Shown piece after piece: positions 1 to 64,000 of a stretch of DNA of 64,000 nucleotides (its first letter is position 1; each line of letters starts with the position of its first letter). This DNA comes from Acidovorax sp. NCPPB 4044. GTDB taxonomy: Bacteria; Pseudomonadota; Gammaproteobacteria; Burkholderiales; Burkholderiaceae_C. The position numbers and the translations under genes are program-made. The stretch is taken from positions 4,432,001-4,496,000 of the forward strand of contig NZ_JAMCOS010000001.1 in the NCBI RefSeq assembly GCF_028069655.1, read 5' to 3'. The notes below the pieces were generated by a model. The model saw only the letters and a program-made list of their open reading frames with translations, made no database searches and had not been told where the DNA came from.

Positions 1-282
1 GAGCATGGCGAGCATGCCCCCCGAGAGCACGGCGACCGGCACGGCGGAGCGGGGCCAGCCCATGCGCAGCAGCGCGAGCGCGAGCAGGAAGCCCAGCGGC
101 GCGTACCCGGCGATGTTGATGTTGACGTCGAACCACGTCCAGTACGGCGGCGGCACGCGCGCGGTCAGGAAGACGAGCGGCGAGATGCCCTGTTCCCGCC
201 AGCCCTCGAAAGGAAAGAGGCTCGCGAAAACGATGAGCGCCATGTAGATCAGCGCGAGCGGCCAGGCGGAGGTCTTGTGCAC
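1..282 (-). CDS. VanZ-like family membrane protein (partial, 3' end outside window)
   Basis: The reverse strand is open from a GTG at 282 to the window edge, giving about 94 residues that start VHKTSAWPLALIYMALIVFASLFPFEGW. A first membrane helix ends in the SLFPFEGW signature, then comes the VNINIAGYAPLGFLLAL stretch; together these fit VanZ-like proteins, small multi-pass membrane proteins whose role outside glycopeptide resistance is unclear. The start lies just past the hemJ stop (299-301) on the same strand, so the two are probably co-transcribed. The GTG is the best start seen, but no strong ribosome site decides it. Confidence 0.6.
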   Translation of the reverse strand, partial: MHKTSAWPLALIYMALIVFASLFPFEGWREQGISPLVFLTARVPPPYWTWFDVNINIAGYAPLGFLLALALLRMGWPRSAVPVAVLSGGMLAML

Positions 283-298
283 GGCGACCGCGCCCGGA

Positions 299-1833
<1,535 letters not shown>

Positions 1834-1857
1834 AGAAACAGTGCGCCGGGGGCTGCC

Positions 1858-3114
1858 TTGACCCAGGAACCCTCCGGCACCGTCCGCATCTTCCACATCC
1901 AGGCCCAGGGCGCCCGCGAACTCGACGCCATCCCGCAGCGCATGCCGGCGCAGGGCTTCGTCTGGATCGCGTGCACGCGCGCGACCTTCGCCGAGCGGTT
2001 GCCGGTGCTGCAGTCCGCGCTGCAGGCGCTGGCCGGCCAGCAACTCGTCGACCTGCACGTCTCCGACCTGCTGAACGCACAACTGCCCTCGCACTACGAC
2101 TACACCTCGCAGTACGACGTGCTGGTGTTCCGCCGCCTGAGCGCCACGCAGTGCGACACCGGCGAGGTGCCCAGCCTGGCGAGCCTGGCCGGGCTGGCGG
2201 CCGCCAAGCGCACGGGGCCGCCGGTGCTGCGCCGCATCGACACGAGCCCGGTGGGCTTCGCCGTGTTCGACCAGGTGCTGCTGTCGGTCCACCCGTACGA
2301 CTGCACGGTGCGCGACGCGTTCGCCGCGCGCCTGCTGACCGCCAACCCGACGGCCACGCCCGCCACCACCACCCCGGCCTCTGCGCCGCCCCCGGTGCCC
2401 GAGCCCTCCGCGGCCATCGCCACGCCGGAGAACCCTCCGTCGGAAACCCTGGCGCGTGAGCTGCGTACCGGCCCCGTGCCGGGATCGCGCCTGCCGACCA
2501 GCCCCGCCGACCTGATGCTGCGCGTGGTCAACCTGATCGTGGACAACTACCTCGACCTGCGCCGGGAGCTGTCACGCCAGCTGGACCACTGGCAGGCCGA
2601 GCTGCTCAAGCCGCGCGGGCGCTTCGCCAACTGGAGCGCGTTGCTGGATGCGCGGCTCACGCTGCACCAGCTCGACGAGATCTGCGAAGACCAGCGCGCC
2701 GCCGTGCAGGACTGGGTCGATACGCTGGAGACCTGGGCGCTGCCCGACAACGTGGCCGCGCTGCGCGAGCTGGACCTGCTCAAGGTGCGCAGCCGCGACG
2801 TGCTGGAGCACATCGAGCGCGTGGTGCACCACGTGCGCCGGCTGGAGCAGAGCACCGAGACGGCCGTGCAGATGCATTTCAGCGTGCAGAGCAACCGCAC
2901 CAACGACATCATGCGCACGCTCACGGCGCTCACCGCCGTGTTCCTGCCGCTCAACCTCATCGCCGGCATCTTCGGCATGAACTTCGAATTCATCCCGCTG
3001 GTCCACAAGCAGGACGGCTTCTGGTGGGCGATGGGTTCGATGACGGTGATCGCCATCGCGCTCGTGGCCCTGTTCTGGCGCAAGCGCTACCTCGCCCGCA
3101 CAGGCCAGCACTGA
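1858..3114 (+). CDS. CorA-family magnesium/divalent cation transporter
   Basis: The 418-residue protein starts at TTG. Its C-terminus has the two closely spaced membrane helices of CorA with the GMN signature (IFGMNFEF) between them and a basic end, WRKRYLA. A long helical region before it (about 215-360) matches the CorA funnel. The N-terminal domain carries an Ala/Pro/Thr-rich insert at about 160-205 that is not typical and may be a flexible linker. It follows hemB by 36 bp, so co-transcription is possible. A ZntB-like zinc role cannot be excluded. Confidence 0.8.
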   Translation: MTQEPSGTVRIFHIQAQGARELDAIPQRMPAQGFVWIACTRATFAERLPVLQSALQALAGQQLVDLHVSDLLNAQLPSHYDYTSQYDVLVFRRLSATQCDTGEVPSLASLAGLAAAKRTGPPVLRRIDTSPVGFAVFDQVLLSVHPYDCTVRDAFAARLLTANPTATPATTTPASAPPPVPEPSAAIATPENPPSETLARELRTGPVPGSRLPTSPADLMLRVVNLIVDNYLDLRRELSRQLDHWQAELLKPRGRFANWSALLDARLTLHQLDEICEDQRAAVQDWVDTLETWALPDNVAALRELDLLKVRSRDVLEHIERVVHHVRRLEQSTETAVQMHFSVQSNRTNDIMRTLTALTAVFLPLNLIAGIFGMNFEFIPLVHKQDGFWWAMGSMTVIAIALVALFWRKRYLARTGQH

Positions 3115-3119
3115 CCCGC

Positions 3120-3144
3120 CGCCGCCCGCATGCGCCGGGCGGCG
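3120..3144 (+). terminator. GC-rich hairpin after corA-type gene
   Basis: A perfect 9-bp inverted repeat (CGCCGCCCG/CGGGCGGCG, 7-nt loop) begins 5 bases after the stop. There is no U-run, so it may protect the 3' end or assist Rho-dependent ending rather than act as a classical terminator. Confidence 0.4.
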
Positions 3145-3298
3145 AGAGGCTCCATGCGCAAGACCCCGCACCGCGCGCTGCCCCCATCGCAGGCGCCGGC
3201 ACGCCGGCTCTGCGGCGGGCGCGCCTTCCTTGCGCTTGCCACCCCTTAACGCTCAGTGGCGTGCCACCGCGCCGCGGCAGTGCAGCCGATTGCCAGAC

Positions 3299-3327
3299 TT
3301 GACAATAATTGCCTAGTCAATTATTGT
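3299..3327 (+). promoter_or_regulatory. Promoter and MarR-type operator of the efflux operon
   Basis: TTGACA (3299-3304) is followed after 17 bp by TATTGT (3322-3327). A perfect inverted repeat ACAATAATTG (3302-3311) / CAATTATTGT (3318-3327) with a 6-bp centre covers both elements. This is the size and AT-rich style of MarR dimer sites and lies just upstream of the MarR gene at 3335, so autorepression of the regulator-efflux operon is the natural reading. Confidence 0.75.
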
Positions 3328-3334
3328 TCAGGCC

Positions 3335-3829
3335 ATGAGTCTGCCGAACGATCCACTGTCCTCCTCCGTCGACCCCGAGTTCATCGAACAGAGCGTGGGC
3401 TACCAGATGCGCCGCATCGTGAACCTGATGGCCAGCGAGGTGGATCACCGCATGGAGCCCCTGGGCCTGACCGATGCGCAGTGGCGCCCGCTGCTTCGCC
3501 TTTTCCTGGCCCCCGGCCAGGAGAGCACGGTCGCCACGCTGGCGCGCGGTTGCCAGCTCGACGCGGGCGGCATGACGCGGCTGCTGGACCGGCTGGAAAC
3601 CAAGGGCCTGTGCCGCCGCGAGCGCTCGCAGGAAGACCGCCGCGTGGTCAACCTCGCGCTCACCGATGAAGGGCTGACCGCCGCGGCCCAGTTGCCCGAT
3701 CTGCTGATGGACGTCCAGGGCATCGCCCTCGACGGCTTCAGCGACGCGGAGGCGGCCCAGTTCCGGAAATACCTGGCCCGCATCCACGAAAACCTCGCCA
3801 AGCGGCTGGTGCCGTCAGGCGGCGAATAA
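3335..3829 (+). CDS. MarR-family transcriptional regulator of efflux operon
   Basis: The 164-residue protein has the MarR winged-helix layout: dimerisation helix (VGYQMRRIVNLMASEVDHRM), recognition region (TVATLARGCQLDAGGMTRLLDRLE) and the wing with the conserved KGLCRRERSQEDRRVVNLALT (D-x-R) motif. It probably represses its own gene and the NodT/EmrA/EmrB genes downstream until a toxic ligand binds. The operator overlaps the promoter immediately upstream, and the next gene starts 33 bp downstream. Confidence 0.9.
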   Translation: MSLPNDPLSSSVDPEFIEQSVGYQMRRIVNLMASEVDHRMEPLGLTDAQWRPLLRLFLAPGQESTVATLARGCQLDAGGMTRLLDRLETKGLCRRERSQEDRRVVNLALTDEGLTAAAQLPDLLMDVQGIALDGFSDAEAAQFRKYLARIHENLAKRLVPSGGE

Positions 3830-3862
3830 GCCGCCCCCCCTTTTCCGAGAGCACGACACAAC

Positions 3863-5425
3863 ATGAAAAACCTTCTGGCTCCTTCCTCCACTGCCCCGGC
3901 TGCCGCGCCGGAGGCTGCCGGTTTCGCGCCCCGCTGGCACGGCGCGGTGCTGTATTTCGGCACGCTGGCCTTCGCCCTGCTGGGCCTCACGGCCTGTGCC
4001 GACATGTCGGGCATCGCTCCACAAGCCCGCATGCGCGATGCGGCCTCGCTGGGGCTCGCGGCGCACGCCCAGGGCGTCGCCGACGCCGCGCGCAGCTTTG
4101 CCGACCCCGCCGTGGCCGCCGACTGGTGGCGCGGTTTCGGGGACGCACAGCTCGATGCGCTGATCGGCCAAGCCCTCGACCAGAGTCCCAACCTGAAGCT
4201 GGCCGAGGCGCGCATCGCCCGGGCGCAGGCATTCACCGAAGCGGCCAGCGCCGCCGACCGGCCGCAGATCAACGGCAGCCTCGATGCCACGCGCCAGCGC
4301 TACAGCGCCAAGGCCATCTACCCGCCGCCCCTCGGCGGCAGCACCGAAAACAGCGCCACGGGCCGCCTCACGGGCAGCTGGGAGCTGGATTTCTTCGGCA
4401 AGAACCGGGCAGCCATCGATGCCGCCGTGGGCAGCGCCAACGCCGCCATCGCCGATGCGCAGGCCGCGCGGTTGCTGCTGGCCACCAACGTCACGCGCCA
4501 ATACGTGGAGCTGGCCCGCCTGCAAGCCCAGTTGGGGGTGGCCGAGCGCACGCTCGCACAGCGCGGAGAGACCCTCTCGCTGGTGCGCGACCGCGTGGCC
4601 GCCGGGCTGGACACGCGCCTCGAAGAGCGCCAGAGCGAGGGCGGCCTGCCCGAGACGCGCCAGCAGATCGAGGCCCTGCGCGAGCAGATCGCCCAGGCCC
4701 GCAATGCGCTCGACGCGCTCGTGGGCCAGCCGGGCGCCACGCAGGCGCTGGCCGCGCCCGCGCTGGCATCGCTCACCCCCGTGGGCCTGCCCGCCACGTT
4801 GCCGGCCGACCTGCTGGGCCGGCGGGCCGACATCGCCGCCGCGCGCTGGCGCGTGGAAGCCGCCACGCAGGACGTGGCCGTGGCGCGCGCGCAGTTCTAC
4901 CCCAACGTGAGCCTCACGGCGTTCGTGGGCCTGTCCTCCCTCGGGTTCGGCGAGTTCCTGCACGGCAGCAGCCGAGAGTGGGGCGTGGGCCCGGCGATCC
5001 GCCTGCCGATCTTCGAGGCCGGCCGCCTGCGCGCCAACCTGCGCGGCAAGGCCGCCGATGCGGATGCCGCCGTGGAGAGCTACAACGCCGCGCTGCTCGA
5101 CGCCTTCCACGAGGCGGCCGACCAGATCGCCGCGTCGCGCTCCATCGAGCGCCAGATGGCCGAGCAGCGCGAGGCGCAGACCGCCGCCGAAAGCGCCTAT
5201 GCCATCGCACAGCAGCGCTACAAGGCCGGCCTGGGCAATTACCTGAACGTGCTCACCGCCGAGACCAGCGTGCTGCAGCAGCGCCGCCAGGCCGTGGACC
5301 TGGCCGCACGCCGCCTGGACAACCAGGCCCGGCTGGCGCGCGCGCTGGGCGGCGGCTATGCCGCGGGCGATCCGGTGCTGGCCACCGCCAGCCCGGCGCC
5401 GGCCGCAGCGGCCGCGACGCACTGA
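3863..5425 (+). CDS. NodT-type outer membrane efflux lipoprotein
   Basis: The 520-residue protein belongs to the TolC/NodT outer membrane factor family. A long leader ends in a lipobox (GLTAC, Cys45). Two tandem coiled-coil OEP repeats follow (about 85-285 and 300-500), with typical phrases such as DWWRGFGDAQLDALI, GSWELDFFGKNR, LLGRRADIAAARWRVEAA and QRYKAGLGNYLNVLTAE. It forms the outer channel for the EmrA/EmrB pump encoded next. Confidence 0.92.
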   Translation: MKNLLAPSSTAPAAAPEAAGFAPRWHGAVLYFGTLAFALLGLTACADMSGIAPQARMRDAASLGLAAHAQGVADAARSFADPAVAADWWRGFGDAQLDALIGQALDQSPNLKLAEARIARAQAFTEAASAADRPQINGSLDATRQRYSAKAIYPPPLGGSTENSATGRLTGSWELDFFGKNRAAIDAAVGSANAAIADAQAARLLLATNVTRQYVELARLQAQLGVAERTLAQRGETLSLVRDRVAAGLDTRLEERQSEGGLPETRQQIEALREQIAQARNALDALVGQPGATQALAAPALASLTPVGLPATLPADLLGRRADIAAARWRVEAATQDVAVARAQFYPNVSLTAFVGLSSLGFGEFLHGSSREWGVGPAIRLPIFEAGRLRANLRGKAADADAAVESYNAALLDAFHEAADQIAASRSIERQMAEQREAQTAAESAYAIAQQRYKAGLGNYLNVLTAETSVLQQRRQAVDLAARRLDNQARLARALGGGYAAGDPVLATASPAPAAAAATH

Positions 5426-5509
5426 CCCCTCCGCCAGCCCCTTCTCCGTTTCCCCTTTCTTCCTTCCTTGCAGCGCAGGACGATGGTTGCCGCGCTGGGA
5501 GACACCACC

Positions 5510-6838
5510 ATGAACGCACCGCAGACCGCTTCCGCCCCCTCCGCCGCTCCGGCTTCTCCGCAGGATGCCAAGGCCCGCCGCCGCAAGACCCTCGTGGCCC
5601 TCGCCGCTGCGGTCGTGGTGGCGGGCGCCGCGTGGGGCGTGTACGACTGGCTCGTGCTGAGCCACTACGAAGACACCGACAACGCCTACGTGCAGGGCAA
5701 TGTCATCCAGATCACGCCGCAGACGGGCGGCACGGTGATGTCCATCCTGGCCGACGACACCGATTTCGTGAAGGCCGGCGCACCGCTGGTCAAGCTGGAC
5801 CCGGCCGACGCCCGCGTGGCGCTCGCGCAGGCCGAGGCCGGGCTCGCCCAGGCCGTGCGCCAGGCACGCACGCTGTACGTGAACAACGGCTCGCTGGCCG
5901 CCCAGGTCACGCTGCGCCAGGCCGACGTCTCCAAGGCCCGCACCGACATCGCCCGCGCGCAGGACGACCTGCAGCGCCGCCAGTCGCTCTCGGGCAACGG
6001 CGCGGTGTCCCAGGAAGAACTGCAGCACGCACGCAACCAGCTCGATGCCGCGCGCTCCACGCTGGCGGCGGCCGAGGCCGGCGTGGCGGCCGCGCGCGAA
6101 CAGCTCACCAGCAACCAGTCGCTGACGCAGGGCGTGCCGGTGCAAGAGCACCCCAACGTGCTCGCCGCCGCCGCCAAGGTGCGGGAGGCCTTCCTGGCCG
6201 ACCGCCGCACGGCCCTGCCCGCGCCGGTGGACGGCTACGTGGCCAAGCGCACCGTGCAGCTCGGCCAGCGCGTCGCGGCCGGCGCACCGCTCATGACCAT
6301 CGTGCCGCTGAACCAGGTCTGGGTGGACGCCAACTTCAAGGAGAACCAACTGCGCAACCTGCGCCTGGGCCAGCCGGCCACGCTGACGGCCGACCTCTAC
6401 GGCAAGAAGGTGGAATACACCGGCAAGGTGGCGGGCCTGGGCGTGGGCACGGGCGCGGCCTTCGCGCTGCTGCCCGCGCAGAACGCCACCGGCAACTGGA
6501 TCAAGGTGGTGCAGCGCGTGCCCGTGCGCATCGCGCTCGACGGCGAGCAGCTCAAGGCCAACCCGCTGCGCGTGGGCCTCTCGATGGACGTGACGGTGAA
6601 CACGCAGGACCGCGGCGGCGCGCTGCTGGCCGATGCGCCGCGCGGGCAGGCGGTGGCGCAGACGGCGGTGTACGCCGACCTCGACAAGGGCGCGGACGAA
6701 GACGTGGCCCGCATCATCGCCGCCAACGCCGGCGCCCGCACGGGCGCCGAGGCGTCCGCGCCGCTGGCCGCTGCGCCAGGCCGGCAGGCGGTGCACACGG
6801 CCCGTGCCGCGCAGGCCCCGGCCCCCGCGGTGCATTGA
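5510..6838 (+). CDS. emrA: EmrA-type membrane fusion protein (HlyD family)
   Basis: The 442-residue periplasmic adaptor has one N-terminal membrane helix (about 28-45) followed by the EmrA hallmark EDTDNAYVQGNVIQITPQTGGTV, a long coiled-coil hairpin (about 110-220), and a barrel domain with PVDGYVAKRTVQLGQRV and VWVDANFKENQLRNLR. The ATG at 5510 has a GGGAG site 8 bases upstream and is preferred over the longer frame from 5468. The C-terminus (after about residue 400) is Ala-rich and probably disordered. It links the inner pump (next gene) to the NodT channel. Confidence 0.92.
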   Translation: MNAPQTASAPSAAPASPQDAKARRRKTLVALAAAVVVAGAAWGVYDWLVLSHYEDTDNAYVQGNVIQITPQTGGTVMSILADDTDFVKAGAPLVKLDPADARVALAQAEAGLAQAVRQARTLYVNNGSLAAQVTLRQADVSKARTDIARAQDDLQRRQSLSGNGAVSQEELQHARNQLDAARSTLAAAEAGVAAAREQLTSNQSLTQGVPVQEHPNVLAAAAKVREAFLADRRTALPAPVDGYVAKRTVQLGQRVAAGAPLMTIVPLNQVWVDANFKENQLRNLRLGQPATLTADLYGKKVEYTGKVAGLGVGTGAAFALLPAQNATGNWIKVVQRVPVRIALDGEQLKANPLRVGLSMDVTVNTQDRGGALLADAPRGQAVAQTAVYADLDKGADEDVARIIAANAGARTGAEASAPLAAAPGRQAVHTARAAQAPAPAVH

Positions 6839-6872
6839 CCGGCGGCCCGCGCCTCCTCATCCATCCGACGCC

Positions 6873-8441
6873 ATGTCTTCCCCCACCCACACACCGCCCC
6901 TGGCACCGCCGCCGCTCGAAGGCAGCGCGCGCATGTGGGGCACGCTGGCCCTGTCCGCGGCCACCTTCATGAACGTGCTGGACACGTCGATCGCCAACGT
7001 GTCGCTGCCCGCCATCGCGGGCGACCTGGGCGTGAGCCCCACGCAGGGCACCTGGGTCATCACGAGCTTCGCCGTGGCCAACGCCATCGCGGTGCCCCTC
7101 ACGGGCTGGCTGTCGCAGCGCTTCGGGCAGGTGCGCCTGTTCGTGGCGAGCGTGACCCTGTTCGTCATCGCCTCGCTGCTGTGCGGCATCGCGCCCAACA
7201 TGGCGACGCTCATCGCCTTCCGTGCGCTGCAGGGCTTCGTGGCGGGGCCGATGATCCCGCTGTCGCAGTCGCTGCTGCTCTCCAGCTACCCCAAGGCACT
7301 GGCCGGGCTGGCGATGGCCATGTGGTCGATGACGACGCTGATCGCGCCGGTGATGGGTCCGCTGCTGGGCGGCTGGATCACCGACAACCTGAGCTGGCCG
7401 TGGATCTTCTACATCAACGTGCCCGTGGGCATCGCCGCGGTGGTGGTCACGTGGGGCATCTTCCGCAAGCGCGAATCCGAGCGCCGCGCGCTGCCCATCG
7501 ATTCCATCGGCCTGGCGCTGCTGGTGATCTGGGTGGCGGCCATGCAGGTGATGCTGGACATCGGCAAGGAGCACGACTGGTTCGCCTCCCCCTGGGTGGT
7601 GGCCTGCGGCGTGGTGGCCGCGGTGGGCTTCGCGGCCTTCATGGTCTGGGAGCGCGGCGAGGAGCACCCGGTGGTGGACCTGACGCTGTTCCGGATCCGC
7701 AACTTCTGGGCCGGCGCGCTGGCCACCTCGGTGGGCTACGGCCTCTTCTTCGGCAACGTGGTGCTGCTGCCGCTCTGGCTGCAGCAGTACATGGGCTACA
7801 CCGCCACGCAGGCCGGGGAAGTGCTGGCGCCCGTGGGGCTGCTGGCGCTGGTGCTCTCGCCCGTGGTGGGCAAGAACATCGCCAAGGTGGACCCGCGCCG
7901 CTTCGCGACCTTCGCCTTCCTGGTGTTCGCGCTGGTGCTCTGGATGCGCTCGCGCTTCAACACCCAGGCCGACCTGATGACCATCATGGTGCCCACCGTC
8001 ATCCAGGGCATCGCCATGGCGTTCTTCTTCATCCCGCTGGTGACGATCACGCTGTCGGAGATCGCTCCCGCGCGCATCCCGTCGGCCTCGGGGCTGTCGA
8101 ACTTCATGCGCATCACGGCCGGGGCCATCGGCACGTCGATCTCGACCACGCTCTGGGAACGCCGCGCCACGCTGCACCATGCGCAGCTCACCGAAGGGCT
8201 GCAGCAGGGCGGGCAGGTGGTCACTCAGACGCTGCAGGGCCTGCAGGCGTCCGGGCTCACGGCGGAGCAGGCGCTCGCGCAACTGGAGCGGCTGGTGAAC
8301 CAGCAGGCGTTCATGCTCGCGGCCAACGACATCTTCTATGCCTCGGCCGTGCTGTTCCTGCTGCTGATCCCGCTGGTGTGGCTGGCCCACCCGGTGCGTG
8401 CCAGCGCAGGCAGCGCCGACGCGGCGGCCGGAGCGCATTGA
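6873..8441 (+). CDS. emrB: EmrB-type drug:proton antiporter (DHA2 MFS, 14 helices)
   Basis: The 522-residue multi-pass protein carries DHA2 signatures: FMNVLDTSIANVSLPAIAGDLG in helix 1, GWLSQRFGQVRLF (motif A), and the motif C region MWSMTTLIAPVMGPLLGGWITDN. It is the inner membrane pump of the tripartite efflux system that starts at 3335. It begins 34 bp after emrA. A dispersed repeat follows directly after its stop. Confidence 0.93.
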   Translation: MSSPTHTPPLAPPPLEGSARMWGTLALSAATFMNVLDTSIANVSLPAIAGDLGVSPTQGTWVITSFAVANAIAVPLTGWLSQRFGQVRLFVASVTLFVIASLLCGIAPNMATLIAFRALQGFVAGPMIPLSQSLLLSSYPKALAGLAMAMWSMTTLIAPVMGPLLGGWITDNLSWPWIFYINVPVGIAAVVVTWGIFRKRESERRALPIDSIGLALLVIWVAAMQVMLDIGKEHDWFASPWVVACGVVAAVGFAAFMVWERGEEHPVVDLTLFRIRNFWAGALATSVGYGLFFGNVVLLPLWLQQYMGYTATQAGEVLAPVGLLALVLSPVVGKNIAKVDPRRFATFAFLVFALVLWMRSRFNTQADLMTIMVPTVIQGIAMAFFFIPLVTITLSEIAPARIPSASGLSNFMRITAGAIGTSISTTLWERRATLHHAQLTEGLQQGGQVVTQTLQGLQASGLTAEQALAQLERLVNQQAFMLAANDIFYASAVLFLLLIPLVWLAHPVRASAGSADAAAGAH

Positions 8442-8447
8442 CCCTTC

Positions 8448-8500
8448 AATTGCTATAAATTCAATAGCAAACTATTGAATGGATACGGCGGCATGGAGGC
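8448..8500. repeat. Dispersed GCTAT/ATAGC repeat, copy 2
   Basis: TTGCTAT and ATAGCAA arms (8450-8470) are followed by ACTATTGAATGGATACGG and GCGGCATGGAGG. The copy lies between emrB and the convergent dienelactone hydrolase gene, 6 bp after the emrB stop. Confidence 0.75.
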
Positions 8501-8577
8501 GTTTCTGCTCCAGCCTGCGTATCCGGCGCCCCCGGGAGGGCGCCGGCTCGGAACCCGGGCGTTCCGCGCGACCGGCG

Positions 8578-9267
8578 TCAGCCCAGGTGCTTCGCGAAGA
8601 ACGCCAGCGTGCGCTCGCGTGCCGTGTCGGCCGAGGGCTGGTCGTAGGAGCCACGCTGGTCGCAGTTGAAGCCGTGGTCGGCCTCGTACACGTGCACCTC
8701 GACTTCGGGGTGTGCCTTGCGGAAGGCGTCCACGCCGTCCAGCGGGATGTAGTGGTCGCGCTTGCCGAAGTGCGCGATCACCGGGCAGCGCGGCGTGCGG
8801 GCGACTTCGTCGGGGCCGGTGATGCCGCCGCCGTAGTACACGGCCGCGGCCGAGAGGCCGGTCAGCTCGCAGGCCGCGCGCCAGGACAGCAGCCCGCCCC
8901 AGCAGTAGCCCACGATGCCGACCTTGCCGCCGCCCTGCTGCGCCGCATGGTCGATGGCGGCCTGGATGTCGGGCAGCACGCCCGCGCCGGGCAATGCCTC
9001 CACCTGCTGCTTGAGGACGAAGCCTTCCTTCATGTCGTCGTCGGTGTAGCCCAGCTCCACGCCCGGCTTCACGCGCGCGAACGTCGCGGGCGCCACGGCC
9101 AGGTAGCCCGCGGCCGCATAGCGGTCGGCCACGGAGCGGATGTGCGAATTGACGCCGAAGATCTCCTGCAGCACCACCACGGCGCCGCGCGGCGCGCCTT
9201 CGGGCCGCGCCACCCAGGCCGGTACCTTGAAACCGTCGGCCGAGGCCAGATCCACGAAACTGCCCAT
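8578..9267 (-). CDS. Dienelactone hydrolase family protein
   Basis: The 229-residue alpha/beta hydrolase carries the Cys-Asp-His triad of the family: Cys122 in VGYCWGG, Asp171 in HFGKRDHYIP and His198 in YEADHGFNC. The N-terminal QEIFGVNSHIRSVADRYA block is also diagnostic. It probably hydrolyses dienelactone-like or other small cyclic esters in the cytoplasm; no aromatic degradation genes are nearby, so the substrate is open. ATG at 9267 has an AGGAG site. It is divergent from the SDR gene at 9408. Confidence 0.9.
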   Translation of the reverse strand: MGSFVDLASADGFKVPAWVARPEGAPRGAVVVLQEIFGVNSHIRSVADRYAAAGYLAVAPATFARVKPGVELGYTDDDMKEGFVLKQQVEALPGAGVLPDIQAAIDHAAQQGGGKVGIVGYCWGGLLSWRAACELTGLSAAAVYYGGGITGPDEVARTPRCPVIAHFGKRDHYIPLDGVDAFRKAHPEVEVHVYEADHGFNCDQRGSYDQPSADTARERTLAFFAKHLG

Positions 9268-9407
9268 GCTGTCACTCCTTCGTTGTTGCCTGTGAGAATT
9301 GCGCCCCGCACCGGAGCCGGCAGACCGGCCCCCGCAACGGGACCGCGCGGCAGGAGGCCGCAGCGGTGCTGTAATCGCGCCACGGCATTCTTGCAGGAGA
9401 CGCACCC

Positions 9408-10157
9408 ATGGACAAAAAAGTGGTTTTGGTGACGGGAGGCAGCCGGGGCATCGGCGCCGCGACGGCCCGGCTCGCGGCACAGCGCGGCTGGGCGGTGGCC
9501 GTGAACTACGCGAAGGACGCGGCCGCCGCCGAAGGCGTGGCGGACGGCATCCGCGCGGCCGGCGGCGAGGCCTTCGCGGTGCAGGCCGACGTGGCCGACG
9601 AAGCCCAGGTGGTCGCGATGTTCGAGGCCGTGGACGTGCGCCTGGGCCGGCTGTCGGCGCTGGTCAACAACGCCGGCGTGGTGGACGTGCCGGCGCGCGT
9701 GTCGGAGATGACCGGCCGGCGCCTGCGGCGCATGTTCGACATCAACGTGCTGGGCAGCTTCTACTGCGCCCGCGAGGCCGTGCGGCGCATGAGCACGCAG
9801 CGCGGCGGGCCCGGCGGCAGCATCGTGAACGTCTCCAGCGCCGCAGCGCGCCTGGGCGCCGCGCACCAGTACGTGGACTACGCCGCCGCCAAGGGCGCCA
9901 TCGACGTGCTCACCGTGGGCCTGGCGCGCGAGGTGGCCGCCGAGGGCATCCGCGTGAACGCGGTGCGCCCGGGCCTCATCGACACCGGCATCCACGCCAG
10001 CGGCGGCCTGCCCGACCGCGTGCGCGACCTCGCCCACCAGGTGCCCATGGGCCGCGGCGGCACCGCGGACGAGGTGGCCGAATCCATCGTCTGGCTGATG
10101 TCGGACGCCGCGAGCTACACCACCATGAGCCTGATGGAAGTGTCCGGCGGCCGCTGA
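9408..10157 (+). CDS. SDR-family NAD(P)-dependent oxidoreductase
   Basis: The 249-residue classical short-chain dehydrogenase has TGGSRGIG (9-16), NNAG (87-90), the catalytic Ser near 143, and Tyr158-AAA-Lys162. VRPGLIDTGIHASGG and a C-terminal GG-R end resemble FabG-like sugar or acyl reductases; a Tyr-to-Asn coenzyme loop (VNYAKD) suggests NADP use. The substrate is unknown. It lies 46 bp upstream of marC on the same strand. Confidence 0.88.
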   Translation: MDKKVVLVTGGSRGIGAATARLAAQRGWAVAVNYAKDAAAAEGVADGIRAAGGEAFAVQADVADEAQVVAMFEAVDVRLGRLSALVNNAGVVDVPARVSEMTGRRLRRMFDINVLGSFYCAREAVRRMSTQRGGPGGSIVNVSSAAARLGAAHQYVDYAAAKGAIDVLTVGLAREVAAEGIRVNAVRPGLIDTGIHASGGLPDRVRDLAHQVPMGRGGTADEVAESIVWLMSDAASYTTMSLMEVSGGR

Positions 10158-10203
10158 CTTCCGCACCCGCGCAGAACAACGACAACAGACACGAGCACAC
10201 CCC

Positions 10204-10839
10204 ATGGACCTCAAACCCCTCATCACCCTGCTGGCCATCGTGAACCCGCTGGCCATCGTCCCGTTCTTCATCCACTACACCGACGGCTTCTCGCCCCGCC
10301 AGCGCCGCCGCACCATCCAGGTGGCCGCGTTCAGCGCGTTCTGCGTGATCGCTGCCTGCGCGCTGCTGGGCCTGCAGATCCTGGAGTTCTTCAACATCTC
10401 GCTGCAGAGCTTCCAGGTGGGCGGCGGCATGCTGCTGCTCATCAGCGCGATGAACATGCTGAACGCCCAGCCCGCCGAGGCCAAGCCGCACACGCACGAG
10501 CTGGAGGAAGGCGTCGAGAAGGCCGCGCAGGGCGACAGCATCGCCGTGGTGCCGCTCACCATCCCGCTGCTCACGGGGCCGGCCAGCATGTCCACCGTGG
10601 TGATCTACGCGGACCGCGCGCAGACCTTCTGGCAGCACCTGGCGCTCGTGGGCTACGGCGTGGTCATCGCCCTGGCCACGGCGGTGTGCTTCGCGCTCGC
10701 CGACCCCATCGCGCGGGTGCTGGGCAAGACCGGCATCAACGTGATGACGCGGCTCATGGGGCTGATCCTCGCCGCGCTCGCGGTGGAGGTGATGGCCGAG
10801 GGGCTGGGCAAGCTCTTTCCCGTGCTGGTCGCCCGCTGA
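10204..10839 (+). CDS. marC: MarC-family integral membrane protein
   Basis: The 211-residue protein has six predicted helices and the UPF0056/MarC layout: LLAIVNPLAIVPFFI at the start, VGGGMLLLISAMNML, the central VVPLTIPLLTGPASMSTV motif and NVMTRLMGLILAALAVEVMAEGL at the end. Its transport substrate is not established in the family. The stop is 2 bases before creB, so it is the first gene of a marC-creB unit. Confidence 0.88.
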   Translation: MDLKPLITLLAIVNPLAIVPFFIHYTDGFSPRQRRRTIQVAAFSAFCVIAACALLGLQILEFFNISLQSFQVGGGMLLLISAMNMLNAQPAEAKPHTHELEEGVEKAAQGDSIAVVPLTIPLLTGPASMSTVVIYADRAQTFWQHLALVGYGVVIALATAVCFALADPIARVLGKTGINVMTRLMGLILAALAVEVMAEGLGKLFPVLVAR

Positions 10840-10841
10840 GC

Positions 10842-11525
10842 ATGGCGGCCCGCCTGCTGCTCGTCGAGGACGACCCGGCCATCGCGCGCACCGTGGCCTA
10901 CACGCTGGAGCGCGAAGGGCTCGCGGTGACCCACAGCCTGCTGCTGAGCGACGCCCGCAGCCTGCTGCGCGCCCAGCGCTTCGACCTGCTGGTGCTGGAC
11001 GTGGGCCTGCCCGACGGCAACGGCCTGGATCTGCTGCGCGAACTGCGCCAGGACCGGCAGGCCGTGCCCGTGCTCATGCTCAGCGCCCAGGGCGAGGAGA
11101 TCGACCGCGTGCTGGGCCTCGAACTGGGCGCGGACGACTACCTGCCCAAGCCCTTCAGCCCGCGCGAGCTGGCCGCGCGCGCCAAGGCCCTGCTGCGGCG
11201 CGCCGCCGCCGCGCCGCCCTCCGCGGCGCAGGCGCCGGGCGGCCCCTTCCACGACGACCGCGCCGGCCAGCGCATGCACCTGCACGGCCGGCCGCTCGCG
11301 CTCACGCGGCGCGAGTACCGGCTGCTCTCCGCCCTGCTCGCCGGCACGGGCCGCATCCACGCGCGCGATGCGCTGCTGGCCGCCGCCTGGGGCGACGACA
11401 GCGAGAGCACCGACCGCACCGTGGACACCCACATCAAGACCCTGCGCGCCAAGCTGCGCGAGGCCGACCCGGCGCGCGAGTACATCCTCACGCACCGGGG
11501 CATGGGCTACTCGCTGGAACCATGA
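10842..11525 (+). CDS. creB: CreB response regulator (OmpR family)
   Basis: The 227-residue protein has a receiver domain with acidic pocket (Glu9-Asp10-Asp11), phospho-acceptor Asp53 (LVLDVGLPDG) and Lys103 (YLPKPF), and a C-terminal winged helix ending DTHIKTLRAKLREADP-GMGYSLEP. CreB identity rests on the order creB, creC and creD nearby. It activates targets carrying TTCAC-type direct repeats. A GC-rich repeat element (from 11529) separates it from creC. Confidence 0.85.
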   Translation: MAARLLLVEDDPAIARTVAYTLEREGLAVTHSLLLSDARSLLRAQRFDLLVLDVGLPDGNGLDLLRELRQDRQAVPVLMLSAQGEEIDRVLGLELGADDYLPKPFSPRELAARAKALLRRAAAAPPSAAQAPGGPFHDDRAGQRMHLHGRPLALTRREYRLLSALLAGTGRIHARDALLAAAWGDDSESTDRTVDTHIKTLRAKLREADPAREYILTHRGMGYSLEP

Positions 11526-11528
11526 ATA

Positions 11529-11650
11529 CCCCCCTGAGGCGCTTCGCGCCATCCCCCCGAGCGGGAACGATGCCGGTGGCCCGGCGGCGCCGGCTCAACG
11601 GCCATCGAAGGAACACGGCGCAGGGGCGTGCGGCAATCGCCGTGCGGGGC
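11529..11650. repeat. GC-rich dispersed element, copy 1 (creB-creC gap)
   Basis: CCCCCTGAGGCGCTTCGCGCC followed downstream by TGCCGGTGGCCCGGCGG matches the elements at 40634 and 60880. It fills most of the 169-bp gap between creB and creC. Confidence 0.6.
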
Positions 11651-11694
11651 CTCGATGGCGCGGCCCCGCTGCCAGTCTCGCCGGAGGATTGACC

Positions 11695-13155
11695 ATGCGC
11701 CTCGGGCTGCGGCTGCTCTTCGCTTTCTTCCTCATCAACGGCATCGCGGCGTTCTTCGTGCTGCGCGTCTTCACGGCCGAGATCAAGCCCAGCGTGCGCG
11801 AGGTGATGGAGGACATGATGGTGGACACCGCCAATCTCCTCGCGGAGCTGGCAAGCGACGACCTGGCGAGCGGGCGCCTGTCCGCCGCGCCCGGCGCCGC
11901 CGAGAGCGACTTCGCACGGCACGTGCGCCGCTATGCGAGCCGCCCGGTGGACGCGTCGATCTGGGGCCTGTCGAAGCAGACGCTGGACTTCCGCATCTAC
12001 GTGACCGACGAGCGCGGGCGCGTGCTCTTCGACACCGAGCGCCGCGCCGTGGGAGAGGACTACTCGCAGTGGCGCGACGTGGCGCGCACGCTGCGCGGCG
12101 AATACGGCGCCCGCGCCACGCGCGACGTGCAGACCGACGACACCAGCGGCGTGATGTACGTGGCCGCCCCCATCTGGATCGATGGCGGCACCGGCGGGCG
12201 CCGCATCGGCGGCGTGCTCACCGTGGCCAAGCCCACGCGCACGGTGCAGCGCTTCATCGACCGCGCAGAGCGCAAGGTGCTCCAGGGCGGCCTGCTGCTG
12301 CTCGCGCTCTCGGCCGCCGTGGGTGTGGTCGTCACCGTCTGGACCGTGTGGCACGTGCGCCGCCTGCGCGACTACGCGCTCAGCGTGCAGGCCCCGGGCG
12401 ATGGCGCCGGCCTGGCGCCGCCTGCCGTGCCGCGCGTGCCCGGCGAACTGGGCGACCTTGCACGCGCCATGGACCGCATGCGCGAGCGCCTCGAAGGCCA
12501 CGACTACATCGAAGGCTACGTGCGCGCGCTCACGCACGAACTCAAGAGCCCCGTGGCCGCCATCCGCGGCGCGGGCGAACTGCTGCAGGACGATCTGCCG
12601 GCAGACGACCGCCGCCAGTTCGCGGCCCAGGTCGTGGACCAGAGCGAGCGGCTGCAGCGCCTCGTCGACCGGCTGCTGGAGCTGAGCAAGCTGGAGCAGC
12701 GCCAGCACGCCGAGGCGGGCGCCGCGCCCGTCTCCCTGCGCGCCTGCGCCGAAGCCGCCCTGCGGCAATGCGCGGCCCGTGCACGCCAGCGCGGCGTGCG
12801 GCTCGAACTGGCGGGCGAAGGCGCCAGCGGCCCCTGGGAGGACGAACTCGTCACGCTCGCCCTCGGCAACCTGATCGACAACGCCATCGACTTCTCGCCC
12901 GAGGGGGGCACGGTGCGCGTCGCGCTCGACGGCGCGAGCGTGTCGGTGCGCGACGAAGGCCCGGGCGTGCCGGAATACGCGCTGCCCCGGCTGGGCGAAC
13001 GCTTCTTCACCACCGCGCGGCCCGACGGCTCGCGCAGCGGCTCGGGCCTGGGGCTGGCGATCGTGAAGCGGGTGATGGCGCTGCATGGGGGGTGCTTCGA
13101 TCCGGTGGCCGGCCCCGGAGGGTTCCATGCCCGGCTGGTCTTTCCTGTGCCCTAG
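11695..13155 (+). CDS. creC: CreC sensor histidine kinase
   Basis: The 486-residue protein has membrane helices at about 6-24 and 198-220 flanking a periplasmic sensor domain with FRIYVTDERGRVLFDTE and GVMYVAAPIW motifs seen in CreC. A HAMP-like linker follows, then the H-box THELKSPVAAIRG (His281), N-box NLIDNAIDFSPEGG, and G boxes DEGPGVPEY and GSGLGLAIVKRVM. ATG 11695 has GGAGG 7 bases upstream. It phosphorylates CreB, encoded upstream. Confidence 0.88.
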   Translation: MRLGLRLLFAFFLINGIAAFFVLRVFTAEIKPSVREVMEDMMVDTANLLAELASDDLASGRLSAAPGAAESDFARHVRRYASRPVDASIWGLSKQTLDFRIYVTDERGRVLFDTERRAVGEDYSQWRDVARTLRGEYGARATRDVQTDDTSGVMYVAAPIWIDGGTGGRRIGGVLTVAKPTRTVQRFIDRAERKVLQGGLLLLALSAAVGVVVTVWTVWHVRRLRDYALSVQAPGDGAGLAPPAVPRVPGELGDLARAMDRMRERLEGHDYIEGYVRALTHELKSPVAAIRGAGELLQDDLPADDRRQFAAQVVDQSERLQRLVDRLLELSKLEQRQHAEAGAAPVSLRACAEAALRQCAARARQRGVRLELAGEGASGPWEDELVTLALGNLIDNAIDFSPEGGTVRVALDGASVSVRDEGPGVPEYALPRLGERFFTTARPDGSRSGSGLGLAIVKRVMALHGGCFDPVAGPGGFHARLVFPVP

Positions 13156-13222
13156 AACGGACGCGTTCGCGCTCGCAAACTCCACGAGAATGCGCCCCGA
13201 CCCATCGTATGGAGAGCCTTCC

Positions 13223-14320
13223 TTGAAAACGCGCATTGCCATGGCCCTGGCCACCGCCCTGCTGGTTTCGACCGCCGCGGCGGCGGGGCCGGCGCTGCCC
13301 ACGGCCGTCGAAACCCGGTTCGAGCCCTCGAATCCAGGCATGTATCCCATGGACTGGATCGACGACACGCACGTCTTGCTGACCGTACCGACCGGAGACT
13401 CCTTCCAGCACTGGTTCCGCAAGACCTTGATCGTCGACGCCCGCACCGGGGAGGGCTCCGAGTTCCTCACGAACGCGCACTTGGTCTGCACCGACCCGGT
13501 CCAGCGCATCGCGACGCTGCACCAGGGGAGCATGGAAAGGCTGTTCACGGGCTCCGGGCCTGCCGCCGATCCGGCAGACAGTTTCAGGTCGTACCGATGG
13601 GACGCCGCGCAGCAGAAGCCGGTGGCGGCAGTTCCCGAGAACAGCGCCTGGAACCCATTCATCTGCAGGGCCGCCCAGGCCGAGGATGCCCAAAGGCCCA
13701 TGGCGGGGTTCCTGGGGGCCAATATCCGCTACCTGGAAAACGGCGACGGCTTCCTCAAGAGCGCGGGGCATTCCGATGCCGGCACGCAATCGACAGCCTG
13801 GTTCCGCGCGAACCAGAAGCCGAGGCCGGTCGATGTTTCCATCGACCGGGTATCCCCCACGCCCCGGTACCTTCCGTACCGGGATGCACACCTGCTGTCC
13901 ATCGGGAAGATCGCCGGGGATGGCACCTTTTTTTCCAATGGAACGGACCGCCACACCGAATACCCGCTCATCCTGCTGAAGCGCGATGGGGCGTTGGAAA
14001 AGACGTTCACCCAAGCGGCTCTGGGCCACCTGAAATTCTTCGAGGCCTTCGTCCATCCTTCCGCCCAGGGCAACCTGGTCTATGTGGCAAGTGACCAAAA
14101 GGAAGGCGGCGGCATCTATCTTCATGCTGGCAACTCTCTGACGAGGATCTGGTGCACGAACCGCACGAACGATCCGTCTCGGCGATGCCAGATCCACGCC
14201 ATGAAGATCTCGCCGGACGGCTGCCGGATGGCCTTCGTTTCCGCCGAGTCGGACAACCCCGCCAGCACCCAATGGGGCAAAAGACTGCAGTTCCTGCCCC
14301 TGTGCCGCCAGAGCCGATGA
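13223..14320 (+). CDS. Exported protein of unknown function inside the cre cluster (PD40-like end)
   Basis: The 365-residue product starts at TTG with GGAGAG 6 bases upstream and a clear Sec signal (KTRIAMALATALLVSTAAAAG). The mature part is beta-rich, with aromatic and charged motifs such as YPMDWIDDTHVLLTVP and KISPDGCRMAFVSAES, which resemble TolB/PD40 beta-propeller repeats. Four Cys near the C-terminus (IWCTNRTNDPSRRCQIH, DGCRM, PLCRQ) could form disulfides. It lies between creC and creD, and its last bases abut the CreB tag of creD. Base use is slightly less GC-rich than its neighbours, so it may be an insertion. Function is unknown. Confidence 0.7.
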   Translation: MKTRIAMALATALLVSTAAAAGPALPTAVETRFEPSNPGMYPMDWIDDTHVLLTVPTGDSFQHWFRKTLIVDARTGEGSEFLTNAHLVCTDPVQRIATLHQGSMERLFTGSGPAADPADSFRSYRWDAAQQKPVAAVPENSAWNPFICRAAQAEDAQRPMAGFLGANIRYLENGDGFLKSAGHSDAGTQSTAWFRANQKPRPVDVSIDRVSPTPRYLPYRDAHLLSIGKIAGDGTFFSNGTDRHTEYPLILLKRDGALEKTFTQAALGHLKFFEAFVHPSAQGNLVYVASDQKEGGGIYLHAGNSLTRIWCTNRTNDPSRRCQIHAMKISPDGCRMAFVSAESDNPASTQWGKRLQFLPLCRQSR

Positions 14321-14322
14321 AC

Positions 14323-14338
14323 TTCACCTGAGCCTCAC
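14323..14338 (+). promoter_or_regulatory. CreB-type tag upstream of creD
   Basis: TTCAC (14323-14327), six bases, then CTCAC (14334-14338) matches the known cre tag TTCAC-N6-TTCAC at nine of ten positions. It ends 71 bp before the creD start. A further TTCTCAC follows at 14343. Confidence 0.65.
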
Positions 14339-14409
14339 AAACTTCTCACCGCGCTCACCCGCCGCGCGAACACTGCGCCTCCATCACCACATGCCGGAGG
14401 AGCAGCCCC

Positions 14410-15822
14410 TTGAAACACCCCTTTCTCACCAAAGCCGCCGCGCTCGTTGCGGTCATCCTGCTGCTGCTCTTCGGCCTGGGCCGGATCGAGGACATCGTGC
14501 GCGACCGGCAGTTCTACCGGAGCGAGGCCGCGCGCAGCGTGGCCCAGAGCCTGGCCGGCCCGCAGACGCTGCTGGGGCCGATGCTGCACAGCGCCTGCGT
14601 GGAAACCTGGGAGGTCGTGACCGGCAAGGGGGCCGAGCGCCGCACGGGCGAAGAGCGTCGCGAGTTCATGCTCACCGCGATGCCCGACCAGCTCCAGGTG
14701 CGCTCGGGCGCCGCGATGCAGGAGCGGGCGCGCGGCCTGCACAAGGTCAACGCCTATACCCTGAAGACCCACCTCACCGCGCGCTGGCCCACGCTGGCGG
14801 GCCTACAGCCCCGCTCCACCGTGAAAGGCTCGCGCATGCAGTGCGGCGCGCCGATCCTCATGCTGGCCGTGGGCGATGCGCGCGGCATCCGCACGGCGCG
14901 CGTGGAGGTGGACGGCCAGGCGCTGGCGCTCAAGCCCGGCACCTTCCACCCCACCTACACGCGCGGCCTGCACACGCCGCTGCCCGAGGCGCTGCGGGCG
15001 CGCGGCGACGGCCTGAGCGCATCCATCGAACTGGAGCTGGTGGGCACCGAGCGGCTGGCCATCGTGCCGCTGGGCGGCACCACCGATGTGCAGTTGCAGA
15101 GCAGCTGGCCGCACCCCTCGTTCGCCGGGCGCTTTTTGCCCTCCGACCGCACGCTGAACGCCGACGGATTCACGGCGCGCTGGACTCTCTCGTCCCTGGC
15201 GACCACCGCGCAGCAGGACGTGGCCGCGGGCCTCAGGCTCTGCGACGGCGCGGCGGACGCGCCCTACGCGGAGTCCGCCGACACCGCGGCGCGTGGCTGC
15301 GCGGACAGCTTCAGCGTGGCCTTCGTGGACCCCGTCAATCCGTATTCGCTGTCCGACCGTGCCACCAAGTACGGCGTGCTGTTCATCGCGCTCACCTTCG
15401 TGGCGGTGGGCATGTTCGAGCTGATGCAGCGGCTGCGCGTGCATCCGATGCAATACCTGCTTGTGGGCAGCGCGCTGTGCAGCTTCTTCCTGCTGCTGGT
15501 GAGCCTGTCGGAGCACCTCGCGTTCGGCGCCGCCTACGCCCTGGCCGCGAGCGCCTGCGTGCTGCTGCTGGGCTACTACGCCAGCCACATGCTGCGCAGC
15601 GCGCGCCGGGGCCTGCCCTTCGGCGCCGGCATCGCGCTGCTGTATGCACTGCTCTACCTGCTGCTGCAGCTCGAACAGACGGCCCTCGTGGTGGGTGCCA
15701 TCGCGCTCTTCGCGGTGCTGGCAGCGGTGATGGTGGCCACGCGCCGGCTGGACTGGTACGCGCTGTCCTCGCGCCGGGGCGGGGGCGCTACCTCGGCAGC
15801 GCAGCCGGGGGCCGGTGCATGA
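14410..15822 (+). CDS. creD: CreD inner membrane protein
   Basis: The 470-residue protein begins at TTG with GGAGG 9 bases upstream. One N-terminal helix (about 9-24) precedes a large periplasmic domain. The C-terminal half has about five helices with the CreD signatures YSLSDRATKYGVLFIALTF, FELMQRLRVHPMQYLLVG and SLSEHLAFGAAYALAA. CreD is induced through CreBC and affects envelope and beta-lactam stress in other bacteria; its biochemical role is unknown. The tag at 14323 supports CreB control. Its stop overlaps the next start (ATGA). Confidence 0.9.
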   Translation: MKHPFLTKAAALVAVILLLLFGLGRIEDIVRDRQFYRSEAARSVAQSLAGPQTLLGPMLHSACVETWEVVTGKGAERRTGEERREFMLTAMPDQLQVRSGAAMQERARGLHKVNAYTLKTHLTARWPTLAGLQPRSTVKGSRMQCGAPILMLAVGDARGIRTARVEVDGQALALKPGTFHPTYTRGLHTPLPEALRARGDGLSASIELELVGTERLAIVPLGGTTDVQLQSSWPHPSFAGRFLPSDRTLNADGFTARWTLSSLATTAQQDVAAGLRLCDGAADAPYAESADTAARGCADSFSVAFVDPVNPYSLSDRATKYGVLFIALTFVAVGMFELMQRLRVHPMQYLLVGSALCSFFLLLVSLSEHLAFGAAYALAASACVLLLGYYASHMLRSARRGLPFGAGIALLYALLYLLLQLEQTALVVGAIALFAVLAAVMVATRRLDWYALSSRRGGGATSAAQPGAGA

Positions 15823-16154
15823 CCGGCGCCGTCACACCCGGTGGGTCCGCCGGCCGGGCGCTGGCATGGGCGAGCTACCTGTCGTCCACGGCCTGCGCGG
15901 GTGCGCCTTCTGCGCCGGCGCCCCCGCTCTCCGCCGCCGAAGCAGAACGGCTGGCCCAGTACCGCGACCGTCTTTTGCAGGCGTGGGAGTCCAGGAACAG
16001 GGCCGCCCTGCGGGCTGCGAAGCAGGCGGTGCTGGAAGCAGCCGCCGCGCGCTCCGGACCCGAGGCGGCCCCACCCCTGCGGGGCGCGCTGCGCTTGCTG
16101 GCATGGCGCATGGCGGCCCTGCGGCCGCAGCGCGCGCCAGTGGAATGGGGATGA
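15819..16154 (+). CDS. Small hypothetical protein coupled to creD
   Basis: The start overlaps the creD stop as ATGA, which favours coupled translation. The 111-residue product has a weak N-terminal export-like stretch (ALAWASYLSSTACAGAPSAP; Cys at about 26 could be lipidated) and then a highly charged alpha-helical segment (SAAEAERLAQYRDRLLQAW). No family is recognised. The tight coupling is the only hint that it belongs to the cre regulon. Confidence 0.5.
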   Translation: MTGAVTPGGSAGRALAWASYLSSTACAGAPSAPAPPLSAAEAERLAQYRDRLLQAWESRNRAALRAAKQAVLEAAAARSGPEAAPPLRGALRLLAWRMAALRPQRAPVEWG

Positions 16155-16179
16155 CAGCGAAGAGGCAAGTGCAAGGCGG

Positions 16180-17412
16180 CTACAGCGCGTCAGCCTTGCG
16201 GTCCACCGTGTCCGCGATCAAGGCCAGGCTGGCCGCTTCGATCTGCGGTGCCAGTGCCTCCAGCTCGGCTTCCCCGGTCACCCCTGCGGCCCTTGCCACA
16301 TGGATCGCCTCGGCGGTCCGGTGCTGCATGGATGCCTCGTCGAAGCGGTCCAGCTGGTCGATCACACGGCGCGCGAAATCGGGGGCGATCACCGGCATGG
16401 GCCTCCGGCCGTTTGCCGAAACCCGGTCGTCGAACCAATGCACGAGCGGGGCGATCGCCCCCGGGGGTTGCATCATGGTTACCATCTGATCCAGCTCCTG
16501 CGGCTGCCGGCGCAGGGTTTCGGTGTTCGCGATGATCTCTTTGGTCGTCCGTATGGCGCCTGACCCGACCACGCCGAATCCTGAGTCGGGCTTGTCCTTC
16601 GCGGTCGCCAGCATGCTGTCTTCGGCCAGGATGGCAGGCCCGTCGGTCCATGCGTCCAGCACGATGGTCCGCTCCGGCTGTCCAGGGATGCGCGCCTCCG
16701 CCCAACTGTGCTTCAGTGCGGAGCTGCTCAGCTGGTACACACTTTCGGCCGAGTCCACGCCGTCCGCCTGCAGGCGCTGCGCGTACTGCCCGAGCACGAT
16801 GGCGGCGCGCCCGTCGCAGTTGGCCGCTCCGGCCGCCAGCGATGCCGCGGCCAGATGGACCGCGCTCTTGCGCAGGCTGTCGGCGTCGCTGTTCCGCAGG
16901 TGGGCATCACGGTCCATCCGGTGACTGACCATGTACGCAGCCTGCGCGCGGTACCGGCTCTGGTAGCCGGAAGCCAGCGCATCCTCCAGCACGTTTCCGC
17001 GTCCGAGCGGTAGCGCTTGCCGTGTATCCAGCACCGCGTCCTGGGCCCGCTGCAGGCGGGGAATGTCCTCAGGCGGGAGCGGGCGGCCATCCAGTCGGCG
17101 GGCCAGCGCGTAGCCCAGCAGGGGCAGGTGGGTGGCATCCGATGCGGGGCGGCCATGGCGGGCCTGCGAGGCATCCATGGGCGTGGCACGCGACCGCCTC
17201 TCGGGGCTGGCCTGCTGCGGTGCCCGCAGAGCGGCTCCGCCGGACGAGCCCGCGCCCGCGGCAGGCGGCAGCTCTCTCCGCGGGATGCCGCCCCGGTCCG
17301 GCGCGGCCGATGACTCGGTTCTGCCGGCGGTGGGGCGGGCGGTGGTGGATGCCGTGGCCGGCACGGTTGGCAGCGGCGCTCGGGGTGATGTTCCGGACAA
17401 CCTGTCAGGCAT
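16180..17412 (-). CDS. hopX: Type III effector, HopX/AvrPphE family (transglutaminase-like fold)
   Basis: The 410-residue protein has a Ser/Thr/Pro/Ala-rich N-terminus (1-90) like type III secretion signals. The body matches AvrPphE/HopX: LGYALARRLDGRPL, RQALPLGRGN, and the catalytic triad blocks GAANCDGRA (Cys199), LKHSWAEA (His235) and IVLDAWTDGPAILAEDS (Asp253). In the family the Cys-His-Asp triad acts in plant cells on hormone-signalling proteins. The ATG at 17412 has a GAGGA site. A perfect PIP-box promoter lies upstream (17455-17516), predicting HrpX control. No secretion genes are in the window; the effector is a solitary insertion between the cre cluster and the hemerythrin gene. Confidence 0.88.
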   Translation of the reverse strand: MPDRLSGTSPRAPLPTVPATASTTARPTAGRTESSAAPDRGGIPRRELPPAAGAGSSGGAALRAPQQASPERRSRATPMDASQARHGRPASDATHLPLLGYALARRLDGRPLPPEDIPRLQRAQDAVLDTRQALPLGRGNVLEDALASGYQSRYRAQAAYMVSHRMDRDAHLRNSDADSLRKSAVHLAAASLAAGAANCDGRAAIVLGQYAQRLQADGVDSAESVYQLSSSALKHSWAEARIPGQPERTIVLDAWTDGPAILAEDSMLATAKDKPDSGFGVVGSGAIRTTKEIIANTETLRRQPQELDQMVTMMQPPGAIAPLVHWFDDRVSANGRRPMPVIAPDFARRVIDQLDRFDEASMQHRTAEAIHVARAAGVTGEAELEALAPQIEAASLALIADTVDRKADAL

Positions 17413-17454
17413 GTTGCGTCCTCGATGGCATGGCGGAGCGGCGCTCCACCCCGG

Positions 17455-17516
17455 ATGCTGCAGCACGAGACATGCCGCCGGCGCGGGTCAGGCGAAACCG
17501 TGTCGGGGCGCGCGAA
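17455..17516 (-). promoter_or_regulatory. PIP-box promoter of hopX
   Basis: On the reverse strand TTCGC (17516-17512), 15 bases, then TTCGC (17496-17492) matches the consensus TTCGB-N15-TTCGB exactly. A CAGCAT (17460-17455), fitting YANNNT, follows after 31 bases, inside the usual 30-32 range. The predicted start of transcription leaves a leader of roughly 35 bases before the ATG at 17412. Confidence 0.85.
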
Positions 17517-17555
17517 GCAGTTGGCGGGCGCGGTGCGCCCTCGGTCGTCGATCCG

Positions 17556-18074
17556 TCAGACCACGGCGGGCTCGGAATGCAGCGCCGTGCCTTCCGCGGC
17601 GAGGTCGCTGGAGCAGGCACCGCCGCACCCCTGGATGGGCTCGGCCGGCAGCGCTCCGGGTGCGTGCACGGTGCCGCTGGCGGGGTCGTAGCCCACGCGG
17701 CGCAGGTGCAGGGCGAGGGCGGCGTCCATGGTCTGCGTGTGCTGCGGGAACCACACCGCCAGCTCGGCGGCCATGTGGCGCAGCACGGCCGGCTCGCCGG
17801 CTTCGGCGCGGGCCGTGCCTTCGCCCATCACCTGCAGCACCACCTTGTGCTGCAGGCTGTGGCAATTGCCCGAGGCGAAGCGCGTCGCCGCCATCCAGCC
17901 GTCCTCGCGGGCGAAATGCTCTGCCGTGTGGGCCACCAGCGCACGCCATGCGGGCAGCAGCGCGTCATCGCCTGCGCCTTCCACCGCGGCGAGCAGCGCC
18001 ACGAATTCCTCGTGCGTTTCATCCATGAGGGGCAGGTCCAGGGACAGTCCCTGCGACCATTCCAGTGTGGCCAT
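17556..18074 (-). CDS. Bacteriohemerythrin
   Basis: The 172-residue protein carries the di-iron ligand pattern of bacterial hemerythrins: MDETHEEF, HTAEHFAREDGWM, CHSLQHKVVL and WFPQHTQTMD. It binds oxygen reversibly; such proteins serve as oxygen sensors, stores or scavengers. A Cys-containing tail (GCGGACSSD) after about residue 150 is an addition to the core fold. The ATG at 18074 has GGAGAG upstream. An FNR-like box at 18139 suggests induction at low oxygen. Confidence 0.88.
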   Translation of the reverse strand: MATLEWSQGLSLDLPLMDETHEEFVALLAAVEGAGDDALLPAWRALVAHTAEHFAREDGWMAATRFASGNCHSLQHKVVLQVMGEGTARAEAGEPAVLRHMAAELAVWFPQHTQTMDAALALHLRRVGYDPASGTVHAPGALPAEPIQGCGGACSSDLAAEGTALHSEPAVV

Positions 18075-18110
18075 GCGTCTCTCCAATCCTTGGGCGTCGG
18101 TTGAGCGGGC

Positions 18111-18152
18111 AGCTTAGGCCCGCGCCCGGCGCAAGGGTTTGACGCAGGTCAG
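18111..18152 (-). promoter_or_regulatory. FNR-like box and -10 element of hemerythrin gene
   Basis: TTGAC-GCAG-GTCAG at 18139-18152 differs from a symmetric TTGAC-N4-GTCAA in one base. On the reverse strand a TAAGCT (-10) lies at 18116-18111. The start of transcription implied by it (about 18104) is 41.5 bp from the box centre, the class II FNR activator distance. Confidence 0.55.
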
Positions 18153-18180
18153 CCTCCGGCGGAGGCATGCGGCACGCCAT

Positions 18181-18220
18181 AAAAAAAAGGCCGAAGCCCC
18201 CTTTGCGGAGAGCTTCGGCC
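18181..18220 (-). terminator. Intrinsic terminator of the cysteine-repeat protein gene
   Basis: Reading the reverse strand, GGCCGAAGC pairs with GCTTCGGCC (9 bp, 14-nt loop) and is followed by eight T. It ends the transcript of the gene at 18263-18841. Confidence 0.88.
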
Positions 18221-18262
18221 CACAGAGGGCCATGGCGTGGCGTGCCATGGCTCCCACCAGTC

Positions 18263-18841
18263 TTACTGGTTGTACATGCGCTTGGCGTCGGCTTGGCACT
18301 TGTCCTTCACGTCGCCGGTCATGGTGTCGCAACGTTCCTTGGCGGCCTTGTAGTCGGCTTCACGCTTTTCGTGGGCAGCGTCCTTCTTGGCTTCGGCGAC
18401 CTGGGCGCTCTTCTGAGCGCTGTTGTCGGCAGGCTTGGCTTCGGCGCGGGCGACCTTGGCGTCTTCCTTGGCCTTCACGTGGGCGGCCTTGGCATCCTTC
18501 TGGCAGACGTTCTTGGCATCGCCCTGCAGGTCGTCGCACTTTTCCTTGGCGACGTCGTAGGCGGCATCGGCGCGGGCTTCGGACACCTTGTAGGTGTTCT
18601 TGTCGCTTGGCTTGTACTGGGCTTCCAGCTCGGCCTTGGCGACCTTCTCGTTGCCCTTGGCTTCCTTCTCGCAGATGTCCTTGGCGTTGTTCTTCAGGCT
18701 GTTGCACTGGGCCTTGGCAGCCTTGTAGTCGGCGGAGATGCGGTCGCCGGCGGCCTTGTGTTCTTCCTTGGTCATGGCCATGCCGGACGTGGCGAGCAGG
18801 CCAGCGACGGCCAGGGCGAGCAGATTGCGTGCGTGTTTCAT
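18263..18841 (-). CDS. Exported protein with three Cys-X10-Cys repeats
   Basis: The 192-residue protein has a Sec signal (KHARNLLALAVAGLLATSGMA) and a mature part that is very rich in Ala, Lys, Asp and Glu and mainly helical. Three copies of a 24-residue unit occur at about 39-62, 95-118 and 164-187, each of the form Y-x-x-A-K-x-x-C-D-x10-C-x-x-D-A-K with Cys pairs 46/57, 102/113 and 171/182. The even spacing suggests three disulfide-closed hairpins in the periplasm. The family is often left unnamed; no enzymatic motif is seen. ATG has a GGAGAA site and the gene ends at a strong terminator. Confidence 0.8.
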   Translation of the reverse strand: MKHARNLLALAVAGLLATSGMAMTKEEHKAAGDRISADYKAAKAQCNSLKNNAKDICEKEAKGNEKVAKAELEAQYKPSDKNTYKVSEARADAAYDVAKEKCDDLQGDAKNVCQKDAKAAHVKAKEDAKVARAEAKPADNSAQKSAQVAEAKKDAAHEKREADYKAAKERCDTMTGDVKDKCQADAKRMYNQ

Positions 18842-18946
18842 GGTTTTTCTCCTCAGGTCAGTCAGTAAGGGTGGGAATTCCGAGGCGTCTGCGGGAGGGG
18901 TCCGGGGCAGCCGCCGGTGTTCGTTTTCAGGGGGTTGGGGGTGCGA

Positions 18947-19168
18947 TCACTTGTCGTCGAAGCGGAAGTCGGGGTGGCGGTCCTGCCACGACTTCAATTC
19001 CTTTTCGGCTGCATCGCGCGCCAGGCCCTGGCGCTCCTGCAGCTTGCCCAGGAACTGGTCACGCTTGCCGGCCACGACATCCAGATCGTCGTCGGTCAGC
19101 TTGCCCCATTGCTCTTTCATCTTGCCGGTGAATTGCTTCCAGTTGCCCTTGATGGTGTCTTCGTTCAT
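18947..19168 (-). CDS. CsbD-like stress protein
   Basis: The 73-residue protein begins MNEDTIKGNWKQFTGKMKEQWGKLTDDDLDVVAGKRDQ, the standard CsbD/UPF0337 pattern of a small four-helix hydrophilic protein. Family members are induced by general stress, but their action is unknown. The ATG at 19168 has an AGAGGA site; the longer frame upstream is not needed. Confidence 0.9.
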   Translation of the reverse strand: MNEDTIKGNWKQFTGKMKEQWGKLTDDDLDVVAGKRDQFLGKLQERQGLARDAAEKELKSWQDRHPDFRFDDK

Positions 19169-19339
19169 GGGACGTGTCCTCTCTTGGTGCTTCGCCTCTG
19201 CCATCCACTCCGATACGGGGTGGAACCCTTGCGTGATGCGATGGAAGCCACTGTAAAAGTCGGGTCGCCACGGTCGCGTAGGCACGCGGGTTCAGGCCGC
19301 GTCAGCCCAGGACTACTGGCCTCGTGGGCACCCAGCCAT

Positions 19340-19365
19340 AAAAAAAGGGCATGCGAGCATGCCCT
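19340..19365 (-). terminator. Intrinsic terminator of cysH
   Basis: On the reverse strand GGGCATGC and GCATGCCC form a hairpin followed by seven T, 31 bp after the cysH stop. Confidence 0.88.
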
Positions 19366-19395
19366 TCGTCCAGCGGTGGAAAGCAGTGGCTGGCG

Positions 19396-20022
19396 TCAAT
19401 GCGAGAGGTGCAGCCCGCACTCGCGGTTGTCCTCGCCCTTGGTGGGATCCACGTAGTCGAAATTGTTGGGCAGCCCATGTGCCTGGCAGTACTCGTAGAG
19501 TTCCTTGGAGGTCCAGTGCAGCAGCGGCGCGACCTTGATGAGCCCGTCGGGGTTGATGCTGACGGGCTCCATCTGCGCGCGCACGGCCGTGTCGGTGGCG
19601 CGCAGCGCGGTGAACCACACCTTGGGCGCGGTCTCGCGCAGCGCGCGGGCGAAGGGTTCGAGCTTCACCTCTTGCGTGAAGTCGGCATGGCGCGGATCGT
19701 CCAGCGCGGGCGTGGGGCCGTCGACGGCCTCGCGGTGCGCCCGCGAACGCAGCGGCAGGTAGATGCGCAGGTTCAGCTGCAGCTGGCGCGCCACCTCGTC
19801 GGCGAAGCGGTAGGTGGCCTCGGTGTTGTAGCCGTTGTCCATCCACACCACGGGAATGCCGGGCTGCGCGCGCGTGCACAGGTGCAGGATCACGGCCTCG
19901 AACGGGCGGAAGTTGGTGGTGACGATGGCGGGCTGGCCCAGGCCGATGGCCCAGTCCACGAGGCCCTGCGCGTTGCGGCCGAGTTCGGCGTTGATCTGGG
20001 CGAGGTCGATGCGGCTGCTCAT
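19396..20022 (-). CDS. cysH: Phosphoadenosine phosphosulfate reductase family protein
   Basis: The 208-residue PAPS reductase-like protein has the nucleotide-binding N-type ATPase fold segments (AIVTTNFRPFEAVILHLCT, GIPVVWMDNGYNTEATYRFAD), WTSKELYEYCQAHGLPNN and the C-terminal redox motif ECGLH near the end. It lacks the CC pairs that bind the 4Fe-4S cluster in APS reductases, so PAPS is the more likely substrate. It is shorter than typical CysH (about 235-250 residues). It acts in sulfate assimilation and is divergent from the FecI-like gene. Confidence 0.8.
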   Translation of the reverse strand: MSSRIDLAQINAELGRNAQGLVDWAIGLGQPAIVTTNFRPFEAVILHLCTRAQPGIPVVWMDNGYNTEATYRFADEVARQLQLNLRIYLPLRSRAHREAVDGPTPALDDPRHADFTQEVKLEPFARALRETAPKVWFTALRATDTAVRAQMEPVSINPDGLIKVAPLLHWTSKELYEYCQAHGLPNNFDYVDPTKGEDNRECGLHLSH

Positions 20023-20169
20023 GGGAATGCGTGGCTCCTGTGGCGCGGCCGGAGGCCTCCGGCGGCAAGGCTGGCATTGTGCCGCCCCTGCGCGCCCTGC
20101 GGCCGGGCGCCTGCGCACGCCCCCGCCGCGCACAGGGCGATGGGGCAGATTCCGCAGGGCCGCCTCTTC

Positions 20170-20202
20170 AATAGGAATCATTCCTATTACTTTTTCTATA
20201 AT
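20170..20202 (+). promoter_or_regulatory. Fur-type box and -10 of the FecI-like gene
   Basis: AATAGGAA-TCA-TTCCTATT (20170-20188) is a perfect 19-bp palindrome of Fur-box size. A consensus TATAAT follows at 20197-20202, only 10 bp before the ATG. Iron-bound Fur would block the promoter. Confidence 0.75.
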
Positions 20203-20212
20203 CGTGGTGCCC

Positions 20213-20803
20213 ATGAACGCCACCACCGCCGATCCCCGCGACGCCGCCCGCCCCGAGCCCCTGCTGGCGGCGCTCGTGCAGCATTACGACGAGCTGGTGG
20301 GCTCATTGCGGCACCGCTTCGGGGAGGACTGCTTCCCGCGCGAGATCGTCAACGAGGTCTGCGTGCGGCTGCTGGAGCGGCCCGTGCCGCAGGAGGTGGC
20401 GAATCCGCTGGCCTTCCTGCGGGCGGTGGCGCGCGACCTGGCGATCGACCGCCACCGCGCCCGGGCGCGCCGCCCGGAAACCCCGCTGGAGCCCGAGGCG
20501 CTGGAGGACCGCGCCGCGCCCGCCAGGGCCGCGCGCCTGTCGCCGCCGGAGCTGGCCTGTGCGGCGCAGCAGCGCCAGCGCGCCCTGCTGGCGGCCATCG
20601 GCGCCCTGCCCGAGGCCTGCCGCGAGGTGTTCATCCTGACCAAGCTCTACGGCATGCCGCAGGACGAGGCCGCGCAGCGGCTGGGCATCTCGCGCGGCAT
20701 GGTGGCCCGCCACCTGGCGCGCGCGCTGCGCAGCGTGCAGCCGGTGCTGCACGACCTGCCCGCGCCCCACGGCGGCCTTCCGGGGCACGCCGGTGGCGGC
20801 TGA
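20213..20803 (+). CDS. FecI-like ECF sigma factor
   Basis: The 196-residue protein has sigma region 2 (LLAALVQHYDELVGSLRHRFG, VNEVCVRLLE, LAFLRAVARDLAIDRHRARARR) and region 4 (ALPEACREVFILTKLYGMPQDEAAQRLGISRGMVARHLARALR), the layout of iron-starvation sigma factors. It is probably silenced by Fur and released by the FecR-like protein encoded next in response to the TonB receptor. The TATAAT lies so close to the ATG that the mRNA is nearly leaderless; an in-frame GTG at 20207 is an alternative start. Confidence 0.9.
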   Translation: MNATTADPRDAARPEPLLAALVQHYDELVGSLRHRFGEDCFPREIVNEVCVRLLERPVPQEVANPLAFLRAVARDLAIDRHRARARRPETPLEPEALEDRAAPARAARLSPPELACAAQQRQRALLAAIGALPEACREVFILTKLYGMPQDEAAQRLGISRGMVARHLARALRSVQPVLHDLPAPHGGLPGHAGGG

Positions 20804-21767
20804 TCCGGCACCGGTGCGGCCCGCCCGCGCCGGCCGCAGCCCCCACCTGCCGGTGGACGATGCGCTGGCCCCGTTCGCCGATGCACTGCGCCGGCACCTG
20901 CCCACGCCCGAGGAGATCGAGCGCTCCGCCGCCGCGCGCCGCCAGCAGGGCCTGCGCCAGCGCCTGGCCAAGGCGGCGGGCGCCGGCTCGGCCCTGGCCG
21001 CGCTGCTGGCCGCCGGGCTGTGGTGGGCCGATCCGGCCTGGCACCGCGACACGCTGGTCACCGCCGTGGGCGAGCGCCGCACGGCGCACCTGCCGGACGG
21101 CAGCGAGGTGCGCCTGCACAGCCGCTCGCGCGTGGAGGTGGCGCTGCACCTGCGCTCGCGCCGGCTCGCGCTGCCCGAGGGCGAGGCCTCGTTCGAGGTG
21201 GCCCACGCCCCCTGGCACCGCTGGCTGCCGTGGCTGCAGCGGCCCTTCACCGTGCAGGCCGGCGCCTTGCGGGTGCTGGACATCGGCACCGTGTTCCAGG
21301 TGCGCCGCCACGCGCCCGATCCTGCCGGCACGCCCGGGCGGACCGACGTGACCGTGCTGCAGGGCCGCGTGCGCGTGCACCCGCTGCACGGCGCCAGCCC
21401 GGCCGTGGAGCTGGGCACGGGCGAGCGGCTGCGCGTGCCCGACACCGCCTCCGCCCCCCTGCCGCCGCCGCAGCGCCTGGAGGCCGCGGCGCTGTCCGCC
21501 GCCGCGGGCTGGCGCGAGGGCCGGCTGCTGCTGGAAGGCACCCCGCTCGCCGAGGCCGTGGCGGAGATGCAGCGCCACCACGCCGCGCCCTTCGTGATCG
21601 CGGACGCGCAGGCCGCGGACCAGCGCCTCTCGGGCGCCTTCGACCTGGACCGCATCGACCAGCTCATCGACCTGCTGCCCCGCCTGGCGCCCGTGAGTGT
21701 GTACCGCCAGGCGGACGGCCGCGTGCTGATCGCCTCGCGCAGCGCCGCGGCCCGCGGCGCGCCCTGA
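20793..21767 (+). CDS. FecR-like anti-sigma/signal transducer
   Basis: The 324-residue protein overlaps the sigma gene by 11 bases and starts at GTG. The N-terminal cytoplasmic part (about 20-60) has the FecR DUF4880-like motif DDALAPFADALRRHLPTPEE. One helix at about 65-80 crosses the membrane, followed by the FecR domain (VGERRTAHLPDGSEVRLHSRSRVEV, LPEGEASFEVAH, LDIGTVFQVRR) and a C-terminal STN-like segment (LEGTPLAEAVAEMQRHHAAPFVIAD). It passes the receptor signal to the sigma factor. Confidence 0.9.
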   Translation: MAADPAPVRPARAGRSPHLPVDDALAPFADALRRHLPTPEEIERSAAARRQQGLRQRLAKAAGAGSALAALLAAGLWWADPAWHRDTLVTAVGERRTAHLPDGSEVRLHSRSRVEVALHLRSRRLALPEGEASFEVAHAPWHRWLPWLQRPFTVQAGALRVLDIGTVFQVRRHAPDPAGTPGRTDVTVLQGRVRVHPLHGASPAVELGTGERLRVPDTASAPLPPPQRLEAAALSAAAGWREGRLLLEGTPLAEAVAEMQRHHAAPFVIADAQAADQRLSGAFDLDRIDQLIDLLPRLAPVSVYRQADGRVLIASRSAAARGAP

Positions 21768-21808
21768 CCGGCCGCGTTGCCAGCCGGGGTGGGTTGCAAG
21801 CCAGAAGC

Positions 21809-21858
21809 CCTCCATGCCGCCGATTCCATTAAATAGTTTGCTATCCAAAACATAGCAG
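21809..21858. repeat. Dispersed GCTAT/ATAGC repeat, copy 3
   Basis: In reverse orientation: CCTCCATGCCGCC, then a GATTCCATTAAATAG segment, then TTTGCTAT and ATAGCA arms. It lies in the 240-bp gap between the FecR and receptor genes. Confidence 0.75.
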
Positions 21859-22007
21859 ACGACCGGCGCACGAAAAATCGTCCCGGCGCAGGTGTACAAA
21901 CCCGCGCGCCCGTTCGGCATGCAGGCGGGGCGGTCCGGAAATGCCAGGGCCGGCCCTGCCTTTCTTCCCGCTTTGTTTGGCGTCTTTTCCCCAGGAGCTT
22001 CCGTCCC

Positions 22008-24410
22008 ATGCCGACCCCGACCCGCCGCACGCCCCCGCGCCACCGCCCTCCCTTCGCCGCCCGCGGGGCCGCCCTGGCGGCGGCGCTGTGCATCGCCGCC
22101 GCCGCGCACGCCCAGCCCGTGGCGATCGACCTTCCCGCCCAGCCGCTCGCGCAATCGCTGGCCGCGCTCGCACGGCAGAGCGGTGCGCAGATCGTCTTCG
22201 GCACCGACACCGCCCAGGGCCTGGGCGCGCCCGCCGTGCGCGGCACGCTGGAGGTGCGCGAGGCGCTGGACCGCCTCGTGGCCGGCACCGGCCTCGTGGT
22301 GCGCGCCCAGGACGCGCGCACGTTCACCGTGGAGCGCGCCGCCGCCGCCGGCCCGGGTGCCGCGGTGGGCGGCGGCGGATCGGCCTCGCTGGGCGAGGTG
22401 CGCGTGCAGGCCGCACGCGGCGCGGACACCAGCTACTACGCGCCCTCGTCCGCCAGCGGCACCAGGACCGAGGCCGCGCTGCGCGACGTGCCGCAGACCA
22501 TCGACGTGGTGCCCCAGCAGGTGATCCGCGACCAGGGCGCCACCTCGATCCAGGACACGCTGCGCAACGTGGCCGGCGTGGGCCTGTCCACCGGCGACGG
22601 CCAGCGCGACCAGGTCAGCATCCGCGGCTTCACCAGCATCGGCGACCAGTTCGTCGATGGTTTCCGCGACGACGCGCTCTACTTCCGCGATCTCTCCAAC
22701 ATCGAGCGCGTGGAGGTCGTGAAGGGCCCCGCCGCCGTGCTCTACGGGCGCGGCTCCTCGGGCGGGCTCGTGAACCGCGTCACCAAGAAGCCGGGCGCGG
22801 ATGTCTCCGACGTGGCGCTCAGCGTGGGCAGCTGGGCCGACAAGCGCGCCGAGTTCGACGTGGGCCGCGCGCCCGCGGGCAGCGACTGGTCATGGCGCGT
22901 CACCGGCGCGGCCGAGGATGCCAACAGCTACCGCAGCCAGCAGTTCCTGGAGCGCCAGGCCATCGCGCCTTCGGTGCTATGGAAGCCCGACGGCGCCACC
23001 TCGCTGATGCTGCAGGCCGACTACCTGCACGACAAGCGCGTGACCGATTTCGGCATCCCGGCCTTCCGAGGCCGGCCCGTGGCGGTGGACCCGCGCACCT
23101 ACTACGGCGCGGCCAACGCGCGCGATGCGGACACCTCCGAATCCACCGTGGGCTCGTTCACGGCCACGTTCGAGCACCGCTTCTCCGACACGCTGCGCGT
23201 GCGCAACGCGCTGCGCTACTACCACTACGAGCTGGACCGCCAGAACACCCTGCCCTCCGGCGGCGTGAACGAAGCCGCGGGCACCGTGGCCCTCACGCGC
23301 TCGGGCATCGACCGCAGCGAGCACGGCGTCTTCAACCAGACGGAGCTGGTCCAGAACCTGCGCATCGGCAGCATCGCGCACGAGGTGCTCTACGGCCTGG
23401 AACTGGGCCAGCAGAACAAGGACGCGCTCACCTACTCCGGCGGCACGCTGGCCACCGTGAACCTCTGGAACCCCGTGCTGCCGGTGGCGCCGCTGAACGG
23501 GGGCGGCGCGCTCACGGGCAGCACGCTCAACCGCTACCTGACGCGCGCCGCCTATGTGCAGGACCAGATCACGTTCACGCCCGAATGGAAGCTGCTGGCC
23601 GGCCTGCGCTACGACCGCTTCGGCCAGGAAACCGACAACCGCCTGCCGGGCCAAGCCGATTTCGAGCGCACCGACACCACCTGGAGCCCGCGCCTGGGCC
23701 TGGTGTGGCAGCCGGACGCCGTGCAGTCGTACTACGCCTCGGTGAGCCGCTCCTACCAGCCCTCGGCCGAGATGTTCGCGCTCTCGGCCACCAACGCCGC
23801 CGTCAAGCCCGAGCGCACTACCAACTACGAGGTGGGCACGAAGTGGGAGCTGCTGGGCGGCCGCGCCACGGCCACGGCCTCGCTCTTCCAGCTGGAGCGC
23901 ACCGACATCAAGACCGCCGACCCGGCGCGCCCCACGGTGCTGATCCCCATCGGCACGCAGCGCACGCGCGGGCTGGAGCTGTCGCTCTCGGGCGAGCTGC
24001 GCGCCGGCACGCAGGCCACGTTCAGCTACGCCTACCTGGACACGCGCGTCACCCGCTCCACCGCCACCGACGCGGGCCAGTCCGTGGAAGGCAAGCGCGC
24101 CACCCTCACGCCGCGCAACGCGTTCTCGGCCTGGATCACCCAGCAGCTCGGCGAGGCCTGGAGCGTGGGCGGCGGCGTAAACTACGTGGGCGACCGCTTC
24201 GCCAACCCCGGCAACACCGTCACCCTGCCCTCCTACGTGGTGGTGGACGCCATGGCGCAATACCGCATCGGCCGCGCGACCACGCTGCAGCTCAACCTGC
24301 GCAACCTGTTCGATCGCAGCTACATCGTCTCGGCCCACGGCTCCAACGCCAACCTGAACCTGCCCGGCGCACCGCGCAATGCGACGCTGACGCTGCGGCA
24401 CAGTTTCTGA
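22008..24410 (+). CDS. TonB-dependent siderophore receptor with signalling domain
   Basis: The 800-residue outer membrane protein has a signal peptide ending AHAQ, an STN signalling domain (about 36-110, VAIDLPAQPLAQSLAALARQSG), a TonB-box-like segment LGEVRVQA, the plug (TEAALRDVPQTIDVVPQQVIRDQG, VEVVKGPAAVLYGRGSSGGLVNRVTKKP) and a 22-strand barrel ending in Phe (LTLRHSF). The STN domain and the adjacent FecI/FecR genes make it a transducing receptor of the FpvA/FoxA type for a ferric siderophore, probably hydroxamate or xenosiderophore; the ligand is unknown. Confidence 0.93.
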   Translation: MPTPTRRTPPRHRPPFAARGAALAAALCIAAAAHAQPVAIDLPAQPLAQSLAALARQSGAQIVFGTDTAQGLGAPAVRGTLEVREALDRLVAGTGLVVRAQDARTFTVERAAAAGPGAAVGGGGSASLGEVRVQAARGADTSYYAPSSASGTRTEAALRDVPQTIDVVPQQVIRDQGATSIQDTLRNVAGVGLSTGDGQRDQVSIRGFTSIGDQFVDGFRDDALYFRDLSNIERVEVVKGPAAVLYGRGSSGGLVNRVTKKPGADVSDVALSVGSWADKRAEFDVGRAPAGSDWSWRVTGAAEDANSYRSQQFLERQAIAPSVLWKPDGATSLMLQADYLHDKRVTDFGIPAFRGRPVAVDPRTYYGAANARDADTSESTVGSFTATFEHRFSDTLRVRNALRYYHYELDRQNTLPSGGVNEAAGTVALTRSGIDRSEHGVFNQTELVQNLRIGSIAHEVLYGLELGQQNKDALTYSGGTLATVNLWNPVLPVAPLNGGGALTGSTLNRYLTRAAYVQDQITFTPEWKLLAGLRYDRFGQETDNRLPGQADFERTDTTWSPRLGLVWQPDAVQSYYASVSRSYQPSAEMFALSATNAAVKPERTTNYEVGTKWELLGGRATATASLFQLERTDIKTADPARPTVLIPIGTQRTRGLELSLSGELRAGTQATFSYAYLDTRVTRSTATDAGQSVEGKRATLTPRNAFSAWITQQLGEAWSVGGGVNYVGDRFANPGNTVTLPSYVVVDAMAQYRIGRATTLQLNLRNLFDRSYIVSAHGSNANLNLPGAPRNATLTLRHSF

Positions 24411-24630
24411 GGCGGGCAGCCTGCGGCAAGAAATCAGTCCCAAGCAGACACGACCCGAGCCGTCAAGACGGCCCGGGAGAACATTCCTTCCTGTGGAAAA
24501 ATCCGGTCCGGCGGGGTGGAAAACAGCCGGGTTCCGGGGCACAGTGCGGCACCGCGCGGTGCCAGTACACGGCCAAGCCGGACCGCTTGCGGCCGGCCTT
24601 CCACCGCGTCACACAGGAAGAGAAAAACCA

Positions 24631-25293
24631 ATGTCGCTTGCGTACTGGTTCCGGGAGGGACCTGCGGAGCCCATCGAAAATGGGCGGACTCAATATGGGC
24701 CGGGGAAGGGGTTGCCCAAGCTGGTATTCGAGGGGTTGGACGACGCCAAGAAACTCGTCCAGAAGATCGCCACCATCGATCCGGTGCGCAAGAAGATCAT
24801 CCTCATCCAGCCTAGAGACAAAGCCCTGTACCTCTCCGGTCTGCGGGAGCGGGGAGTCCCGGGTTATTTGTACCTGTTCGCGCATGCGAATGCTCAGCGC
24901 CTTCAAGGAATGACGAATATCGGAGAAATCGTCAGAGTCATCCGCCTCAGCGGCATCTGGCAGAGGCAGCCCGTCCTGATCGATGCATGCAATGCCGGCG
25001 CCTCGCCCGATGGGGTCGCCAGCGCCCTGGCCCAGGCTCTGCTCACCCACGTTACCGCACCCACCACGCTCACCTGGAACCATCCCCTGGGCGGCTCCGC
25101 CATCGGCCAGGGCACCTTCGAGAAACTGCCCGGTATGCTGGAGCGGCTGCCCATCCCCGACTTCCTGCGCCCGGGGCAATGGCGCACCTGGGGGCCGAAT
25201 GGCCAACCCATCGCTACCACGCGCGCCTCGCCGCGCGATGGCGGGGAACTCGTCAAGGGCCCATGGGCCCGCGAACTGCTGAGGAAACGATGA
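24631..25293 (+). CDS. Caspase/CHAT-like putative cysteine peptidase, first gene of a four-gene cluster
   Basis: The 220-residue protein is preceded by AGGAAGAG. No signal peptide is seen. Two hydrophobic strands end in the candidate clan CD dyad: YLYLFAHANA (His85) and PVLIDACNAGAS (Cys120), the latter like the VVLSAC-x-SG block of CHAT domains. After Cys120 follow GVASALAQALL and a TTLTWNHPLGGSAIG strand, as in caspase-fold peptidases. The Gly after the His usual in caspases is replaced, so activity is not certain. Its stop overlaps the next start (ATGA), coupling it to three tandem membrane-anchored paralogues. A toxin with three protective partners, or a stress-activated peptidase, are both possible. 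Confidence 0.55.
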   Translation: MSLAYWFREGPAEPIENGRTQYGPGKGLPKLVFEGLDDAKKLVQKIATIDPVRKKIILIQPRDKALYLSGLRERGVPGYLYLFAHANAQRLQGMTNIGEIVRVIRLSGIWQRQPVLIDACNAGASPDGVASALAQALLTHVTAPTTLTWNHPLGGSAIGQGTFEKLPGMLERLPIPDFLRPGQWRTWGPNGQPIATTRASPRDGGELVKGPWARELLRKR

Positions 25294-25994
25294 TGCCGCG
25301 ACGGTGGAAACGCATCGGCTGCGGCTTTCAACTGCTTCTGATTCTCGCGCTTCTGATCGGCGCCTACACCGCATGGTGGTGGATCGATAGCGCGCGCTGC
25401 GACAAGCAGGACGAGTACTCGTACCACGGCATCTGCCTCATGCGAATACAAGAGCGTGCCGAGCGAGGCGACAACGCGGCACAGTGGGCGTATGGCAGCT
25501 ACCTCGAAACGGAACGCCGGGAGCCAGAAGCGCGAGTGTGGCAATTGCGGGCGATGCATGGCGCCCGCGATGGGCTGGATCTACGCGGCGAGATGCTCGG
25601 CTACTGCGACCGCATCCCCGGCTTCGAGGCGCGCACTATCGAATCCATCATGCTGCGTGTTGTGGAGAACAGCCCCGATGCGCATCTGCGCCTGCTGCAA
25701 CTCTATACCTACCCTGGTGGTTGCAGCGCCTTCGATCTGGACAAGGCCAGTGCGCAGATTCCCCTACTGACGCAGTGCGCCCATCTGACGCTGAGCGACT
25801 ATCTGGAACACGCCCAAACCAGGCGTTACCGCATACCACGCGCCACCCGAGAAGCCATCCGCACCAACATAAAGCTTTGCGAGCAGGAAGTGGCGCACCC
25901 GCCCCCATTGGGCACAACTGTTCGCGAATTCATGCCGGTACGACAACAAGACCTGGATGCCCTGTCGCATGCTTTCGCCGCACTGGAGCCATGA
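25290..25994 (+). CDS. Membrane-anchored Sel1-like protein, paralogue A
   Basis: The 234-residue protein starts within the stop of the caspase-like gene (ATGA). A basic N-terminus (MMPRRWKRIGCG) and one helix (about 12-32) leading to YTAWWWIDSA predict an N-in anchor with the rest in the periplasm. The following GDNAAQWAYGSYLETERRE resembles Sel1/TPR-type helical repeats. Further blocks are SPDAHLRLLQLY, FDLDKASAQIPLLTQCAH and a C-terminal charged helix. Six or seven Cys are conserved with the two paralogues. The function is unknown. It carries GGCSAF where B and C have GCGAF or RCGAF. Confidence 0.7.
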   Translation: MMPRRWKRIGCGFQLLLILALLIGAYTAWWWIDSARCDKQDEYSYHGICLMRIQERAERGDNAAQWAYGSYLETERREPEARVWQLRAMHGARDGLDLRGEMLGYCDRIPGFEARTIESIMLRVVENSPDAHLRLLQLYTYPGGCSAFDLDKASAQIPLLTQCAHLTLSDYLEHAQTRRYRIPRATREAIRTNIKLCEQEVAHPPPLGTTVREFMPVRQQDLDALSHAFAALEP

Positions 25995-26001
25995 GGCCCC
26001 C

Positions 26002-26721
26002 ATGCCGAAGACCCTCGCGCCCCTGGCATGGTGGAAACGCATCGGCTGCGGCCTTCAACTGCTTCTGATCCTCTTGCTCCTGATCACCACCTACACCGCA
26101 TGGTGGTGGATCGACAGTGCCCGTACCTGCGAAACGCAGGACCAGTACACCCTGCACGGAATCTGTCTCATGCGGATACACGATCGAGCCAACAAGGGGG
26201 ACAACGCCGCGCAGTGGGCCTACGGTAACTACCTCGAAACCGAGGGCCGACAGCAGGAAGCGAATGTCTGGTACCTCCGCGCCATGCATGGCGCTCGTGA
26301 CGGATTGGATCTGCGCGACAACATGAAAGCCTACTGTGACCGTATCCCCGGCTTCGATGCGCGCTCTGTCGAGGCCACCATGCTGCGCGTGGTGCCCAAT
26401 AGCCCCGATGCGCATCTGCGTCTTCTGCAGCTCTATATCTACCCTGGCTGTGGCGCTTTCGATCTCGACAAGGCGAGCGCGCAAATTCCTCTGCTGACTC
26501 AGTGCGCACACATTGCGCTCACCAACTATTTACACCGGGCCGAAGGCACACGGCACCGCATTTCAACCGTAACGAGGGCTGCCATCCGCTCGAACATGAA
26601 TCTTTGCGAGCAGGAATTGATGGTCCCCCCTCCACTTGGTGACACGGTCCGGGAGGCCATCCCAGTTCGCAAAGAGCATCTGGACGAACTGTCGCACCGT
26701 CTCGCTGCGCTGGAGCCATGA
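26002..26721 (+). CDS. Membrane-anchored Sel1-like protein, paralogue B
   Basis: The 239-residue copy begins 7 bases after the stop of paralogue A. It keeps the WWKRIGCG anchor start, the YTAWWWIDSAR junction, GDNAAQWAYGNYLETE, CDRIPGFDAR and FDLDKASAQIPLLTQCAH. Differences gather in the middle (KAYCDRIPGFDARSVEATML) and the C-terminal quarter (NYLHRAEGTRHRISTV), as expected if each copy recognises a different partner. Its last base pairs overlap the start of paralogue C (ATGA). Confidence 0.7.
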   Translation: MPKTLAPLAWWKRIGCGLQLLLILLLLITTYTAWWWIDSARTCETQDQYTLHGICLMRIHDRANKGDNAAQWAYGNYLETEGRQQEANVWYLRAMHGARDGLDLRDNMKAYCDRIPGFDARSVEATMLRVVPNSPDAHLRLLQLYIYPGCGAFDLDKASAQIPLLTQCAHIALTNYLHRAEGTRHRISTVTRAAIRSNMNLCEQELMVPPPLGDTVREAIPVRKEHLDELSHRLAALEP

Positions 26722-27434
26722 AGCCCCCCCTGGCATGTTGGAAACGCATGGGCTGCGGCTTGCAGTTGCTCCTGATCGTCTCGCTCCTGATAGCCGCCTA
26801 CACCGCATGGTGGTGGATCGACAGTGCTCGCACCTGCGAGACGCAGGATGAATACAACCTTCGCGGCATTTGCCTCATGCGCATCCAAGAGCGTGCCGAG
26901 CAGGGCGACAACGCCGCACAGTGGGCGTATGGCAGTTACCTCGAAACGGAGCGCCGGGAGACGGAAGCACGCGTCTGGCAACTGCGGGCCATGCACGGAG
27001 CCCAGACAGGTCTGGCGCTGCGCAATGAGATGAAAATCTTCTGCGACCGTTTTCCAGGCTTCGAGGCGCACAACGTCGAGGCGATCATGTTGCGCGTGGC
27101 TGCGAAAAGCCCTGATGCGCACCTACGGCTGCTGCAACTCTATGTCTACCCCCGCTGCGGCGCCTTCGACCTCGACAAGGCCAGCGCGCAGATTCCCCTG
27201 CTGACCCAGTGTGCGCACTTCACGCTTGCCGACTATTTCGAACGTGTCAAAAGCGCGAATTACCGCGTCTCATCTGCCACACGTGCGGCCATCCGGTCCA
27301 ACATACAGCGTTGCGAGCAGGAGCTTGCCAACCCGACTCCTCCGGGCACTACGGTCCGCGAGTTCATGCCGGTCTGGCAGAAGGATCTGGACGACCTGTC
27401 GCGCAGCCTCGCCGCGCTGGATCCGGCCCCCTGA
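26718..27434 (+). CDS. Membrane-anchored Sel1-like protein, paralogue C
   Basis: The 238-residue copy overlaps paralogue B by four bases. The anchor (about 10-32), GDNAAQWAYGSYLETERRE, SPDAHLRLLQLYVYP and FDLDKASAQIPLLTQCAH are as in the others; the C-terminal quarter (DYFERVKSANYRVSSAT, VREFMPVWQKDLDDLSRSL) is closer to A than to B. The four genes are so tightly packed that one transcript is nearly certain. Nothing in the sequence tells the biochemical role. Confidence 0.7.
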   Translation: MKPPLACWKRMGCGLQLLLIVSLLIAAYTAWWWIDSARTCETQDEYNLRGICLMRIQERAEQGDNAAQWAYGSYLETERRETEARVWQLRAMHGAQTGLALRNEMKIFCDRFPGFEAHNVEAIMLRVAAKSPDAHLRLLQLYVYPRCGAFDLDKASAQIPLLTQCAHFTLADYFERVKSANYRVSSATRAAIRSNIQRCEQELANPTPPGTTVREFMPVWQKDLDDLSRSLAALDPAP

Positions 27435-27524
27435 AGCCACGGCCCGCGGGGCTCGCACCACCGCCGACACAAGGCCACGCGGGCACCGCAGCGCCCGCTA
27501 CCGCGTTACAGGCAGCGCCCTCCC

Positions 27525-28196
27525 TCACCGCCCTGCCTGCTCCAGCCACGCCTCCACCTCCTGGGCGGCCTGCGCGGCGGCCTCGGACATGGCGTGCGTG
27601 CCGCCGCGGGCGTCGGCCGTGGGGGCGGGCTTCTGGACGATGAAGACGCGCTGGGCGACGAGCTTCTCGCCGGCCTGGGTGGAGTCGGCGAGCGAGGCGC
27701 GCAGCCGCAGCACGCCGGTGCTGGCCGTGGTGGACTGGAAGACCTGGCTGAATTCCTCGATCTCCACGCGCAGCACGGCGGGCGGCTTGCCGCCCTCGAC
27801 GAGCTGCATGGCGCCCTCGTCGCCCATGAGCACCGGGCGGCGCTGGCCCAGCTGGTCGCGCAACGCCTGCTGCACGAGCTGCGCGGGCGGCTGGCTCCAG
27901 CGGGCCTGGCCGTAGGGGCGCAGGCGGCGCGGGTCGTCGTAGGCCAGGCGGTAGAGCACGGAGGTGCTGCCTTCCACCGGGCCGGTGACGGCCACCTCGG
28001 GCAGCGCGATGGGCGGCAGGGGCGCGCGGCGGTCGGTGGGCGCGGTGGCCAGCAGGCCCGGGCCGAAGTCGTACACGTCGGCGCGCACAGGCGGCGCGGG
28101 CAGGGCCGAGCAACCGGCCAGGAGCGCGGCCGCGGCCACGGTGCCCCAGAGGCCTGATGCCGCCGTATTCACTGCATTGTTTGCTATGTTTTTCAT
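27525..28196 (-). CDS. ABC-type transport auxiliary lipoprotein (PqiC/YmbA-like)
   Basis: The 223-residue lipoprotein has the lipobox LLAGC (Cys29) and a domain of the ABC-type transport auxiliary lipoprotein family (VYDFGPGLLATAPT, SVLYRLAYDDPRRLRPYGQARWSQPPAQLVQQALRDQL, VLRVEIEEFSQVFQ). It is the outer membrane partner of the MCE transporter encoded upstream. The first 15 residues (MKNIANNAVNTAASG) are encoded by a dispersed repeat. A good ribosome site is not visible, so the exact start is uncertain. Confidence 0.8.
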   Translation of the reverse strand: MKNIANNAVNTAASGLWGTVAAAALLAGCSALPAPPVRADVYDFGPGLLATAPTDRRAPLPPIALPEVAVTGPVEGSTSVLYRLAYDDPRRLRPYGQARWSQPPAQLVQQALRDQLGQRRPVLMGDEGAMQLVEGGKPPAVLRVEIEEFSQVFQSTTASTGVLRLRASLADSTQAGEKLVAQRVFIVQKPAPTADARGGTHAMSEAAAQAAQEVEAWLEQAGR

Positions 28197-28199
28197 AGT
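28151..28199. repeat. Dispersed GCTAT/ATAGC repeat, copy 4 (coding for a lipoprotein N-terminus)
   Basis: In reverse orientation: ATGCCGCCG, TATTCACTGCATTG, TTTGCTAT and ATAGT. On the other strand it reads as the first codons of the lipoprotein gene at 28196, including the ATG and the first lysine codon. Confidence 0.7.
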
Positions 28200-28256
28200 A
28201 ACTGGGGTGGTATTTCCAGGGCGTTCATGCGGAAGGGGGAACGGGACCGGCGCGCG

Positions 28257-29237
28257 TCACCGGGTCGCGGCGGCGGGTGCCTCGAAGCCGGGCTCGCCCG
28301 GGCCGCCGGCCGCGCGGCCGGGTCCGTAGATGAGCGATTGCGGGTTGTCGCTGAGGTTGCTGGCCGCGCGGCCCAGGCGGCGCACGGCGCGCGAGGTTTC
28401 GTCGGCGGCATGGTTCACGCGCGGCAGCGTCACGCGGCCGAAGCGGTCGGCCGCGAGCGACAGCGACTGCGAGCTTTCGGCGATCTGGTCGAGCGGCCCG
28501 CCCTCGGCGCTCAGCTTGCGCACGGCGGTGGTCACTTCGCTGGCCGCATTGCCGGCGTTCGTGCCCGCCTGCCGCAGGGCCTGCAGGGTTTCGCGCGCAT
28601 CGCTGGCCAGCACCGGCACGGTGGCCAGGGCCGGGTCCAGCCGCTGCGCCACGGTGTTGTCGAGCCGCTTCATGAGCGCGTTGGCACTGCCCGCAGCCTG
28701 CCCGAGGTTGTCCAGCGCGAGGGTGAAGCGCTTCTGGTTCTCGTCGCCCAGCAGATCGTTGATGCGGTCGGTGGCCTGCTGCACCTGCGCGAGGATGGCC
28801 GGCCCCTGTTCGGCGAGCTGGCTGAAGGGCGAGCTCTTGAGCGGCAGACGCGGCAGGCCGCTCGATCCGCGCGGCAGCGCGGGCTGCGGCGAGGAGCCGT
28901 CGTCCAGCAGCACGTGCGCGAGGCCGGTGACGCCCTGGTAGCCCAGCACGGCGAAGGTGGCGGGCGTGACGGGCGCCTGGTCGTTCACGGCGATGCGGAT
29001 CAGCACGTTGCCGGCCACGTCGGGGTCGAAGCCGATGCGCGTCACCTTGCCCACGGCCACGCCCTTGTAGCGCACGGCCGCCTGCGGCTGCAGCCCGCCC
29101 ACGCTCTCGCGCGTGGAGAGCTCGTAGACCTGGTAGCTCGCCCGGTCGCGCGTGAGCCACAGGCCCAGGGCGGCGAGCAGGGCCGCCACCACCACTACGA
29201 AGATGCCCGCGGCAAGGGCGTGGGACTTGTTTTCCAT
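28257..29237 (-). CDS. MlaD-family (MCE) substrate-binding protein
   Basis: The 326-residue protein has one N-terminal helix (about 8-28) and an MCE domain (about 38-120: YELSTRESVGGLQPQAAVRYKGVAVGKVTRIGFDP, VTGLAHVLLDD). A long helical region (about 150-290) follows, as in MCE proteins that form a periplasmic tunnel. It hands lipids between the inner membrane complex and the outer membrane lipoprotein. Its start overlaps the stop of the ATPase gene. Confidence 0.9.
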   Translation of the reverse strand: MENKSHALAAGIFVVVVAALLAALGLWLTRDRASYQVYELSTRESVGGLQPQAAVRYKGVAVGKVTRIGFDPDVAGNVLIRIAVNDQAPVTPATFAVLGYQGVTGLAHVLLDDGSSPQPALPRGSSGLPRLPLKSSPFSQLAEQGPAILAQVQQATDRINDLLGDENQKRFTLALDNLGQAAGSANALMKRLDNTVAQRLDPALATVPVLASDARETLQALRQAGTNAGNAASEVTTAVRKLSAEGGPLDQIAESSQSLSLAADRFGRVTLPRVNHAADETSRAVRRLGRAASNLSDNPQSLIYGPGRAAGGPGEPGFEAPAAATR

Positions 29238-30091
29238 CAGGCCTCCTGTCCCGGGGCGGCGGCGTCCGGCGAGGGCGCCGGAGCGGGCGCCATCGCGCGG
29301 CGGCCGCGCTCCCCGAGGAAAAATTGTTGAATGAACGGGTGCTCGAAATGCGCCACTTCCTGCGGCGTGCCGCTGGTGATGACGCGCTTCTCGGCCAGCA
29401 CGGCCACGCGCGTGCTGAGCGCGAAGAGCGTGTCGAGGTCGTGGGTGACCATCACCACGGTGAGGCCCAGCGCGGCGTGCAGCTCGCGCAGCAGCTCACA
29501 GAACTCGTCGGAGCTGTTCGGGTCCAGGCCCGCGGTGGGCTCGTCCAGCAACAGCAGCGGCGGGTCCATGATGAGGGCGCGCGCGAGCGCCACGCGCTTG
29601 ATCATGCCGCCCGACAGGTCGGCGGGCATGCGCGTGGCGTGCTCGGGCTTGAGCCCCACGAGGCGCAGCTTGACCATCGACGCATCGCAGATCAGGTCCT
29701 TGGGCAGCGTGCCCTGCTCGCGCAGCGCGAAGGCCACGTTGTCGAGCACGCTGAAGGCCGAGAACAGCGCGCCGTGCTGGAAGAGCATGCCCACGCGGCT
29801 CGCCGCGCCCGCGCGGCCCATCTCGGCGGCGGGCCGGCCCAGCACGGTGACGCTGCCCTGGGCCGGCCGCGTGAGCCCCAGCATCTGCCGCAGCAGCACG
29901 GTCTTGCCGGTGCCCGAGCCGCCCACCAGCGCCAGGATCTCGCCGCGCCGCACCGTGAGGTCGAGGTTCTCGTGCACGGCGAAGGCCTCGTCGCCCTTGC
30001 CGAACACGGTGGAGAGGCCGCGGATCTCCACCACCGGCGGCGCGTCGGCGTCGGGCGGCGGGGGGGCGGCGGCGGGTCCGGTCTCGGCCAT
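29237..30091 (-). CDS. MlaF-type ABC transporter ATPase
   Basis: The 284-residue ATPase has Walker A GGSGTGKT, Q-loop FQHGALFSAFSVLDNVAF, the signature LSGGM, Walker B LLLLDEPTAGLDP and the switch His in VTHDLDTLFAL. The RRG-EILAL and GALFSAFSV phrases are typical of Mla/TTG2-type importers of phospholipids. It energises the MlaE-like permease encoded 4 bp upstream. Pro/Ala tails at both ends are likely disordered. Confidence 0.92.
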   Translation of the reverse strand: MAETGPAAAPPPPDADAPPVVEIRGLSTVFGKGDEAFAVHENLDLTVRRGEILALVGGSGTGKTVLLRQMLGLTRPAQGSVTVLGRPAAEMGRAGAASRVGMLFQHGALFSAFSVLDNVAFALREQGTLPKDLICDASMVKLRLVGLKPEHATRMPADLSGGMIKRVALARALIMDPPLLLLDEPTAGLDPNSSDEFCELLRELHAALGLTVVMVTHDLDTLFALSTRVAVLAEKRVITSGTPQEVAHFEHPFIQQFFLGERGRRAMAPAPAPSPDAAAPGQEA

Positions 30092-30095
30092 GGCG

Positions 30096-31223
30096 TCAGA
30101 TCCCGAGGTTCTTGAACGCGATCGCGAAGAGCGCGTCCACGATGATGACCATGGTGATGGCGTTCACCACCGAGGCCGTGGTGCCCTCGCCCAGGCTCTG
30201 GGTGTTGGGCTTCACGCGCAGGCCCCAGTGGCAGCCGATGAGCGCGATGCCCACGCCGAACACCACCGACTTGACCATCGCGAGCACCAGGTTGGAGAAG
30301 CTCACCGCGTTGGGCAGCGCCTGCACGAAATAGGCGGGCGAGACATCCATGGCGATGTCGGCCGCGAGCATGCCGCCCGCGAGCGCGCACAGCGTGGTCC
30401 ACACGGCGATGAGCGGCATCGCGATGGCGAGCGCCACGGCGCGCGGCATCACGAGCCGGAAGCCGTGCGGGATGCCCATGACGCGCATCGCGTCCAGCTC
30501 CTCGGTGACGCGCATCACGCCGATCTGCGCGGTGATGGCGGAGCCCGAGCGCCCGGCCACGAGGATGGCCGCAAGCATGGGCCCCAGCTCGCGGATCAGC
30601 GAGATGCCCAGGATGTTGACGATGAACGATTCGGCCCCGAACTGCCGCAGCTGCAGGCTCATGAGGTAGGCCAGCACCACGCCGATCAGGAAGCCCACGA
30701 TGGCGGTGATCGGCAGCGCCGTGGCGCCCATGCGGTAGAGGTGGCCGGAGATGTCGCGCCAGGGCGCGCGGCCGGGCGCACGCACCACGCGGCCCAGGTC
30801 GATGACGAGCTGGCCCACCAGCTCGAGCAGGTGCTTGCCGTGGCCCAGCGCGTGCAGCACTTTCACGCCGAGGCGGTCGACCTCCTCGGCCAGCCGCCAG
30901 GGCGGATCGGGCGGTCGGTCGGTGACGGTGAATTCGGCCACGCGGTCGAGCATGTCGCGCTGGGCGTCGTCCAGGGCCACGCGGTCCGGCCAGGCACGGC
31001 CCCAGTGGTTCCAGAGCAGCTGGGCGCCCACGTGGTCGAGCCAGTCGACCGCGCGCAGGTCCCAGCCCAAGCCGGCATCCGGCGGCGACTGGGCGAGCTG
31101 CGCGGACAGCGCGCGCCAGTTCCGGCGGGTGCCCAGGTCTGCCGCCCCCCAGCGGCCGTGCAGCGCGGCGACCGGCCCCTCGGGCGTGTCGGTGCGTGAG
31201 ATGCGGGGCAGGCTGTCGCTCAT
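30096..31223 (-). CDS. MlaE-type ABC permease with N-terminal STAS-like domain
   Basis: The 375-residue protein has an N-terminal STAS-like part (about 1-120: LHGRWGAADLG, GWDLRAVDWLDHVGAQLLWN) and a C-terminal permease domain of about five helices with the family motif ALPITAIVGFLIGVVLAYL, RELGPMLAAILVAGRSGSA and ELDAMRVMGIPHGFRLVMPR. It is the first gene of the four-gene lipid transport operon. The ATG at 31223 is chosen as the start of the conserved region. Confidence 0.9.
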   Translation of the reverse strand: MSDSLPRISRTDTPEGPVAALHGRWGAADLGTRRNWRALSAQLAQSPPDAGLGWDLRAVDWLDHVGAQLLWNHWGRAWPDRVALDDAQRDMLDRVAEFTVTDRPPDPPWRLAEEVDRLGVKVLHALGHGKHLLELVGQLVIDLGRVVRAPGRAPWRDISGHLYRMGATALPITAIVGFLIGVVLAYLMSLQLRQFGAESFIVNILGISLIRELGPMLAAILVAGRSGSAITAQIGVMRVTEELDAMRVMGIPHGFRLVMPRAVALAIAMPLIAVWTTLCALAGGMLAADIAMDVSPAYFVQALPNAVSFSNLVLAMVKSVVFGVGIALIGCHWGLRVKPNTQSLGEGTTASVVNAITMVIIVDALFAIAFKNLGI

Positions 31224-31400
31224 GGAGTCGGCGGTAGGTCGGCGGGGGTGCGGGGTGCGTGGACGGGATGCGGAGGGCAGGGCAACGAAAACACGGCAGG
31301 AGCGGGAACCGGATGGTAGCGGAGCGCGGCGCGGCGCCCGCGTCAGCGCAGAGCGCGTTCCATTGGCGGCGCGCGGCGGATGAAATTTAATCAAAAGTGC

Positions 31401-31449
31401 TCCATGCCGCCGGATCCATTGAATTGTTTGCTATTAAAAAAGGAGTAGC
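31401..31449. repeat. Dispersed GCTAT/ATAGC repeat, copy 5 (degenerate hairpin)
   Basis: In reverse orientation: TCCATGCCGCCGGATCCATT, GAATTG, TTTGCTATT and a degraded second arm (GAGTAGC). It lies in the divergent region between the lipid transport operon and the GMC oxidoreductase. Confidence 0.7.
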
Positions 31450-31558
31450 CGGGCTTCCCCTATCGACAGCCCCACCCCGCCGCGCACAATGGTCGCGCCG
31501 CCCCCTGGCGGCCCGCGCGGCCCGGGGCCGCGCGCTGGGACGGCCTTCTCCTTCTTCC

Positions 31559-33253
31559 ATGAGCGACACCACTTTCGACACCATCGTCATCGGCGGCGGC
31601 ACGGCCGGCGCCCTGCTCTGCAACCGTTTGAGCGCCGATCCGCGCCACCGCGTGCTGCTCGTGGAGGCCGGCCGCAAGGACGACTACCACTGGATCCACA
31701 TCCCCGTGGGCTACCTCTACTGCATCGGCAACCCGCGCACCGACTGGCTCTACCAGACCGAGCCCGACGAAGGCCTGAACGGCCGCAGCCTGCGCTACCC
31801 GCGCGGCAAGACGCTGGGCGGCTGCAGCAGCATCAACGGCATGATCTACATGCGCGGCCAGGCCCGCGACTACGACCACTGGGCCCAGGCCACGGGCGAC
31901 GAAACCTGGCGCTGGGACAACGTGCTGCCGGCCTTCCGCCGCCACGAGGACCACTGGCGCCTCGACCGCCCCGATGCGGCCACCGACGAATTCAGGCGCC
32001 TGCACGGCAGCAAGAGCACCGGCGGCAGCGGCGAATGGCGCGTGGAACGCCAGCGGCTGCGCTGGGACGTGCTCGACGCGTTCTCGCTCGCCGCGCAGCA
32101 GGCGGGCATTCCCTCCACGGACGACTTCAACCGCGGCACCAATGAGGGCGTGGGGTACTTCGAGGTCAACCAGAAGGGCGGCTGGCGCTGGAACACCGCC
32201 AAGGCGTTCCTGCGGCCCACCTGTTATGGCCGCCCCAACTTCGAGATGTGGACCGGCGCGCAGGCCAGCCGCCTGCTGCTGGAGACCCAGCCGGACGGCA
32301 GCAGCCGCTGCACCGGCGTGGAGGTCTGGAACGGGCACGAAAGGGTCACCGCCCACGCCGCGCACGGCGTGGTGCTGAGCGCGGGGGCGGTGAATTCGCC
32401 GCAGCTGCTGCAGCTCTCGGGCATCGGGCCCGGCGCGCTGCTGCAGGCGCACGGCATCGGCGTGGCGCACGACCTGCCCGGCGTGGGCGCCAACCTGCAG
32501 GACCACCTGCAGATCCGCGCCGTGTTCAAGGTGAACGGCGTGCCCACGCTCAACACGCTGGCCGGCAACCTCTGGGGGCGCGCGCGCATCGGGCTCGAAT
32601 ACGCCCTCAAGCGCAGCGGCCCGATGAGCATGGCGCCTTCGCAGCTGGGCGCCTTCACGCGCAGCGCGCCCGACCGGCCGCACCCCAACCTGCAATACCA
32701 CGTGCAGCCGCTCTCGCTCGATGCGTTCGGCGAGCCGCTGCATGCGTTTCCCGCGTTCACGGCCAGCGTGTGCAACCTCAACCCGACCAGCCGCGGCACG
32801 GTGCAGATCAAGAGCCCGCGCTTCCAGGACGCGCCGGCCATCGCGCCGCGCTACCTGAGCACGCCCGAAGACCGCCAGGTGGCCGCCGACTCGCTGCGCG
32901 TCACGCGGCGCATCGTCGCGCAGCCGGCGCTCGCGCCCTACCGGCCCGAGGAGTGGAAGCCCGGCACGCAGTACGAATCGGACGAGGACCTCGCGCGGCT
33001 GGCGGGCGACATCGCCACGACCATCTTCCACCCCGTGGGCACCACCCGCATGGGCGCCGACGGCGACCCGGGCGCCGTGCTCGACGCACGCCTGCGCGTG
33101 CGCGACGGCCGCGGCGGCACCATCGCGGGCCTGCGCGTGGTCGATGCCGGCGCCATGCCCACCATCACCAGCGGCAACACCAACTCGCCCACGCTCATGA
33201 TCGCGGAGAAGGCGGCCGAATGGCTGCGGGCGGAGGCGCAGGGGGCCGGCTGA
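31559..33253 (+). CDS. GMC-family FAD oxidoreductase (choline dehydrogenase-like)
   Basis: The 564-residue protein has the FAD motif VIGGGTAGALLCNRLS, the GMC signature 1 region YPRGKTLGGCSSINGMIYMRG, signature 2 (GAVNSPQLLQLSGIGPG), DHLQIRAVFKV and the C-terminal HPVGTTRMG and GNTNSPTLMIAEKAAEWL motifs. It oxidises an alcohol with FAD. No betaine genes are adjacent, so the substrate is open; related enzymes act on choline, polyethylene glycol or long alcohols. Confidence 0.92.
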   Translation: MSDTTFDTIVIGGGTAGALLCNRLSADPRHRVLLVEAGRKDDYHWIHIPVGYLYCIGNPRTDWLYQTEPDEGLNGRSLRYPRGKTLGGCSSINGMIYMRGQARDYDHWAQATGDETWRWDNVLPAFRRHEDHWRLDRPDAATDEFRRLHGSKSTGGSGEWRVERQRLRWDVLDAFSLAAQQAGIPSTDDFNRGTNEGVGYFEVNQKGGWRWNTAKAFLRPTCYGRPNFEMWTGAQASRLLLETQPDGSSRCTGVEVWNGHERVTAHAAHGVVLSAGAVNSPQLLQLSGIGPGALLQAHGIGVAHDLPGVGANLQDHLQIRAVFKVNGVPTLNTLAGNLWGRARIGLEYALKRSGPMSMAPSQLGAFTRSAPDRPHPNLQYHVQPLSLDAFGEPLHAFPAFTASVCNLNPTSRGTVQIKSPRFQDAPAIAPRYLSTPEDRQVAADSLRVTRRIVAQPALAPYRPEEWKPGTQYESDEDLARLAGDIATTIFHPVGTTRMGADGDPGAVLDARLRVRDGRGGTIAGLRVVDAGAMPTITSGNTNSPTLMIAEKAAEWLRAEAQGAG

Positions 33254-33307
33254 CGCGGCGCGGCGCGGCGCGGCGGTGCGACATCCACCGGGCTGCACCG
33301 TGCCGCC

Positions 33308-34300
33308 TCACACGCCCGAGGGGCCGGCGCTGCCCCGCTGGCCCGCGGCATCGCGCCGCCGCCCCGCGACCTGCTCCAAGACGGCGCCCTCGGCCGCCAC
33401 GGCACCGGCCAGCCACAGCGCGGACGACACCGTCTGCAGGCGCGCGGCGGTTTCGGCATCGCTCTCCGATGCCTGCACGGCAGCGGCCGACACGCCCGCC
33501 GCCGCCAGATTGGCGAGGCTGGCCGCGCCCTGCCAGAGCGCCACTCGTTTGCTGCCAACGGAATTCGCCAGCGCGCTCCAGGCGGTCATCGTCCCGCTGC
33601 CGGCCCAGGACGCCGCCGCACCGTAGCCCAGCGCGCGCTGCAGCGCGCCCTGTGTAAAGGGCACGGCGACGCTGAAGGCGCCTGCGACCACGCCCAGCCA
33701 GTTCGTCCCCGTAGCCCCGGCGCTGCGCGGCGCATTGCCCGCCTCGCCCAGGACGCCGGCCGCCACCCACAGCCCGCCGCTCACAGCGGACACCACGCGT
33801 GCCGCCTGCGGCACCGCGCCGAGCCGCGCGGAGGCCAGGGACGCCGCGGCCGCCGCGCCATCCACCAGCGGCGCGCACAGCGCCGATGCCTCCCGCGCCT
33901 TGCCCGGCCTTGCCGGCGCTCCGCCGCCAGGAGGCTCGGGCATCGGCGCGGGCGAAGTGGGCGAAATGGAGAGAGTGGAGGACGCGGATGAGACGGGGGA
34001 AGCAGGTGCAGGCTCACCGCCACCGGCTGGCGGCCGGGATGGGGATGGCACCGGGGACGACGCCCACAGCGCCGCCCCGGGCGGTGCCGACAGCGAGCGC
34101 GGCAGGCTGGCCTCGCGGGGGCGCTGGCCGCCCGCGGCGCCGGAGGGTGGGGCGCTGCGCGCTCGCAGGCCATCGGGCGCCTCCCGGCGCGCGGCGCGGC
34201 CTCCCCGGGCAGGCAGGGGCTCCCCGGCGGGCGCCGGCGCAGTTGGGGGGGCGGCTGCGGGAACAGGCGCGGGTGCGCGGAGGGAATCAAGAGCAGGCAT
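33308..34300 (-). CDS. Ser/Pro/Ala-rich protein with hydrophobic C-terminal half, possible secreted effector
   Basis: The 330-residue frame begins MPALDSLRAPAPVPAAAPP. The first 140 residues are low-complexity Pro/Ala/Ser/Arg with no signal peptide, the composition of some type III secretion signals. The second half has several hydrophobic helices (VVSAVSGGLWVAAGVLG, WLGVVAGAFSVAVPF, ALWQGAASLANLAAAGVSAAAV, VSSALWLAGAVAAEGAV). No family is recognised. Start is uncertain. Only imperfect TTCGB half-sites (13 instead of 15 apart) lie upstream, so effector status is speculative. Confidence 0.5.
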   Translation of the reverse strand: MPALDSLRAPAPVPAAAPPTAPAPAGEPLPARGGRAARREAPDGLRARSAPPSGAAGGQRPREASLPRSLSAPPGAALWASSPVPSPSRPPAGGGEPAPASPVSSASSTLSISPTSPAPMPEPPGGGAPARPGKAREASALCAPLVDGAAAAASLASARLGAVPQAARVVSAVSGGLWVAAGVLGEAGNAPRSAGATGTNWLGVVAGAFSVAVPFTQGALQRALGYGAAASWAGSGTMTAWSALANSVGSKRVALWQGAASLANLAAAGVSAAAVQASESDAETAARLQTVSSALWLAGAVAAEGAVLEQVAGRRRDAAGQRGSAGPSGV

Positions 34301-34707
34301 GGAACGGAACGGTGGAATGGCAACGGGGTGGAATCTGTCACCGACAGGGGAAAAGCCCCTGCTGGCCTCGGCGTCCTCCGGGAGGCCGCGCCGAAGCCAC
34401 AATTCCATGCGAAACCGCGCAAAAAGTCCGCTAAAAGGCGGCTTGACCCCGCCAAGACTTCGCAGATCCATCCAAAAGTGCGCATCCGTCTCCTGCAGCC
34501 ACACCAGCCCACGCACCAGAACCGGGCCTGCGCACCATCCTCACGCTTTGCGTGCCTGCGGGAAAACCCCCAATGCACCAGCGCAGTGCGCGAGTTACAT
34601 TGCGGTTACTCGATAGCGTGCAACGCCGCGCAACGAGGGGACCGAGGAGACAAACTCGAACTCGAAAACACCAATCCAAAGCATCCCCCTATAAGATGCA
34701 TTCCTTC

Positions 34708-34736
34708 AAGCGCCGGCGATCCCGGCGCTTTTTTTT
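34708..34736 (+). terminator. Orphan intrinsic terminator
   Basis: AAGCGCCGG pairs with CCGGCGCTT (9 bp, 5-nt loop) and is followed by six more T. The closest forward gene upstream ends at 33253, so it may end a small non-coding RNA arising between about 34560 and 34700. Confidence 0.75.
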
Positions 34737-34772
34737 GCCCGGCCGTTTCCGCATCCTTTGCATGTTTTGCGG

Positions 34773-34818
34773 CCCATGCCGCCGTATCCAGGACTTTTCC
34801 AGCTATTGAAACGATAGC
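34773..34818. repeat. Dispersed GCTAT/ATAGC repeat, copy 6 (diverged)
   Basis: CCATGCCGCCGTATCCAGGAC is followed by AGCTATT and GATAGC arms (34802-34818), 18 bp before the TSUP permease start. Confidence 0.6.
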
Positions 34819-34836
34819 GAATGCGACAATCCCGGG

Positions 34837-35595
34837 ATGGAATGGATCATTGTTTCGCTGGCTTCGCTGCTGGCCGGCTTCGTGGATGCCATCGTGGGCG
34901 GCGGCGGGCTCATCCTCGTGCCCGCCCTGTTCGCCACCTTTCCCACGGCGCCACCCGCCACGCTCATGGGCACCAACAAGAGCGGCTCCATCTGGGGAAC
35001 GGGCATCGCCACCTGGCAGTACAGCCGCCGCGTGGACATGCGCTGGCAGGCGCTGCTGCCGGCCGCCGCGGCCGGTTTCGCCGGGGCTTTCGCGGGGGCC
35101 TGGACGGTCACCGTGGTGCCGGTGGATTTCCTCCGGCGGCTGCTGCCCTTCATCCTGCTGGCCGTGCTGGCCTACACCCTCGCGCGCAAGGACCTCGGCA
35201 AGCACCACGCCCCGCGCTTCGACGGCCGCACCGAAACCCGCGTCGCCTGCCTGATCGGGCTCACGATCGGGTTCTACGACGGCTTCTTCGGCCCCGGCAC
35301 GGGCAGCTTCTTTGTCTTCCTGTTCGTGCGGCTGCTGGGCTACGACTTCCTGAACGCCTCGGCCTCGGCCAAGCTGCTGAACCTGGCCACCAACGTCGCC
35401 GCGCTGATCCTCTTCACGGCCAAGGGCCACGTGTGGTGGCACTTCGCCCTGCCGCTCGCCGTGGCCAACGTGGTGGGCAGCGTGCTCGGCACGCACATGG
35501 CCATGAAGCACGGCACCGGCTTCGTGCGCGGCATCTTCATCTTCGTGGTGGGGGCGCTGATCCTCAAGACGGGCTACGACGGGTTCCTGAAATAG
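34837..35595 (+). CDS. TSUP-family permease (TauE/SafE)
   Basis: The 252-residue protein has about eight helices arranged as two repeats, each with the family glycine motif: DAIVGGGGLILVPALFATFP (about 17-36) and IGFYDGFFGPGTGSFFVF (about 148-165). TSUP proteins export sulfite or sulfonate-related anions, or import others; the substrate here is unknown. The start ATG follows directly after repeat copy 6. Confidence 0.92.
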   Translation: MEWIIVSLASLLAGFVDAIVGGGGLILVPALFATFPTAPPATLMGTNKSGSIWGTGIATWQYSRRVDMRWQALLPAAAAGFAGAFAGAWTVTVVPVDFLRRLLPFILLAVLAYTLARKDLGKHHAPRFDGRTETRVACLIGLTIGFYDGFFGPGTGSFFVFLFVRLLGYDFLNASASAKLLNLATNVAALILFTAKGHVWWHFALPLAVANVVGSVLGTHMAMKHGTGFVRGIFIFVVGALILKTGYDGFLK

Positions 35596-35625
35596 GCACC
35601 GCCCGCACCGCAGGGGACGCCGGCG

Positions 35626-36546
35626 TCAGGCCTCGCGCGCCGGCCGCGGGCACAGCCGGGCCGCGGCGCGCACGATCTCGTCGATGAACACCGTGACGGC
35701 CGGGTGGGCGCGCTCTCCACGCCGGTAGGCCACCGAGATCTCCCGCCCTCCGTCGGGGCGCAGCGGCACGGCCCGGGTGCCCGCCAGCGGCCGCAGCAGG
35801 CGCAGGCCGGGCACCACCGTCACGGCGCAGCCCGCCGCGACCATGGCGGAGACCACTTCGAACCCCGAGGCGCGCACATCCATGCGCGGCTCGAAGCCGG
35901 CCTCCAGGCACCGCTGGCGCACGAACTCGCCGAAGCTGCTCGACGCCGCATCCATGGCCCAGGATTCATGCCGCAGGTCGGCCACGCCGAGCCAGGGGCG
36001 GCCCGCGAGCGGGTGCGTGTCGGGCAGCAGCACGTGCAGCGAATCCTGCGCCAGCGGCACGAAGCCGAAGCCGCCCTGCCGCCGGTCCATGCGCAGCGCC
36101 AGGTGGTCGATGAGCGCGATGTCGGCACGCCAGGCGCCGAGGGCCACCAGGCCGTCGTCGGGCTCCATTTCCTCCACGGCGAGGCGCAGGCGCGGGTAGG
36201 CGGCCCGCAACGCCTGGATGGTCCCGGGCAGCAGGGCCGAGGCGATGGACGGGAAGGCCGCCACGCGCAGCTCGCCTGCGATCTCCCTGCGCAGCAGCGC
36301 CAGTTCGGACTTCGCCTCGTCCAGCACCGCCATGAGGCGCTCCGCGTGCCGCACCAGCGCCTCGCCCCCCGGTGTGAGGCGCACGCCGCGGCCCTGGCGC
36401 TCGGTGAGGGCGAGCCCCGCCTCCGCTTCGAGTTGCGCGATCTGCTGCGAGACGGCCGAAGGCGTCAGCGCCAGGGCCTCGGCGGCGGCCGCCATCGTGC
36501 CGCAGCGGGCCAGTTCGCGCAGCGCGCGCAGGCGGGTCATGTCCAT
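35626..36546 (-). CDS. LysR-family transcriptional regulator
   Basis: The 306-residue protein has the N-terminal LysR helix-turn-helix (LRALRELARCGTMAAAAEALALTPSAVSQQIAQLEAEAG) and a substrate-binding-like effector domain (about 90-295). It is divergent from sdaA (start 36707), and a T-N11-A site (36585) lies between them, so it may control serine deaminase; that is inference. Confidence 0.92.
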   Translation of the reverse strand: MDMTRLRALRELARCGTMAAAAEALALTPSAVSQQIAQLEAEAGLALTERQGRGVRLTPGGEALVRHAERLMAVLDEAKSELALLRREIAGELRVAAFPSIASALLPGTIQALRAAYPRLRLAVEEMEPDDGLVALGAWRADIALIDHLALRMDRRQGGFGFVPLAQDSLHVLLPDTHPLAGRPWLGVADLRHESWAMDAASSSFGEFVRQRCLEAGFEPRMDVRASGFEVVSAMVAAGCAVTVVPGLRLLRPLAGTRAVPLRPDGGREISVAYRRGERAHPAVTVFIDEIVRAAARLCPRPAREA

Positions 36547-36584
36547 GGGGGCTTTTCTTTCACAGGCCGGGCCGGCTTGAATCG

Positions 36585-36597
36585 TCAGATTGTCTAA
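36585..36597. promoter_or_regulatory. T-N11-A candidate LysR site
   Basis: TCAGATTGTCTAA has T and A separated by 11 bases with an internal AGA/TCT dyad. It lies in the 160-bp region between the divergent LysR and sdaA genes. Confidence 0.4.
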
Positions 36598-36706
36598 CGC
36601 ATCCCTTCACCAAAGATCAGTAGACCTGATGAAACGCGCGCCCTACGCTGTGCCCCAGCCCGGCAGGCAGACGGCCTGCGGGGGTTTCCCCACGAAAGAC
36701 GTTTCC

Positions 36707-38095
36707 ATGGCCATCAGCGTTTTCGACCTCTTCAAGATCGGCATCGGCCCGTCCAGCTCGCACACCGTGGGGCCGATGCGGGCCGCGCGCATGTTCACGC
36801 ACGCCCTCGAACACCAGGGCCTGCTGGCGGAAACCGGCCGCGTGGTGGCGGAGCTGTACGGCTCCCTGGGCGCCACCGGCAAGGGCCACGGCAGCGACAC
36901 CGCCGTGCTGCTGGGCCTGTGCGGCCATGAGCCCGACACCGTGGACGTGGACCACGTGGGCGGCTACGTCGAGAGCATCCGCGCGCACGGGTCGCTGCCC
37001 CTCGCGGGCCGCCACGCCATTGCCTTCGACGAAAAGCGCGACCTGCGCTTCTATGCGCTCAAGACCCTGCCCTTCCATGCCAACGGCCTGCGCTTCGCCG
37101 CGCACGCGCCCTCGGGTGCGCTGCTGCACGAGGCCACCTACTACTCGGTGGGCGGCGGCTTCGTGGTAAGCGAGGCCGTGGCCGCGGACGGCGCGCGCCA
37201 GAAGGTGATCGCGCCCGATCCATCGGTGCTGCCGCTGCCGTTCGAAGACGCCGGCGGGCTGCTGCGGCTCACCGCCACGCACGGTCTCGACATCGCGGGC
37301 GTGATGCGCACCAACGAGCGCCACTGGCGCAGCGATGCCGACATCGACGCCGGCCTGCTGGCCATCTGGCACGCCATGCAGGCCTGCGTGGAGCGCGGCT
37401 GCCGCACCGAGGGGCTGCTGCCCGGCGGGTTCAAGGTGAAGCGGCGGGCCGCGGCCCTGGCGCGCCGCCTGGGCGCCTTCGAGCCGCAGCCGGCCGATCC
37501 GCTGCGCGTGCTCGACTGGGTGAACCTGTGGGCCCTGGCCGTCAACGAGGAGAACGCGGCCGGCGGCCGGGTGGTCACCGCGCCCACGAACGGCGCGGCC
37601 GGCATCGTGCCCGCCGTGCTGCACTACTACATGCACACCGCCGGGCAGGCGAGCGACCGCGGGGCGATCGACTTCCTGCTCACGGCCGGCGCCATCGGCA
37701 TCCTCTACAAGAAGAACGCCTCGATCAGCGGGGCCGAGGTGGGCTGCCAGGGCGAAGTGGGCGTGGCCTGCTCCATGGCCGCGGGCGCGCTCTGCGCGGC
37801 CCTGGGCGGCACGCCGGCACAGGCGGAGAACGCGGCGGAAATCGGCATGGAGCACCACCTGGGGCTCACCTGCGATCCGGTCGGCGGGCTGGTGCAGATC
37901 CCCTGCATCGAGCGCAATGCCATCGCCTCGGTGAAGGCCATCAACGCCGCACGCATGGCCCTCTATGGGGACGGCACGCATTTCGTGAGCCTCGACCAGG
38001 TCATCAAGACCATGCGCGAGACCGGCGCGGACATGCTCACCAAGTACAAGGAGACCGCGCGCGGCGGCCTCGCGGTGAACATCGTGGAGTGCTGA
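36707..38095 (+). CDS. sdaA: L-serine ammonia-lyase (single-chain, iron-sulfur type)
   Basis: The 462-residue enzyme deaminates serine to pyruvate and ammonia. It begins [27 protein letters not shown], the beta-domain start, and the alpha domain has [27 protein letters not shown] and the cluster cysteines in [22 protein letters not shown] and [18 protein letters not shown]. Length agrees with single-chain SdaA. The ATG at 36707 is taken; the frame extends upstream without conserved sequence. Confidence 0.95.
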
Positions 38096-38149
38096 GCGCG
38101 GCCCGGGCCATCCGCGTTTGCGATGAGGCATGGGCTCATACCCGCTACT

Positions 38150-38233
38150 TATAATGTGACCGCTCCGTGACGTCCGCCACCGGACGCCGGCCCCACGATC
38201 TCCGGCTTCGCCACCCGCCAGGCCGGATTTTTT
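38150..38233 (+). promoter_or_regulatory. Leader with -10 element, hairpin and intrinsic terminator before amino acid ABC operon
   Basis: A consensus TATAAT lies at 38150-38155. A perfect hairpin CGTCCG-CCAC-CGGACG follows at 38171-38186, then TCCGGC/GCCGGA (38201-38227) with six T (38228-38233), all before the ATG at 38266. The second hairpin may end sdaA transcripts or act as an attenuator for the transporter. No known riboswitch core is recognised. Confidence 0.5.
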
Positions 38234-38265
38234 GTACCCTGCCCTCACCCCACCAGGAACCGCAG

Positions 38266-39033
38266 ATGAAGATTCTCAAGACGATGGCCACCGCCGCCGT
38301 GGCGCTGTGCGCGGCATTCTCGGCACAGGCGCGACCGATCGACGCCATCCAGAAGGACGGCAAGATCATCATCGCCACCGAGGGCCAGTTCGCTCCCTTC
38401 AACTACTTCAACGGCACGCAACTCACGGGCTTCGAAGTCGAGGTCGCCAACCTGGTGGCCAAGAAGATGAACCTGAAGGTGGAATGGAAGACCCTGGGCT
38501 TCGACGCCCTGCTGACCGGCCTGGCGCAGGACCGCTGGGATCTGGCCATCGCCTCGCACGGGGTGACCGAAGAGCGCTCCAAGGCCGTGACCTTCGCCAC
38601 GCCGCACTACTGCTCCGGCGGCATGGTCATCGCCATGGACCCGGCCATCCGCACGGGCAAGGACCTCGCCGGCAAGGTGGTCGCCGTGCAGACCGGCACG
38701 AGCTACCTCGAGAACGTGAAGAAGGTCTCCGGCGTCAAGGACGTGAAGAACTTCCCCACCGACGTGGACGCCCGCAGCGCCCTCACCTCCAAGCGCGTGG
38801 ACGCCTGGGTGACCGACAAGTTCGTGGCCAAGGAAGTCGCGGCCAAGAACCCCAAGGCGGGCCTGAAGCTCGGCGACATGCTCTTCATCGAGAAGATCGC
38901 CCCGGCCGTGGCCAAGGGCAACACGGGCCTGGCCGATGCCTGGAACAAGGCCTTCGGCGAGATCCTGGCCGACGGCAGCTATGCCGCCGTTTCCAAGAAG
39001 TACTTCAACGAAGACGTCCGCTGCGCCCCCTGA
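38266..39033 (+). CDS. Polar amino acid ABC transporter, periplasmic binding protein
   Basis: The 255-residue protein has a Sec signal (MKILKTMATAAVALCAAFSAQA) and a family 3 solute-binding fold: IIIATEGQFAPFNYFNGTQLTGFEVEVANLVAKKM, LLTGLAQDRWDLAIASHGVTEERSKAVTFATPHY and GSYAAVSKKYF. It delivers an amino acid to the permease/ATPase pair encoded next. Its position behind sdaA suggests serine or a related polar residue, which is inference. Confidence 0.93.
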   Translation: MKILKTMATAAVALCAAFSAQARPIDAIQKDGKIIIATEGQFAPFNYFNGTQLTGFEVEVANLVAKKMNLKVEWKTLGFDALLTGLAQDRWDLAIASHGVTEERSKAVTFATPHYCSGGMVIAMDPAIRTGKDLAGKVVAVQTGTSYLENVKKVSGVKDVKNFPTDVDARSALTSKRVDAWVTDKFVAKEVAAKNPKAGLKLGDMLFIEKIAPAVAKGNTGLADAWNKAFGEILADGSYAAVSKKYFNEDVRCAP

Positions 39034-39096
39034 TCCCAGACCGCCGCCCGGCGCCCTGATGCGGCGCCGGTGCCGGCCTTCCGGACGTTTCGCTCC

Positions 39097-39879
39097 ATGT
39101 TCACCGCTCTCTGGCCCCGCCACTGGAGCCGCCAGCAACGCAGCAATGCCACGCTGGTCTCTGCCCTGGTGCTGATGGTGCTGGCACTGGCCCTGCTCGG
39201 CCATGCCCTCTCCTTCCTCCCCGACCCCATCGGCCCGAATGCCCAGGCCTTCGCCGAAGGTGCGCGCACCACGCTCTGGCTCACGCTCGTGAGCGGGCTG
39301 TGCGGCCTGGCCCTCGGCACCGGTGCGGCCCTGGCCCGCACCGCGCGCTGGACGCCGCTGCGCTGGACGGCCCGCTGCTACATCTGGGTCATCCGCGGCA
39401 CGCCGCTGCTGGTGCAGATCCTGTTCGTCTATTTCGCGCTGCCGGTGCTCGTGCCGGGCCTGAACCTGCCCGACTTCGCCGCTGCCGTGGTGGCGCTGGG
39501 CCTGAACGTCGGCGCCTACAACGCCGAAGCCATCCGGGCGGGCCTGCTGGCCGTGCCGCGTGGTCAGACCGAGGCCGCGCGCGCCCTGGGCCTGTCGCGC
39601 ACCTACGTGTTCTTCGACGTGGTGTTCCCGCAGGCCTTCAAGATCTCGCTGCCGCCGCTCGTGAGCAACTTCGTGGCACTGCTCAAGGATTCCTCGCTGG
39701 CCTACGCGATCGGCGTGGTGGAGCTGACCAATGTGGGCAACCGCATCCAGTCGGCCACCTTCCAGCCCATCGCCACGCTCTCCACCGTGGCCGTCACCTA
39801 CCTGCTGCTCACCACGCTGGTGACGCAGGTGTCCAACGCCATCGAGCACCGTTTCGACGTCGAAGGGCGAGCCCAATGA
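39097..39879 (+). CDS. Polar amino acid ABC transporter, permease
   Basis: The 260-residue protein has about five helices and the HisMQ-type domain: [44 protein letters not shown], the EAA loop [27 protein letters not shown] and [20 protein letters not shown] 39097 is chosen; an in-frame GTG at 39070 is possible. Its stop overlaps the ATPase start (ATGA). Confidence 0.92.
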
Positions 39880-40625
39880 CCCCCGCGCCCCCGACGCCCT
39901 ACATCGTGGCGGAGAACGTCTGCAAGGCGTTCGGCACCCACCAGGTGCTCAAGAACGTCTCCACCGTGTTCAACACCGGCGAAGTCACCGTGATCATCGG
40001 CGCCTCCGGCTCGGGCAAATCGACGCTGCTGCGCGCGATCAACCGGCTGGAGCCGCACGACAGCGGCCGCATCGCCATCGGTGGCACCGAGGTCACCGAC
40101 GACCCGCGCACCCTGCAGCTGCAGCGCAGCGAGGTCGGCATGGTGTTCCAGCAGTTCAACCTGTTCGGCCACATGAGCGTGCTCGACAACGTGACGCTGG
40201 CGCCGCGCCGCATCCGCCGCACGCCGCGCGCCGAAGCCAACACGCAGGCCCTCAGGCTGCTGCAGCGCGTGGGCCTGAAGGACCATGCGCACAAGTACCC
40301 CTGGCAGCTCTCGGGCGGGCAGCAGCAGCGCGTGGCCATCGCACGCGCGCTGGCCATGCAGCCCAAGGTCATGCTGTTCGACGAACCCACTTCGGCGCTC
40401 GATCCCGAGATGGTCCAGGAGGTGCTGGACGTGATGCGCGAACTCGCGCGCGGCGGCATGACCATGATCGTCGTCACCCACGAGATGGGCTTCGCCCGCG
40501 AGGTGGCCGATCGCGTGATGTTCTTCGACCAGGGCTGCATCGTGCACGATGCTCCGCCTGCCGAATTCTTCGGCAACCCGGCCAACGACCGCATCCGCGC
40601 TTTCATCGGGCGCATGACCGCTTGA
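39876..40625 (+). CDS. Polar amino acid ABC transporter, ATPase
   Basis: The 249-residue ATPase has Walker [11 protein letters not shown]-loop [20 protein letters not shown], signature [15 protein letters not shown], Walker [15 protein letters not shown] and switch [15 protein letters not shown], the GlnQ/HisP type. It is the last gene of the three-gene uptake operon. Confidence 0.95.
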
Positions 40626-40633
40626 ATCGGGGC

Positions 40634-40750
40634 ACCCCCTGAGATGCCTTCGGCGCCCTTCCCTCTGAAGGGGAACGCCGCCGGTGGCCCGACGCGACGG
40701 AGCCGGTTCCACCGCGTCTGCCGGCATGGCCGGCTCTGCGGCCCTCCGGC
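40634..40750. repeat. GC-rich dispersed element, copy 2
   Basis: CCCCCTGAGATGCCTTCGGCGCC, a CCCTCTGAAGGGG segment, CGCCGGTGGCCC, then GAGCCGGTTCCACCGCGTCTG and GGCATGGCCGGCTCTGCGGCC match the elements at 11529 and 60880. It fills the gap before the EamA gene. Confidence 0.7.
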
Positions 40751-40845
40751 GGGTGGCGCAGCGCCGGTTGCCTGTGCCCTGGAATAACCGATCCACCGGC
40801 CTGCCGCGCGCGCAGGCAACGCCTGTCACTTACTGCCCTGCCCCG

Positions 40846-41760
40846 ATGTCCACCGCAGCCCCTTCCTCCCAGCGCCTGGGCCTGGTCGCCCTCCTCGTCG
40901 TGACCCTCGTGTGGGGCACGACCTTTCCGTCCATGAAGCTGCTGGCCTCGTCCGGCCTCGACGCGCTGCAGCTCATCTGGGCGCGCTTCGCGATCGCACT
41001 CACCGTGCTGGCGCCGTTCTGGTGGAGCATGCGCCGCGCCGAGCGCCGCTGGGGGCTGGTGCTGGGCCTGCTGCTGTTCTTCGCCTTCTGGCTGCAGATC
41101 GAGGGGCTGGCGCGCACCAGCAGCAACCGCAACGCCTTCGTCACCGGGCTCAACGTGCTGGTGGTTCCGCTGCTGGCGATGGCCGTGCTGTCGCGGCGGT
41201 ATGGCTGGCGGCTCTGGGCGGCCTGCGTGCTGGCCCTGGCCGGCATGGCGCTGATGTTCCACGAGGACGAGCCCTGGAACCTGGGCGATACGCTCACGCT
41301 GGCCAGCACGCTTTTCTACGCGATCTACATCCTGGCGCTGGAAGAATGCGCGCGGCGCACGGCCGCCCAGCCATTGCGCGCCACACGCATGGCCGCCGCA
41401 CAGGCCGCCGCGATGCTGGTGGCCTCGACCGCGCTGCTCGGCATGCGCCATGGCGGCGTGGCCTCCACGCTGGACGCCCTGTCCGCGCTGCCCATGCCCT
41501 CGGCGGCCGCGCTGGCCTATCTGGGCGTGGTCGCCAGCGTGGTGGTGGTGACCCTGCAGGCCTGGGGCCAGCAGCGCGTGGACGCGATGCGCAGCGCCAT
41601 CGTGTTCGGGCTTGAGCCGGTGTTCGCCGCCCTCACCGCCTGGTGGCTGATCGGCGAACGCCTGGGCGTGCTGGGCATCGCGGGGGCGGCGCTCATCGTG
41701 GCGGCGCTGGTGTTCAGCCAGTGGCAGCCGGGCCCTGCACCGGCAAGCACGGTGGAATGA
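40846..41760 (+). CDS. EamA/DMT-family transporter
   Basis: The 304-residue protein has ten predicted helices in two EamA halves, starting LVALLVVTLVWGTTFPSMKLL and ending LEPVFAALTAWWLIGERLGVLGIAGAALIVAALV. Such drug/metabolite transporters export amino acids or other small compounds. ATG 40846 is taken because the first helix starts shortly after it; the upstream part of the frame is inside the repeat element. Confidence 0.88.
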   Translation: MSTAAPSSQRLGLVALLVVTLVWGTTFPSMKLLASSGLDALQLIWARFAIALTVLAPFWWSMRRAERRWGLVLGLLLFFAFWLQIEGLARTSSNRNAFVTGLNVLVVPLLAMAVLSRRYGWRLWAACVLALAGMALMFHEDEPWNLGDTLTLASTLFYAIYILALEECARRTAAQPLRATRMAAAQAAAMLVASTALLGMRHGGVASTLDALSALPMPSAAALAYLGVVASVVVVTLQAWGQQRVDAMRSAIVFGLEPVFAALTAWWLIGERLGVLGIAGAALIVAALVFSQWQPGPAPASTVE

Positions 41761-41811
41761 CCGCCAGGAGGCCGGCCACTGCCGCGTGACGGCTCCGCCG
41801 GCGCCCGCCCT

Positions 41812-43752
41812 TCAAGGCTCCACGACCTGCACATCCTCGGCGCGCAGGGGCGTGCCGATGGGCGCAGCGGCCTGGCCCTTGCGCACCGCGTCCATGTCCT
41901 GCGCGTTGGGGTACTGGCCGAGCAGCCAGTAGTCGAACACGCGCCGGGCGATGGGCGCGGCATGCGCGGCGCCGAAGCCCGCGTTCTCGACGATCACGGC
42001 CAATGCGATGCGGGGCTCCTCGGCCGGAGCGAAGGCCGCGAAGAGCGAGTGGTCGCGCTGGTGCTCTTCCAGCGCACGGGCGTTGTACTTGACGTTCTGG
42101 CCCAGCGACACGGCCTGGGCCGTACCCGTCTTGCCCGCCGAGGTGTAGGGCGCACCCGCGAAGACGCGCGTGCCCGTGCCGCCCTTGTTCACGGCCACCA
42201 GCGCATTGCGCACCAGGTCCACGTTCTTGCGCGAGAAGCCGAGGCCCACGCCCGGCGGCTGCTCGATCTGCGTGATCTGCCCCGTCACCGTGTCCCGCAC
42301 GGCCTTCACGAGGTGCGGCGTGTAGCGCGTGCCGCCGTTGGCGAGCGTGGCCTCCGCCACGGCCAGCTGCAGCATCGTGAAATTGTTGTAGCCCTGCCCG
42401 ATGCCCAGGGACACCGTCTCGCCCGAGTACCAGCGGCGCGTCTCTGGCCGCTTGTAGGTGTTGCGCTTCCATTCGGTGCTGGGCAGCACGCCGCGCACTT
42501 CGCCGTTGATGTCGATGCCCGTGGGCTGCCCGAACCCCAGGGGCTTCATGAAATCGTGGATGGCATCCACGCCCATGTCCACCGCCAGCGAATAGAAATA
42601 CGTGTTGCTGGAGAACTGGATGGCGCGGTGCATGTCCACGCCGCCCAGGCCGCCCTCGTGGCTGCGGAAGGTGTGGCCGCCATAGGTGTAGAAGCCCGGG
42701 TCGTTGTAGACCTGCGTGGGCGAGCGCTTGTTCAATTGCAGCGCGCCCAGCGCCATGAAGGGCTTGTAGGTCGATCCCGGCGGATAGGTGCCGCGCAGCG
42801 CACGGTTCAGCAGCGGCTTGTCGATCGACTCATTGAGCGCCTGCCAGTTTTCCGAATCGATGCCCTCCACGAACAGGTTCGGGTCGAAGGTGGGTTTGGA
42901 GACCAGCGCGAGGATCTCGCCATTGCGCGGATCGATCGCCACCAGTGCGCCGCGGCGCTCGCCGAACATGTCCTCGATGAGCTTCTGCAGCTTGATGTCG
43001 ATCGACAGCATCACCGTGTTGCCCGGCGTGGCGGGATGGCTCGCGAGGCGCCGCACCGCATGGCCGCCGGCCGAGGTTTCCATGCGCTCCACGCCGGTCA
43101 GGCCGTGCAGCGTGTTCTCCTGGCTCTGCTCGATGCCGAGCTTGCCGATATGGTCGGTGCCGCGGTAGTTGGCGGCATCCTCGGAATCCTCGATCCGCTC
43201 CTTCTCGCGCTGGTTGATCCGGCCGATGTAGCCGATGGCATGGCTTCCGATGTCGCCCAGCGGGTAGTTGCGAAACAGCCGCGCCTTGATGTCCACGCCC
43301 GGGAAGCGGTAGCGTTGCGCGGTGAAGCGCGCCACCTCCTGGTCCGTGAGGCGCGTGCGGATGGGCAGGGACTCGAAGCTCCGCGACTCGTCCATCAGCC
43401 GCTTGAAGCGCCGCCGGTCGCGCGCGTGGATCTCCACGACCTTGGACAGCTCGTCGATCGTCTCTTCGAGCGACCCGACCTTGGAGGGCGTGATCTCCAG
43501 CGTGTAGGCCGAATAGTTGGTGGCCAGCACCACGCCGTTGCGGTCCTGGATGAGACCGCGGTTGGGAACGATGGGCACCACGGCCGTGCGGTTGCTCTCG
43601 GCCTGGTCGGCGAGGTCTTCGTGCCGCACCACCTGCAGCACGAGCAGGCGCGCCACGATGAGGCACATGGCGAGCAGCACCACGAGCCCCACGACGATCA
43701 CGCGCGTGCGGAAACGCGAGAGATCGGCTTCGGTATTGCGCAACTCGGTCAT
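41812..43752 (-). CDS. mrdA: Penicillin-binding protein 2 (elongasome transpeptidase)
   Basis: The 646-residue protein has one N-terminal helix (about 18-40), a dimerisation domain (about 60-220) and a transpeptidase domain with STYK (active Ser327), SSN (381-383) and KTG (541-543). It crosslinks side-wall peptidoglycan with the MreBCD complex. It lies 45 bp after mreD on the same strand. rodA, its usual partner, is not adjacent; the next gene downstream is convergent. Confidence 0.95.
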   Translation of the reverse strand: MTELRNTEADLSRFRTRVIVVGLVVLLAMCLIVARLLVLQVVRHEDLADQAESNRTAVVPIVPNRGLIQDRNGVVLATNYSAYTLEITPSKVGSLEETIDELSKVVEIHARDRRRFKRLMDESRSFESLPIRTRLTDQEVARFTAQRYRFPGVDIKARLFRNYPLGDIGSHAIGYIGRINQREKERIEDSEDAANYRGTDHIGKLGIEQSQENTLHGLTGVERMETSAGGHAVRRLASHPATPGNTVMLSIDIKLQKLIEDMFGERRGALVAIDPRNGEILALVSKPTFDPNLFVEGIDSENWQALNESIDKPLLNRALRGTYPPGSTYKPFMALGALQLNKRSPTQVYNDPGFYTYGGHTFRSHEGGLGGVDMHRAIQFSSNTYFYSLAVDMGVDAIHDFMKPLGFGQPTGIDINGEVRGVLPSTEWKRNTYKRPETRRWYSGETVSLGIGQGYNNFTMLQLAVAEATLANGGTRYTPHLVKAVRDTVTGQITQIEQPPGVGLGFSRKNVDLVRNALVAVNKGGTGTRVFAGAPYTSAGKTGTAQAVSLGQNVKYNARALEEHQRDHSLFAAFAPAEEPRIALAVIVENAGFGAAHAAPIARRVFDYWLLGQYPNAQDMDAVRKGQAAAPIGTPLRAEDVQVVEP

Positions 43753-43797
43753 CGCAACTCGGTCAGTTCGGCAGGGCGGGGAGCAACAGGAACGGCC

Positions 43798-44316
43798 TCA
43801 GAGCGGCCGGTTCTCGTCGCGGTCGGGCGGGCGGCGCTGCGGCGCCAGCAGCACCCAGCTGGCCAGCGGCCACAGCAGCGCCTCGAGCGCCGGAGCGATC
43901 AGCCCGTCGAGCCGGGGCAGAATGCCGCCGGACACCATGCGCACGAGCAGTTCGATCACGTGCGCCACCACGAACAGCGGCAGCACCTGCAGCGCCTGCG
44001 AGAACGGGCTGAACCACAGGAGGCGCCGGTGCAGATAGATGGCGCCGTACATCATGGCGCAGTAGGCCAGCGCATGCTGGCCCAGCAGCGCCGTCTGGTA
44101 GACGTCCATGCACAGGCCCATGCCGAAGGCCACGCCCATGCCGACGCGCTGCGGCTGGTGGACGCCCCAGAACACCAGCAGCACCATGACGAGATCGGGC
44201 GTCCACACCACGCGGCCGAGCGGCAGCATGTTGAACGCCAGCGCCAGCAGCAGGCTGAGGGCGATGAAGGCGGGGCGCACGGGCAGCAGCAGCTGCTCGC
44301 CACGGGGCATGATCAT
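43798..44316 (-). CDS. mreD: Rod shape-determining protein MreD
   Basis: The 172-residue protein has about five helices and the MreD pattern PDLVMVLLVFWGVHQPQRVGMGVAFGMGLCMDVYQTALLGQHAL. It is an inner membrane part of the elongasome linking MreC to the synthases. Start overlaps the mreC stop (ATGA). Confidence 0.93.
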   Translation of the reverse strand: MIMPRGEQLLLPVRPAFIALSLLLALAFNMLPLGRVVWTPDLVMVLLVFWGVHQPQRVGMGVAFGMGLCMDVYQTALLGQHALAYCAMMYGAIYLHRRLLWFSPFSQALQVLPLFVVAHVIELLVRMVSGGILPRLDGLIAPALEALLWPLASWVLLAPQRRPPDRDENRPL

Positions 44317-45230
44317 CGGCGGCTCCCCTTGCGGGTGGGTGCGGCTTCCGCGGGCGGGCGCTCGGGCAGGCCGGGGTCCAGCGGCTGCAGCACCATCACG
44401 TGCCGCGCCCCTTGCGCCTGCGCGAGCGGCGCACAGTAGATGCGGGCAAACGCGGAATCGGCGCGGCGCTCCACGCGCACGACGCGCGCCACGGGCAGGC
44501 CCGGCGGGTACAACCCGTCAACGCCGCTGGTGGTGAGCAGGTCGCCTTCCTGGACATCGGCATTGCTGGGCATGAAGCGCAGCTCCATGCCGCCGCCATG
44601 CGCGATCACCGGGTCGCCATAGGCCACGCCGCGCGCGCCCGTGCGCACATTCATGATGGGGATCGCCTGGTCGCGGTCGATGAGCAGGGTGACCTCGCTC
44701 AGGAAGGGATGCACCCGGGTGACCTGCCCGAGCATGCCGGATTCGTCCATGACGGGCGAACCCAGCGCGATGCCGGCCACCTGGCCCTGGTCGATCATCA
44801 CGCGGCGGGTGTAGGGATCGGCCGCGTCGTAGATCACCTGCGCCGCCTTGGCGGGGGTCTGCAGCCGGTCACGCAACTGCAGCAGCTTGCGCAGCCGCTC
44901 GTTCTCCTGGAGCAGCTGGTCGCCCTGGTTGGCACGCTGCGCCATCTCCACCATGCTGCGCCGCGCGGCGTCCACCTCGGCATGGGCAGACTCCTGCGTG
45001 CGCAGATAGGCGAGGCCGCCGCCCACGAACTCCACTGGCTGCAACATGACCCATTGCACGGGGTAGAGCGCCACGGCGATGGCCTTGCGCAGGGGCTCGG
45101 TCACCTGGAAGCGGGCATCCGCCACCATCAGGAACAACGCCAGCGCGCTGCACAGGGCCAGCCGGGCCCGCGGCGACGGGCCTTGCTTCAGGAAAGACGG
45201 CGCGGACCGTTCGAGGGTACCGAGGGGCAT
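44313..45230 (-). CDS. mreC: Rod shape-determining protein MreC
   Basis: The 305-residue protein has one helix (about 24-41), a coiled coil (about 85-115: NQGDQLLQENERLRKLLQLRD) and a periplasmic beta domain with VMIDQGQVAGIALGSPVMDESGMLGQVTRV and LLTTSGVDGLYPPGLPVARV. It scaffolds PBP2 and MreB. The C-terminus is Pro/Ala-rich. Confidence 0.94.
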   Translation of the reverse strand: MPLGTLERSAPSFLKQGPSPRARLALCSALALFLMVADARFQVTEPLRKAIAVALYPVQWVMLQPVEFVGGGLAYLRTQESAHAEVDAARRSMVEMAQRANQGDQLLQENERLRKLLQLRDRLQTPAKAAQVIYDAADPYTRRVMIDQGQVAGIALGSPVMDESGMLGQVTRVHPFLSEVTLLIDRDQAIPIMNVRTGARGVAYGDPVIAHGGGMELRFMPSNADVQEGDLLTTSGVDGLYPPGLPVARVVRVERRADSAFARIYCAPLAQAQGARHVMVLQPLDPGLPERPPAEAAPTRKGSRR

Positions 45231-45358
45231 GGCGGTAAGGAACTGCCGCTGGAAATCGTCAGGCGGGGCGGCGCGGGCCAGGCCTGGCCGCGCATGCGCC
45301 GGACGAACGGGACGCCCGACCCGCGGTCCTGCGGCCCCATCCCACCAGCGCGGTCATG

Positions 45359-46402
<1,044 letters not shown>

Positions 46403-46607
46403 TCAAAAATCCTCTCGGGCACGGCATGCACGTCGGCCTGCCATCGCCGGGTGTTTAGGGGGTGTTTATTGGCTTTTTTCGCACAATGACCGGCAGTTGG
46501 GAGGGTATTGCGGCAAAGCCGGGATAATACCGCATCCCCTGTGAATAACTTCCGCTCGCCCAGAGCGCGGCGCAGCTTTACATCCCGTTTCCGCACCCGT
46601 TTTTCCT

Positions 46608-46907
46608 ATGGCACTGACACCCCAGGATATTGGCCGCATCGCCCATCTGGCGCGGCTCGAATTGAGCCCCGAAGAAAGTGAGCGCATGCTCGCGCAACTG
46701 AATGGTTTCTTCGGCATCGTCGAGAAGATGCGGGCTGTGGATACCACGGGCGTACACCCCCTCTCCCACCCCGTCGCGGCCATCCAGGACATCGCCCTGC
46801 GGCTGCGCGAGGACGCCGTGGGCGAGCCCGATCGGCGCGAGGCCAACCAGCGCAGCGCCCCGGCGGTGGAAGGGGGCCTGTTCCTGGTTCCCAAGGTGAT
46901 CGAATAA
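46608..46907 (+). CDS. gatC: Asp/Glu-tRNA amidotransferase subunit C
   Basis: The 99-residue protein begins [35 protein letters not shown] and contains [18 protein letters not shown] and [15 protein letters not shown] end, the standard GatC pattern. It stabilises GatA and GatB. First gene of gatCAB. Confidence 0.95.
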
Positions 46908-46929
46908 CAAGAATAAACAAACGCAATCC

Positions 46930-48426
46930 ATGACCGAACCTTCTTCCCTGCACACCCTGGGCGTGGCGGAACTGGCCTCCGCGCTGCGCGGCAAGCAAGT
47001 CTCCGCCGTCGAGGCCGCCCGCCACTTCCTCTCCCGCATCCGGCAGCACACCGACCTGGGCGCCTTCGTGAGCGTCAATGAAGACGCCACTCTGGCCCAG
47101 GCCCGCGCACAGGATGCCGCCATCGCAGCCGGCACGGCCGGCCCGCTGGCCGGCGTGCCGATCGCCCACAAGGACATCTTCGTCACGCGCGACTTCCCCA
47201 GCACGGCAGGCTCGAAGATACTGGCCGGCTACCAATCGCCCTTCGACGCCACCGTCGTCTCGCGGCTGGCCGATGCCGGGGCCGTGACGCTCGGCAAGCT
47301 CAACTGCGACGAGTTCGCCATGGGCTCGGCCAACGAGAATTCGGCCGTTCCGCCGCTGGAAGCCGGCGCACCGGCCCCAGTGCGCAACCCCTGGGCCACG
47401 GACCACGTGCCGGGCGGCTCCTCGGGTGGCAGCGCCGTGGCCGTGGCTGCGCGCCTGGCCCCCGCGGCGACGGGCACCGACACGGGGGGCTCGATCCGCC
47501 AGCCCTCGTCGTTCTGCGGCATCACGGGCATCAAGCCCACGTATGGCCGCGCCAGCCGCTACGGCATGATCGCCTTCGCTTCCAGCCTCGACCAGGCCGG
47601 CCCGATGGCCCGCTCGGCCGAGGATTGCGCGCTGCTGCTGTCCTCGATCTGCGGACCCGATCCCGACCGCGACTCGACCAGCCTCGACGTGCCCGCCGAA
47701 GACTTCTCGGCCCGGCTGAACGATGGCCTGGAAGGCCTGCGCATCGGCATCCCTGCCGAGTTCTTCGGCGAAGGCCTGGCCGACGATGTGCGCGCCGCCG
47801 TGGAGGGCGCGCTGAAGGAGTACGAGAAGCTCGGAGCGACGCTGGTGCCGATCCACCTGCCGCGCACCGAACTGTCCATCCCCGTGTACTACATCATCGC
47901 GCCGGCCGAGGCCTCCTCCAACCTCAGCCGTTTCGACGGCGTGAAGTTCGGCCACCGCGCGAAGGACTACACCGACCTGCTGGACATGTACAAGAAGACG
48001 CGCGCCGAAGGCTTCGGCGACGAGGTCAAGCGCCGCATCATGATCGGCACCTACGTGCTCTCCCACGGCTACTACGACGCGTACTACCTGCAGGCGCAGA
48101 AGATCCGCCGCATGATCGCCGACGACTTCCAGCAGGCCTTCAGACAGTGCGACGTGATCGCCGGCCCCGTGGCCCCCACCGTGGCCTGGAAGCTCGGAGA
48201 GCACGGCAACGATCCGCTGGCCGACTACCTGGCCGACATCTTCACGCTGCCCGCCTCGCTGGCCGGCCTGCCCGGCATGAGCGTGCCGGCCGGCTTCGGT
48301 GCGGGCGGGCTGCCCGTGGGCCTGCAGCTCATCGGCAACTACTTCCAGGAAAGCCGGCTGCTGAATGCCGCGCACCGCCTGCAGCAGGCGACCGATTTCC
48401 ACCTCCGTGCGCCGGGGGGCATCTGA
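46930..48426 (+). CDS. gatA: Asp/Glu-tRNA amidotransferase subunit A
   Basis: The 498-residue amidase has the Ser-cisSer-Lys triad regions: VPIAHKDIF (Lys81), [17 protein letters not shown] and [25 protein letters not shown]. It releases ammonia from glutamine for the transamidation carried out with GatB. It follows gatC by 22 bp. Confidence 0.96.
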
Positions 48427-48427
48427 C

Positions 48428-49879
<1,452 letters not shown>

Positions 49880-49900
49880 GCCCCCCCGGGTGCCCGGTGA

Positions 49901-49923
49901 CCGCCGGCCACGGGGTCCGGCGG
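49901..49923 (+). terminator. GC hairpin after gatB
   Basis: CCGCCGG pairs with CCGGCGG (7 bp, 9-nt loop) 21 bp after the gatB stop. No U-run follows, so its role is uncertain. Confidence 0.35.
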
Positions 49924-49958
49924 TACTGAGAGGCACACAGCCGAGGTCGGCGCAGCGC

Positions 49959-50633
49959 TCAGGGCGCGGCCGGCACCGGCACGCGCTGCTGCCCGGCCCA
50001 GAGCTGGCGCAGCACGGCCAGTTCCGCATCGAAGCGCTGGTGCACCCGGCGCTTTTCCTGTTCCTGCGCGGCGATGAAACGCTGCTGCTCGGCCACCGCA
50101 TCCTCCTGTTCGGCGATCTGGCGGCGCAGCGCCATGGGCGCCTTGGCCGGATCGCGGCGGTAGAACTCCATCTCGGCATCGAGCCCCTTGCGCTGGCGGC
50201 GCAGCTCTGCCACGCGCTTCTCGGCCACGGCGGTCACGTCGTCGACCTGCGCAATGGCCGCGGCGCGCTCGGCATCGTGCGCGGCCTGGTCCGGATAGCG
50301 TGCGACCAGCACGCGCTCGCGGCGCCGCTCATCGGCAATGCGGGCGCGCTCCTCGGCGTCCTTGCGGCGCTGGGCTTCCAGGGCGGAGCGTTCCTGGTCG
50401 GTGAGCACGGGGCCGACCCGGGCGCGCTCGGTACCCGACGGGCTCAGCACGCGCTGTTCCCGGTCGGAGCATTCGGCGATCGGCCGGTCGGCCGTGAGGC
50501 GCCGGCCCTTGGCATCCACGCAGGTATAGATGCCACCGGCGCCGGGCTGCGGCTGAGCGCCCGCGGAAGTCGAGCACAGAGCGGTCAATACCGCCGCTCC
50601 GCCGCCCATGCTCCAGATGGCCAGTTTCTTCAC
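49959..50633 (-). CDS. Exported protein with DUF4124-like start and long coiled coil
   Basis: The 224-residue product begins at GTG with AAGGA 9 bases upstream. It has a signal peptide (KKLAIWSMGGGAAVLTALCSTSAGAQ), then IYTCVDAKGRRLTADRPIAECSDRE, the short beta module with two Cys found in DUF4124 proteins. A charged helix with repeated E, R and Q (about 85-200) predicts a coiled coil. Function unknown; probably periplasmic. The longer frame upstream overlaps pyrE and is rejected. Confidence 0.75.
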   Translation of the reverse strand: MKKLAIWSMGGGAAVLTALCSTSAGAQPQPGAGGIYTCVDAKGRRLTADRPIAECSDREQRVLSPSGTERARVGPVLTDQERSALEAQRRKDAEERARIADERRRERVLVARYPDQAAHDAERAAAIAQVDDVTAVAEKRVAELRRQRKGLDAEMEFYRRDPAKAPMALRRQIAEQEDAVAEQQRFIAAQEQEKRRVHQRFDAELAVLRQLWAGQQRVPVPAAP

Positions 50634-50694
50634 CTGAGGGATTCCTTTGTTGTCCCGCTTCCCTGCGCCGCCCGACCGGGGCCGGCGCAGGGAT

Positions 50695-51417
50695 TCAGAC
50701 GCCGTAGCGCTGGCGGTAGGCCAGCACGCGTTCGTGGTGGGACGCCATCTCGGAGCCTCCACGCTCCTGAAGATACTGCAATAAATCTGCCAGCTTGGCG
50801 ATGGTGCAGACCTGCATGCCCAGTTGCTCGCGCACGTACTGGACCGCACTGTGGTCGACATCGCGGCCGCCGTCCGTCGCCTTCTCCTGGCGGTCGAGGG
50901 CGATGGCCATGGCATGCGGCACCGCACCGGCAGCACGGATGAGCGCAATGGATTCGCGCGCGGCGGTCCCTGCGGACATCACGTCGTCCACGATGAGCAC
51001 CCGGCCCTGCAGAGGCGCACCCACCAGCGTGCCGCCTTCCCCGTGGTCCTTGGCTTCCTTGCGGTTGTAGGCAAAGGGCACGTTGCGCCCGTGGCGCGCC
51101 AGCTCCACCGCCACGGTGGCGGCCAGGGGAATGCCCTTGTAGGCCGGGCCGAAGACCATGTCGAACTCGATCCCGCTCGCCAGCAGGGCTTTTGCATAGA
51201 ATCCCGCGAGCCGGCCCATCTTGGCGCCGTCGTCGAAGAGCCCCGCATTGAAGAAGTAGGGGCTCATCCGGCCCGCCTTGGTCTTGAATTCGCCGAAGCG
51301 CAGCACCCCTGCCTCCACGGCGAAGTGCACGAATTCCTGCGCAAGGTGGTCCGGCGAACCGCCTTCACCCTCCACCACCGCCCCCGCCTGCTGCTGCCGC
51401 GTGCCGTCTGCCACCAT
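50695..51417 (-). CDS. pyrE: Orotate phosphoribosyltransferase
   Basis: The 240-residue enzyme has RFGEFKTKAGRMSPYFFNAGLFDDG, FGPAYKGIPLAATVAVELARHGRNVPFAYNRKEAKDHGEGG and the PRPP motif VLIVDDVMSAGTAARES. It joins orotate to PRPP in pyrimidine synthesis. The first 20 residues precede the conserved core, so a later start cannot be excluded. As called, the ATG overlaps the divergent exonuclease ATG within CCATGG. Confidence 0.94.
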   Translation of the reverse strand: MVADGTRQQQAGAVVEGEGGSPDHLAQEFVHFAVEAGVLRFGEFKTKAGRMSPYFFNAGLFDDGAKMGRLAGFYAKALLASGIEFDMVFGPAYKGIPLAATVAVELARHGRNVPFAYNRKEAKDHGEGGTLVGAPLQGRVLIVDDVMSAGTAARESIALIRAAGAVPHAMAIALDRQEKATDGGRDVDHSAVQYVREQLGMQVCTIAKLADLLQYLQERGGSEMASHHERVLAYRQRYGV

Positions 51418-52231
51418 GGATGTTTCCCTTTTCAAATTGACCAGCCTGAACCTCAACGGCATCCGTTCCGCCACTTCGAAAGGGGTGGAAGCCTGGATCG
51501 CCGAAACGCGGCCGGATTGTATTTGCGTGCAGGAAATCAAGGCCCAGTCGGCCGATATGGAAGGCCGCTTCGAGACCCTGGCGGGACTGAAGGGGCACTT
51601 CCATTACGCGACCAAGAAAGGCTATTCGGGCGTGGGCATCTACACGCGCCACGAACCCAGCGACGTGCGCGTGGGCTACGGATCGACCGAGTTCGACGCC
51701 GAAGGCCGCTACGTGGAGGCCCGCTTCGACACCCCTGCGCGCAAGCTTTCGGTGGTCAGCGCCTATTTCCCGAGCGGCTCGTCCGGGCCGGAGCGCCAGC
51801 TGGCCAAGTTCCGCTTCCTGGCCGAGTTCCACGTGCACCTCATGCGCCTGAAGGAAGAGCGCGAATTCATCCTGTGCGGCGACGTGAACATTGCTCACCA
51901 GCAGATCGACCTCAAGAACTGGCGCAGCAACCAGAAGAACAGCGGCTTCCTGCCCGAAGAGCGCGAGTGGATGACAAAGTTGTTGCACAAGACCGACCTC
52001 GGCGGCGGGCTGGTGGACGTCTACCGACTCCTGCGGCCGGACACCACCGAAGCTGCCTACACGTGGTGGAGCAACCGCGGGCAGGCCTATGCGAACAACG
52101 TGGGCTGGCGGCTCGACTACCACCTGGCCACCCCGGCCATCGCCGCGCTGGCGCGCAACGAGCACATCTACAAGGACGTGAAGTTCTCCGACCACGCACC
52201 GATCACGGTGGACTACGAACTCGGTTGGTGA
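51416..52231 (+). CDS. xthA: Exodeoxyribonuclease III family AP endonuclease
   Basis: The 271-residue protein has LTSLNLNGIRSATSKGVEAWI, CVQEIKAQSADM (metal Glu), GVGIYTRHEPS, FILCGDVNIAHQQIDLKNW and the terminal YKDVKFSDHAPITVDYEL (catalytic SDHAP). It incises abasic sites and acts as a 3' exonuclease in DNA repair. Residues 1-6 (MDVSLF) precede the family start KLTSLN; the ATG shares two bases with the pyrE ATG on the other strand. Confidence 0.94.
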   Translation: MDVSLFKLTSLNLNGIRSATSKGVEAWIAETRPDCICVQEIKAQSADMEGRFETLAGLKGHFHYATKKGYSGVGIYTRHEPSDVRVGYGSTEFDAEGRYVEARFDTPARKLSVVSAYFPSGSSGPERQLAKFRFLAEFHVHLMRLKEEREFILCGDVNIAHQQIDLKNWRSNQKNSGFLPEEREWMTKLLHKTDLGGGLVDVYRLLRPDTTEAAYTWWSNRGQAYANNVGWRLDYHLATPAIAALARNEHIYKDVKFSDHAPITVDYELGW

Positions 52232-52333
52232 TCGCCCGGCGGCGAAGAGATCGCAGCCCGCATCGGCGGCGACAGGGTCCTCCGCGGCATCGAACGCATG
52301 AACGCCCTTCGGACTGCCCCGCAGTGCGACCGC

Positions 52334-52756
52334 TCAATCCCAGTCGGGTGCCAGCCCTTCCGGGTCCACCAGCCGTCCGCCGCGGTCCAGCGCTGCGATG
52401 CGCTGCATCTGCTCAGGGCGCAGCACCCATTGCGATGCACGCAGGTTGCTCTCCAGGTGCGCGCGCTGGGTGGACGACGGAATCACCGCAAACCCCGACT
52501 GCATCGCCCACGCCAGCACCACCTGTGCCGGCGTGGCGCTGCACTCCTGCGCAATGCCCTGGATGACCGGATCCTTCAGCATCTGGCCGTAGCCCAGCGT
52601 CATGTACGACGTGGTGTGGATGCCCTGGCTGCGGGCGAAATCCACCACCCTGCGGTTCTGCAGGTAGGGGTGCAGTTCGATCTGGTTCGTGGCGATGGCG
52701 CCGGCCCCCACGGCGGCGATGGCTTCCTGGAGCAGCGCGACCGTGAAGTTGGACAC
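52334..52756 (-). pseudogene. 5'-truncated aldo/keto reductase
   Basis: About 140 residues of AKR C-terminal sequence are intact: [61 protein letters not shown] and [18 protein letters not shown]. The N-terminal half with the catalytic Asp/Tyr/Lys is missing: homology stops at the GTG near 52756, where VSN would follow the GV of intact members. The remaining open frame upstream does not resemble an AKR. Confidence 0.8.
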
Positions 52757-52854
52757 GCGGCTCGGACAGCATGCGGGCCTTTTGCCGCAGCGAGGCTGGC
52801 CGCCGCTTCCTCGACTTTCTGGCCGACCGCATGGCCCGCAATGCGCTGCGCTGA
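52757..52854 (+). pseudogene. 3' remnant of a divergent gene, possibly a LysR regulator
   Basis: Forward of the AKR break a short frame reads [30 protein letters not shown] and stops at 52852-52854. [11 protein letters not shown] resembles the last helix of LysR regulators, which are often divergent from AKR genes. Both 5' halves are lost at the same point (about 52757). The family call is weak because only about 30 residues remain. Confidence 0.4.
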
Positions 52855-52889
52855 CGGCGCGCGAAGCGCTCGGCCCGTTCCGCGCCCGC

Positions 52890-53918
52890 TCAGGCGTCGA
52901 GCGCGTCTCCCGTCGCGTAGAAGCGCCCGCCCGCGACGTAGTGCAGGCTGCGCCAGCCCGGGTCGGCGGACTCGAAATGCCAGTGGCCATCGCGGAACAC
53001 GCGGTCGTCGGCCCAGGCACCGACCACTTCGCCGATGAAAAGGTCGTAGGCCTGCTGGTTGTGCGGCTCCGGCACGACGCGGCAGGCCAGCCAGGCGGAG
53101 CATCCGGCCACGAAAGGCAGGTCGTGGCCGGGCATGCCGAAGAGCCGGACGCCGGCCTCGGCCAGCTTGCCGGGCTCGTCGCGCTGGCTGCGGTGGCCCA
53201 CGCGGTGCGTGAGTTCGAGCAGCGCCGCCGTGGGCACCTGGATCACGAAGGTGCCTGCGCCCTCGACGAGTTCGCGGGTGCGGGTGGCCTTGTCCAGCAC
53301 CACCGTGAGCTTGGGCGGAGCGAAATCCAGCGCACACGCCCAGGCAGCGGCCATCACGTTGTCGGTGCCGCCGTGGCGCGCCGACACCAGCACCGTAGGC
53401 CCGTGGTTGAGCAGGCGGTAGGCCTTCTCCAGCGGGACCGGTGCGATGTGTGTTTCCGCCGGGTGGCCCGCTGCGGGCGCCAGCTCGCGCAGGTGGCGCT
53501 GCAGTCCGGCGTGCCCGGCCGAAAAAATGCCCTGGACCGCCTGCGCCAGAACGCCCTCGGGATCGGGAGCGCGCAGGTCGAAGCGCGCGGACCATTGCAG
53601 GACCGAGCGCGCCTGGCCCGTCAGCGGCAGTAGGCGCAACGTCGCCACATAGCGATCCACCGGCATGGGCGACGCTTCGATGCCGTAGGACAGCACGTAG
53701 CCCGCATCGTCCAGCGACAGGAGGCGCTCGCGCACCCGGCTGCCGTCGGGCAGTGCGAGCCAGCGCACGGCCCCGGCCGCATCTTGGGGATGCGCACCCT
53801 CGATGCCGCTGCCGGCCAGCTGCGGGTGCCATGCCCCGATCTCGCCGAAGCGCCTCACCACCTGCCACGCGCGATCGGCGCCAGCGTCGATCAGTGCGGA
53901 AAACTCCACCTGGGGCAT
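52890..53918 (-). CDS. SRPBCC-flavin reductase fusion protein
   Basis: The 342-residue protein has an N-terminal SRPBCC (polyketide cyclase-like) domain (about 1-145: [65 protein letters not shown]) and a C-terminal flavin reductase-like FMN-binding domain (about 160-342: [58 protein letters not shown]). Each domain is common alone; the fusion is unusual. Substrate unknown. ATG 53918 starts the first beta strand. Confidence 0.8.
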
Positions 53919-54163
53919 GCCCGGTACCTCCGATGTGTGCGGCCCCTGCAGCGCACGGCAGACGTGGGCCTGGCAGCAGAGGCCGGTATGGATACTGCAC
54001 AGGCATCCCCCCAGTCGGCCAGCCGCCGTCCCGGGTCCCGTGCGTGCCCCCCGATTCTGGCCCCATGCCCCATCCTCCGGGACATCCAGCCAGAGACCGC
54101 ATGGAACGTTTCGACACCACCTCGTCCTCACAACCACAAGGCCGAGCCCTTAGACTGGGCCGC

Positions 54164-54688
54164 ATGTTCCTGGACTATGACCCCGACGACCTCGACGTCA
54201 CCATCTCGGAGTTGCTGGTTGCGACCAGCGACTCTGCCGACCCGGACCTTCCGCCCGCGGTGCCGGCGGTGCTGAAACTGCTGCGCAACCGCCTGGGCAT
54301 GGATGTGGCCTTCGTTTCCCAGATCGCGGACGGCCGCCGCACCATCAAGGCCGTGGACAGCGCGCCGGACTTCGCGCCGCTGCAGGAAGGCACGTCCGAC
54401 CCGGTCGAGGAAACCTGGTGCCAGCGGGTCGTCGAGGGCCGTTTGCCGGAGCGCATGGAGAATGCCGCAGCCTACGTGGCCTCCGGGAAGGCGCCGAAAC
54501 CGGAATTCCCCATCGGCACGCACCTCAGCACGCCGGTGCGCCTACCGGAAGGCACGGTATACGGCACGCTGTGCTGCTTCAGTCGCGGCGTCCGTGCCGA
54601 CGCCGACATCGACCGGCTGCGGTACACGGCGAACCTGCTCGCTTCCAGGCTCGCCCTGCGCCCGGAAGGCTCCCAGCCGGAGGATTGA
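54164..54688 (+). CDS. GAF-domain protein
   Basis: The 174-residue protein begins MFLDYDPDDLDVTISELLVAT and has a GAF-type fold: LLRNRLGMDVAFVSQIADGRRTIKAVDS, ENAAAYVASGKAPKPEFPIGTHLSTPVRLPEGTVYGTLCCFS. It probably senses a small molecule or redox state; no output domain is attached. An in-frame ATG at 54101 would add 21 residues; neither start has a strong ribosome site. Confidence 0.75.
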   Translation: MFLDYDPDDLDVTISELLVATSDSADPDLPPAVPAVLKLLRNRLGMDVAFVSQIADGRRTIKAVDSAPDFAPLQEGTSDPVEETWCQRVVEGRLPERMENAAAYVASGKAPKPEFPIGTHLSTPVRLPEGTVYGTLCCFSRGVRADADIDRLRYTANLLASRLALRPEGSQPED

Positions 54689-54771
54689 ACCCTCCGGGGC
54701 GAGCGCGCCGCGTTGGTAGCATGGCGCCGCGGGACACCGCCGTCCCGGCGCCCGGCTTTCCAGAACCTTCC

Positions 54772-55410
54772 ATGCTCCACTACCACACCCTCCCCGTCAC
54801 CGCCTTCCAGCAGAACTGCTCGCTCGTCTGGTGCGACGCCACGCAGGCCGCCGCCGTGATCGACCCGGGCGGCGATCTCGACCGGGTGCTGGCCGAGGTG
54901 GAGCGGCGCGGCCTGCGGCTGGAGCAGATCTGGCTCACGCATGCGCACATCGACCACGCGGGCGGGGCGGGAGAGCTGGCCGAGCGGCTGTCGCTGCCGA
55001 TCACCGGGCCGCACCCGGGCGACCAGTTCTGGATCGACGGGCTCGCGCAGCAGAGCGCGATGTTCGGCTTCCCGCCCGCGCGGCCCTTCACGCCCGCGCG
55101 CTGGCTGCACGACGGCGACACGGTGCAGATCGGCGAGGAGACGCTGCAGGTGCGCCACTGCCCCGGCCATACGCCGGGGCACGTGGTGTTCCACGCGCCG
55201 CAAATCGGGCGCGCTTTCGTGGGCGACGTGCTCTTCGCGGGCAGCATCGGCCGCACCGACTTCCCGCAGGGCAACCACCAGCAGCTCATCGACAGCATCA
55301 CCCAGAGGCTCTGGCCCATGGGCGATGCGACGGTGTTCATCCCGGGCCACGGGCCCGAGAGCAGCTTCGCGCGCGAGCGGCAGAGCAATCCCTACGTCGG
55401 CGGCACCTGA
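54772..55410 (+). CDS. Metallo-beta-lactamase fold hydrolase (glyoxalase II-like, YcbL type)
   Basis: The 212-residue protein has the HxHxDH motif THAHIDHAGG, further ligands in CPGHTPGHVVFHAP and GDVLFAGSIGRTDFPQGN, and the final GHGPESSFARERQSNPYV. Length and motifs match YcbL-type type II glyoxalases, which hydrolyse S-acyl glutathione esters. ATG 54772 is used. Confidence 0.9.
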   Translation: MLHYHTLPVTAFQQNCSLVWCDATQAAAVIDPGGDLDRVLAEVERRGLRLEQIWLTHAHIDHAGGAGELAERLSLPITGPHPGDQFWIDGLAQQSAMFGFPPARPFTPARWLHDGDTVQIGEETLQVRHCPGHTPGHVVFHAPQIGRAFVGDVLFAGSIGRTDFPQGNHQQLIDSITQRLWPMGDATVFIPGHGPESSFARERQSNPYVGGT

Positions 55411-55533
55411 CCCCTGCGCGCTCGGGCGGACGCTCCGCGGCCGGGCATCCGATGCGCCTTGTGGATGCGGTCACTACCGCCGCAGCGGGTGCGCCAAGCA
55501 ACCGCCACTCCGCCGCTCCGCCGCTCCACCAGA

Positions 55534-55584
55534 TTGCTATTAAATAAATAGCAAACTTCTTAATGAATCCGGCGGCATGGAGGG
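55534..55584. repeat. Dispersed GCTAT/ATAGC repeat, copy 7 (best preserved)
   Basis: TTGCTATT and AATAGCAA (perfect 8-bp arms) are followed by ACTTCTTAATGAATCC and GGCGGCATGGAGG. It sits between the convergent hydrolase and M48 protease genes. Confidence 0.8.
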
Positions 55585-55606
55585 CTTTTCACTCCCAACC
55601 CGGCCA

Positions 55607-56506
55607 TCAGCCGCGCCGGGCCGCCTGGTAGAGCCCCTGCACGCGCGGCACGTTCTGCTCCAGCTCGCGGATGCGCTCCGGGCCGCTCGGGTGGGTGGAG
55701 AGGAAGGCCAGGCCGCCCTGCCCGCCCGTGGCCTCGCCCATCTTGCGCCAGAGGGTCACGGCGGATTCGGGGTTGTAGCCGCCGCGCGCGGCCAGCTCCA
55801 GCCCGACGAGGTCGGCCTCGGTCTCGTCGCTGCGGCTGAACTTGAGCGAGATGAGCTGCGTGCCGAGGTTGGCGGCCGCGTTGCCCAGGTCACCCAGGCC
55901 CAGCAGCTGCGCGCCGAGCGACAGGCCCATGCTCGTGGCCTGCGTCTTGGCCAGGCGCGCGCGGGCGTGTTCGCGCAGCGCATGCGCCATCTCGTGGCCC
56001 ATGATCATGGCGGACTCGTCGTCGCTCAGCTTGAGCTGGTCGAGGATGCCGGTATAGAAAGCGATCTTGCCGCCGGGCATGCAGAAGGCGTTGATCTGCT
56101 TGCTGCCGATCAGGTTCACCTCCCACTTCCATTGCTTCGCGCGGTCGTTCCACTGCGGCGTGAACGGGATCAGGCGCTGGCCGATGGTGCGCAGGCGCTG
56201 CAGCTGCGGGTGCCCGTCGCCTGCCAGCGCGCGCTGCGCCTTCGCCTTGGCGAGCATCTGGTCGTATTGCTGGTCGGCCGCGGCTTCGAGTTGCTCGGCC
56301 GGCACGAGGCGGCGCATCGACGAGGCGGAGCCCACGTCCACCTGCGCCAGCACGGGGCCCGCGGCCGCGGCGCCGGCCGCCAGGAGGAAGCCGCGACGCG
56401 CGTTCCACGGGCCCGAGTGCAGCACCGCGCAGAAACGGCAGCCGGTGCCGGAATCGGGCGCATGGGAGACGGGCGCCGGGGAGGGGGTCGGATGGTCGTT
56501 CGGCAT
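55607..56506 (-). CDS. M48-family metalloprotease (BepA/Oma1-like), Tat-type leader
   Basis: The 299-residue protein has a twin-arginine leader (NARRGFLLAAGAAAAGPVLAQ) and the zinc site MGHEMAHALREHARARLAK with downstream SDETEADLVGLELAARGGYNPESAVTLW. It is likely a periplasmic quality-control protease. The N-terminal 40 residues before the RR are unusual for a Tat leader; an inner start closer to the RR may be used. Confidence 0.88.
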   Translation of the reverse strand: MPNDHPTPSPAPVSHAPDSGTGCRFCAVLHSGPWNARRGFLLAAGAAAAGPVLAQVDVGSASSMRRLVPAEQLEAAADQQYDQMLAKAKAQRALAGDGHPQLQRLRTIGQRLIPFTPQWNDRAKQWKWEVNLIGSKQINAFCMPGGKIAFYTGILDQLKLSDDESAMIMGHEMAHALREHARARLAKTQATSMGLSLGAQLLGLGDLGNAAANLGTQLISLKFSRSDETEADLVGLELAARGGYNPESAVTLWRKMGEATGGQGGLAFLSTHPSGPERIRELEQNVPRVQGLYQAARRG

Positions 56507-56572
56507 GATGGCCGGGAGTCTAGTGCGCCCCCGCACAGCGCGGCTGTAGGCCGGCGCGCAAAAACCGCCCGG

Positions 56573-57547
56573 TCAGGGGGCACGGGGGGAGCGCGCAGCG
56601 CGGATCTCCGCCCACACCACGATCAGCAGCCCGCCCAGCACGCCCGCCAGGCCCCACACCGCCATCATCGACGGCGTCTCGCCCACCACCGCCACGGCGA
56701 GCGCGAACGCGGTGACCGGCTCGGCCAGTGCCAGCGTGACCCCGGTGGCGCCGCTGATGTGCCGCAGCGCGTGGGTGAAGAGCAGGTACGCCACCCCCGT
56801 GGCCACCAGCCCCAGGTACAGCACGACGCCCCAGGTGCGCGCCGACACCGCCAGCGGCCCCGCCAGCGCGAAGGCGGCAGGCACGGAGATGAGCGCCGCC
56901 GTACCGAACACCGCCAGGTTGACGGCCCCCGGCGCCGCGCGCGCCGCCAGGCGCTGGTTGACGAGCGCATAGGCCGCGTACGACAGCCCCGCCAGCAGGC
57001 ACAGCGCGATGCCGCCCGGCGGCGCCTGCACGCTGGTGCGACCGTCCAGCGCCATCGCCGCGCCGCCCGCCACGCCCAGCAGCGTGCCGGCCCACCAGAC
57101 TGGCGCGGGCCAGCGCCGCTGAGCCACCGTCTGCAGCAGGCCGGCCCAGATGGGGCCGCTGCCGATCGCGATGGCCGTGCCCAGCGCCACACCGCTCGAC
57201 TTCACCCCGGCGAAGAAGCTCAGGTTGTAGGCGGCCACGCAGACCCCCGCCAGTGCCACCCAGCGCCAGGGCAGCGCCGCCATGCCGCGCGCGCCGCCGC
57301 CCCACAGCAGCAGCGCCGCGAAGAACGCGCTGGCGATCAGCAGCCGCAGCGCGCCCACCCACACCGGCGCCAGCCCCGAAGGCGCCAGGCTCTGCGCCGT
57401 GCCCGTGGTGCCCCAGAGCACCGCCGCCAGCAGCACCATGGCGATGCCGCGCGAGGCGCGCAGCAGGCCGGGCGCGTGCGGCGGGGCTGCTGCGGAAGGC
57501 GAAGAGGGCACGGACGAAGGAGAAGAAGAGGCGGCAGGGGACGGCAT
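56573..57547 (-). CDS. EamA/DMT-family transporter
   Basis: The 324-residue protein has ten helices in two EamA halves (GIAMVLLAAVLWGTTGTAQSLAP; ATGVAYLLFTHALRHISGATGVTLALAEPVTAFALAVAVVGETPSM). The AraC regulator gene lies upstream on the same strand (57802-58566), but 254 bp separate them, so control by it is only a possibility. Substrate unknown. Confidence 0.88.
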   Translation of the reverse strand: MPSPAASSSPSSVPSSPSAAAPPHAPGLLRASRGIAMVLLAAVLWGTTGTAQSLAPSGLAPVWVGALRLLIASAFFAALLLWGGGARGMAALPWRWVALAGVCVAAYNLSFFAGVKSSGVALGTAIAIGSGPIWAGLLQTVAQRRWPAPVWWAGTLLGVAGGAAMALDGRTSVQAPPGGIALCLLAGLSYAAYALVNQRLAARAAPGAVNLAVFGTAALISVPAAFALAGPLAVSARTWGVVLYLGLVATGVAYLLFTHALRHISGATGVTLALAEPVTAFALAVAVVGETPSMMAVWGLAGVLGGLLIVVWAEIRAARSPRAP

Positions 57548-57801
57548 GCCGCCAGCGTGCCACGGCCGGCGCCCCGGAAATGTCGCGCAACGCTCGGGGA
57601 GCGCAGCCAGGGGAATGGCCACGGCCGCGCTGCCCCGGCGATACGGGCCGCCATCCTCCCGGCTGCCTCTCGACCCATCGAATGGAATTCACCTTCGCAG
57701 ACCCCGCCCTGCTGGCCAGTGCCTTCCGCGGCAGGCCTTTGCATTGGGCGATGCAGTGCGGGCGCAGCGAGGGGCGCGGGCCGGCACCCCGCGGCGCGGC
57801 C

Positions 57802-58566
57802 TCACGGCCGTCGCAGCCCCCGTGCGCCGGTGCCGCGCTCGCGGCGCAGCGCGCTCGCCAATGCGCTGCCCGTGGCGTAGCCGCAGGCCAGGGCCACATC
57901 GTCCAGCCGCTGCCCGCGCGCCAGGCGCTGCGCGGCGGCATCCAGGCGCAGGCCGCGCAACCAGGCCTGCGGCGTGGTGCCCGCCAATTCCTGCCAGCGC
58001 GCATGGAACCGCTGCGGGCTCATGTGGCACAGGGCCGCCATGCGCGCCGTGGGCCACGGCTCGTGCAGCGCCGCCGACACGGCCTGCTGCAGGCGCTCCA
58101 GCGGCAGAGCGCGCCGCGCCAGGATGCGCGGCGCCCGGCCCAGCAGGGCGCAGAAATGGGCCGCCACCCGGGCGCCGTCGCCGACGGGCAGGGTCCACAC
58201 GCCCGGCAGCCCGGGCAAGGCGCCGCCCTCGGATTCCAGCGCCGCCGTGGCCAGCCCCAGGCCGCGCCGCGCCTCGGCCGGCACGGCGAAGCGGCGCAGC
58301 CGGTCCAGCCCCGGCTGCGGCGCGGCATCGATCACGCAGAAGCGCGCGCCGGGCAGCGCCAGGTAGCCGTGCACCGCCCCGGCCGGTATCACGATGCCGC
58401 AGGCGGCATCCACGAAGGCGGCGCGCCCCTGCACCTCCAGCTCCATGCGGCCCTGCAGGCCGATCAGCACCTGCGCATGGTCGTGCGCGTGCGCGGCGTG
58501 CTCGCCGCTGTAGCGGCGAAGGGTGCAGGAAAGCGGAAGGTCGGGGCCGGAGCGCATGGCCCGCAT
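57802..58566 (-). CDS. AraC-family transcriptional regulator
   Basis: The 254-residue protein has a cupin-like N-terminus (HAAHAHDHAQVLIGLQGRMELEVQGR, GIVIPAGAVHGYL) and an AraC double helix-turn-helix (about 165-250: ARMAALCHMSPQRFHARWQELAGTTPQAWLRGLRLDAAAQRLARGQ, LDDVALACGYATGSALASALRRE). It may regulate the EamA transporter downstream. ATG 58566 or 58557 is the start. Confidence 0.85.
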   Translation of the reverse strand: MRAMRSGPDLPLSCTLRRYSGEHAAHAHDHAQVLIGLQGRMELEVQGRAAFVDAACGIVIPAGAVHGYLALPGARFCVIDAAPQPGLDRLRRFAVPAEARRGLGLATAALESEGGALPGLPGVWTLPVGDGARVAAHFCALLGRAPRILARRALPLERLQQAVSAALHEPWPTARMAALCHMSPQRFHARWQELAGTTPQAWLRGLRLDAAAQRLARGQRLDDVALACGYATGSALASALRRERGTGARGLRRP

Positions 58567-58674
58567 GGTACGGCCGCCGGCCCGGCAGGCCCGGGCGCAG
58601 GCGCACGGATAATGCCGCGCAGGCCGCTCCGTGGCCCGGCCCGCGAGGGCATTGCACCTGCCCATCCTCCGCCC

Positions 58675-60048
58675 ATGACCGCCACCCCTTCCGAGCCCTC
58701 CGCGCCGCCACCGGGCGCCCCCTCCCCCCGCCGTTCCTGGCGCGCCGCCTGGCGCGTGTACGGGGAGCCCGCCAGCCTGCGCATGCTGGCGCTCGGCTTC
58801 TCGGCCGGGCTGCCGCTGCTGCTGGTGCTGGGCACGCTGTCGTTCTGGCTGCGCGAGGCTGGCGTGGACCGCACCACCATCGGGTACCTGAGCTGGGTGG
58901 GCCTGGCCTATGCCTTCAAGTGGGTGTGGGCGCCGCTGGTGGACCGCATGCCGCTGCCGCTGCTCACGCGCGCACTGGGGCGGCGGCGCGGCTGGCTGCT
59001 GCTGTCGCAGGCGATGGTGATGGGCGGGCTCGCGGGCATGGCCTTCAACGACCCGCGGGTGGACCTCGCGCCCCTGGTGTGGTGCGCGCTGGCGGTGGCC
59101 TTCGGGTCGGCCACGCAGGACATCGCGCTCGATGCCTTCCGCATCGAGTCGGCCGACACCGACCGGCAGGCCGCGCTCGCGGCCACCTACCAGACGGGCT
59201 ACCGCCTCGCGATGATCTGGGCCGGCGCCGGCGTGCTGTGGCTCGCGGCGCGCGCCGAGGTGCCGGGCGCCGAGGGATACCAGGGCGGTGCCTGGCGGTT
59301 CGCGTACCTGGCCATGGCGGCATCGATGCTCGTGGGCGTGGTCACCGTGCTGTGCTCGCGCGAGCCCGCGCCGCGCCCGCTGGCGCCGGCGCGCACGCCA
59401 GCCGAATGGCTGCGCGGCGCGCTGGTCGATCCGTTCGCCGATTTCATCCGACGCTACGGCGCACAGGCGGCGCTGATCCTGGCGCTGATCGCGGTCTACC
59501 GCATCAGCGACGTGGTGATGGGCATCATGGCCAACCCGTTCTACGTGGACATGGGCTACACCAAAGACGAGGTGGCCGCCGTGACCAAGGTGTTCGGCGT
59601 CTTCATGACGCTCGCCGGCGCGTTCGTGGGCGGCGTGCTGTCGATGCGGCTGGGCGTGATGCGCGTGCTCATGCTGGGCGCGGTGCTCTCGGCGCTCAGC
59701 AACCTGCTGTTCGCGTGGCTGGCGACGCGCGGGCACGACCCGCTGGGCCTGGTGCTGGTGGTGTCGGCCGACAACCTGGCGGGCGGCATCGCCTCGGCGG
59801 CCTTCATCGCCTATCTCTCGGGCCTCACCAACGTGCAGTATTCGGCCACGCAGTACGCGCTGTTCAGCTCCATGATGCTGCTGCTGCCCAAGTGGCTGGC
59901 GGGCTTTTCCGGGAAATTCGTGGACACCTTCGGCTATGCGGAGTTCTTCGTCGCGACCGCCGTGCTGGGCCTGCCCGTGCTGGTGCTGGTCGCGCTGGCA
60001 GCGCGCGCCCACGGCCGCGAGCGGCCCGCTGCGGGCGGCGCACGCTGA
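58675..60048 (+). CDS. AmpG-family muropeptide MFS permease
   Basis: The 457-residue protein has about 12-14 helices and AmpG signatures: MLALGFSAGLPLLLVLGTLSFWLREAGVDRTTIGYLSWVGLAYAFKWVWAPLVDRM, ATQDIALDAFRIE and YRISDVVMGIMANPFYVDMGYTKDEVAAVTK. It imports anhydromuropeptides for cell wall recycling. It is divergent from the AraC gene. Confidence 0.9.
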   Translation: MTATPSEPSAPPPGAPSPRRSWRAAWRVYGEPASLRMLALGFSAGLPLLLVLGTLSFWLREAGVDRTTIGYLSWVGLAYAFKWVWAPLVDRMPLPLLTRALGRRRGWLLLSQAMVMGGLAGMAFNDPRVDLAPLVWCALAVAFGSATQDIALDAFRIESADTDRQAALAATYQTGYRLAMIWAGAGVLWLAARAEVPGAEGYQGGAWRFAYLAMAASMLVGVVTVLCSREPAPRPLAPARTPAEWLRGALVDPFADFIRRYGAQAALILALIAVYRISDVVMGIMANPFYVDMGYTKDEVAAVTKVFGVFMTLAGAFVGGVLSMRLGVMRVLMLGAVLSALSNLLFAWLATRGHDPLGLVLVVSADNLAGGIASAAFIAYLSGLTNVQYSATQYALFSSMMLLLPKWLAGFSGKFVDTFGYAEFFVATAVLGLPVLVLVALAARAHGRERPAAGGAR

Positions 60049-60058
60049 ACGCGGGCTG

Positions 60059-60073
60059 TTTACCTAACTTTAC
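60059..60073 (+). promoter_or_regulatory. TTTAC direct repeat upstream of response regulator gene
   Basis: TTTAC occurs at 60059-60063 and 60069-60073, a 10-bp period as used by OmpR-type regulators. It lies 73 bp before the regulator ATG and could be an autoregulatory site. Confidence 0.35.
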
Positions 60074-60146
60074 GGAGACTTCAACGCCCCGAGATGCACC
60101 GCGGCGAGCATGAAGCCTCCGCCCTCCTGCGGAGAAGACACACGCC

Positions 60147-60866
60147 ATGAGTACCGCCCAACTGTTGATGATCGAAGACGACTTCCGCCTCGCGCAGATG
60201 GTCATCGAATACCTCGCCCAATCGGGGCTGGAGGTCGCCCACATGGCCGACGGGCAGAGCGGCATGGCGCGGCTGCAGGGCGGCGAAGCCGGCCCCCTGC
60301 CGGACCTCGTGATCCTGGACCTGATGCTGCCCGACATGGACGGCCTGGACGTGTGCCGCCGCATCCGTTCGCTGCCCGGGCCCGCCGCGCAGGTGCCGGT
60401 GCTGATGCTCACGGCCAAGGGCGACCCCATGGACCGCATCATCGGCCTGGAGATCGGCGCGGACGACTACCTGCCCAAGCCCTTCGAGCCGCGCGAGCTG
60501 CTGGCGCGCATCCGCGCCATCCTGCGCCGCCGCGAAAGCGGTCCGGCCGCGCCTTCGCAGGCGATGCGCTTCGGCACGCTGGAGATCGACCGCGACGCGC
60601 GTTCGGTCACCGTGGGCGGCCAGCCCGCCGACCTCACCTCCTACCAGTTCGACCTGCTCGTGGCCCTGGCCGAGCGCGCGGGCCGCGTGCTCACGCGCGA
60701 CCAGATCATGGAGGCCGTGCGCGGCCGCGAGCTGGAGGCGTTCGACCGCTCCATCGACGTGCACATGGGCCGCATCCGCGCGGCCATCGAGGCCGACCCG
60801 AAGAACCCGCGCCGCATCCTCACGGTGCGCGGCGTGGGGTATGTGTTCGCCAAGCAGCAGGACTGA
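60147..60866 (+). CDS. OmpR-family response regulator
   Basis: The 239-residue protein has a receiver domain (Asp11-Asp12, phospho-acceptor Asp58 in LVILDLMLPDMDG, Lys111 in YLPKPFEP) and a winged-helix effector ending DVHMGRIRAAIEADPKNPRRILTVRGVGYVF. It pairs with the kinase at 61103, resembling RstA/RstB pairs. The two genes are separated by a GC-rich repeat element. Confidence 0.92.
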   Translation: MSTAQLLMIEDDFRLAQMVIEYLAQSGLEVAHMADGQSGMARLQGGEAGPLPDLVILDLMLPDMDGLDVCRRIRSLPGPAAQVPVLMLTAKGDPMDRIIGLEIGADDYLPKPFEPRELLARIRAILRRRESGPAAPSQAMRFGTLEIDRDARSVTVGGQPADLTSYQFDLLVALAERAGRVLTRDQIMEAVRGRELEAFDRSIDVHMGRIRAAIEADPKNPRRILTVRGVGYVFAKQQD

Positions 60867-60879
60867 CGGTGGTGGGCAT

Positions 60880-61010
60880 CCCCCTGACCGGCTGCGCCGC
60901 TTCCCCCTTCTCTCACGCCGCTGCGCGGCGTGGGAAGGGAGACGACGCCGGTGGCCGGGCAGAGCCCGCTCCACGGCGTCCGCTGGCATGGCCTGCTCCG
61001 CGGCCATCGG
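60880..61010. repeat. GC-rich dispersed element, copy 3 (regulator-kinase gap)
   Basis: CCCCCTGACCGGCTGCGCC, an imperfect internal inverted repeat CACGCCGCTGCGCGGCGTG, GACGCCGGTGGCCGGG, GAGCCCGCTCCACGGCGTCCG and TGGCATGGCCTGCTCCGCGGCC match copy 2 closely. It fills most of the 236-bp gap between the response regulator and kinase genes. Confidence 0.75.
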
Positions 61011-61102
61011 ACCGGCGGCCGCCGTGCGCAATTCGCGGGCTGCGCGCATGGCGCAGCGCAATGGACCACCGAGCCGGCGCAAACCGCGCCTGAAATCACC
61101 CC

Positions 61103-62395
61103 ATGTCCAATCCCTTTTCCCGCCGCCTCTACCTGCGCATCTGGCTCGCCGTGGTCGGGGGCGTGGCCGTGCTCACGCTCGCGGTGGGTTGGGCCTGGCG
61201 CATCGCCTCGGAGCAGAACGCGCTGTCGCAGCCCGCGCCGCCGCCGCGCGAGATCGTGCTGCTCGATCCGGCGGGCCAGCCGGTGCTGCGCGGCCTGGCG
61301 ATCCGGGTGCCGCCGTCCGAGGGCGGGCCGCCCGAGGGGCTGGAGTTCCGCGTCGAGGCCGAGGGGGCCGAGCTGCCCTACACGCTGCAGTTCTCGCCGC
61401 GCATGCGACCGCCCGGGCACGACCGGCGGGGCGGCCCCGAGGCGGCCTTCTGGACGCGGCCGCCGTTCGGCTTCCTGTGGCTGCTGGGGCTGGTGGGCGT
61501 GGCGGTGGCCGTGGGCGTGTTCCCCATCATCCGCCGGTTGCTCAAGCGGCTGGAGAACCTGCAGCGCGGCGTGCAGCGCTTCGGCGAGGGCGACCTGTCG
61601 GTGCGCGTGGCCGAGCACGGCCTCGACGAGGTGGCCGACCTCTCGCGCCAGTTCAACGCCGCTGCCGCGCGCATCGAGACACTGGTGAAGTCGCACAAAT
61701 CGCTGCTGGCCAATGCATCGCACGAGCTGCGCTCGCCGCTCACGCGCATCCGCATGGGGCTGGAGCTGATGCAGGGCAGCACGCCCTCCCCCGCCTTCCG
61801 CGAAGAGATCCTGCGCAACATCGCCGAGCTGGACCAGCTCGTGGACGAGATCCTGCTCGCGAGCCGGCTGGATGCGCGCGAGGCCGACATGGGCACGGTG
61901 GAGGCCGTCGAACTGCTGGGCCTGGCCGCCGAGGAATGCGTGCGCGTGGATGCCGAGCTGGACGCGGGCATGGGCAGCGATGCGCTGGAAGTGCAGGGCG
62001 TCGCCAAGCTGCTGCGCCGCGCGCTGCGCAACCTGCTGGAGAACGCGCGCCGCTACAGCCAGGGCGAGATCACCGTGCACCTGCAGCGCGCGGGTGGCCA
62101 TGCCGAGGTGCGCGTGTGCGACCACGGCCCGGGTGTGCCGCCGGCCCAGCGCGAGCGCATCTTCGAGCCGTTCTACCGCCTGCCGGGCGCGAGCGAGCGG
62201 GCGGGCGGCGTGGGCCTGGGCCTCTCGCTGGTGCGCTCCATCGCCGAGCGGCACGGCGGCAGCGTGCGCTGCGAGGACCGGCCCGACGGGCAGAGCGGCG
62301 CGTGCTTCGTGCTCTCGCTGCCGCTGGCGGGCGCCCCGGCACCGCAGGCCGGCATCCCCGCGCTGCACGCCCCGCCCATTCCGCCCGTTCCCTGA
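61103..62395 (+). CDS. Sensor histidine kinase
   Basis: The 430-residue kinase has helices at about 12-32 and 122-142 flanking a short periplasmic loop, a HAMP domain (about 143-195), the H-box LANASHELRSPLTRIRM (His207), N-box RALRNLLENARRYSQG and G boxes DHGPGVPPAQ and GVGLGLSLVRSIAERHGG. The short sensor loop is RstB-like. It phosphorylates the regulator encoded at 60147. The last 25 residues are Pro-rich. Confidence 0.92.
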   Translation: MSNPFSRRLYLRIWLAVVGGVAVLTLAVGWAWRIASEQNALSQPAPPPREIVLLDPAGQPVLRGLAIRVPPSEGGPPEGLEFRVEAEGAELPYTLQFSPRMRPPGHDRRGGPEAAFWTRPPFGFLWLLGLVGVAVAVGVFPIIRRLLKRLENLQRGVQRFGEGDLSVRVAEHGLDEVADLSRQFNAAAARIETLVKSHKSLLANASHELRSPLTRIRMGLELMQGSTPSPAFREEILRNIAELDQLVDEILLASRLDAREADMGTVEAVELLGLAAEECVRVDAELDAGMGSDALEVQGVAKLLRRALRNLLENARRYSQGEITVHLQRAGGHAEVRVCDHGPGVPPAQRERIFEPFYRLPGASERAGGVGLGLSLVRSIAERHGGSVRCEDRPDGQSGACFVLSLPLAGAPAPQAGIPALHAPPIPPVP

Positions 62396-62439
62396 TCGGC
62401 CCCCAGCCGAGGACCTGACCTGCCGCAGAGTCCACGGAA

Positions 62440-63744
62440 TCAGGGCCGCACCGGTGCGCCAAGCGGCCAGCGCCAGGCCATGAAGGCGAAGAGCGCGGCC
62501 CCCAGCACCAATGCCGATGCGGCGGCCCCCAGGCCGAGCGTGAAGCCCGTCGCCTCGCTGGCCGTGTGGTGCAGCATCCAGGCCACCATCGGCGGGCCGG
62601 CGATCTGCCCCACGCCGTAGGCGGCCGTGAGCAGGCCCGGGAAGCTGTCGCTCGCCTGCGGCCAGAGGCGCCGCGCCTCCTGCAGCGCGTAGAAGGTAAT
62701 GGCGGTGAACGGCAGGCCCAGCACCAGGCTGCCCAACGCGAACCCCGCCGCCCCCGGCCACGCCAGGCCCAGGCCGATGGCGCCCGCCTGCACGAGGTAG
62801 GCGGCCAGCAGCAGGTGGCGCCGGTCCCAGCGCGCAGGCGTGCGCGTGGAGAGCCAGGCCCCCAGCGCCACGCCGGCGCCGAAGATCGGCCAGAACAGGT
62901 CCACCCAGACCGAGCCGGCCGGCAGCGCCGACCGGGCGATCACGGGCAGGAAGGTGGCGGTGACGATGTAGCCCAGCCCGGCCAGGCCGTACGCCACGGT
63001 GAGCAGCACGCGCGCCAGCACTTCGCCCTGCCCGCCGCCCGCCATGGGCGATGCCGCAGCCGCTGCCGCCGCCGTGGGCTGCGCGCCCTGCCGGACGGCC
63101 GCCGGGCCGGGCGCCTCCGGCGCACCGTGCACGACCGGCCACGCCGCCGCGCAGAGCACCACGGCCAGCACCCCGAACGCCGCCCAGCCGGCGGCAGCCG
63201 GCCAGCCGCCGGCCACCATCGCGCTGGCCGACAACCCCGTGAGCAGGATGCCGAGCCCCGGCCCGCAGAAGATCAGCCCGCCCAGCGCCGGTCTGCCCAG
63301 CGCCACGAGGCGCGCCATGCACCAGGCCGAAATGTTGAGGAAGACGAAGGCGCTGGTCACCCCGGCCAGGAACCGCAGCGTCGGCCACGCGCCCGGCACG
63401 GGCAGGGCCATCGCCAGCGTCAGCACGCCCGCCGCCGCCAGGCCCGCGCGCGCCATGCGCGCCGCCGGCCAGGCCCGGCCCGCGCGCCGCGCCCACCAGG
63501 GCAGCGCCATGCACAGCAGCGCGCCGAGCAGGTAGCCCAGGTAATTGGCCGTGGCGAGCCAGCTGCCGCCCGCGAGCGTGAGCGCGCCGTCCTGCAGCAT
63601 CATGGGCAGCAGTGGCGTGAAGGCGAAACGGCCGATGCCCATGGCCGCGCCCAGCGCCGCCATGCCGGCCAGCGCCACCGCCAGCGGGCTGTGCGCAGGC
63701 GGGGCGTGCGTGGCGCGGAGGTCGGAGGGCGGGAATGAATTCAT
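62440..63744 (-). CDS. YbfB/YjiJ-family MFS transporter
   Basis: The 434-residue protein has about 12 helices and the family start AALGAAMGIGRFAFTPLLPMMLQDGALTLAGGSWLATANYLGYLLGAL, and SDSFPGLLTAAYGVGQIAGPPMVAWM. Substrate is unknown. It is divergent from a LysR gene (63802), which may control it. Confidence 0.88.
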   Translation of the reverse strand: MNSFPPSDLRATHAPPAHSPLAVALAGMAALGAAMGIGRFAFTPLLPMMLQDGALTLAGGSWLATANYLGYLLGALLCMALPWWARRAGRAWPAARMARAGLAAAGVLTLAMALPVPGAWPTLRFLAGVTSAFVFLNISAWCMARLVALGRPALGGLIFCGPGLGILLTGLSASAMVAGGWPAAAGWAAFGVLAVVLCAAAWPVVHGAPEAPGPAAVRQGAQPTAAAAAAASPMAGGGQGEVLARVLLTVAYGLAGLGYIVTATFLPVIARSALPAGSVWVDLFWPIFGAGVALGAWLSTRTPARWDRRHLLLAAYLVQAGAIGLGLAWPGAAGFALGSLVLGLPFTAITFYALQEARRLWPQASDSFPGLLTAAYGVGQIAGPPMVAWMLHHTASEATGFTLGLGAAASALVLGAALFAFMAWRWPLGAPVRP

Positions 63745-63751
63745 CTTATTT

Positions 63752-63781
63752 TGTGATCTAATTTTTATAAATCATCTCACA
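63752..63781. promoter_or_regulatory. AT-rich divergent region with TGTGA/TCACA dyad
   Basis: TGTGA (63752-63756) and TCACA (63777-63781) flank an AT-rich centre between the divergent transporter and LysR genes. This is a plausible LysR-binding and promoter region. Confidence 0.35.
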
Positions 63782-63801
63782 TCGAGATTTCATACCTCCC
63801 C

Positions 63802-64000
63802 ATGGACCTCATCGCCCTCGAGATTTTCCGCGCCGTAGCCACCGAAGGCAGCGTCACGCGTGCGGCCGAGCGCCTGGGCCGCGCGCAGTCGAACGTGACT
63901 ACGCGCGTGCAGCAACTCGAAGAGCAGTTGGGTGCCACGCTGTTCCTGCGGGAGGGGCGCGGCATGGTGCTCACGCCCGAGGGCGAAACCCTGCTGGGCT
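63802..64000 (+). CDS. LysR-family regulator (partial, continues past window)
   Basis: The first 66 residues read [66 protein letters not shown], a complete LysR helix-turn-helix and linker start. It is divergent from the YbfB-type transporter and probably regulates it. The C-terminal domain lies outside. Confidence 0.92.

Follow-up and report, generated by a model that had tools for sequence, protein, structure and literature searches.

Caspase-like domains have been described among polymorphic toxins as Tox-Caspase domains, for which, in the sections cited here, a toxin role is stated when the domain is C-terminal and export routes including the type VI secretion system (T6SS) are given (PMC3482391; Zhang et al., 2012). 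Closer by description are Tce1 (PA0256, DUF4347) and Tce2 (PA2372) of Pseudomonas aeruginosa, putative cysteine protease effectors travelling as Hcp3 cargo, with a His/Cys dyad and a reported TcdB-protease-like fold (PMC8262886, PMC13323088). In E. coli, PA0256 was toxic in the cytoplasm in one study and not markedly toxic in another (PMC8262886, PMC13323088). Two further systems are known for multiplied immunity genes: the T6SS phospholipase D effector PldB (Tle5b) has three neighbouring Sel1-repeat immunity proteins, PA5086-PA5088 (PMC9022076), and EsaG and TipC of the T7SS occur as tandem series of immunity paralogues that differ from one another and whose copies recombine (PMC9484751).

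The window analysed here (the whole stretch of 64,000 nucleotides) holds a four-gene locus that looks like a contact weapon with its own antidotes, composed of a caspase-like protein, CAS, and a row of diverged membrane-anchored partners, PAR A, PAR B and PAR C. With Tox-Caspase domains CAS shares the H and C residues and, as predicted, the caspase-like class of fold (PMC3482391); however, it is a stand-alone protein of 220 aa with a family-specific immunity array, and it goes unmatched by Pfam and NCBIfam models. Likeness to Tce1 and Tce2, matched by description, lies in the cargo type and the His/Cys dyad, and Tce1 carries the very family, DUF4347, that CAS and its relatives resemble in profiles; whereas the cited sections report no immunity gene for Tce1 and Tce2 and propose an anti-eukaryotic role (PMC8262886, PMC13323088), CAS is accompanied by one to six candidate immunity genes. 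PldB resembles the arrangement proposed for CAS and PAR as an effector beside tandem immunity genes (PMC9022076), but it is a phospholipase D, and Sel1 repeats in PAR remained under every threshold tried. The PAR rows can be likened by description to those of EsaG and TipC, which nevertheless belong to a Gram-positive T7SS with other toxins (PMC9484751). The first-pass annotation did not recognise the layout as a described system, but it is not entirely without precedent: tandem immunity paralogues (PldB, EsaG) and clan CD-type T6SS effectors (Tce1/2) have each been published separately. We consider it probable that the four genes constitute an antibacterial effector with an immunity array, CAS likely being a T6SS-carried periplasmic toxin of clan CD type.

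Gene layout and flanking genes

The features of the locus are as follows.

22008..24410, + strand: left flank, TonB-dependent receptor (FecA type) by Pfam; outside the system, marks the insertion site
24631..25293, + strand: CAS, 220 aa, predicted to be an effector and a cysteine peptidase of caspase-like (DUF4347-like) type
24883-24885 and 24988-24990, + strand: codons of the CAS dyad, His85 and Cys120 respectively, read from the sequence
25290..25994, + strand: PAR A, first copy, predicted inner-membrane-anchored periplasmic immunity protein
26002..26721, + strand: PAR B, second paralogue, predicted immunity protein
26718..27434, + strand: PAR C, third paralogue, predicted immunity protein
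27525..28196, - strand: right flank, ABC-transport auxiliary lipoprotein by Pfam; outside the system
28257-29237: right flank, next gene, MlaD-type by Pfam; outside the system

The arrangement given in the first-pass annotation, with a 220-aa protein and three tandem paralogues, ATGA overlaps at the CAS/PAR A and PAR B/PAR C junctions and a 7 bp gap between PAR A and PAR B, was confirmed on the sequence, as was the block FDLDKASAQIPLLTQCAH, identical in the three paralogues and encoded by DNA that differs at silent positions. An additional in-frame ATG of PAR A lies at 25293. The gene order recurs in relatives, since PAR lies directly downstream in 20/20 near-full CAS loci of the genus (the CAS fragment in G765 C9 being left out of this number); three paralogues, correct for the window, is not a fixed number, as genus arrays hold from 1 to 6.

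A link to VgrG/PAAR genes, which the first-pass annotation wanted checked, was not seen: neither vgrG, hcp nor PAAR was seen near CAS (20-32 kb of the window, ORFs >= 80 aa) or at a second locus (ORFs >= 130 aa, a size limit under which a short PAAR gene could escape notice), the ORF lists being read by eye in both cases. Many Hcp cargo effectors sit away from vgrG, hcp and PAAR genes, and CAS itself, being devoid of PAAR, VgrG and Rhs parts, would probably travel in the Hcp tube.

Fold and relatives of CAS

In a class-wide search CAS was found in 1 of 369 genomes, the source genome of the window. Alignment of 41 of the 48 homologues found, omitting P0011 (N-terminal extension) and six shorter or altered proteins, showed that the proposed dyad is indeed conserved, with His85 and Cys120 invariant in 41/41; in P0042, one of the omitted proteins, an internal deletion takes out the Cys region. 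A later search gave 57 proteins, ten of them new and either short or remote. CAS shows no signal peptide or membrane segment and no strongly hydrophobic stretch (maximum KD19 of 1.09).

No significant match to CAS was found in Pfam, NCBIfam, PADLOC, PHROGs or PDB sequences, and the first four of these offered no family for PAR either; the PDB sequence search gave chance-level matches only for both. Clan CD peptidases occur in defence, and on this ground CAS might be imagined as the caspase-like executioner, and PAR as the membrane sensors, of an anti-phage or abortive-infection system; however, PADLOC had no match for two CAS and two PAR, PHROGs had none under E 0.1 for one of each, and the Rhs-tip homology and T6SS co-occurrence described below speak against it; we regard such a system as very unlikely.

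Neither DUF4347 (PF14252) nor CHAT (PF12770) was recorded over the Pfam cut-off, or even at E up to 1, in any of the 41 CAS members; DUF4347 has no match anywhere in the genome of the window, and the genome's two CHAT matches lie elsewhere than the CAS locus. Profile comparison by hhalign was carried out against 24 of 30 DUF4347 and 25 of 30 CHAT stretches, picked for no stop plus an HG and a C motif. Against DUF4347, the CAS family alone reached P 0.9%, barely over its reversed control at 0.6%, whereas CAS with seven remote relatives reached 68% (E 4.8e-5) and the seven alone 92% (E 7.9e-7), reversed controls ranging from 0.1 to 0.6%. Six of the seven are three Rhs tips, L074, P0093 and a portion of P0100; the seventh, L069, is a closer relative. 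His and Cys of CAS align with the HG and C motifs of DUF4347, an alignment that is favoured because the target stretches were picked by those motifs. Against CHAT the probability was weak and dropping, from 43% for CAS alone to 17% with relatives and 1.3% for the relatives alone, and CHAT membership was rejected on Pfam score. DUF4347 against CHAT itself gave only 1.6%, so the method is insensitive at such distance. DUF4347 is a clan CD family, and the profile link of CAS to it, moderate and dependent on the remote relatives, is the ground on which a clan CD fold is predicted here. The initial label "caspase/CHAT" would thus hold only broadly, for a clan CD-like H...C core reached through DUF4347, and not for CHAT. 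A TcdB-like fold has been reported for a DUF4347 protein (PMC13323088).

The close CAS family consists of stand-alone proteins, and a position at Rhs tips is seen in remote homologues. Three of these (L072, L073 and L075) lie directly after an NCBIfam Rhs_assc_core domain that is over cut-off in each (E 1.8e-21 to 1.6e-17), L073 sitting behind a 1453-aa RHS-repeat protein. Their relation to CAS was found by hhalign to the CAS profile for L072 (E = 3.6e-11) and L075 (E = 8.6e-8), and L073 was detected at E = 1e-6. Downstream of each is a small ORF that looks, on reading, like a lipoprotein or a secreted or membrane-anchored protein; the partner of L075 weakly resembles the PAR N-terminus (P 15%, E 0.002).

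PAR arrays and the T6SS

The three PAR copies of the window have a single N-terminal hydrophobic segment after K/R residues, and six cysteines, all invariant, are present in 38/38 near-full genus copies; this single anchor and the six cysteines together predict that PAR act as periplasmic partners. The Sel1-like helices proposed at first remain a weak label, as no Pfam model passed the cut-off, TPR matches were sub-threshold, a PDB "Sel1 repeat protein" matched only at E = 3.1, and a single homologue, P0064, is named "Sel1 repeat-containing protein" at its source.

At 92% identity, PAR B matches the second copy of the P. konjaci-like locus L054, and PAR C, at 93%, the first copy of the P. anthurii-like locus L053. 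Among PAR from multi-copy arrays, 28/28 have their nearest relative in the array of another strain and 0/28 in their own, which argues for exchanged alleles and against a triplicated sensor. These nearest-relative and distance counts omit the broken or truncated PAR of L052, L058, L065, L067 and L068, and those of G631, G765 C9, G769 and G773 C7. Distances between CAS and between first PAR copies correlate at site 1 (rho 0.47, permutation 0.005), but those of the closest PAR pair correlate with CAS equally (rho 0.46), and over ten multi-copy loci the second PAR gives 0.73 against 0.72 for the first, so the correlation does not pick out the first PAR. Of 18 later copies, 10 have a first copy as their nearest relative, no more than first copies contribute to the whole set (20/38).

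VipB, taken here for the T6SS, is present in 13 of 17 genus genomes. All 11 genomes with a near-full CAS have it, and the 13 with PAR or CAS traces, remnants included, are exactly the 13 VipB genomes (Fisher p = 0.0004, uncorrected for kinship and with remnants scored as present). The four VipB-less genomes may be one lineage. Site 1 is empty in three of these four (G556, G772 and G775); in the fourth, G456, and in G631, no receptor gene was found at site 1 within the 10 kb fetched. In Acidovorax Leaf78, PAR lies directly 3' of CAS and a T6SS is present.

An effector-immunity pair might also be conceived in which CAS is no protease and acts by binding or by some other chemistry (peptidoglycan or lipids being conceivable substrates), or in which it leaves by a route other than the T6SS. 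The DUF4347 link, being moderate and carried by the remote relatives, leaves room for the former, and two of the three Rhs-tip genomes (G371 and G605) lack VipB, in keeping with the latter; set against this are the invariant His and Cys at the DUF4347 motifs and the finding that, within the genus, CAS/PAR traces and VipB occur in exactly the same genomes, and we judge this version unlikely.

The first-pass annotation had also offered an envelope-stress peptidase module; in such a stress or regulatory module CAS would be a housekeeping cytoplasmic protease under membrane-anchored sensors. Homologues without paralogues, a case that the annotation named as refuting its view, do occur in one other genus, g311 (3/3 loci), and not in the present genus, and they count against the effector reading; the frame of these g311 genes looks selected, third codon positions accounting for 52-59% of the changes, VipB is missing in 2/3 genomes, and a domesticated cellular role would fit there. 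Nevertheless, CAS has no segment by which it could reach the side of the membrane where PAR lie, alleles are swapped between strains' arrays, presence is patchy with empty sites, and homologues form Rhs tips, so that a stress module or sensor is unsupported and very improbable for this locus. Its other proposal, a toxin with multiplied immunity partners, gained support from Rhs-tip homologues with a small gene of their own and from linkage across the genus, and further from the predicted periplasmic partners, the allele exchange and the T6SS co-occurrence.

The genus is plant-associated, and CAS could accordingly be imagined as directed at a plant or protist, with another role for PAR. Tce2, and possibly Tce1, has been read in this way, and Tce2 impairs the growth of yeast (PMC13323088, in the sections cited). 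A dedicated polymorphic array of periplasmic partners would be needless for such an effector, yet it accompanies CAS at 20/20 near-full genus loci, and we regard a eukaryotic target as very unlikely.

Proposed mechanism and significance

In the antibacterial reading, which we favour, CAS would be a small cargo toxin with a Cys/His peptidase core of clan CD type, most likely delivered by the T6SS to the periplasm of an adjacent cell, there perhaps to cleave some envelope protein. PAR, seated in the inner membrane, would use a disulfide-bonded periplasmic domain to block CAS that sister cells deliver. The cognate of each CAS would probably be the first PAR of its array, and the further copies may be alleles common to other strains, protecting against the CAS variants of those strains. 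More tentatively, and somewhat short of what we would call probable, CAS may be the first antibacterial, periplasm-acting clan CD (DUF4347/caspase-like) T6SS effector, and PAR a new disulfide-bonded, membrane-anchored immunity family kept as an exchangeable library, whose copies would correspond to the first, presumably cognate, copies elsewhere and thereby foretell the rivals that a strain survives.

Tce1 and Tce2 are the T6SS effectors of such protease type found in print, with no known immunity gene in the sections cited and a possibly anti-eukaryotic reading (PMC13323088). If the proposal is true, a relative that has periplasmic immunity proteins of its own would reveal this fold as an antibacterial weapon too, and PAR would form a family of natural inhibitors of a clan CD-type protease. 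Who survives whom could then be foretold from what each array contains; PAR C, for instance, should give protection from the CAS of L053.

The CAS-PAR locus and its distribution

CAS-PAR is a real, conserved locus, in which CAS, a 220-residue predicted caspase-like protein, is followed by three tandem paralogues (PAR A, B and C); the coordinates, gene overlaps and block common to the paralogues reported in the first-pass annotation were all correct.

Genes of the CAS-PAR run in the window
24631-25293, CAS, first gene of a tightly packed run
25290-25994, PAR A, paralogue in the same run as CAS
26002-26721, PAR B, paralogue in the same run as CAS
26718-27434, PAR C, paralogue in the same run as CAS

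The run is flanked by a FecA-type TonB receptor gene on one side and an ABC-transport lipoprotein/MlaD pair on the other. A second locus in the same genome (G000, C1:569748-571840; L008 7749-9839) carries an 83% identical CAS and two PAR, and it sits between genes that read as GGDEF-type and xanthine dehydrogenase-like. No published description of the family was found among the best-ranked literature matches.

CAS homologues are rare across the sampled genomes, occurring in 1 of 369 genomes sampled from the class (the window's own) and, at E up to 1e-3, in 12 of 399 genomes of the family sample, six with matches to most of the profile and six with remote ones. Near-full CAS is present in 11 of the 17 genus genomes, whose 20 loci occupy three fixed chromosomal sites (11, 5 and 4 loci), and each is followed immediately by one or more PAR, with a maximum of six in one strain; the CAS locus of Acidovorax Leaf78 has one PAR, of about 40% identity. 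Wrecks were also seen, of PAR in L096 8679-9150 (G631) and of CAS and PAR in L078 5230-8066 (G765 C9).

Homologues without paralogues, whose regular occurrence the first-pass annotation named as evidence against its reading, were not found in the genus; three are present in another genus, g311, and thus partner-free CAS homologues exist.

CAS-like genes without PAR in genus g311, each with a trmB-like gene (so named by reading) downstream
L069 8505-9092
L070 8827-9393
L071 7970-8560

All three lack the N-terminal part, and they look selected, since third codon positions account for 52-59% of the changes among them; perhaps these genes serve a domesticated use.

Relationship of CAS and PAR to known families

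CAS is recognised by no Pfam or NCBIfam family. Both residues of the proposed His85/Cys120 dyad are invariant in 41/41 aligned homologues. Three remote matches of the CAS profile (L072, L073, L075) begin their matched part right after an Rhs_assc_core domain of NCBIfam (E 1.8e-21, 8.3e-19 and 1.6e-17, over the cut-off); the domain thus also occurs in polymorphic toxins. By hhalign against the CAS profile, L072 scored E = 3.6e-11 and L075 8.6e-8, and the L073 tip comes after a 1453-aa RHS-repeat protein and a further displaced tip. In L073 (8516-14763) the RHS-repeat gene precedes displaced Rhs tips, one of them CAS-like, each accompanied by a small ORF that looks exported. By eye, the small ORFs adjoining the three Rhs-tip relatives also look exported, like one lipoprotein, one secreted and one membrane-anchored protein. 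Tox-Caspase domains are described as toxins of polymorphic systems in PMC3482391.

Compared with DUF4347, CAS alone gave P = 0.9%, little above the reversed control (0.6%), adding seven remote relatives to CAS gave 68% (E = 4.8e-5; control 0.4%), and the relatives alone gave 92% (E = 7.9e-7; control 0.1%), the HG and C motifs of DUF4347 aligning with the CAS His and Cys. Because the link rises only when the relatives are included, it is by way of them that a predicted DUF4347-like fold is supported. CHAT gave 43% with CAS alone and 17% with CAS and relatives; elsewhere in the window's genome, two CHAT-type matches lie away from the CAS loci (G000:C1:5253776-5254591 and 1543944-1544237). According to PMC8262886 and PMC13323088, Tce1 (PA0256, DUF4347) and Tce2 travel as Hcp3 cargo, have a fold like that of the TcdB protease, lack an obvious immunity gene and are proposed to act against eukaryotes, PA0256 being toxic to E. 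coli in the former study and not markedly so in the latter.

Near its N-terminus each PAR of the window has a single hydrophobic segment preceded by K/R residues, and six cysteines are invariant in 38/38 near-full genus PAR; together these features indicate a predicted anchor in the inner membrane and a periplasmic domain in oxidised form. PMC9022076 describes three Sel1-repeat immunity proteins for PldB.

PAR arrays as predicted allele libraries

Judged by sequence relationships, the PAR arrays appear to be allele libraries. All 28 PAR of multi-copy arrays have their nearest relative in another strain's array, 19 of them at a different ordinal position; window PAR C shares 93% identity with the first PAR of the P. 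anthurii-like L053, and the six-copy strain (L060) has copies that match the first PAR of three other strains at 92-93% identity. First copies are not enriched as nearest relatives (10/18 later PAR), since they make up 20/38 of the pool. At site 1, between the receptor and lipoprotein genes, CAS distance correlates with first-PAR distance (rho 0.47, permutation 0.005) and equally with closest-pair distance (0.46), and across ten multi-copy loci with the second PAR (0.73) as with the first (0.72); the data therefore do not single out a cognate. In the case of EsaG and TipC, immunity paralogues in tandem are known to recombine with one another (PMC9484751).

Association with T6SS and proposed role

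The T6SS marker VipB is present in 13/17 genus genomes, which include 11/11 of those with near-full CAS (Fisher p = 0.006) and are exactly those with PAR matches, wrecks included (p = 0.0004), both values uncorrected for kinship. Of the four genomes that lack VipB, three (G556, G772, G775) have an empty site, with receptor and lipoprotein genes as direct neighbours; for the remaining one, G456, the stretch covered showed no receptor gene. The link is looser outside the genus, where VipB occurs in 6/10 genomes tested and is absent from 2/3 Rhs-tip and 2/3 g311 genomes.

One VipB-positive genome without CAS has at site 1, in place of the array, a 551-aa ORF that matches no Pfam family (L098 2441-4093, minus strand). 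A lipoprotein-like, PHP-like 542-aa ORF with a GDLHTHT motif (by reading) and no Pfam match lies between receptor gene and CAS in L062 (6460-8088), and a close copy sits beside the receptor gene in L098.

No signal peptide or membrane segment is visible in the CAS sequence, so periplasmic partners could meet only CAS arriving from outside, the same logic as in T6SS effectors with periplasmic immunity. CAS would be delivered as Hcp cargo, its Cys/His dyad would cleave an envelope protein, and PAR would protect against it. CAS-PAR is thus best read as a predicted effector with an immunity array.
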